DNA from: Marine group II euryarchaeote REDSEA-S42_B7
GTDB lineage: Archaea; Thermoplasmatota; Poseidoniia; Poseidoniales; Thalassarchaeaceae
Reading direction: 5' to 3'
Assembly (NCBI GenBank): GCA_001629255.1
Contig: LURZ01000018.1
Coordinates: forward strand, 1 to 33,980
DNA: 33,980 bases
Shown: in pieces, positions 1-33,980 of the stretch
How positions within the stretch are numbered: the first letter of the stretch is position 1
How the letters are laid out: each line of letters starts with the position of its first letter
Program-made: the position numbers and the translations under genes
The notes under the pieces: generated by a model
The model's input: the letters and a program-made list of their open reading frames with translations, nothing else
Told to the model about the DNA's origin: nothing
Database searches by the model: none

Positions 1-816
1 ATATCTACCTCAAACATAAGGGCGCTAGTTCACAAAGAAGCCGTTGAGGGCGATAAAATTGACAGAGTATACGGCGATTTTCTTTCCGATGAAAACCAAT
101 TTGAAAAATGGATAGATGGAGTTAATTCAATTATTCATACCGCTAGGCCATCCTCCGGAAATACAGCAGGAAGGTACCGGATAGCGAGAAGAACTAGGAA
201 AGCGAATATTTCAATGGTCTCCGCCGTCAAAGAGGCAAAGATTCCCTCTACGATACTAATGCATGGATCCCTATCATATGGAAATAGAGGAGAGGAACTT
301 GTGCAGACGGATTCAATTCTGAATCCCGTAGGCTATGCCGAGGCCTACTCCATCGGAGAAAGGCCTTGGGTGGATTACCTTTACTCTGGAGGTGGAGTAA
401 AGGTTGTCAGGGCACCTTGGGTACTGGGACCCGGATCTTGGTTCGAAATGTTATACTGCGAGGAAAAAATTCCCGTGTTTGGAGATGGCAGTCAGTGGAT
501 GTCACTGGTCTCTGTTGAATCTCTGGCCGATTTCACATGGTCGGTTCTGAGTGATGAACCCGGAGTGTATCATCCCCAACTTCTGTACAGGTGCCGTCAA
601 TCCGATTTCGCCAAGATAGTCAGTGAAATTAGAGGGGTTGCCATATCGGTTGTCAGCCGTTCTCGTTTAACAAGAAAATATGGGAAGATGGCCACTGACT
701 CGATATGCTCTAGCATGAGGTTGGATGATGGTAATGGAATGTCCAGCGAATCGGACTCTTCCCAGGAGAAACTCGTGAACTACTTAGAATCCATGTTGGG
801 GTTCTCGAATACATAG
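1..816 (+). CDS. NAD-dependent epimerase/dehydratase-like (SDR) protein, 5'-truncated by window edge
   Basis: Frame 1 is open from base 1 (ISTSNIRALVHKEAVEGDKIDRVYGDFLSDENQFEKWIDGVNSIIHTARPSSG...) into the 214..816 ORF; extended-SDR features 'VVRAPWVLGPGSW', 'VFGDGSQWMSLVSVESLADFTWSVL'. Confidence 0.7.
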   Translation: MSTSNIRALVHKEAVEGDKIDRVYGDFLSDENQFEKWIDGVNSIIHTARPSSGNTAGRYRIARRTRKANISMVSAVKEAKIPSTILMHGSLSYGNRGEELVQTDSILNPVGYAEAYSIGERPWVDYLYSGGGVKVVRAPWVLGPGSWFEMLYCEEKIPVFGDGSQWMSLVSVESLADFTWSVLSDEPGVYHPQLLYRCRQSDFAKIVSEIRGVAISVVSRSRLTRKYGKMATDSICSSMRLDDGNGMSSESDSSQEKLVNYLESMLGFSNT

Positions 817-1595
817 AGGCTGTATTCTCCAAAATTCCAGAATGGAGTCCACTGCAAAAAATAGTCAATCCCACGCAAGAGCCGACTTCTTATTGACCCT
901 TTAGGAGCCCAGTGCTTCCTGTACCAGGCTGGGTGTAAGATGCAGTACCCTCTTCGCTCTACGAGATCTAGATACGGCTGGAAGCTTCTCCTAATCTCTC
1001 GTGCGGAAAAACAGCGTGAAGGAAGGCTTCTTGTCGGGCTGTAACCAGTCCAAATTTCACCCAGCCGTGCTAATGATTTTCGAGGCCTCAGAAGCAGAGC
1101 ATTCCATAGAATATCGAAAATGTACCACCGGTTTACGAAGGTCAGAATAGCTACGCCGCCTGGTTCTAGGACCTGGGAGATACCCGCTGCCACCTTTTTC
1201 AAATCCTTGGAGGTGTTAAGAGCGCCGAAGTAGACAAATACAGTATCTACGCCTCTTTCCCCGATTACACTCGCAATATCCTCAGCAGATCCGATGTGGG
1301 GGACTACCTTCGAATCATTCCTCTTCAGCGCCTTACCTTTGACAATTTCATGGAACTCGGGTGAAATATCGACACCATGAACTATCTCAGTTTCCTCTCT
1401 ATCCGCGAACCAAGTCATATCCAGGCCTGGACCATATCCTATTTCGAGCAACTTTCTAGGCTTGAATGAAAGCGTAATTTCCCTGAAATCATCCCTTAAC
1501 CACATTAGCACATGATTCTCTTCCGCTCTTTGTTCGAATGTGCTGGCTTCCTCATTGTAATACTCAGCAACAACCTCATCGTAGTCCTCTCTCAT
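780..1595 (-). CDS. SAM-dependent methyltransferase (class I)
   Basis: 271 aa; 'KLLEIGYGPGLDMTWFA' motif I, 'IVHGVDISPEFHEIVKGKA', 'VLEPGGVAILTFVN'. Confidence 0.85.
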   Translation of the reverse strand: MREDYDEVVAEYYNEEASTFEQRAEENHVLMWLRDDFREITLSFKPRKLLEIGYGPGLDMTWFADREETEIVHGVDISPEFHEIVKGKALKRNDSKVVPHIGSAEDIASVIGERGVDTVFVYFGALNTSKDLKKVAAGISQVLEPGGVAILTFVNRWYIFDILWNALLLRPRKSLARLGEIWTGYSPTRSLPSRCFSAREIRRSFQPYLDLVERRGYCILHPAWYRKHWAPKGSIRSRLLRGIDYFLQWTPFWNFGEYSLYVFENPNMDSK

Positions 1596-2433
1596 GCGTT
1601 GACACCTCCATAGCTATCTCTACTATTCTCGCTTCAATCCTAGACCTGTGTTCGTTTTCATGGCCAATGCAACGTAGTTTGTCATAGACAGACTCGAGAG
1701 AGGAAGACTCCTTTTTGCATTCGGATATTCTGCGCCTGGCCTCCCATTTCTCGGCAAGAATTCCAACCATCGGTAAGCGCATAGCACCCCACCATAGCGG
1801 AAACTCGCCAATAGCCTCGGTGAGTTCGATTGGAGGGGAGAGATTAGCATTCGGTAGATGCCCTAGAAACCATGGATTCTGAGAAATCATCTCTTCAAAA
1901 ATTTCCCTCCCTTTCACCGGTCTCATCATCGCGAGTTCCCTGGCTGCATAGACAGAAGGTCGCAGCTTCAGATTTCTACGGTCCAGCACCATATTTGGGC
2001 AAATCCTCGTTTTCACCCTCGCATTGTGCTCGAGATACACCGCAAGCGCCCTCACTCTCCACACGTAATCAGCCTTCGTCACAATAAGGAGGTCCAAGTC
2101 CGCTCCTTCGATGCTTGATCCAGATGCTAGGGACCCAGTTATCGCGACTCCCAAGATAGCGCTCGTTTCACACAACTTTGAAACAACAGGCAAGCCTTCT
2201 TTGAGATGCCGATTAGCATTAGCTGTCCCTTTTTCGTAGTCTAAACCAGGGTATTCCTTTCCTGTGAGGTACCACCTTCCCGCCCTTTGCTCGAACTCGT
2301 CGATACCACCTAGCACCGCAGATACTTCTTCGATTGTGCTCTTCTTAGTGAGATACCTCAAGACCTCACTGGATTTCAATCCCCGATCGAAGACTGCCGC
2401 CCACGACAGAACATCGATAATTTCAGTCTTCAT
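1576..2433 (-). CDS. Nucleotidyltransferase-fold (MNT-like) domain protein
   Basis: 'GVAITGSLASGSSIEGADLDLLIVT' fits the GSxxxG...DxD nucleotidyltransferase pattern; ATG at 2433 preferred over TTG at 2439. Confidence 0.65.
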   Translation of the reverse strand: MKTEIIDVLSWAAVFDRGLKSSEVLRYLTKKSTIEEVSAVLGGIDEFEQRAGRWYLTGKEYPGLDYEKGTANANRHLKEGLPVVSKLCETSAILGVAITGSLASGSSIEGADLDLLIVTKADYVWRVRALAVYLEHNARVKTRICPNMVLDRRNLKLRPSVYAARELAMMRPVKGREIFEEMISQNPWFLGHLPNANLSPPIELTEAIGEFPLWWGAMRLPMVGILAEKWEARRRISECKKESSSLESVYDKLRCIGHENEHRSRIEARIVEIAMEVSTHERGLR

Positions 2434-4375
2434 TAACAAGCCCCACCTTTACCAGATATCTTGTACCTTCGGGGACGAGGAACTCCTGCATGCAACCCTT
2501 TCCATTGCAGATCAGTGAGGCATTCCCCCCCTTCCCGAAGATCATATCCATGGCCTCTTTTCCGTTACTTGATTGGTCCTTCAGATCGATAATCTCTATG
2601 ATACTCCAATCATCAGGTGCTGAGACATTCACGCCCCCAGAGGCAAGGAAGACGTCCCCCTCGTGTCCACTGCTCCAGTCAACATGTAGCATTGATGCAG
2701 CTCGGTGATAATCGCCCCTGGTGCTATTTGTCGACCAGAGAGTCGCATAAACAACTTCTCTCGATGAACTGGCGATTGGGTCGACTGGCGCTCCAAGAAT
2801 GTACAGGGGCTCAGATTCCCACTCAAACCTAGATACCTTCCCCCCTATGATTACATGGGTTGCATCGACGACTTCTATCGAATCGTGAATAGGATCATCA
2901 GAAGGGCCGAAACGATATGTCGGGACCCCAAATCTGACGCCCAGAGTTATGTCAAATCCGGCTAGAACAATAGCATCAGCTGGCAGATGATTTCCTATCT
3001 CGACAAATTCATCCAAGTAGCGCTCTCTGTATTGAATGACACTAAGATCATGATCCCTGTTTTCGAGGGAATCCATTACAACTGATGTGACTTGATGTGA
3101 CAGCAACAACATTACTAGGAAAGAACCCGCGATTTCAGTATTGATTCTCACTTCGTCTGATAAGGACTCAAGATTCTGGAAAGCCCAATTGCAAGTTAGG
3201 CAAATCAAAACAGAAAGCCAAGGCAAATGATATCTCGGATATCCAAAATCAAGTACAACCGTGAAAATAACCATGCTGGGAAGCGCTATTGATGCCATTA
3301 CCGGAAATCTTCGGAGCGTATCCTGTCTAATCCAGAGCCAGCTTACTGTGAGTAAGCACACCAACAGTGTAAAGCCGATTTCGGCAGATATGTCGGCGAT
3401 CGCCATTGCTAAGCCGTAGTTTCCGACCTCATCAGTCATGCTATTCACAACTCCCAAGGCCTGGGGCTCAAAACTGGCGAATGGACTCCCGTGGTCAATC
3501 ATATCCGAGACCAAAAAAGGCAGTTGAAACAAAATCCATGAACCTAAAAAAACAGGAATTGCATTCCTGTCCCGATGCATTGCCCAGATACAAATCGGCA
3601 GCGAGATTCCTAGGTATAGGTATGGATATTTTACTGCGCCTACTAACGATGCGACCATGCCCAGTCCGATATAGTCTACCCTGTTCAGAACGTCATAGTT
3701 CAACACATCCAGAGCGATTCTGAAGACCATCACCAATCCTCCTGTGGCCAAAGCTTCTAGATACGCGGTTCGCCCGAATAATAGCATGGTTGGAAGGGCC
3801 AGAACCACCGCGGTCGCAGTTACGCCCCCAAGGGCCCCATTGCCTCTTTCTGCCAGGGCTTGAATTTGCCAGCCGCAAGCGACTAGACATGCAATCGGCA
3901 CGAAATTTGCCTCGTACCTACTTCCTGTCAACCCAATCTCAATCGCGAGCAATCCAGACATTATTTTAGGTCGGAACGAGAAGTCCATATCCTGATGGAA
4001 TGGCTCCCAGCTCCATCTACCCAGGTATCTGTTTGCAGTTTGCAGGTGGTCGGCCTGATCCCACTGCATTGGACTGGACCAAAGCGGATCAATCCAACCC
4101 AAAATCATCGCAAAAGCCGGCACGAATAACCACCTAAAGTCTCTCTTCGAAAAAAACGAATCCTTGAGAATGATTGTGACCAGTACGAGAATTAGCCCCG
4201 TCGACGCGATAATTGGGGGCCAGACATCCCACCCTAACTCTCCAAAAGATGCCACCAACCAACCGGAGAGTAGAATTACTGGTAACCAACTCTTTGCCAG
4301 CCTTTCACCTGCTGTGCCACTAATGCCTAGTGTACGCATTACCGTGACTAGTTGACACCAAACACGCCTCTGCAT
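2423..4375 (-). CDS. Multi-pass membrane protein, probable GT39/PMT-like glycosyltransferase
   Basis: 650 aa with many hydrophobic helices and a soluble C-terminal domain; 'DQADHLQTANRYLGRWSWEPFHQDMDF' early loop resembles integral-membrane glycosyltransferases. Confidence 0.55.
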   Translation of the reverse strand: MQRRVWCQLVTVMRTLGISGTAGERLAKSWLPVILLSGWLVASFGELGWDVWPPIIASTGLILVLVTIILKDSFFSKRDFRWLFVPAFAMILGWIDPLWSSPMQWDQADHLQTANRYLGRWSWEPFHQDMDFSFRPKIMSGLLAIEIGLTGSRYEANFVPIACLVACGWQIQALAERGNGALGGVTATAVVLALPTMLLFGRTAYLEALATGGLVMVFRIALDVLNYDVLNRVDYIGLGMVASLVGAVKYPYLYLGISLPICIWAMHRDRNAIPVFLGSWILFQLPFLVSDMIDHGSPFASFEPQALGVVNSMTDEVGNYGLAMAIADISAEIGFTLLVCLLTVSWLWIRQDTLRRFPVMASIALPSMVIFTVVLDFGYPRYHLPWLSVLICLTCNWAFQNLESLSDEVRINTEIAGSFLVMLLLSHQVTSVVMDSLENRDHDLSVIQYRERYLDEFVEIGNHLPADAIVLAGFDITLGVRFGVPTYRFGPSDDPIHDSIEVVDATHVIIGGKVSRFEWESEPLYILGAPVDPIASSSREVVYATLWSTNSTRGDYHRAASMLHVDWSSGHEGDVFLASGGVNVSAPDDWSIIEIIDLKDQSSNGKEAMDMIFGKGGNASLICNGKGCMQEFLVPEGTRYLVKVGLVNED

Positions 4376-4432
4376 GCATTCACGTGGGCACTATGGCAAT
4401 TAATCACTGTAATCGAGAGTCTAGACTGTGTG

Positions 4433-5107
4433 TCACTCTAGGAAGGAGGAAAATTCCGGGAGACTCTTTCTCGTCAAATCGGGGACCTTTGCAGTTTCGG
4501 AAGGATAGCCCACTGGCATCAGTAACATCGCATGCTCATGGTCTGGTCTATCGAGAATATCGCGGAGAAATCCCATCGGAGATGGAGTGTGAGGAAGCGT
4601 CACAAGCCCCATGTTGTGAACCGATGATATGAACAGGCCAGCGGCAATACCACATGACTCTTGGGAGTAATATGTGGGAGCCATCCCCTCCTTCCTTTCT
4701 CTCTTTGCTTGCCTGAAAAGAACAACAACCCAAGGTGCATCTGTGATGTGGCTCTTGACATGGTCTGTTCCTAGAGGGGCTAGCACCTCCTCCCACTCAT
4801 CAGGAACTCTTTCTCGATAGAATAGTCTCTCTTCTTTCTCGGCCGCCTCTCTGATTCTAGCCTTCATCTCACTATTCGAGATCGCCACGAAGGTCCAGGG
4901 CTGGAGGTGAGCCCCAGAAGGAGCGGTACCGGCAGTCCTGATTGCTAACTCTATCAACTCACGAGGGACTTTCTTTTTCGAGAAGTGACGGGTGGTTCTC
5001 CTTGAATTCATTTGGCTGTAGAAAGCCTTCGCTCTTCGAAGCATCTCCTCACGTTCTATCTCGGAGAAATCAAGGGGGACAAAACCTCCACTCCCGCCGC
5101 CAGTCAT
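4433..5107 (-). CDS. Nitroreductase-superfamily flavoprotein, iodotyrosine deiodinase (halotyrosine dehalogenase)-like
   Basis: 'RRTTRHFSKKKVPRELIELAIRTAGTAPSGAHLQPWTFVAI', '...MLLMPVGYPSETAKVPDLTRKSL' closely match the IYD subfamily. ATG at 5107 overlaps the upstream stop as ATGA, so it is preferred over the ORF-track start at 5230. Confidence 0.85.
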   Translation of the reverse strand: MTGGGSGGFVPLDFSEIEREEMLRRAKAFYSQMNSRRTTRHFSKKKVPRELIELAIRTAGTAPSGAHLQPWTFVAISNSEMKARIREAAEKEERLFYRERVPDEWEEVLAPLGTDHVKSHITDAPWVVVLFRQAKRERKEGMAPTYYSQESCGIAAGLFISSVHNMGLVTLPHTPSPMGFLRDILDRPDHEHAMLLMPVGYPSETAKVPDLTRKSLPEFSSFLE

Positions 5108-5673
5108 GTATTCCCTGAGTCGCGTCTTATCATAATGGCTGCCATGGCAGTAGATGCCAAAACTAAGGTAATCGTAAAACCTGGAAGCGAGCTGTCCTCG
5201 TCTTGGCAGTATGTCTCGGATCCTCCCCACGTGCCATTGTCGAACCAGCAGTCTGACCAGACCCTCCAGCCAAAGCCAACATCTGGTATATGCGACTCTG
5301 AACCGTTCTCAAACTCGATTATGAATTTCCAGTTGAGGTATGAGTAACCAGGCTCCGTATCAAGATGAGAGACGAATAAACCATCGTCTCCTCTATCCAT
5401 ATGTGTCTCTTGGGGAGGGTAACAGATTCCAGAGTTGATGCAAACCTGGGTTATCCACCTGATGTTTGAGATATTCGAATCATCATCCATCAGCAAAATC
5501 ACGCTGTAATCAGTAGAATCAGAAGTACCGTTACTCGTTCGCAATACCTCATCGTAGTGCAAGGTCTCGATACTCGTACCCTCTAAAGAAATCGACTCGT
5601 TTACGCCTCCTTGGGATGCGCTAACCGGAAAGGTTACCAGACAGACTACTAGAAGCGCCCGCAACCTTCGCAT
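5104..5673 (-). CDS. Secreted surface protein with N-terminal signal peptide and PGF-CTERM-like C-terminal anchor
   Basis: N-term 'MRRLRALLVVCLVTFPVSASQG' signal; C-term 'LPGFTITLVLASTAMAAIMIRRDSGNT' = PGF + hydrophobic segment + Arg cluster. Confidence 0.7.
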   Translation of the reverse strand: MRRLRALLVVCLVTFPVSASQGGVNESISLEGTSIETLHYDEVLRTSNGTSDSTDYSVILLMDDDSNISNIRWITQVCINSGICYPPQETHMDRGDDGLFVSHLDTEPGYSYLNWKFIIEFENGSESHIPDVGFGWRVWSDCWFDNGTWGGSETYCQDEDSSLPGFTITLVLASTAMAAIMIRRDSGNT

Positions 5674-5712
5674 GGATTTCCGTGTGTCTCATTGCAAATG
5701 AATGCTGACCAC

Positions 5713-6213
5713 TCAGACTTCAAGATTCCAGAGGTCATCTCCAACCCAGTGTATAGTGGATATCGCCTTCCCCTTGGTCATCGACATCATCTCCTCTCCA
5801 TCTACGATTGCAGTTCCAGTTGCAATGGGCTCTCCTGTCTCTTGATCCCTTATCCAAACGAAGTCTCCTTCTCCTAGAGAGGGGTCGGCTATGTGGATTC
5901 CCGCTCCCATGCAGTCTGCTCCGTTCCTGAGGAATGGAATTGCTCCCTCGTCTACTGCAACCCAAGACCTCTCGACATTCCATGCAGCGACCCCCTTCAG
6001 AGTAGGGTACCAACCCATCTTACCGCATACCTCAATTCGCATAGCTAGGGGAATCCTGTCAACCAGTATCAGGTCTGTCTCCTGATAGTGGGCCTGTTCT
6101 AAGAATCCCGAAAGGTCCACTTCTTCTCCCAGCCAATCGCCGATCTCCTCGGCAACCCCACGAATCTGTTTGAGCCTGACAGGGGTCCTCCTCCTGAGCC
6201 TCTTGTCGACCAT
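5713..6213 (-). CDS. PUA-domain RNA-binding protein (MCT-1/Tma20-like)
   Basis: 'LKGVAAWNVERSWVAVDEGAIPFLRNGADCMGAGIHIADPSLGEGDFVWIRDQETGEPIATGTAIVDGEEM' is a typical PUA domain. ATG at 6213 (MVDKRLRRRTPV) preferred; the ORF extends to 6258. Confidence 0.8.
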   Translation of the reverse strand: MVDKRLRRRTPVRLKQIRGVAEEIGDWLGEEVDLSGFLEQAHYQETDLILVDRIPLAMRIEVCGKMGWYPTLKGVAAWNVERSWVAVDEGAIPFLRNGADCMGAGIHIADPSLGEGDFVWIRDQETGEPIATGTAIVDGEEMMSMTKGKAISTIHWVGDDLWNLEV

Positions 6214-6287
6214 AGTTGTTCGTGTGCAGGTAAGCGGAAGAACATGCCGAGCGCACACTTGAAGCGCAGCGCCCTTAGCGGAGTAAG

Positions 6288-6911
6288 ATGCTGGCTATCT
6301 GCCTGGACCTTGAGGGAGTGCTTATTCCTGAGATATGGATCAATGTGGCAGAAAGGACGGGAATTAGCGCACTAACCAGAACGACCAGGGATGAGCCAGA
6401 CTACGACCGTCTGATGAGTTACAGACTCGGAATTCTGGACCAGAACGATATCAAGATGGGCGACATAACATCAACGATTGAATCGATGGATCCTATGGAG
6501 GGGGCGATGGAGTTCCTCGCCTCTCTGGAGTCTCGGTGGCCCACTCTTATCCTGTCTGATACCTTCTCCCAGTTCGCGAAGCCGATGATGAAAAAATTAG
6601 GTAACCCAACACTTCTCTGTCATACTCTAGTGATAGACGAAACTGGTAGGATAGAGGACTGGGAGATCAGGTACGATGACCACAAGAGAAAGACAGTCGA
6701 ATCGCTAATCGAGATGAATTACCAAGTAATCGCCGCAGGCGACTCATACAATGACACTTCTATGCTATCGGCTGCAAGTGCGGGAATCCTCTTTAGACCC
6801 CCAGAAAACGTCATTCAGGAGTTTCCTCAATTCCCTGTCGCAATGGATTACTCGGAACTGACTGATGCGATAGAGTCGGCTGCGACAGACCTAGGCGAGC
6901 TATGGAATTAG
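6288..6911 (+). CDS. thrH: Phosphoserine phosphatase/homoserine phosphotransferase, ThrH-like
   Basis: 'CLDLEGVLIPEIWINVAERTGISALTRTTRDEPDYDRLM', 'LILSDTFSQFAKPMMKKLGNPTLLCH', 'VIAAGDSYNDTSMLSAASAGILFRPPENVIQEFPQFP' match ThrH across its length. Confidence 0.92.
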   Translation: MLAICLDLEGVLIPEIWINVAERTGISALTRTTRDEPDYDRLMSYRLGILDQNDIKMGDITSTIESMDPMEGAMEFLASLESRWPTLILSDTFSQFAKPMMKKLGNPTLLCHTLVIDETGRIEDWEIRYDDHKRKTVESLIEMNYQVIAAGDSYNDTSMLSAASAGILFRPPENVIQEFPQFPVAMDYSELTDAIESAATDLGELWN

Positions 6912-6962
6912 CCGTTTTCGGCTCCAATCGTTTGAAATAAGGCTGGTAGGTCGGCGAGACGC

Positions 6963-7355
6963 ATGGCGAAGTGGCATGGCATCTCTCGTAGGAAGCCTAC
7001 AGGTGGACGCTTGAAGCGTCCGAACAGGTACAGGGGCAAGAGGAGGACGGAGGTCGCTAGCGAGGAGCAACTAGCATACGTCGGAGAGGCCGATGCTCGC
7101 AAGAATTACCGAAAGAGATCCGGTTCACAGACCGTTCGAACACTCTCGGTCAATCAGGTAAACGTCAACATGAAGGGAGGCAAGACCGTGAGGGCCACGG
7201 TCAAGAATGTGGTCGGTAACGATGCAGATCCAAACTACATCAGGAGGAACATCGTGACCAAGGGAGCCGTTCTGGATACTGACCAAGGCCTAGTCAAAGT
7301 AACTAGCAGGCCGGGTATGCACGGTGTAGTCAGCGGTGTCCTAGTGGAAGAATGA
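6963..7355 (+). CDS. rps8e: 30S ribosomal protein S8e
   Basis: 'MAKWHGISRRKPTGGRLKRPNRYRGKRR', 'NYIRRNIVTKGAVLDTDQGLVKVTSRPGMHGVVSGVLVE'. Confidence 0.97.
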   Translation: MAKWHGISRRKPTGGRLKRPNRYRGKRRTEVASEEQLAYVGEADARKNYRKRSGSQTVRTLSVNQVNVNMKGGKTVRATVKNVVGNDADPNYIRRNIVTKGAVLDTDQGLVKVTSRPGMHGVVSGVLVEE

Positions 7356-7402
7356 TCTCACGAAGGCCTCAAGTCACACGTCACATAGGGTAAGGCGTTA
7401 GC

Positions 7403-7843
7403 ATGGCGGCAAAGCGGGATGAGATGACACTGTGGACCGGTTATTTCGACTCCAGGCTTAGCCGCTCAAATGGTAGGAGAGTACCTAAGCAGGCTAGTAT
7501 CCCAAAACCCACTCTAGAATCAGTAGTTTGGGCTGCTCGCAGTGCGGGGGTTAGGAAGATGAGGCAGGAGCCTGAAGTCAGCCATCCATCCAGGCCACAT
7601 GCTAAGGAAGGCAGGTTGGTGATGCCACCGAGCCACGTCTTCGAAGTAACTGGTACTTCCAGCAAGGAAGGTGCCATGCAAGCAATAGGAACGGCGCTCA
7701 ACAGGAGATCCAAGGAGGCTAAGGAGCAGGGCAAGGAAACATCCAGAGGTCCAGCCAAGGGAGATAGAAGGAGAAGAGCCCAGAGGAAGTCATTCAAGCA
7801 CAGAAAGAGCCCAAAGAGGAAGAAGAAGTTCGGTCGGAAGTGA
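7403..7843 (+). CDS. srp19: Signal recognition particle 19 kDa protein (SRP19) with basic C-terminal tail
   Basis: 'TLWTGYFDSRLSRSNGRRVPKQASIPKPTLESVVWAARSAG' is the SRP19 core; K/R-rich tail. Confidence 0.88.
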   Translation: MAAKRDEMTLWTGYFDSRLSRSNGRRVPKQASIPKPTLESVVWAARSAGVRKMRQEPEVSHPSRPHAKEGRLVMPPSHVFEVTGTSSKEGAMQAIGTALNRRSKEAKEQGKETSRGPAKGDRRRRAQRKSFKHRKSPKRKKKFGRK

Positions 7844-7847
7844 AGAT

Positions 7848-8249
7848 TTGTTCAATATTGAAGAGGGGGCTCCGGATCCTGAGACCTTCCTCAGACTCAG
7901 GTCTGCAGCAGGGATGAGACCTAGATCGATGAGAGGAGCTTCCAAGGGACTTGGACAGGAACTATTCTCGGTCATTCTTAGGTCAGAGAAATCTGGAGAA
8001 ATAGTTGGAATGGGACGAGTTGTGGGTGATGGTGGCACCATTTTCGTGATTTGTGATATGATGGTGATAGAGAGTTTTCAGAAGAAGGGAGGGGGTACGA
8101 TGATCATGGACGCGATAATGGACTATCTCCTAAAAGAGGCTCCACCTAACTCATACATCAACCTCATGGCAGATGTGGATGGATTCTACGAGAGGTGGGG
8201 GTTCGAGCCATCTCTCCCTCGATCAAGAGGAATGGTATTGAGGAATTAG
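7848..8249 (+). CDS. GNAT-family N-acetyltransferase
   Basis: 'EIVGMGRVVGDGGTIFVICDMMVIESFQKKGGGTMIMDAIMDYLL', 'FYERWGFEP'; TTG start. Confidence 0.85.
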   Translation: MFNIEEGAPDPETFLRLRSAAGMRPRSMRGASKGLGQELFSVILRSEKSGEIVGMGRVVGDGGTIFVICDMMVIESFQKKGGGTMIMDAIMDYLLKEAPPNSYINLMADVDGFYERWGFEPSLPRSRGMVLRN

Positions 8250-8253
8250 ATCT

Positions 8254-9282
8254 CTATTCCACTGTCACGGTCCAGCCGAACTCATCAGGGGTACGTCTTT
8301 GCTGTATCTTTGTTAGAGACTCGTAAAGCTCCATGGCAATTGGCCCCACGCCTCCTCCGCAGTACTCGACCACCCTTTCCCCATGCTCTATCTTCCCTAT
8401 CGAAGAGATGACTGCGGCAGTTCCCACACAGAAGCACTCATCAGCTTCCAATGCGTAGTCTACGTCTATCTTCTCCTCCCTGACCTCATAGCCCTTTGAC
8501 TCCGCTAGCTGCATCACTGATGATCTCGTGACTCCTGGTAGAATAGTCCCTGTCAGCTCGGGAGTCGAGATGACCTCATTCTTCACGCAGAAGAAGTTGG
8601 CAGCCCCCACCTCCTCGATGTACTTGTGGTTGACCGCATCGAGGTAGATTATCTCCGAGTAACCCTCGCTCTTTGCCATCTGAGAGGGAACCATTCCAGG
8701 TGCGTAGTTGCCAATTGCCTTTACCCCTCCCGAACCTCCTGGTGCAGCCCTGTGGAACTCATCCGAGACTCTGAGAGAGGTTGGCGTGATCCCTCCTTTG
8801 AAGTACGGTCCAACTGGTGAGACGTAGACCAAGAAAGTGTACTCTGGGGCAGGTGCGACTCCCAGTATCGCCCCGCTTCCGAACAGGAGTGGCCTGACGT
8901 AAAGTGCACCCTTGCCCATTGGTGGAACCCATCTGGAGTTCTCTCTCACGGTCTGCATTATTGCATCGAGGAACATCTCCTCTGGAACTGGTGTCATCCC
9001 GAGCCTTCGTGCTCCGTCCCTAGACCTCCTTGCGTTGTCCAGAGGTCGGAAGAGAACGATACTACCGTCCGCCGCGTGCTGTGCCTTCATACCCTCGAAC
9101 AGTCCCTGGCCGTAGTTGATAACCCCAGCAGCTGGAGACAGGCTTAGGTTCTGGAAGTCCTGCATCTTCCCTTGTCCCCAGTCATCTCCCTGCTTACATG
9201 TGGCTATGTACATTCGATCAGTTTCTGTGAAACTGAAAGTGAGTGAGTCCCAGTCTACCTCCGGCAAACCGTCCTCAGTCAT
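8254..9282 (-). CDS. ilvE: Branched-chain amino acid aminotransferase (class IV, PLP)
   Basis: 'INYGQGLFEGMKAQ', 'RPLDNARRSRDGARRLGMTPVP', 'VKAIGNYAPGM', 'EVGAANFFCV', 'TGTILPGVTRSSVMQLAESKGYEVREEKI'. Confidence 0.93.
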   Translation of the reverse strand: MTEDGLPEVDWDSLTFSFTETDRMYIATCKQGDDWGQGKMQDFQNLSLSPAAGVINYGQGLFEGMKAQHAADGSIVLFRPLDNARRSRDGARRLGMTPVPEEMFLDAIMQTVRENSRWVPPMGKGALYVRPLLFGSGAILGVAPAPEYTFLVYVSPVGPYFKGGITPTSLRVSDEFHRAAPGGSGGVKAIGNYAPGMVPSQMAKSEGYSEIIYLDAVNHKYIEEVGAANFFCVKNEVISTPELTGTILPGVTRSSVMQLAESKGYEVREEKIDVDYALEADECFCVGTAAVISSIGKIEHGERVVEYCGGGVGPIAMELYESLTKIQQRRTPDEFGWTVTVE

Positions 9283-9419
9283 CCGCGCACCCCGATTATT
9301 TGGAAGGGGACCGCCTCGGCTTTCAACGGTTCCGCTGGTGACCCTCCCGGCATGGTTATGGCCCCTAGTGATTACGTAGGGTAAGGCAGTCGGTCTGAGT
9401 GCGGAATGCGGGTGAAGTC

Positions 9420-12059
9420 ATGCAATGGGGAGAGGAGGTCTGTATCGTTTCGGGAGACAATAGGGCTTGGCCAGAAGAGCCAAAGACAGTCATTGAACTG
9501 TGGTGCAGGTCAAAATCTGGACATTCGTCTATGCTCCTAGTCAACGGCCTGAGGCCTTATGTCGAGATATCCGACCCCAAGTCTGAAGTCAGCTTAGATG
9601 AACCCGAATCTCTGAGAAAGGTCAGCTCCGTGAGGGGCGTTCAGGGGGAACCCGAGTCAAGTGGAATGAAACTCTCCCAAGACGGAGTTGTTAGGCCTCA
9701 CTACCGAGTTTACGTCAGAGACACTACTAAGGTCAGGGGAGTTAGGAAGTCACTAACTGAACAAGGATGGAGAGTGACGAGCGCGGATATCCTTTTTTTT
9801 CAGCGGCTACTCCTTGACCTAGACCTTGGGCCTCACATTGCTATGAGAGGAGAGGTACTCTGGGCTGGTGAGAGAGCCCCAGAGGAAGCAAAGACTCCGG
9901 AGAATACCAATAGGGAGACCGCTGAGAAGAGGATACAAGCAGTCGGTGGCTCGGGAATCTATCCTCTCGATATGGTGGTATCTTGTGATATCAATGGCTT
10001 GAGTAGGGCTGAACCGTTCCCAGCCCCATTCGTTACCATGTCGTTCGACCTCGAGACGAGCATCACAGACAACACCATACTATGCGCAGCAGCCGTGGTG
10101 GACAGATATGGAGAAAGGAAGGAATACCCAATAACAGGCGGCGAGGTAGATATATTGGAGAAACTTACAGAAGTAGTAAGAACAGAGGATCCTGACTTCA
10201 TAACTGGATACAATATCGATAACTTCGATCTTCCCAGAATGGAAGAGCGTTCAGAATATATCGACACGGAATCTGAAATGGACAGATCGACTCTTCTGGG
10301 ATGGGGTAGGGTCCCAATAAATGAGACAGAGACTAAGCGTGGCTGGAGGAAGCCGGGGAGAATTTTTCCAAACAGGGAACAGAACAGGACCTGGACAATA
10401 AAGGGAAGGATACCTCTGGATGCCTGGTGGCAGGCAAGACAGACCCTAAGGCCTCAGAGAGAGTCTCTGAGGTATGTGTCACAACTCCTCTGGCCTGATG
10501 ATGAGGAGATGCAGAAGATGGATATCGATGCGAGTAAGATGGACGAGGAATGGGCCGCCAGACCGGATGAGGTACTGAAGTACTGTGTACGTGACACAGT
10601 ACTGCCTCTGGATATACTGGAGAAAATGAAGTCAATAGCTAGGAAGGAGGCCCTCGCATCGGTTTCTCTGACTACTGTAGATATTGCAGCAACCAGTACA
10701 ACTAGCCGTTGGATAGACTCACTGGTTATCCGGTTAGCTGATAGGAGCGGTGTCGCAGTCCCGAACACCAACCAAGGTCCTAGGAAGCAGGATAAGATAG
10801 CCGGAGGTTATGTGCACGAGGTTGATCCGGGAGTCAAGCCTTGGGTTGTCGTTCTTGATTTCAAGTCGATGTATCCCTCGATAATGATATCCAACAACAT
10901 CTGCTCGACCACCTTGGTTCGTGATGGTAGCGAGGACGATTCTCATAGCGTATCCCCCGTCACAAATACGAGATACATCTCCAAGGAAGAGAGGCTAGGT
11001 CTGGTTCCACAACTCCTTCAGGGTCTAATGGACAGCAGGGATAGACACAAGGCCGCACTCGAGAAGGCGAACGAAGAGGGCGACGATGCCGAGGCTTTCC
11101 TCCAAGATCAGTTGCAGTACGCTGTAAAAATCTTGATGAATTCGTTCTATGGAGTCTTCGCATCGAACTTCTACAGATTCACACATCCGAGCCTCGGTGC
11201 GAGCATTACGGAGTGGGCACGTCATAACATTAAGGAGATAATCTCCAAAGTTGAGGATGACGGTGATGAGGTGGTGTATTCCGACACCGACTCGATATTC
11301 GTAATCGCACCAACTGAAGGGGCCCCTATGAATAAACCAACGGGAGGGGTGGAGCTTGAGGGTTGGGAGAAAGCAAGGACCTCGACGCTTGAATTCGGGC
11401 AGTCACTAGCTGAAAGATTCACCAGAGAGGGAGCCGAGCTGGAGTTTGAGACCGCACTCTCCTCATTCTTCAGCCATGGAGCGAAGAAGCGCTACGTAGG
11501 TAGGGTTGTTTGGCCAAGGGAGGAGATGCTGATTAGAGGGTACGAGGTAAGGCGAACCGACTCTTTCCAACTCCTCTCTGACACAATGACTCAGATGTTT
11601 GAGATGATACTAGATGGTAACGAAATCGGCGCCGTCGACATGACCAAGTCTGTAATTGACAAGGTAAAGGCTGGAGAAGTAGAAGCGTCCCAACTCATAA
11701 TCAGTAGGTCCTGCAAAGGAAAGTGGAACAGCAAGAAAGAGGAATGGGACTTCAGCGTTTACAAGAATGAGGACGGACTTCCCTACGTCAGAGCGGCCAA
11801 GCAGAGGATTGCTGCGGGTCTACAGTTCACCCCTGGCATGAAGGTAGGCTATGTCGTCACTGAGCCCGATGAGAATGAAAAGAAGTTGGGCGTGAAAGCA
11901 TGGTTGGTAGATGAGATAGGCGGCGATCCACCTGAGTACGACAGGGAATATTACGCTAAGCGACTCGCTAAGTCACTAGGACGAGTCACCGAGGCCTTCG
12001 GATGGGACGAAAAGAACTTACTCAAGGGCAATAGGCAGAGCAATTTATTCGATTTCTAG
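9420..12059 (+). CDS. polB: DNA polymerase family B (archaeal replicative type)
   Basis: 'SFDLETS' Exo I, 'YNIDNFDLPRM' Exo II, 'YCVRDTVLPL' Exo III, 'DFKSMYPSIM' region II, 'KILMNSFYGVFAS', 'YSDTDSIFV' region I, 'KKRYVGRV'. ORF extends to GTG 9399; ATG at 9420 also possible. No intein. Confidence 0.97.
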   Translation: MQWGEEVCIVSGDNRAWPEEPKTVIELWCRSKSGHSSMLLVNGLRPYVEISDPKSEVSLDEPESLRKVSSVRGVQGEPESSGMKLSQDGVVRPHYRVYVRDTTKVRGVRKSLTEQGWRVTSADILFFQRLLLDLDLGPHIAMRGEVLWAGERAPEEAKTPENTNRETAEKRIQAVGGSGIYPLDMVVSCDINGLSRAEPFPAPFVTMSFDLETSITDNTILCAAAVVDRYGERKEYPITGGEVDILEKLTEVVRTEDPDFITGYNIDNFDLPRMEERSEYIDTESEMDRSTLLGWGRVPINETETKRGWRKPGRIFPNREQNRTWTIKGRIPLDAWWQARQTLRPQRESLRYVSQLLWPDDEEMQKMDIDASKMDEEWAARPDEVLKYCVRDTVLPLDILEKMKSIARKEALASVSLTTVDIAATSTTSRWIDSLVIRLADRSGVAVPNTNQGPRKQDKIAGGYVHEVDPGVKPWVVVLDFKSMYPSIMISNNICSTTLVRDGSEDDSHSVSPVTNTRYISKEERLGLVPQLLQGLMDSRDRHKAALEKANEEGDDAEAFLQDQLQYAVKILMNSFYGVFASNFYRFTHPSLGASITEWARHNIKEIISKVEDDGDEVVYSDTDSIFVIAPTEGAPMNKPTGGVELEGWEKARTSTLEFGQSLAERFTREGAELEFETALSSFFSHGAKKRYVGRVVWPREEMLIRGYEVRRTDSFQLLSDTMTQMFEMILDGNEIGAVDMTKSVIDKVKAGEVEASQLIISRSCKGKWNSKKEEWDFSVYKNEDGLPYVRAAKQRIAAGLQFTPGMKVGYVVTEPDENEKKLGVKAWLVDEIGGDPPEYDREYYAKRLAKSLGRVTEAFGWDEKNLLKGNRQSNLFDF

Positions 12060-12112
12060 GACATCAAGGAGCCGTAGGATTGATTTCACTCCACTTAGGC
12101 CCGTCCACTAGG

Positions 12113-13306
12113 ATGGCAAGGACCGGAGACCTAGCATGCCTGATTGTGGTGGTTTTTCTAGCACCAATGCTAGCCGGATGCACCGACCTACTGGGTAGCA
12201 ATAGCGCACCCACTGCGACCATGTCTGTGGACCCGAGTGGAACCGTGAAGGCAGGCGACCCAGTGACATTCAGCGCCGCGGGGTCCTCTGATCCAGACGG
12301 GGACGATCTCACCTTCGAATGGGATTTTGGAGACGGGAATACTGGAACTGGATTGACCACTAGCCACACATATGCGCAGTCTGGTAATTTCGTAGCAAAA
12401 CTAGCAGTAGGAGACGGTACACATGAGGCATCAATTAGCAAGACGATTACTGTAGTCGACTCATCTGCTAGAGAGCCGAACGCAGATATCACTTCCAGCA
12501 AGGATAACGATTGCGAGGGAGAGGAGCCATCCGCTAGTGGAAATATGGTGATTGTTTGGGTTTGCGAGGACGATAACGATGTCAATGACCGTGAAGTTGA
12601 GGTCTTAACAACCGTAACTTTGGATGGCTCAGACTCATGGGCAGGTTGCGATCCCGATGACTCAAGTTGTTACTCCGAGGAATATCTGGTTGAATGGAAG
12701 TGGGATCTAGACACATACACGGACTCTGATAACGATGGAATCACAGATAATGACGTCGATGCAACAGGTGAGACATATTCATGGGAATCCAGACCAGCAG
12801 GAGCTTGGGAGGTCAAGTTGACTGTGGTGGACAACAATGGTTTCGAGGATAGTACAAAATCGATGGTTTACGTCAACTACAGGGGAGTTTGGAAGGACTT
12901 CGTAATCGACAGAGCCTCACCTAATCCAGTGATAATGACTTGGGAATATCCTGTCACCTACGATCAGGACTCAAAGGACAGGATAAGATACATGAGAGCC
13001 AAACTTTCCTATCCAAAGGAGGATGACGATCAGCCCGGAGGGGGTCTACCGGGACAAACCACCGACAATCGCTTGGATCTTTACATGTACAATAGCACTG
13101 ATGAGGCTGTTTCGAATACCTCAGGAATTGAGAATGATAACAGAGACGCAGGAGACTGCGGTAGCGATGAGTTCTGTGTTTGGATGGTTATCGGGGGCTC
13201 GACCGTACGAGGCTTCCTACCAGGGGATTGGACGGTGGACTTGGAGAATGCGGAGACTCACAACACTGAGGTTAATGAGTTTGTGATCGAACTACAGTAT
13301 CGTTAG
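12113..13306 (+). CDS. PKD-domain lipoprotein with Asp-rich (Ca-binding-like) segment
   Basis: Lipobox 'LAPMLAGC'; PKD repeat 'AAGSSDPDGDDLTFEWDFGDGNTGTGLTTSHTYAQSGNFVAKLAVGDG'; second partial PKD; 'DSDNDGITDNDVDATG'. Confidence 0.8.
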   Translation: MARTGDLACLIVVVFLAPMLAGCTDLLGSNSAPTATMSVDPSGTVKAGDPVTFSAAGSSDPDGDDLTFEWDFGDGNTGTGLTTSHTYAQSGNFVAKLAVGDGTHEASISKTITVVDSSAREPNADITSSKDNDCEGEEPSASGNMVIVWVCEDDNDVNDREVEVLTTVTLDGSDSWAGCDPDDSSCYSEEYLVEWKWDLDTYTDSDNDGITDNDVDATGETYSWESRPAGAWEVKLTVVDNNGFEDSTKSMVYVNYRGVWKDFVIDRASPNPVIMTWEYPVTYDQDSKDRIRYMRAKLSYPKEDDDQPGGGLPGQTTDNRLDLYMYNSTDEAVSNTSGIENDNRDAGDCGSDEFCVWMVIGGSTVRGFLPGDWTVDLENAETHNTEVNEFVIELQYR

Positions 13307-13376
13307 TTTTTGGAAATCTACGGAAAGACCGATAGTAGCAATCTGGGACTAGCATACCGAAAACCCCGGGGAACGG

Positions 13377-13420
13377 TTCATATACACCTCTTCGGTCGGC
13401 GGGCCTACCTTAGAGGTGTA
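13377..13420 (+). promoter_or_regulatory. EF-1A promoter: TATA-like element plus 9-bp inverted repeat
   Basis: TTCATATA at 13377-13384; inverted repeat TACACCTCT (13383-13391)/AGAGGTGTA (13412-13420) ending 4 nt before the ATG at 13425. Confidence 0.5.
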
Positions 13421-13424
13421 AACA

Positions 13425-14708
13425 ATGGGTTCACAATGGGAAGACAAGAGCAAACCGCATCTGAATATCGTTTTCGTAGGTCACGTAGATCACGGAAAGT
13501 CGACAACCGTCGGAAGACTGTTGCTAGATAGCGGTCACATAGAGGAGCACGTGATTGAGAAGTTTGAGCAGGAAGCTTCAGAGCGAGGGAAGGCCGGTTT
13601 CGGTTTCGCCTACGTTATGGACGGACTGAAGGAGGAGAGGGAGAGAGGGATTACTATTGACGTAGCCCACAAGGAATTCTTCACCCCAAAGTACTACTTC
13701 ACAGTCATCGACGCACCTGGTCACCGTGACTTCGTCAAGAACATGATTACTGGAACCAGCCAGGCAGATGCTGCGGTTCTGAACGTAGCAGCAAACGACG
13801 GCGTGAACGCTCAGACTAAGGAGCACGCTTTCTTAGCAAAGGTGCTTGGAGTCAAGGAGCTCATCGTCAACATCAACAAGATGGATATCAGTGGTGTGGA
13901 CTGGTCAGAGGACAAGTACAAGAGTGCAGTCGAGGAAGTCTCCAACCTTCTAAAGATGGCAGGATTCAACCCTGCAGACATTCCATTCGTGCCGTGCAGC
14001 GCACTTGCTGGCGATAACGTTTTCAACAAGAGCGACAATACTCCATGGTACAGCGGTCCAACTCTGTTCGAGGCTATCGATGCAGTGGAGATGCCGCCAA
14101 AGCCAACTGACAGGCCCCTCAGACTACCCATCCAGGACGTATACAAGATCAGTGGAATCGGGACTGTTCCAGTAGGGAAGGTCGAGACAGGAGTCCTTGA
14201 GAGAGGAAAGACCGTTGTATTCAACCCCAGTCAGAAGTCTGCAGAGGTCAAGGATATTGAGATGCACCACACCAGCCACGCTAAAGCGGAACCAGGTGAC
14301 AACGTCGGTTTCAACGTCCGTGGTCTAGCTGCCAACGATATCCGCAGAGGGGACGTCGCAGGATACTCTGACAGCGAGCCTATGTTCGTAAGACACGACG
14401 AGACCTTCGTGGGTCAGATACAGCTCATGGATATACCAAAGGCAATCGGGTCTGGGTACACCCCAGTGTTCCACGCTCACACCGCTCAGGTAGCTGTCCG
14501 ATTCGTAGAACTTCTTGAGAACTCAAAAACCAAGGAGGCCAATCCAGCATTCCTTAAGACTGGAGATGCGGCTTTAGTGCGCTTCGCACCTACCAAGCCT
14601 ATGGCAATCGAGCAGATGGATGCTTTCCCCGAACTGTCCAGATTCGCAATTAGAGACATGGGCAAGACCGTGGCCGCAGGCGTCTGCATGAAGATCGAGA
14701 AGAAGTGA
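13425..14708 (+). CDS. tuf: Elongation factor 1-alpha
   Basis: '[21 protein letters not shown]', '[15 protein letters not shown]', '[26 protein letters not shown]', 'VNINKMD'. Confidence 0.98.
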
Positions 14709-14726
14709 TGCGACCCTGGTGAAGTT

Positions 14727-15056
14727 ATGCCGGTTGTCACAACGATAAAGTTGACCGGCGACAACCATCATGACGTTGACTTGGTCTGCCAGCAAATTAA
14801 GGCTATTTCCGATGAGACAGGAGTAAATCTGAGGGGACCCATACCTCTCCCTACGCGAAGGCTCGTTGTTCCATGCAGAAAAAGTCCAGACGGCGAAGGC
14901 TCTGAGACTTGGGATCACTGGGAAATGAGAGTTCACAAGAGGCTTTTAGAACTGGTTACCAACACTGCGAAGGATGAGAAATCACTGAGAAAGGTTCTGA
15001 GGATACCCATCCCAGACTCGGTAACTATCGAGCTGTCTCTAAGGAACCTCGATTGA
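14727..15056 (+). CDS. rps10: 30S ribosomal protein S10
   Basis: 'GVNLRGPIPLPTRRLVVPCRKSPDGEGSETWDHWEMRVHKRLLEL', '...IPIPDSVTIELSL'; directly downstream of EF-1A. Confidence 0.97.
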   Translation: MPVVTTIKLTGDNHHDVDLVCQQIKAISDETGVNLRGPIPLPTRRLVVPCRKSPDGEGSETWDHWEMRVHKRLLELVTNTAKDEKSLRKVLRIPIPDSVTIELSLRNLD

Positions 15057-15058
15057 GA

Positions 15059-16405
15059 CTAAAGTAAACCTTCTTGTCTAGCTAGAGAACCCATCGGGTC
15101 CCATGCCGGGAGTACTATTGGATTTCCTTTCAGTCCACTCTTCATCTCGTCAGTCAGGTAGTCCTTGGGGGCGGCTATCTCGAACATATGTTCGTCATAC
15201 CAGTTATCGTTCATTGTGTAGAATCCCTTCTCCCCACTGTCTTCAGAACCCCAGGAGTTCTCAACTCTCCATCTTCTAGGCTTTCCATCTACCACATCAA
15301 CCCCAGTGAATAGCATTGCATGGGTCATCATTGTCTGTCCGAACCTCAAACGATCGGCCTTCTCCATTCCGAATTGAATTCCATACAATCCCTTCAGATC
15401 GTACAGCTCAGCATCCCATAACCCCCTCTTGCGAGCCATGTTCTTTCCGACGTCACACCCCATCCAAACAGGAGTGCCATCCTCTAGGAGTCTTTGTGTG
15501 ATGTCTTTCATCTCATTGGATGGAACGTTGAGATAAACCACAGGCGGTCCTCCGGCTACATTCTGTAGAAAATCTACAGTATATGTTCGATAGTACTCGT
15601 TTCTAGGATCATTTACGATGCAAATATACTCCTCCCAATCTACTTCCACATACTCATCGACGAACTCCAAAGGGGTCATAGTCCCCTTCCTGTGAAATTC
15701 GTTGTCCTTGTCTCTCCACTGCCAGTCGAACTTCTCTGGAGGGGTTCCCAGGTGAATGCAAAGAACCCTCCAAATCTCTTTCATCCTCCCCTCTTTATGC
15801 CTTCGCGCCTCATTATTGGATCCTCCATCATCGAGAATTTTCCTTATCTCGCTTGCAGTTGTCCGCAAGATATCTTTCAGAACAGTGTTCATCGACCTAG
15901 TGTTGCTACTGCTATGAGACTCCGGATATGCTGACATTGGAACAAGACCGTGCTTTCTGATGAGGTTCGTGGCCATGTTCCATTGTCCACCATCTCCAAT
16001 TGGATCGCTAAGCAAAAAGTGAATAGTTCGGTCATCAACAGGCCTGTCAGAAGTCTCTAGTATCGCTTCTAGGAAGTGATTGGCTCTTTCGAGCTTGTCC
16101 CAGAAGTGGATGTGAGCTTGGCTGAATTCGAATTTTTTCAAGTTCATCTTCTTCATAGCACCTACTCTGAATAGATTCAGGGTAGCGAAAAGCCAACATC
16201 GACCGCTTCTTCTCTGGTTTGTAGCATTCCAATCATCCAGTTTCGTACTGAACGAGAAATCCATGTCCTGGACTAGATCCCTACGAAGTGCTAGTGTTGA
16301 TAGATCTGCATTGCTAACTGCATTCTGAGCAACAGTGGCCGATGGGTCCGAATCGAATGACTTTCTGAATTCCTCAATCTGTGATTTAGTTACTCCCTTA
16401 GACAT
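15059..16405 (-). CDS. pepC: Bleomycin hydrolase/aminopeptidase C (peptidase C1B)
   Basis: 'NATNQRRSGRCWLFATLNLFR' (Cys), 'MTHAMLFTGVDVVDGKPRRWRVENSWG' (His, Asn), C-terminal 'IVLPAWDPMGSLA'. ORF extends to 16417; ATG at 16405 (MSKGVTKSQ) likely. Confidence 0.93.
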   Translation of the reverse strand: MSKGVTKSQIEEFRKSFDSDPSATVAQNAVSNADLSTLALRRDLVQDMDFSFSTKLDDWNATNQRRSGRCWLFATLNLFRVGAMKKMNLKKFEFSQAHIHFWDKLERANHFLEAILETSDRPVDDRTIHFLLSDPIGDGGQWNMATNLIRKHGLVPMSAYPESHSSSNTRSMNTVLKDILRTTASEIRKILDDGGSNNEARRHKEGRMKEIWRVLCIHLGTPPEKFDWQWRDKDNEFHRKGTMTPLEFVDEYVEVDWEEYICIVNDPRNEYYRTYTVDFLQNVAGGPPVVYLNVPSNEMKDITQRLLEDGTPVWMGCDVGKNMARKRGLWDAELYDLKGLYGIQFGMEKADRLRFGQTMMTHAMLFTGVDVVDGKPRRWRVENSWGSEDSGEKGFYTMNDNWYDEHMFEIAAPKDYLTDEMKSGLKGNPIVLPAWDPMGSLARQEGLL

Positions 16406-16455
16406 GTTATCCCTCACCCCTAGCCTGAAACCGGAGAGAGTTAGTAATTGCCCTG

Positions 16456-17322
16456 CTATATCGGGGCTGCTTCAGCCAGGCCCGCTGCAATTAGAATCTC
16501 AGCGATCAATGATGGGCAGGTCTCGATGTCACCCTTTGTAAGAACGACCTCAGATCCGTCTGCCATTAGAATAGGATCCTCGACATCCATCAGGACCTTG
16601 ATTCTCAGAAGCTTGTCTGATTCTTCGCTGGGTTGCTCTTCCATAGAACCAGACTCGGAAGGAGAGGATGCGTGTTCGGGGTAATCATCCATCTCTCGGA
16701 TCCTGTCCTCTTCGTCAAAGTCTGGCTCTTCCCATTGCTCCTCCATTGGCGCGACTCTTTTGGTAATCGACTCTTGGTTATCATCCTCTGAGTAATCCCT
16801 GAGTGTCTCGCTCACTTCGGCGACCACGCCCACAGACTCAGAGTAACCTAGCATATTTGACCAAGAAGTAGAAGCCTTGTACATCTCAGTGAGGTCCTTC
16901 AGTCCGTTGTAGAATACCCTCTCAGACGGGTCGTGCTTATTCCAATCCAGCAAAGGCAATCCAATACTTTCCCTGGAGTCCTTGTTTACAGAGTTTAGTA
17001 GGTTTGAGGTGATAGCGTGACGCGTAAAGGAAGCAAGCCTAATCCTAGTTAAATCTCTGACGCATGTTCTCGCAACCCCGAGCCTTCTAGACAGAAGTTG
17101 GGCCTTAGCAGTCATCCCTTCTTCTCTCACAGTCTCTGAGAGCTCAGTTTCCATGTTCTGTAATAACTGACCGACTGCACCCCAGAAACCAATCCCGTCC
17201 TGCATAGCTACATCTACTGGAGTATCGCTTCCCCTCTGCTTTCTAGTGACCTCAATCAGTGATTTATGGACAGATTCTAGTTCTCTCTTCGATAGTCTAC
17301 GAGGCCCAGAACCGACTGTCAT
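16456..17322 (-). CDS. Probable GINS complex subunit (Gins51-like), with acidic linker
   Basis: Helical N-terminal part 'ARTCVRDLTRIRLASFTRHAI...PSERVFYNGLKDLTEMY' resembles GINS A domain; C-terminal 'LLRIKVLMDVEDPILMADGSEVVLTKGDIETCPSLIAEILIAAGLAEAA' resembles GINS B domain. Confidence 0.65.
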   Translation of the reverse strand: MTVGSGPRRLSKRELESVHKSLIEVTRKQRGSDTPVDVAMQDGIGFWGAVGQLLQNMETELSETVREEGMTAKAQLLSRRLGVARTCVRDLTRIRLASFTRHAITSNLLNSVNKDSRESIGLPLLDWNKHDPSERVFYNGLKDLTEMYKASTSWSNMLGYSESVGVVAEVSETLRDYSEDDNQESITKRVAPMEEQWEEPDFDEEDRIREMDDYPEHASSPSESGSMEEQPSEESDKLLRIKVLMDVEDPILMADGSEVVLTKGDIETCPSLIAEILIAAGLAEAAPI

Positions 17323-17432
17323 CAATACCAACTACCCATCATCCCACAAAGGAGATACATCAACAATTCCTTGTGAAATTGACTATGTCCATCATGCGGG
17401 AGAATAAAATCCATGTCTCCACTCGCGAAGGT

Positions 17433-17517
17433 GCAGGTGTACCCGAGTGGTCAAAGGGGGAGGGCTCAAGATCCTCTGCATAGCGCTTCGCAGGTTCGAA
17501 TCCTGCCGCCTGCACCA
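17433..17517 (+). tRNA. tRNA-Leu (anticodon CAA), CCA encoded
   Basis: Acceptor GCAGGTG/CGCCTGC, anticodon stem-loop GAGGG-CTCAAGA-TCCTC, long variable arm, T arm GCAGG-TTCGAAT-CCTGC, discriminator A + CCA. Confidence 0.95.
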
Positions 17518-17519
17518 AT

Positions 17520-18239
17520 CTAGAATAAGTTTAGAAGAGCCCTTAGAAGTTCCACCGAGCCATCCTTTCCCCTTGACTCGGTAATCATATCCGCAGACAT
17601 GGATACCTCCGGAAACTCATCGTTTACAGCGACTGAAAGTCCGACTAGATCAAACATCGGTAAATCATTCGGAGCATCCCCACATGCGATTACTCTAGAG
17701 GGATCTACACCCCTCTGCTCCAGGGCCACTTTCAACCCATTTGATTTGTTGAGCCCAGGACTTGCAATGTGTACAGCAAAACCAGTGGAGACGACTTCTA
17801 GATCGGACCATTTGCTGTCTGCAATCAGATCCCTCATCAATTCAAAGGAATCGGTTTCACTAAGGCACCATTCAGTCTCTCTCCATCTGTTTGACTCAAT
17901 TCCTCTTGGGTCCAAATCATCGATTTTTGTAGCCAGCCACTCTGCCGCTTCCTTCGCCCTTCTCCCATCGGAAAGGGCCAAAATCTCATGACCCTGGCCG
18001 CTGTCCCAAACCATCCCTCCGTTCTCAGCCACTATGAAACCAGAGGCTCCTATGGCTTGCATTATTGGAGTAACATTCGGCAGAGTCCTACCTGAAGCCA
18101 GTGAGACTGGCATTACATCTCTGTCAACCCTTCTCGCAAGCTTAACCAGATCTTCATGAAAACCCTCTCTATCCAGTAGAGTTCCATCTACATCAAAAAT
18201 TATCATATCCCAATTATGAGGGTCTGGGATTTCGACCAT
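17520..18239 (-). CDS. HAD-superfamily IIB phosphatase (archaeal phosphoglycolate phosphatase-like)
   Basis: 'IIFDVDGTLLDREG', 'VSLASGRTLPNVTPIMQAIGASGFIVAENGG', 'NKSNGLKVALEQRGVDPSRVIACGDAPNDLPMFDLVGLSVAVND'. Start may be internal (~18206, MIIFDVDG). Confidence 0.87.
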   Translation of the reverse strand: MVEIPDPHNWDMIIFDVDGTLLDREGFHEDLVKLARRVDRDVMPVSLASGRTLPNVTPIMQAIGASGFIVAENGGMVWDSGQGHEILALSDGRRAKEAAEWLATKIDDLDPRGIESNRWRETEWCLSETDSFELMRDLIADSKWSDLEVVSTGFAVHIASPGLNKSNGLKVALEQRGVDPSRVIACGDAPNDLPMFDLVGLSVAVNDEFPEVSMSADMITESRGKDGSVELLRALLNLF

Positions 18240-21020
18240 GAACGTTGGGACTCATCCCTGTTCATGATTCCACCGACAAGAGAACATCATGTTCAAGCCA
18301 CACATTACTGTGGATTAATCGTGTCCGAAGACCCCGAGGATTATCTCATTCTTGATGAGGAAGAGGAAGAAACTCCCAAATTGGACCGAGAACGGATATT
18401 TCTGCCAAAGATTGGATTTCCGAGACTCTCCAAGCCAAGAAAAGATCATGATGACGAGATCGAATATCCAGAGCAGTTTACGGAGGATGGATTTGAGATA
18501 AGCTTAGACGGGACTCATACTTTTGACTGGGGCATTAGGGGGATGGATTGTCCGGACTGTGCGATGAAGGCAACAAGGGCAGTAAACAGGCTTCCTGGGG
18601 TAGAATCATGCAGGATTTCAGTTTCAGATGGTTCTGTAGAGGTCTCTCAGGATATTTCCAACGGGACTGTTTCACGGGTATCCTCTGTCCTCTCCAGTCT
18701 TGGTCATGAACCTGATATTGGATGGCTCAGAGTTGTTGGAATATCTTCTTCATCTCTTTCCTCAAGACTTAGAGTTGACTCCAAGGGACTCAGAGAATGG
18801 CTTCTGAATGTGCCGGGAATCCTCGATGTTAGGTTGGAGAAGGGAAGGATTGAGATTCAGAAGGTATGGATAATGGATTCCAATCTCAGGCAAGCAGCGG
18901 ATGAAAAACTTCGTGAAATCCTCGGCCCAAATCACAGACTCGAGCCTTCACGAGAGCCTGGGTTCAGGAAAGACCAAATCCAATTACTTTCATCTATTCT
19001 ATCAATACCACTGATCCTAATTGTCTCGTTTATTGAGACAAGCTCCGCGATTCCAAGCCTAGTTCCTTCTATACTAGCTCTAGGTGGAATCATTTTCATC
19101 GGACAGAATATTTTCCAAGAGGCAATAGCCAGTCTAAGAAACAGAGTTATCGGATTCCAGGTTTTGATTTCTCTAGCTATTATTGGGGCTTTAGCACTCG
19201 GAGAATTTGTCGAAGCTCTCCTTGTTGTGGCCCTTGTTTCATTCGCTTCCCATCTTGAAAACAGAGCTCTCATCAAGGCCAGAGAGTCGATGCAGGGAGG
19301 TCTGGATAGACTCCCTAGGATGGCTAGAATAGCCAAACAAAAACCCTCTGGTATCGGTGTCGGGGAAAGGAGGATGATGGTGATTCAGATTGCCAACCAG
19401 GAACCAACTCCATCAAATTGTTCAGTTGAAGAACTAATCCCAGTTGAGGCTTTGGGGATTGGAGAATTAGTAGAGGTCAGATCGGGAGAAAAGATTCCAG
19501 TCGATGGAAAAATTGTGGAGGGAAGAGGGTCCATAGATAGAGCTCCCTTGACTGGAGAACCCATCCCAGCCTCTGTGAAAAAGGGGGACAGAGTTGAAGC
19601 AGGACTGACCCTAACCAGAGGACCATTGGTAATTAAGTCAGAAGCTATAGGTCAGGAAACCAGACTTTCCAGCCTAATCGATTTAGTCAGGCATTACAAG
19701 GATCAACCAACCCGTACTCAGAGCACTATAGAGAGATTCACCCTGTTGTGGACGCCAATAGTGGTCCTTGTCGCTCCGGTAATTGGCTTGCTGGCTCATC
19801 CCGAGTCGATAGAACAAGCCATTCTTACAACTCTTTTACTGTGGGTAGTATCTTGCCCGTGCTCACTTCTACTTGCCTCGCCTGTTCCACACGCAGTAGC
19901 TCTAACCTCAGCATCATCGTTAGGGCTAATCGCGAGAGGTGGAGATATTCTAGAATCTGCAGCCGATGTAGAATTAGCTCTATTGGACAAGACAGGAACT
20001 CTGACAACTGGAAACCCAACAATATCTAGCATAATCGTGGTAGAAGGTGAGACCGAAGAGAGAGTGCTCGGAATTGCTGCTGGATTGGAGGCACGCTCGA
20101 ATCACCCCTATGCAAGGACAATACTACAAGAAGCTGAGAAAAGGACCCTGATTCCTATCAAGATGGATTCAATCAATGATGGCGAGGCGGGTGTTTCAGG
20201 GAAATTAGACGGAAAAGAGGTGATTCTTGGTAGAGCAGATTGGGTTGCTTCTGAGGGAGCCATAATCCCAGAATCATTAGTACAGGCTCTAGAGAAATCA
20301 AGACAAGCAGGGATGGGATCAAGTCTGCTCTCAGTAGACGGTTCGGCGATCGCACTCATGGGTTTCGCACATGACGATGCGAGATTCGGAGTTGACGAGG
20401 CAATCAATGAATTGAATTCCCACGGAGTCAGAGTGGAAATATTGAGTGGAGACGAACAGAATAGTGTAGAGGCATTCGCAAAATCAATCGGTATTGATCC
20501 TGGAATGTGTAAGGGAGGGGTCGATCCTGAAGAGAAGGCATTGTACGTAACTAACAAATCTAGTGAATACTGTACTATGATGGCGGGGGACGGATTCAAT
20601 GATGCAGGCGCCCTTGCAGCAGCAGACATCGGAATTGCGATTGGAAGTGGCGATCAAGTAAATCTTGATGCAGCCGATGTCCTAATTCCGGGAGAGGATC
20701 CTAGGGCCCTTTCTCGAATGATCGTCCTCGCAAAGAGGACTAGGAGAGTGGTATACGCAAACATCGCAATTTCCGTTTTGGTGACTTCTCTGTTGGTAAT
20801 TAGTGTGTTATTGGGATATAGGATGAACTTAGCAGCGGGGATTGCTCTCCACGAGGCAAGCGCCCTGATGATTATCTTGAACGGGATGTGGGTATCTGGT
20901 TCCCAAACTAAGAGACTCTCTACTTTGGCGGATATAGGTAGAGACATTATTCAAGATACCAGGGAAATATGGGACATTATCACTAACAAAGAACCAACAG
21001 ACAATTCTGCGACCGCTTGA
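18216..21020 (+). CDS. Heavy-metal translocating P1B-type ATPase
   Basis: HMA domain 'GMDCPDCAMKATRAVNRLPGV', 'TGEPIPASVKKGD', 'SCPCSLLLASPVP', 'LLDKTGTLTTGNP', 'SNHPYARTIL', 'MAGDGFNDAGALAAADIGIAIGSG'. Start may be ATG 18264. Confidence 0.94.
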   Translation: MRVWDFDHERWDSSLFMIPPTREHHVQATHYCGLIVSEDPEDYLILDEEEEETPKLDRERIFLPKIGFPRLSKPRKDHDDEIEYPEQFTEDGFEISLDGTHTFDWGIRGMDCPDCAMKATRAVNRLPGVESCRISVSDGSVEVSQDISNGTVSRVSSVLSSLGHEPDIGWLRVVGISSSSLSSRLRVDSKGLREWLLNVPGILDVRLEKGRIEIQKVWIMDSNLRQAADEKLREILGPNHRLEPSREPGFRKDQIQLLSSILSIPLILIVSFIETSSAIPSLVPSILALGGIIFIGQNIFQEAIASLRNRVIGFQVLISLAIIGALALGEFVEALLVVALVSFASHLENRALIKARESMQGGLDRLPRMARIAKQKPSGIGVGERRMMVIQIANQEPTPSNCSVEELIPVEALGIGELVEVRSGEKIPVDGKIVEGRGSIDRAPLTGEPIPASVKKGDRVEAGLTLTRGPLVIKSEAIGQETRLSSLIDLVRHYKDQPTRTQSTIERFTLLWTPIVVLVAPVIGLLAHPESIEQAILTTLLLWVVSCPCSLLLASPVPHAVALTSASSLGLIARGGDILESAADVELALLDKTGTLTTGNPTISSIIVVEGETEERVLGIAAGLEARSNHPYARTILQEAEKRTLIPIKMDSINDGEAGVSGKLDGKEVILGRADWVASEGAIIPESLVQALEKSRQAGMGSSLLSVDGSAIALMGFAHDDARFGVDEAINELNSHGVRVEILSGDEQNSVEAFAKSIGIDPGMCKGGVDPEEKALYVTNKSSEYCTMMAGDGFNDAGALAAADIGIAIGSGDQVNLDAADVLIPGEDPRALSRMIVLAKRTRRVVYANIAISVLVTSLLVISVLLGYRMNLAAGIALHEASALMIILNGMWVSGSQTKRLSTLADIGRDIIQDTREIWDIITNKEPTDNSATA

Positions 21021-21045
21021 TTAACTCGAGGTATATCCCGGTATC

Positions 21046-21435
21046 ATGGTACCTCCTGAAGTCGAGTCAAGGGTCGCCCCTCCATTGGTGAACTGCCCGG
21101 AGTGTGATTCTATGCTGCCTCAGGGATTGGGAGAGATAGAGTGCCTTCTTTGTGGGGCGGTTTGCCGAGTCTCTCATGCACCAACAGTTGCAGCTCTGAA
21201 GGAGGAGAAAGTGCAATGCCCACATTGCATGACTGTAGTTGAGGCTGGCACGGACATGAGGCCAGTAGACTTGACATGTGCAGCATGCTCTGGGATATTC
21301 ACCTTGACTAAGAAGATAGTAAAAGTCGAGATTGAATGCCCCTCTTGTGAATCCAACCTTAGGATCAGACCCAGACCAGGAAAGAGGGAGCTAACCTGTC
21401 CTGGCTGTCAGAGCCCCTTCTTTGTAACATTCTAG
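21046..21435 (+). CDS. Small zinc-ribbon protein with six CxxC motifs
   Basis: CPEC, CLLC, CPHC, CAAC, CPSC, CPGC: consistent with three tandem zinc ribbons. Confidence 0.75.
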   Translation: MVPPEVESRVAPPLVNCPECDSMLPQGLGEIECLLCGAVCRVSHAPTVAALKEEKVQCPHCMTVVEAGTDMRPVDLTCAACSGIFTLTKKIVKVEIECPSCESNLRIRPRPGKRELTCPGCQSPFFVTF

Positions 21436-21536
21436 ATATCGTGAAGTAATTAATACAGAGAAACCAGCATTTGACACTGTTTTCCACCCTCTTGTCTCAA
21501 ATACCCGTGAAAGGCCGTAGAAATGGGGATGGGTGC

Positions 21537-22631
21537 GTGAGTGAGAGCAAGCCGGATGAATCTGTTGAGCAAGATAGCCTAGACGAGCTCGATGCCTTGA
21601 GAGCGGAGCACGCACTTTCCTCCTCTTCCATGGGAGCCGCTGCCAGAGCGCGTGAGAGACTAGACGAGGAATCGGCTCTTCGCTCAGGAATCAGAAGAGA
21701 GAGGAGAATGAGAATTTCTGAGATGACAGATCGGGTCTCAGGAATGCGGGGTGCAATGAGAAAGGCAAATGAGATACTTTTCGAAGAGCAACTACAGCAG
21801 ATAGAGGCAGATCTTAGAGACGAATTAGAGGATGAACTGGAGAGACTGGAAAAGGAGTCTCTGGAGAGGGAGGAAAGAATACTTCGCGAGGAGATGCTAC
21901 ACAGGCTCAGAAGAGAGGAGAATAGACTCAGAGACCAATTGGATCTGGAGAGGGACCGGAGGATAGAGGCTCATACATCGAGATTAAGGGTTCGTCTGAG
22001 GGAAGAGATGGAGGTCGAGTTCTCTCGTAGGAAGGCTTTCCTTGGCGAGAGACTAGAGCTTGAGGCTAACCAGGGAATCGAGAGGATGGAAAGAAGGGTT
22101 GAGATGGACCTCAGAGAAGCAATGGAGTCAGAGGTCCATAGGAAGGCCGAGACATTCCGTCTAGAGCAGGAAATCAAGATGAGGGATAACATCGCCAAGA
22201 AGAGACGCAAACACGAGTCGAAGTTGGAGAAGCAACTTGAGAACGAGCGCGAGTCTCTTGAGAAGGAAATGAAGTCCGACATTGAAGTTAGGACTAAATC
22301 ACTAAGGGAAGAGGCGGAGAGAGCCTCTCTTTCTGATCTCGATCGGAGATTCAGGGCAGAGAGGAACAGCATGGAGGCTGCACTAGCTCTCAGGAGACAA
22401 GAACTGGCACTTGAGAGCGAGGTTGAGATGGAGCAGAGAGTAGCTGATTTCGTTAATAAGCGCGAGTCAGAGATGTTTTCGAATCTTGAGAAGCAGTTAG
22501 CGAAGAGAGAGGAGCTTTCGAAGAAGGAGGTTTCTGAGATTATCAAGACGCTGGAGTCTGAGATTCGTGTGAAGATGGAAGCGGCCTTTCTGGATGCGAG
22601 GCATAGTGCGATGGAGCACTATGAGTCCTAG
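21537..22631 (+). CDS. Long charged coiled-coil protein, function unknown
   Basis: Nearly uninterrupted E/R/K/L-rich helical sequence (LRDELEDELERLEKESLEREERILREEMLHRLRREE...). ORF track starts 21471; GTG at 21537 (SESKPDESVEQD) is more likely because the preceding residues are atypical. Confidence 0.7.
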   Translation: MSESKPDESVEQDSLDELDALRAEHALSSSSMGAAARARERLDEESALRSGIRRERRMRISEMTDRVSGMRGAMRKANEILFEEQLQQIEADLRDELEDELERLEKESLEREERILREEMLHRLRREENRLRDQLDLERDRRIEAHTSRLRVRLREEMEVEFSRRKAFLGERLELEANQGIERMERRVEMDLREAMESEVHRKAETFRLEQEIKMRDNIAKKRRKHESKLEKQLENERESLEKEMKSDIEVRTKSLREEAERASLSDLDRRFRAERNSMEAALALRRQELALESEVEMEQRVADFVNKRESEMFSNLEKQLAKREELSKKEVSEIIKTLESEIRVKMEAAFLDARHSAMEHYES

Positions 22632-22633
22632 TC

Positions 22634-23536
22634 TCAATCCTCAGAAATAGTACTAATTCTCCTGTCCGCCTCCTTCGCGAATTCCCAGTATGATCTGCTT
22701 GCAGAGTTAGTCTTGTTGGGTTTCTGTGCTATTACAATGGGTGCACCTTCAAGGGGGGACTCCGCGATAGATACAGATCTTGGAATCTGAGACTCGAATA
22801 CCCTGTCTCCGAAGTGTTTCCTAGCTTGCTCAGTGACCGTTTCGCATAGTTTGCTCCTTGTTTGTACCATCGTCATCAGAATACCTAGCAATCCGAGACT
22901 TGCGTTTACTGACTTCTGCACATCTCTGACTGCAGATATCAACTGCCCCATTCCTTCTAGGGCATAGAACTCTGCTTGGATTGGGATTAGGACCCACTCT
23001 GCAGCGCAGAGCGCATTCACTGTCAGTAAACCAAGTGATGCCGGCGTATCTATAATGATAACATCGAAACTGTCCATCGCTTCACTCAGAGCCAGCTTGA
23101 GCCTGTTCTCCCTACCAACTCTTGTCGCAAGATCAACTTCTATTCCAGATAGGTCCATGTCGGCAGGAAGAACCCATAGGTTTCGGACTGCGATATGATT
23201 AGGCGGACCCCTTGACTTTCCTGGATTACTCTTCCTCCACGATGCCTTCATCGATCTAGTCAGAAAGTCAGGGCCAAGAGTGCAGTCCTCCAGATTAAGT
23301 GAGGAGCTATTCACATCTCTCGAGAATAGCTCATTCATAGTCGGTCCGACGGTTCTTTTGTCTACTCCGAATGTCGTCGCCACGTTCCCTTTCGGATCCA
23401 TGTCCACCAGCAGAACCCTCCTGCTACTAATCCCGTACTTCTCGCTGCCCAGGGAAAGGGCAGATGCCAGATTCACAGCAGTAGTCGTCCTAGCGCATCC
23501 TCCCTTGTGATTTACACAAGCGATTACAACGGCCAC
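22634..23536 (-). CDS. ParA/Soj/MinD-family ATPase with altered P-loop
   Basis: 'VACVNHKGGCARTTTAVNLASAL'-type deviant Walker A, 'VLLVDMDPKGNVATTFG', 'VIIIDTPASLGLLTVNAL', 'IPIQAEFYALEGMGQL'. Confidence 0.9.
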   Translation of the reverse strand: MAVVIACVNHKGGCARTTTAVNLASALSLGSEKYGISSRRVLLVDMDPKGNVATTFGVDKRTVGPTMNELFSRDVNSSSLNLEDCTLGPDFLTRSMKASWRKSNPGKSRGPPNHIAVRNLWVLPADMDLSGIEVDLATRVGRENRLKLALSEAMDSFDVIIIDTPASLGLLTVNALCAAEWVLIPIQAEFYALEGMGQLISAVRDVQKSVNASLGLLGILMTMVQTRSKLCETVTEQARKHFGDRVFESQIPRSVSIAESPLEGAPIVIAQKPNKTNSASRSYWEFAKEADRRISTISED

Positions 23537-23575
23537 ACATCCGTGTGTGCAATCCGGTTAATTGCGATTGCCCGA

Positions 23576-24562
23576 TTATTGGATGACAGGGACGTTCACT
23601 TCGCTGAGGATCTTGTTCACGACCCTCCTTCCGGTTACTCCACGAATCTTCGACTCCGGCTTCAGTACGATCCTGTGGCTGACCACGTCGAGAGCGACTC
23701 CCTTGACATCGTCAGGAATTACGTAGTCCCTTCCATCTATCGCTGCTGACGCTCTTGAAGCCTTGAACAGGCCTTGACTGGCCCTGGGAGACGCACCAGC
23801 CTCAATTCTCGGGTCTGCTCTCGTCCTCTGGACCACTTGAACTATGTAACCAAGGATCGCTGGATCGATGTGGACCGTCTCCAGAGCCTTCTGCATCGCA
23901 ACCACCTTCCTAGGCTCCACTATCTGCTCCACGTCGTAGTTATCCTTTCCACGAAGCTTCCTCCTCTGTAGGATTGCCTTCTCCTCATCCATTGATGGGT
24001 ACCCCATGCTCATTTTCATGAGAAATCTGTCCATTTGAGCCTCTGGAAGCGGGTATGTCCCTTCCTGCTCGATTGGGTTCTGGGTGGCCATCGTCACGAA
24101 CGGAGCCGGTAACTTGTGGGTGATTCCTTCGATAGTTACTTGCTTCTCCTCCATAGCCTCTAGCAATGCAGCCTGAGTCTTAGGAGGGGCTCTATTTATT
24201 TCGTCTGCTAACAGAATATTGGTGAATAGAGGTCCGAACCTTGGCCTGAACTCACCGCTCTTCTGGTCGTACATATATGTCCCGATAATGTCAGCAGGCA
24301 GCAGGTCTGGAGTGAACTGAACCCTCTTGAATTTGCATCCGAGTGCCTCAGCGAATGTATTCGACATCAGGGTCTTGGCCAGACCAGGGTTGTCCTCGAT
24401 CAGGATGTTACCATTTGCTAGGATCCCAATGGCTACCTTTCTGATATTCTCGGGCTTTCCGATGATGACCTTGGCTACCTCGCTCATCAAGTTGTTAGCA
24501 TGTCCCGAGACTGACCTAATCAGATCTTTAGAGCTAGAGCCACCACCTTGAGCAATCGTCAC
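23576..24562 (-). CDS. MoxR-family AAA+ ATPase
   Basis: 'GNILIEDNPGLAKTLMSNTFAEALG', 'PADIIGTYMYD', 'FTNILLADEINRAPPKTQAALLEAMEEKQVTIEG', 'ATQNPIEQEGTYPLPEAQMDRFLMK'. Confidence 0.95.
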   Translation of the reverse strand: MTIAQGGGSSSKDLIRSVSGHANNLMSEVAKVIIGKPENIRKVAIGILANGNILIEDNPGLAKTLMSNTFAEALGCKFKRVQFTPDLLPADIIGTYMYDQKSGEFRPRFGPLFTNILLADEINRAPPKTQAALLEAMEEKQVTIEGITHKLPAPFVTMATQNPIEQEGTYPLPEAQMDRFLMKMSMGYPSMDEEKAILQRRKLRGKDNYDVEQIVEPRKVVAMQKALETVHIDPAILGYIVQVVQRTRADPRIEAGASPRASQGLFKASRASAAIDGRDYVIPDDVKGVALDVVSHRIVLKPESKIRGVTGRRVVNKILSEVNVPVIQ

Positions 24563-24639
24563 ACTGAACCCTCTAAGCCCTTTGCCGATTCCATGACTAC
24601 TTGAGTGTTAGGTGCCCTTGAACAATTGATACTCCAGTC

Positions 24640-26463
24640 TTATCTGCCCCAGAAGTGGTCATTCTTTCTGTGTATAGACAGTAACTCCTCGTAGACTTCC
24701 TCCTCCACAGGAGTCATCTCCAACTTCCTAAGCTTCCTAGCATGCGATTCCGGAATGTCCACTAGTAGGATATCCCCCTCCTCGATCTGCCTACCGACAG
24801 TAACACCATCTACTGAAATTGCAACTTCTGCACCCTGTCTTGCTTCCTTTAGGCTCTCTTGCCCAGATCTAATTGACTTGATCCTGCCTACTCGATTTCC
24901 GTCTTTCAGCAATCCTTGACCAATGTGGACCCTCCCAGCCAAAACTCTCACTCCTACAACAGCCGGTTTAGAGACTCTGAAAGTGTGGTCTGGTAGGAGC
25001 ATAATCCGTCCGGGATAAACAACGATTTCCCTGCTCTCCTCTTCAAGCTCATTCTTCCTGGCTTCCACCCATTCCTCTCTCTCCTCTAGGATCCGGTAGA
25101 TGATATCCGAGCCTATGTGCTTGACTCCTGCTTCGGAAGAGGAAATCTCATCTTCCGCCTCTTCTAGAATTTCAGTACTGAATGCCATTATTATTCTATG
25201 AAGAGGATCTGAGGACGCCTCTGCACTGCGAACGTCCCTTCTGCTTACTTTACCTATCGAAGCCTCTCGAATGGGAACGCCTACTTCTCGCAGCTCTTTT
25301 GCAAGGGCCTCGAGACCGCCCACTGTATCGGATTTTATGCATACTCCCTCTTCATCGAGCTCAATAGAGAGGTTCGCCTCTTCGTCTGCTGATGCAATGG
25401 CAGCGCTCCGCTCCTCGTCCGAATTCACAACCCGGAGGGTAGTCCCTACCAGGACTCCCTCCAATGATGGCGCACTAATCTTGACACCTGCCGCAGCATA
25501 GGCAGCCTCGGTGTTGTCCCAGCGATCCCCCGCATCTCTCATCTCGCTCATACCTCTAGGAGAGAATAGGCCCTTCACATGGGTGCTTATTCCCCCTCTG
25601 TCGCTTACTAGGACAATCTCATCGCCCTTCCTGATTGACCCTCTGTGCAGAATCAGGTCCAGGGTCTTTCCGAGACCCCTCTCCTCCTTCATCTCTAGAA
25701 CTGTGGCTTCTCCAGATCCATCCACATCTGTCAACTGGTCGGAAAGATATCTTTCTGCAAGCCCTATCACGACCGCCAGAAGATCTTGGATACCCTCTCC
25801 TTCCCTAGCAGATATTGGCACCATGGCTATCTCTTTGGTGAAATCCTTGATCTTCTCATACCTCTCTAGATTGAACCCTTCTTCAGCGAACTGACCGACT
25901 AGTTCCCAGTATCTCTGGTCGAAAAGTCCCAGGGATTCCTTGGACTGTCCTCTCATCGAGATCGCCATGGATCTGCCCTCCTCGGCATGCCATCCGTGGA
26001 TCCTGTCCACCTTGTTCGCAGCAACTACGAAAGGGGTCTTGGATTGCTTGAGAATCCGTAGGGACTCCTTGGTCTGTGGCCTGCATCCCTCCATAATGTC
26101 CACCATCAGAATCGCAATGTCAGCCAGAGACCCTCCTCTTGAGCGGAGGGACGAGAATGAGTGGTGTCCTGGGGTATCGATGAATAGAAGTCCTGGTGAG
26201 TCGAATGTCTTCCCACCGAGAAGGGGGGCGCAAAGCTCGTTCAGAACCTCTGAAGGTACCTCGGTTGCCCCGATATGCTGAGTTATCCCTCCGGCCTCTC
26301 TGTCCATCACAGAAGAACGACTTTGCTCCCCTAGAGACCTAACGTGGTCCAACAGGGATGTCTTGCCATGGTCAACATGGCCTAGGACAGCGACGATGGG
26401 TTGTCTACGTTCCGACATTCCACCCACCTCATGCTCCTTCCCCTTCAGAATTGATTCACTCAT
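24640..26463 (-). CDS. infB: Translation initiation factor aIF5B (IF2-like)
   Basis: '[22 protein letters not shown]', '[15 protein letters not shown]', '[30 protein letters not shown]', '[10 protein letters not shown]'. ATGA overlap with upstream ndk. Confidence 0.96.
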
Positions 26464-26915
26464 TCGTAGATGTGCGCCTCTGCGTCACGGGCCCATTCGA
26501 CCAGACCGTCTGGGAACCAAAGCCCCAACTCGAAGGAGGCCGTGTCCTCACCGTCAGAGCCGTGGATAACATTGTGGCCGATATCCATAGCGAAGTCCCC
26601 TCTGATGGTACCAGGAGCGGCAGTTCTACCGTCAGTAGGCCCGATTATGTTTCGAGCCACGCTAATCGCATCGACTCCGGTCCACGCCATAGCCACTACT
26701 GGGCCAGATGTGATGAACTCGATTAGGCCACTGTAGAAGGGCCTCTCGTTGTGAACCTCATAGTGAGCCTCTGCTAGCTCCATAGAGGGGGTCAGTTGCC
26801 TCAGTCCAACTAGTCGTAGACCTTTGGTCTCGAATCTACCCATTATGTCAGCCACCAGGCCCCTTTGAACACCGTCAGGCTTGATCATCACGAAGGTCGT
26901 CTGCATTTCTCCCAT
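26460..26915 (-). CDS. ndk: Nucleoside diphosphate kinase
   Basis: '[36 protein letters not shown]', '[52 protein letters not shown]'. Confidence 0.97.
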
Positions 26916-27048
26916 ATTCCGGCCGAAACCCCTCCCCTATTTCAACGAGAGCAGTATTGGTTGGTAGCAAAAGCAGAACTATCCTTTGCCGTTTTCTGTC
27001 TGATAATCACATGCAATGGTTAATTCACTTACCTTCTTACCGGATATC

Positions 27049-27507
27049 ATGAAAACCCGACTGGCACTACTGATTTCATTTTGCGTGTTTCTTCCAGGAT
27101 GTATGGATGATGTGAATGATGCCGTCAACCCAGAGCAGGAGCTATTCGACGACAACACCTTCGTTAACGAGGATGAACACATCAAGCTGACTTGGACCAT
27201 CGAATCGGTATCCACAATCAGAATAGACCTGGAAAGGCAGGAGGGCCCTAACATCGACCTCTACACGATGACCCAGTTGAATTACGAGAAGTACGAGGAA
27301 TGCGACAGCTTCGTGTATCTCGCCGACCTAAGTGATCCAAACACCGCTGCAGCAAATCTCGAGGCAACTATAGATGCCGGGACCTACATCACGGTTATTG
27401 ACAACACAGACTGCGGAGAAGCTCAACCTCCAGGTCCACAGGGCCCCCTCGGAACGAACGATGCAAACGACAGGGCAAGGGTCGACTACAGGGTTACTGC
27501 ACAATGA
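27049..27507 (+). CDS. Small secreted lipoprotein
   Basis: 'MKTRLALLISFCVFLPGCMDD' signal + lipobox LPGC; ATG 27049 preferred over ORF-track 27016. Confidence 0.7.
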   Translation: MKTRLALLISFCVFLPGCMDDVNDAVNPEQELFDDNTFVNEDEHIKLTWTIESVSTIRIDLERQEGPNIDLYTMTQLNYEKYEECDSFVYLADLSDPNTAAANLEATIDAGTYITVIDNTDCGEAQPPGPQGPLGTNDANDRARVDYRVTAQ

Positions 27508-27547
27508 CGTAGATATCATTATGATGCCCTTCTAATGTACAAAATTT

Positions 27548-27832
27548 GTGTCTGTGATACTAGATCTAGTTTGCTGCTTGTCCGATTTTCTTTTCTTCGG
27601 TGGCGGTGCAGGTGCATTGTCTTCGAAAAGATCTGACTCGCCTGTCTCCTTCGATAATTCCCAGACTGTGAAACATAGAAGTCAGAAGTGCCAATTCGCT
27701 GCTTGTCGTTCCCTGACGTTTAGAACGACTGATTACTGTTGGAAGCATCAGGATGGAAAGCCCCACGAGTCCGATGGTCCTTGGAAACCGGATTCTGAGG
27801 ATTCTTTCTGGTGGGAGGACAAGGAAGAGTGA
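27548..27832 (+). CDS. Small protein with N-terminal hydrophobic segment and C-X4-C-X10-C-X2-H motif
   Basis: 'SQKCQFAACRSLTFRTTDYCWKHQDGKP'; GTG start; acidic/aromatic tail 'DSEDSFWWEDKEE'. Confidence 0.5.
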   Translation: MSVILDLVCCLSDFLFFGGGAGALSSKRSDSPVSFDNSQTVKHRSQKCQFAACRSLTFRTTDYCWKHQDGKPHESDGPWKPDSEDSFWWEDKEE

Positions 27833-27841
27833 CTTACGAGA

Positions 27842-28033
27842 TCACTTTATTCCGCCCTTCTCATAGCGCCGAGTCCATTTGAGCCTCCTTGCATTCCTCT
27901 TGAGCTTGAGCATGTTCTTCCTGGACTTGCTGTCCCTGAACCAGTAGACAGAGCCGTCCCTCTTGACGTACATCATTCCTGTCCCGGGCTCTATCTCCTC
28001 GTTTGTGAAGCTGCAAATTCTCTGCTCTGGCAC
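27842..28033 (-). CDS. rpl24e: 50S ribosomal protein L24e
   Basis: 'CSFTNEEIEPGTGMMYVKRDGSVYWFRDSKSRKNMLKLKRNARRLKWTRRY'. Confidence 0.96.
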   Translation of the reverse strand: MPEQRICSFTNEEIEPGTGMMYVKRDGSVYWFRDSKSRKNMLKLKRNARRLKWTRRYEKGGIK

Positions 28034-28037
28034 AAAA

Positions 28038-28280
28038 TCACCTCGAACCTATCCTTCGGGCTTCTCTCCCGGTATCTCTGAGCATCAGGATATCTCCGCC
28101 CTCTCCTGTTACTGGATCTGGTCCCCTAACAGGGCCAAGCACATTCCTGGTGATGATTCGACCGACGTCTCGAGGATTGTCAGAATCGAGAACGCGCACC
28201 TTGACTTGCATAGCCTCGCCAGTGAGCCCTGTTCTGCCCACTATCTCAACAACTTCAGCAGGCCATGCCTCTGTTGCCAT
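28038..28280 (-). CDS. rps28e: 30S ribosomal protein S28e
   Basis: '[70 protein letters not shown]'. Confidence 0.96.
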
Positions 28281-28297
28281 ACATCAAACCTCCAAAA

Positions 28298-28678
28298 TCA
28301 CGACGATAGCGTCTCGAAGTGAGACTTGACCTCGTTGAATCGATCCATCCCGTCCTTCTCCACTTGCATCACCGCAATCGCCGCTGTCCTGGTGCCTGTG
28401 CTCATCCCCGCAGCCTCTGCCAGGTATGCCTGGTCCTCCACGTAGATGAAAGGAATCTCCTTCTCTTTGCAAATCATCGGAATATGGGCCAGAAGCTCAC
28501 CTGGGTTGACATTCTCCGCCATCACTACCATCTGCGCCGTTCCTCTCTCTGCAGATTTGGTGACCTCATTGGCACCCTTCTTTAGGCGCCCCTTGCCATC
28601 CTTTCCCAGGCTCTTGACCATCTCGTAAACTTGCTCTTGTACGTCTTGGGGTGTTTCGAAAACAATATGCACACTCAT
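28298..28678 (-). CDS. rpl7ae: 50S ribosomal protein L7Ae
   Basis: 'GRLKKGANEVTKSAERGTAQMVVMAENVNPGELLAHIPMICKEKEIPFIYVEDQAYLAEAAG'; ATG 28678 (MSVHIVFETP) preferred over ORF-track 28762. Confidence 0.96.
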   Translation of the reverse strand: MSVHIVFETPQDVQEQVYEMVKSLGKDGKGRLKKGANEVTKSAERGTAQMVVMAENVNPGELLAHIPMICKEKEIPFIYVEDQAYLAEAAGMSTGTRTAAIAVMQVEKDGMDRFNEVKSHFETLSS

Positions 28679-28748
28679 TGGAACATCTCCTCGTGTTGGT
28701 AAGCCGCCGCACGGCATGACCGATATAAACGCAGCGTATTCCATCCAG

Positions 28749-29753
28749 TCAGCCGTTATCAAGCGCTCTGCTCATCATGGCACTTAATCCCCTGGCTAAT
28801 GCCGGAGCCGCAGAAACACTAGCCCTTGGATTTGGAAGAGAATCAGTAGTGTATACTCCATCAACGTGATTGGCGAGACGAGATAGTGCCCCGCCTGTGA
28901 ATAGTCCATGAGTACAGGCAGCATGGACCTCAACAGCCCCCTGTCTTCTAAGAGCATCACTGGCCCTACAGATGGTACCACCAGTACTAATCATGTCATC
29001 GACGATGGCTACCACCTTGCCTGAGACATCAAGATCCTTCGGGGTATGCTCTATCGTATGCGCGTCTATCCGCTTCTTTTCCAGGTATGAGAAGTCACAA
29101 CCAATTAACTCAGCAACTTCGGTGGCTCTTGAGATTGCACCCTTGTCTGGGCTCAGAATGAAATCAGGAGACACTTCTCTACGTAGGCTCTCTGCTATCT
29201 CTGGCATAGAACTCACAAACTCAATATCAGCCTCCATGTCTCCAAGTACTTCTGGTGCATGAAGATCCAGAATTACAACGCCATCACATAGTTCCGATAG
29301 CAAATCAGCGACTAGTTTGGCAGAAACTGACTCTCCGAAACCGAACCTCTTGTCCTGCCTAGCGTATCCATAGTACGGAATGGCGAGGAAAATACCCGGA
29401 CCAACATCGTGTGTTTCACCCTCCCAATCTCCCTTCAAACTGGAAAGATCGCCCTTCCTAACATCTCTGAGAGCACCAAGTAAGAACAGAGTTTGCATAA
29501 TGCCTGAATCAGGGAATGTATTTGAAACAAGAACCACACTCTCCGATCTAACTGAATCTATTGATTCGGGAGGAATCCTCACGTAGGCCTCACCATCGGG
29601 GAATCTTCTACTTTCTAGTGCAACATATTGCGTGTCAAGAATAACTGCAAGTCCAGAGGCGATATCTACCCCTGAGGCCCCGCTCAGAACTGGCATTTGA
29701 ACGCAGGGACAGGCGGGTCCTTCATGATGCTTCTTGTCGTGCTGATGGCCCAA
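28749..29753 (-). CDS. prs: Ribose-phosphate pyrophosphokinase
   Basis: 'RRFPDGEAYVRIP', 'YYGYARQDKRFGFGESVSAKLVADLL', 'VVAIVDDMISTGGTICRASDALRRQGAVEVHAACTHGLFTG'. Confidence 0.94.
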   Translation of the reverse strand: MGHQHDKKHHEGPACPCVQMPVLSGASGVDIASGLAVILDTQYVALESRRFPDGEAYVRIPPESIDSVRSESVVLVSNTFPDSGIMQTLFLLGALRDVRKGDLSSLKGDWEGETHDVGPGIFLAIPYYGYARQDKRFGFGESVSAKLVADLLSELCDGVVILDLHAPEVLGDMEADIEFVSSMPEIAESLRREVSPDFILSPDKGAISRATEVAELIGCDFSYLEKKRIDAHTIEHTPKDLDVSGKVVAIVDDMISTGGTICRASDALRRQGAVEVHAACTHGLFTGGALSRLANHVDGVYTTDSLPNPRASVSAAPALARGLSAMMSRALDNG

Positions 29754-29766
29754 TTTTTGTCTTTAT

Positions 29767-29844
29767 TGGTGGGCACGACAGGATTTGAACCTGTGACCTC
29801 CCGGTTATCAGCCGGGTGCTCCAGCCAAACTAAGCTACGCGCCC
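29767..29844 (-). tRNA. tRNA-Ile (anticodon GAU), CCA encoded
   Basis: Reverse complement GGGCGCGTAGCTTAG...CCCGG-CTGATAA-CCGGG...CAGG-TTCAAAT-CCTG...CGTGCCCACCA. Confidence 0.96.
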
Positions 29845-29896
29845 TTGAGCGTCACGTGCACATGGGATTGTGATTTGAAGGCTACTCAAGGAAAAA

Positions 29897-30484
29897 TCAC
29901 TCTTCCTCGTAATCCTCAAAGTTCAACTTCATGTAACTAGGTAGCGTAATCAGTCTCGAAAAGGTACACTTCAGGATGACTTCATCCAGTCGGGAAGTAG
30001 TCTTTGCCAGTTGTCCGCAGGGTACCGCTATAGTCTCTGGAAGGCCGTGTCTGGCCCTCACCATGAAATGCGGTTTGACTAACAGGCCCTTGTAGGTCCT
30101 CTTGATTTTGATTAACTCAACTACGTTACCAATATCCATTCCATCATTGTCAAGTACGGCCCTGTCGAGAAGCTCATCAGGAGCATACAGATCTTCTTGA
30201 ATTCTGACCGTATTTCTCCATCTTCTCTGTAACTCTCTCATAGACTTTGATAGTTTGATACCGCCATCGGGCCTGATGCTGTGCACCAACTCCTTTGCCA
30301 GTGGTGCCAGATCTGCTGGCTTTCTCATAAATTCACTAGCAACCTCTCCCTCGACCTTAAGTCTCAGAGACTTGACAAACTCATCTCTGGGGTGGAATCT
30401 CTCTCCAACTACCACTCCAACATGCTTGTCTCCAACGTATACGTCTCTGTGTATCATTTCCTGTATTTCGTAATCCTCAACCAT
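29897..30484 (-). CDS. Tandem PRC-barrel-like domain protein, function unknown
   Basis: 195 aa; 'IQEMIHRDVYVGDKHVGVVVG' and 'DRAVLDNDGMDIGNVVELI...LLVKPHFMVRARHGLPETIAVPCGQLA' look like two PRC-barrel beta units. Confidence 0.45.
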   Translation of the reverse strand: MVEDYEIQEMIHRDVYVGDKHVGVVVGERFHPRDEFVKSLRLKVEGEVASEFMRKPADLAPLAKELVHSIRPDGGIKLSKSMRELQRRWRNTVRIQEDLYAPDELLDRAVLDNDGMDIGNVVELIKIKRTYKGLLVKPHFMVRARHGLPETIAVPCGQLAKTTSRLDEVILKCTFSRLITLPSYMKLNFEDYEEE

Positions 30485-30572
30485 TGTTTTCCCTCAGGGA
30501 AGGAGCGCATCCCCCTTGCCTCTCCTGAACTCCAGAGGCCGGAGTGGCACTTATAATATTCGCAAATCAAGA

Positions 30573-30658
30573 CTGATAATCCAATTGAAAAATTTAGATA
30601 ATAATAAAAAAAGCAATTGAAAAATTAATTTACGTTTGATTTTTTTAGTGATTATCAG
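30573..30658. promoter_or_regulatory. AT-rich divergent intergenic region with nested direct and inverted repeats
   Basis: Direct repeat CAATTGAAAAATT at 30582-30594 and 30614-30626; flanking inverted repeat CTGATAAT (30573-30580)/ATTATCAG (30651-30658), between genes starting 30484(-) and 30725(+). Confidence 0.5.
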
Positions 30659-30724
30659 AAAAGATGGTTAATTCCTTTTCCATAAATTTCTGATGTCTAA
30701 TCTGAGCAACTTCGGAGAAGATTG

Positions 30725-32254
30725 ATGTGTGTCCTCTCCTGCCACATAGTGATGGTGGGAAGCCTCCAAGCATTGTACGAAATCCGATCTTCTACGGGTA
30801 AAGCTGAGACAGATGGTCTTCCTGACTCAACAATCTCTGAGTTTCTACAGATTGACCCCTCTCTAAGTAGGGCGATTGAGGAGGCCTCTGTCAATTTTCA
30901 AAGTCTAATCAATGAAATGGGAGAAAATTTACTTTCCATGAACGAGGGCGAATTATCTTCTCTTCTCCAATCGGACTACGTAAATTTCTACTCTGCTCCA
31001 ACAGTTAATCCGTACGTGGCAATATCGGCAAGAGGTCCTTGGATTATTACCTCTCATGGAGCTGTAATTCATGATAATGGAGGATATGGGATGCTCGGGA
31101 TGGGACATGGCCCAGATGACGTGATTCGTTCAATGCAGCAGAATTGGGTCATGGCAAATGTCATGACTCCCTCATTTAGTCAAAAGAGACTTTCTGACAG
31201 ACTCAAGAAGGAAGTTGGCCACACAAGGGGAAATTGTCCGTTTTCCAAGTTCGTCTGTCTGAATAGTGGGTCAGAATCGATGACTATCTCTATGAGAATA
31301 GCGGACGCAAACACCCTCACACTTACTGGGAAGGGAGGGATTCACGAAGGAAAACCAACAAAGATGCTGGCTCTGGTAGAGGCATTCCACGGGAGAACCC
31401 ACAGACCGGCTCAGATTTCTGACTCATGTAGTGGGAAATACGAGAAGAATCTAGCCTCTTTCAGAGAAAGGGATAATGTGATATTCGTGCCTAACAATGA
31501 TTTGGGCTCTCTAAGACAGGCCTTTGAAAGAGCGGAAGAAGAGGGCTTCTTCATCGAACTAATGGCTATGGAGCCAGTGATGGGCGAAGGAAATCCCGGA
31601 CTATGCGTAACTAGAGAGTTCTACGATTTGGCGAGATCTCTATGCACACAACATGGAAGCATGCTCATAGTCGACTCAATTCAAGCGGGATTGAGAGGAC
31701 AAGGATGCTTGAGTATTGTTGATTATGAGGGATTCCAGGACTGTCTTGTACCGGATATGGAGACTTGGTCCAAGGCTCTGAATGCAGGCCAGTACCCACT
31801 ATCTGTTGTGGGGCTCTCGGACAGGGCGGCTGAGTTGTACGTGGTAGGAATCTATGGTAATACAATGACCACGAATCCAAGAGCCTTGGAGACTGCAATT
31901 TCTACTTTAGATAGAGTCACTCCTGAGCTAAGAAAGAACATAAAGGATAGGGGAGACGAATTCGTTTCTAAACTCAGAAATCTATCACAAGAACTACCGG
32001 GGACAATCACTGAAGTTCAGGGGACTGGGCTGTTGCTTTGCGCTGAACTAGATCCGCAGAAGCTTCCAGTAGTCGGTTTTGGCTGTGTAGAGGAATGGTG
32101 TAGGAAGAACGGACTCGGGGTCATTCATGGAGGTCAGAATGCTCTGAGGTTCACTCCTCACTTTGCAATTACAACCGAGGAGATAGATATGATAATTGGA
32201 ATCCTGAGGGACGCCCTCCTTGCATTCACCTCCAAGTCTATTGAGGCAAACTAA
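30725..32254 (+). CDS. Class III PLP-dependent aminotransferase
   Basis: 'FVCLNSGSESMTISMRIADANT', 'EAFHGRTHRPAQ', 'MAMEPVMGEGNPGLCVTREFYDLARSLC', 'LIVDSIQAGLRGQG', 'PDMETWSKALNAGQYPLSVV'. Confidence 0.88.
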   Translation: MCVLSCHIVMVGSLQALYEIRSSTGKAETDGLPDSTISEFLQIDPSLSRAIEEASVNFQSLINEMGENLLSMNEGELSSLLQSDYVNFYSAPTVNPYVAISARGPWIITSHGAVIHDNGGYGMLGMGHGPDDVIRSMQQNWVMANVMTPSFSQKRLSDRLKKEVGHTRGNCPFSKFVCLNSGSESMTISMRIADANTLTLTGKGGIHEGKPTKMLALVEAFHGRTHRPAQISDSCSGKYEKNLASFRERDNVIFVPNNDLGSLRQAFERAEEEGFFIELMAMEPVMGEGNPGLCVTREFYDLARSLCTQHGSMLIVDSIQAGLRGQGCLSIVDYEGFQDCLVPDMETWSKALNAGQYPLSVVGLSDRAAELYVVGIYGNTMTTNPRALETAISTLDRVTPELRKNIKDRGDEFVSKLRNLSQELPGTITEVQGTGLLLCAELDPQKLPVVGFGCVEEWCRKNGLGVIHGGQNALRFTPHFAITTEEIDMIIGILRDALLAFTSKSIEAN

Positions 32255-32267
32255 TTGATGCGTTATC

Positions 32268-32939
32268 ATGCTCAGCAACGTGCATGTTTTCGGAAAATTG
32301 GACGGTCTTAGGGAAGCACTGGAAGAGAGGCTGCAAAGAGCAGGAGCCTCGATAGTGGAAGATCCATCTGACTCTGAACTGGTTGTAGGAATTGATCAAC
32401 AAGAGGATTGCGATATTGCGATTATTCCTATGGGCTCAAACCCTCCGAAATCAACGATTGTTCTAGAGCTGAAGGATGTAGTCATTCCGAATGGTGGGAG
32501 GAACTGGGGAAACGAGATAATGATAGATTGGATACGGCAAATTAAGGGTGGAGGAGAACCAAAAACCGAACCTAGGGATAGGTTCTGGGTCAATGTCAGG
32601 GATGTAACTGACGCAATTTCCTGTTTATGCATGAACGAGAAGGAATCCAATCTATCCGGGAACTTCAGAATGTGCGGTAGAAGGGCATGGTCATCGGAGC
32701 ACGTTATCGACGAGATAAGAATCCTCTGGGAACGTTACAACAATGCAATCAATCACTCCCACACCATCGAGTCTCTATCCGAAGTCCCCAGTCCTGTGAG
32801 AGGGATTTATTCCGAAAGATCCGAATCTGTAGACCTAGGTAGCATCCATCGAGCTCTGATTGGAATAGGGGGCGAGGGTTGGCATCCTATGGTACCATTG
32901 AGAGTCTCAATAATGGAAATGATTGCCCATACCGATTAG
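32268..32939 (+). CDS. Short, degenerate SDR/epimerase-like protein
   Basis: C-terminal half 'FWVNVRDVTDAISCLCMNEKESNLSGNFRMCGRRAWSSEHVIDEIR...GEGWHPMVPLRVSIMEMIAHT' resembles epimerase substrate domain; no GxxGxxG or YxxxK seen. Confidence 0.5.
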   Translation: MLSNVHVFGKLDGLREALEERLQRAGASIVEDPSDSELVVGIDQQEDCDIAIIPMGSNPPKSTIVLELKDVVIPNGGRNWGNEIMIDWIRQIKGGGEPKTEPRDRFWVNVRDVTDAISCLCMNEKESNLSGNFRMCGRRAWSSEHVIDEIRILWERYNNAINHSHTIESLSEVPSPVRGIYSERSESVDLGSIHRALIGIGGEGWHPMVPLRVSIMEMIAHTD

Positions 32940-33118
32940 CGAGAATTCTTGTCTCCCTGAACCTTAACTCTAACATCCTGAGCAAGGTTCTTGCAGGTTT
33001 GCATCACTTTCCTAACTCTGGTTCCAGCAGCATTGTTCCCAGAGTCGTGCTTCTCAGCATCTGCAATAGCTTCCGTCAATTCATTTATCATGTCCTGAAT
33101 CATTTCTCTGACTGTCAT
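32936..33118 (-). CDS. Hc1-like (histone H1-like) small protein
   Basis: 60 aa 'MTVREMIQDMINELTEAIADAEKHDSGNNAAGTRVRKVMQTCKNLAQDVRVKVQGDKNSR'; ATG 33118 avoids overlap with the next gene. Confidence 0.6.
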   Translation of the reverse strand: MTVREMIQDMINELTEAIADAEKHDSGNNAAGTRVRKVMQTCKNLAQDVRVKVQGDKNSR

Positions 33119-33167
33119 ACCCCAAACCGGAAAATGTGAACTAATAGCCGTTTCTACGGCACATATC

Positions 33168-33980
33168 TCACTTCCCAGCAAATAAGTCAGAACCGAGGAT
33201 GGGAAGAATCAGGCTTGCTTCGCCCTCAACGACTATCTGGTCGGCATTGGGGCGAATCTTGCCCCATGAAATAGCCTCCTTCAGTCTAGCCCCAGAGAGG
33301 GAACCGTCGAACTCTGGGGCGGTTGTGATCGAAACTGCTGAATCCATGCCTGCCTCTTGTCTGAACTGGTTCCACCAGATCACGTGATGCTTGGAAATCC
33401 CCCCTCCTACCATCAGACCATGGCTTTCGTCTGCCGTCCAAATCAAGTCGGAGAGAATCTGTTCGTCTGCTAGCACATCAATCATGAAATCCGGGCTCTT
33501 TTGTCTATGCATGAATAATTGCGAACCTATCGAGCCATCGGTAATTCCTGGAATAACCATCGGGATCCTATTCTTAGCAACCCAGTAAAGAAGAGAACTA
33601 GGGTCATCAATCCTGTCACCTATCGCCCAACATAGTTCCACTGAACCAAAGCCTCTCCACGGGTTTGAATCGTCTATAGACTTCCTCTCATCCTCAATTT
33701 CTTCCAGCCAAGGTAGCAGGACTCTCTCCAAAATCTCGCCGTAGCACTCATTTGGAATCACCACATTGCCAAGCCTGTTCAGCCCCTCCTCAGCCAAGGC
33801 AACGTCATCTAGACTGAAGTCTCCATGGAAGTAACTCCTGTATACTCTGGCTATGTCATGATCTAGGGTTCCACATGTGGTTATGACTACGTTGTATGCT
33901 CTCCTCTTCAGTGCCTCAATGAAGAAACCTCTGGTTCCTGTAGCGCATAGACAGGCGGGGAATGATAGCCAGTTGAGGAC
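33168..33980 (-). CDS. dys: Deoxyhypusine synthase, 5' end beyond window
   Basis: Open through window edge (VLNWLSFPACLCATGTRGFFIEALKRRAYNVVITTCGTLDHDIARVYRSYFHGDFSLDDVALAEEGLNRLGN...); 'NRIPMVIPGITDGSIGSQLF', 'GGGISKHHVIWWNQF', 'GARLKEAISWGKIRPNA' with catalytic Lys. Confidence 0.94.
   Translation of the reverse strand, partial: VLNWLSFPACLCATGTRGFFIEALKRRAYNVVITTCGTLDHDIARVYRSYFHGDFSLDDVALAEEGLNRLGNVVIPNECYGEILERVLLPWLEEIEDERKSIDDSNPWRGFGSVELCWAIGDRIDDPSSLLYWVAKNRIPMVIPGITDGSIGSQLFMHRQKSPDFMIDVLADEQILSDLIWTADESHGLMVGGGISKHHVIWWNQFRQEAGMDSAVSITTAPEFDGSLSGARLKEAISWGKIRPNADQIVVEGEASLILPILGSDLFAGK

Follow-up and report, generated by a model that had tools for sequence, protein, structure and literature searches.

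Iodotyrosine deiodinase (IYD) is best known from the salvage of iodide in the thyroid, and the IYDs with solved structures come from animals and bacteria. What a gene of this kind might be doing in a planktonic archaeon is the question raised by a reading frame on a 33,980-nucleotide stretch of a contig (the whole stretch is here called the window), which belongs to a Poseidoniales (Marine Group II) draft genome of 1.19 Mb that is 71% complete. The plus strand across the gene is crowded with stops, leaving the minus strand as the coding one, and every peptide quoted in the initial annotation, which had been made from the letters alone, is found in the minus-strand translation. That annotation had also guessed at a marine archaeon, and rightly so: the closest named ortholog records are Candidatus Poseidoniales single-cell genomes, at 96 and 95% identity, and ortholog records carry the names Candidatus Poseidoniales, Thalassarchaeum, or Marine Group II. 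The start codon (ATG, 5105-5107) overlaps the TGA of the gene upstream (5104-5106) as ATGA, and purifying selection acts on the gene (dN/dS of ~0.12 against two 95%-identical orthologs). Its features are collected in Table 1.

Table 1. Features of the IYD-type gene and its upstream neighbor in the window
Feature	Position	Strand	Basis
Iodotyrosine-deiodinase-type flavoprotein gene, 224 aa	4433..5107	(-)	ORF and translation; PDB sequence matches 5ko7, 3gb5, 4ttb, 6pz0; Pfam PF00881, 83.9 bits
Upstream gene: exported, C-terminally anchored 189-aa protein, CINSGICYPP motif, ATGA overlap with the IYD gene	5104..5673	(-)	Conserved neighbor in the window's family, separate from the enzyme
FMN-contact stretch RRTTRH, residues 36-41 (R36, R37, T38, R40 = mouse R96, R97, S98, R100)	4985..5002	(-)	Alignment; PMC3930498
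PSGAH, residues 63-67 (P63, S64 = mouse FMN contacts P123, S124; A66 = mouse A126/human A130)	4907..4921	(-)	Alignment; PMC3930498
E93 (GAG), triad Glu	4829..4831	(-)	Multiple alignment
Y97 (TAT), triad Tyr	4817..4819	(-)	Multiple alignment
W105, tryptophan of the lid; unchanged throughout the IYD clade, replaced by Leu in T. neapolitana IYD	4793..4795	(-)	Multiple alignment
K118 (AAG), triad Lys	4754..4756	(-)	Multiple alignment
T174 (ACT) = mouse T235/human T239, beside flavin N5	4586..4588	(-)	Alignment; PMC3930498 (FMN contact)
R213 = mouse FMN contact R275	4469..4471	(-)	Alignment; PMC3930498

The protein had been assigned at the outset to the IYD branch of the nitroreductase superfamily, and profile scores, tree, and fold match all bear this out. 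In a phmmer search of all solved chains, the best match was the IYD of Haliscomenobacter hydrossis (hhIYD; 5ko7), at 218 bits (E = 9.2e-64, 50% identity over 208 residues). Mouse and human IYD scored 174 to 176 bits (E about 1e-50, ~42% identity) and Thermotoga neapolitana IYD (tnIYD) 82 bits (E = 6e-22, 27% identity), against 43 bits at most for nitroreductases other than IYDs, the next E value after the IYDs being 4e-10. Scores spaced in this way place the similarity to IYDs beyond chance. Pfam assigns the protein at the superfamily level only (PF00881, 83.9 bits), and none of the NCBIfam profiles gave an IYD match. A structure prediction had been proposed in the initial annotation, and the resulting AlphaFold2 model, a monomer of moderate quality (mean pLDDT of 73) for a family whose pocket forms across the dimer, matches IYD chains best: PDB matches 1 to 25 in the fold search are all IYD chains, led by the iodotyrosine-bound form of hhIYD (5ko8; E = 4e-19, TM of 0.73 to 0.77).

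Crystal structures of IYD (3gfd, 3gh8, 4ttc, and 5ko8) reveal a Glu-Tyr-Lys triad that holds the zwitterion of the substrate. On the strength of a gap-free alignment to human IYD, the archaeal protein had been said to match human E157, Y161, and K182; HMMER alignments to mouse, human, and H. hydrossis IYD reproduce this without a gap at the triad. The match also held up when all collected homologs were aligned with MAFFT: hhIYD, mouse IYD, and tnIYD have their Glu, Tyr, and Lys opposite E93, Y97, and K118. Across 85 IYD-clade sequences from archaea, bacteria, and mouse, 30 of the 224 positions are invariant, among them the triad, W105, T174, and R36/R37/R40; with 30 of 224 positions invariant over these rows, three sites chosen beforehand would all fall among them by chance with a probability of about 0.002. 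Twenty positions, the triad and T174 included, stay invariant when tnIYD is added. The triad is intact in all Poseidoniales copies with a reading frame that spans the triad sites, the apparent exceptions (R, F, or X) being copies with a deletion, a frame break, or masked bases. It is intact as well in five copies from a lineage of the same class (f3), on one probable contaminant contig, and in seven bacterial plasmid copies. As a control, a nitroreductase paralog from the same genome (L002) has K, L, and I at these sites. Mouse IYD has eight FMN contacts (R96, R97, S98, R100, P123, S124, T235, and R275; PMC3930498), of which seven are identical in the archaeal protein and one is changed from Ser to Thr (T38), as in hhIYD.

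Two sets of copies depart from this pattern. In a close relative (L060 and L109, REDSEA-S11 MAG/G022; 94.6% identical DNA), an internal loss of ~100 bp (IYD nucleotides 206 to 301) disrupts the frame and takes out several residues, E93 among them; this is either a naturally broken copy or an assembly fault. Three tnIYD-type proteins from distant Thermoplasmatota (L096, L097, and L098) have altered triads (D/F/K, E/H/K, and D/Y/K) and offer a natural series for probing the role of the triad.

A phylogeny with reference IYDs had likewise been proposed. In the IQ-TREE analysis of 69 rows, of which the bacterial ones are few (plasmid records and PDB entries) and several have long end branches, tnIYD is the outgroup and the archaeal protein falls within the clade of hhIYD and mouse IYD. 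The 48 Poseidoniales rows form a single clade (support, 100/97) whose sister is a pair of Deinococcus proteins (100/98). A neighboring clade (97/86) unites mouse IYD with hhIYD and a further pair of Bacteroidota proteins, two Actinomycetota proteins make up another, and the outgroup consists of tnIYD and three Thermoplasmatota proteins; with this thin bacterial sampling, the Poseidoniales clade is bracketed by hhIYD and mouse IYD, and tnIYD lies outside. The f3 copies, from a lineage that we take to be Marine Group III, branch elsewhere, with Paraburkholderia, and this separate position suggests that IYD was gained from bacteria at least twice. A second IYD copy in the G020 MAG (L095, on contig C66) has bacterial-looking neighbors, groups with the same f3/Paraburkholderia type, and probably lies on a contaminant contig.

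Orthologs, whether full, edge-cut, or internally deleted, are present in 42 of 59 relatives. In the window's family, an IYD copy occurs in 27 of the 28 genomes that have the neighbor gene (a fragment at a contig edge and a deleted copy are included), and in a second family it occurs in 16 of 23, with absence patchy inside one genus. The gene is not essential, since some relatives do without it, among them 7 of the 23 genomes of the second family. Outside the class, the sampled genomes of the phylum yielded three weak tnIYD-like matches only. Bacterial homologs are common, and those found are annotated merely as nitroreductase family proteins; a search for viral carriage of IYD found none.

Set beside the known enzymes, the archaeal protein most resembles hhIYD (PDB 5ko7, 5ko8, and 5krd) in being a soluble single domain with E/Y/K, lid Trp, and N5 Thr, but hhIYD is bacterial (Bacteroidota), belongs to a different subclade, and has T where residue 172 of the window's protein is P. 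Mammalian IYD, or DEHAL1 (PDB 3gb5, 3gfd, 4ttb, and 4ttc), shares 42% identity over the catalytic domain as well as the FMN contacts (with S98 replaced by T38), the triad, and the N5 Thr. It differs in its N-terminal extension with a membrane anchor and in its thyroid iodide-salvage role, neither of which belongs to the archaeal protein, a single domain of 224 residues in which we saw no signal peptide or membrane anchor. The nearest sampled nonarchaeal relatives, the plasmid-borne nitroreductase family proteins of Deinococcus (WP_151845525.1 and WP_225523784.1), have the triad intact but a different gene neighborhood. The Thermotoga enzyme (PDB 6pz0, named a deiodinase there) shares the fold, triad, and N5 Thr, but it is shorter, has Leu in place of the lid Trp, and is a deep outgroup in the tree. 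The protein represents a new archaeal branch within an established enzyme family rather than a new type of enzyme.

We consider the gene product likely to be a cytoplasmic FMN-dependent halotyrosine dehalogenase, an ortholog of IYD in the broad sense, and from the intact site we infer standard IYD chemistry. By analogy with IYD, the protein would be a homodimer, with FMN held in the nitroreductase-fold pocket by R36, R37, T38, R40, P63, S64, T174, and R213. Free halotyrosine would stack on the flavin while E93, Y97, and K118 grip its amino-acid head, and this contact would order the helical lid over the site in a substrate-induced closure; in IYD, the lid touches the substrate (PMC5499721). 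T174 may hydrogen bond to flavin N5, stabilize the semiquinone, and so favor one-electron steps. The role of the IYD threonine beside N5 has reportedly been a subject of work by the Rokita group. FMN, reduced by a presumed electron donor, would then swap an iodo, bromo, or chloro group for hydrogen, releasing tyrosine and halide.

The nitroreductase superfamily fold is catalytically versatile, and the IYD scaffold and its pocket for the amino-acid head could instead belong to an FMN nitro- or ene-reductase (or a flavin reductase) that works on another aromatic amino-acid-like substrate, such as nitrotyrosine or an oxidized aromatic metabolite, with dehalogenation as no more than a side activity. 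Such a reading would suit a gene that has no halogen-related neighbors and whose product, in the window's close relatives, has a pocket-proximal proline at residue 172 instead of the usual T. That proline, however, is shared with tnIYD, which bears the name iodotyrosine deiodinase in the PDB. The triad and the lid Trp are invariant, and so is the Thr beside N5, which, from work on human T239, is said to suppress nitroreductase chemistry in IYD. We regard this reading as unlikely.

More improbable still is a noncatabolic redox regulator that binds tyrosine or halotyrosine, for which the precedent is C. elegans SUP-18, an IYD ortholog known only for potassium channel regulation (PMC3930498). SUP-18 itself seems to require its catalytic site, however, and the archaeal protein has neither a membrane segment nor a conserved partner. 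Weak profile matches would also allow a BluB (DMB synthase) or FbiB-type flavin enzyme, but the 54.6 bits for BluB fall below a cutoff of 150 (TIGR02476) and the 39.8 bits for the FbiB C-terminal domain below one of 249.55 (TIGR03553). The similarity to IYD is far stronger, the IYD-specific lid is present, and we give this last reading almost no credence.

For a halotyrosine dehalogenase, the most likely role would be to strip the halogen reductively from free halotyrosine that proteolysis has released. Marine Group II archaea are reported to be proteolytic, without amino acid biosynthesis genes, and reliant on external amino acids (PMC6461757; PMC6336850). In none of 30 relatives did a prephenate dehydrogenase score over the cutoff, whereas all 14 control genomes were positive, so the Poseidoniales relatives probably need external tyrosine. 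Together, the proteolytic habit, the amino acid dependence, and the missing prephenate dehydrogenase make halotyrosine derived from proteolysis the most plausible source. The enzyme would likely serve both to recover tyrosine from halotyrosines freed from marine proteins and to remove them; its sequence fits tyrosine salvage and detoxification alike. For tyrosine catabolism, no relative had a 4-hydroxyphenylpyruvate dioxygenase-type (HPPD) match over the cutoff, which just 1 of the 14 control genomes passed. A search for flavin halogenases (PF04820) was set aside, the matches being mostly weak and unspecific and the E. coli and Haloferax controls matching too.

With the substrate-gripping residues intact and the enzyme shared by close relatives, Marine Group II archaea probably remove halogen from the tyrosines that marine protein releases. 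A fuller scenario, toward which we lean somewhat less than away, is that of an order-wide halotyrosine dehalogenase that the ancestor of the Poseidoniales acquired from bacteria, and f3 in a separate event, with which proteolytic tyrosine auxotrophs would salvage tyrosine and return halide from naturally halogenated marine protein. If true, it would add an archaeal step to marine organohalogen turnover, in the most abundant archaea of the surface ocean. Microbial IYD homologs, possibly archaeal ones among them, have been listed before in the IYD literature. A full-text literature search on IYD and archaea returned nothing relevant, and the main texts of the Marine Group II genome or transcriptome papers covered here mention neither dehalogenation nor nitroreductases. 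What is added here is that the enzyme occurs across an order of abundant marine archaea and can be linked to their dependence on tyrosine. A concrete and testable setting for the natural purpose of IYD in microbes is provided by a dominant planktonic archaeal order, probably in need of tyrosine, that has retained by vertical descent an IYD with its triad intact, with halotyrosine from marine protein as the candidate substrate.

No operon pointing to the metabolism of tyrosine or of halogens is conserved around IYD in either family. Across most of the window's family, the gene sits -17 to +15 bp behind one whose exported product carries an invariant C-x5-C motif, with YPP as its usual continuation, and is anchored by a hydrophobic C terminus; in the second family, the neighbors vary from genome to genome. 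We rejected this protein as a functional partner of IYD: its homolog occurs throughout the order, lies apart from IYD in the second family, and turns up in genomes that lack IYD, and the adjacency is therefore shared gene order and no proof of joint function. The protein at 5104-5673 evolves fast, has two invariant motifs (W.TQ.C.N.G.C..P and W(S)xCW) and a PGF-like C-terminal anchor, and receives no annotation from Pfam or NCBIfam. A likeness to DsbD-alpha was also set aside; its best four profile matches are all DsbD-alpha, at the C-x5-C-YPP motif, but with a profile E of only 0.04, and a fold search gave nothing significant.

Other genes nearby deserve mention in their own right. A 650-residue multispan membrane protein without a Pfam match (2423-4375, minus strand) lies beside IYD in the closest relatives only. 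In a single genome of the second family (G058; L104, 6717-8858, minus strand), the IYD-adjacent gene looks by eye like a catalase-peroxidase. Finally, the window encodes at 6288-6911, on the plus strand, a ThrH-type phosphoserine phosphatase/homoserine phosphotransferase, here in an archaeon, with profile scores of 288.7 bits (cutoff, 133) and 255.9 bits (cutoff, 223.4).
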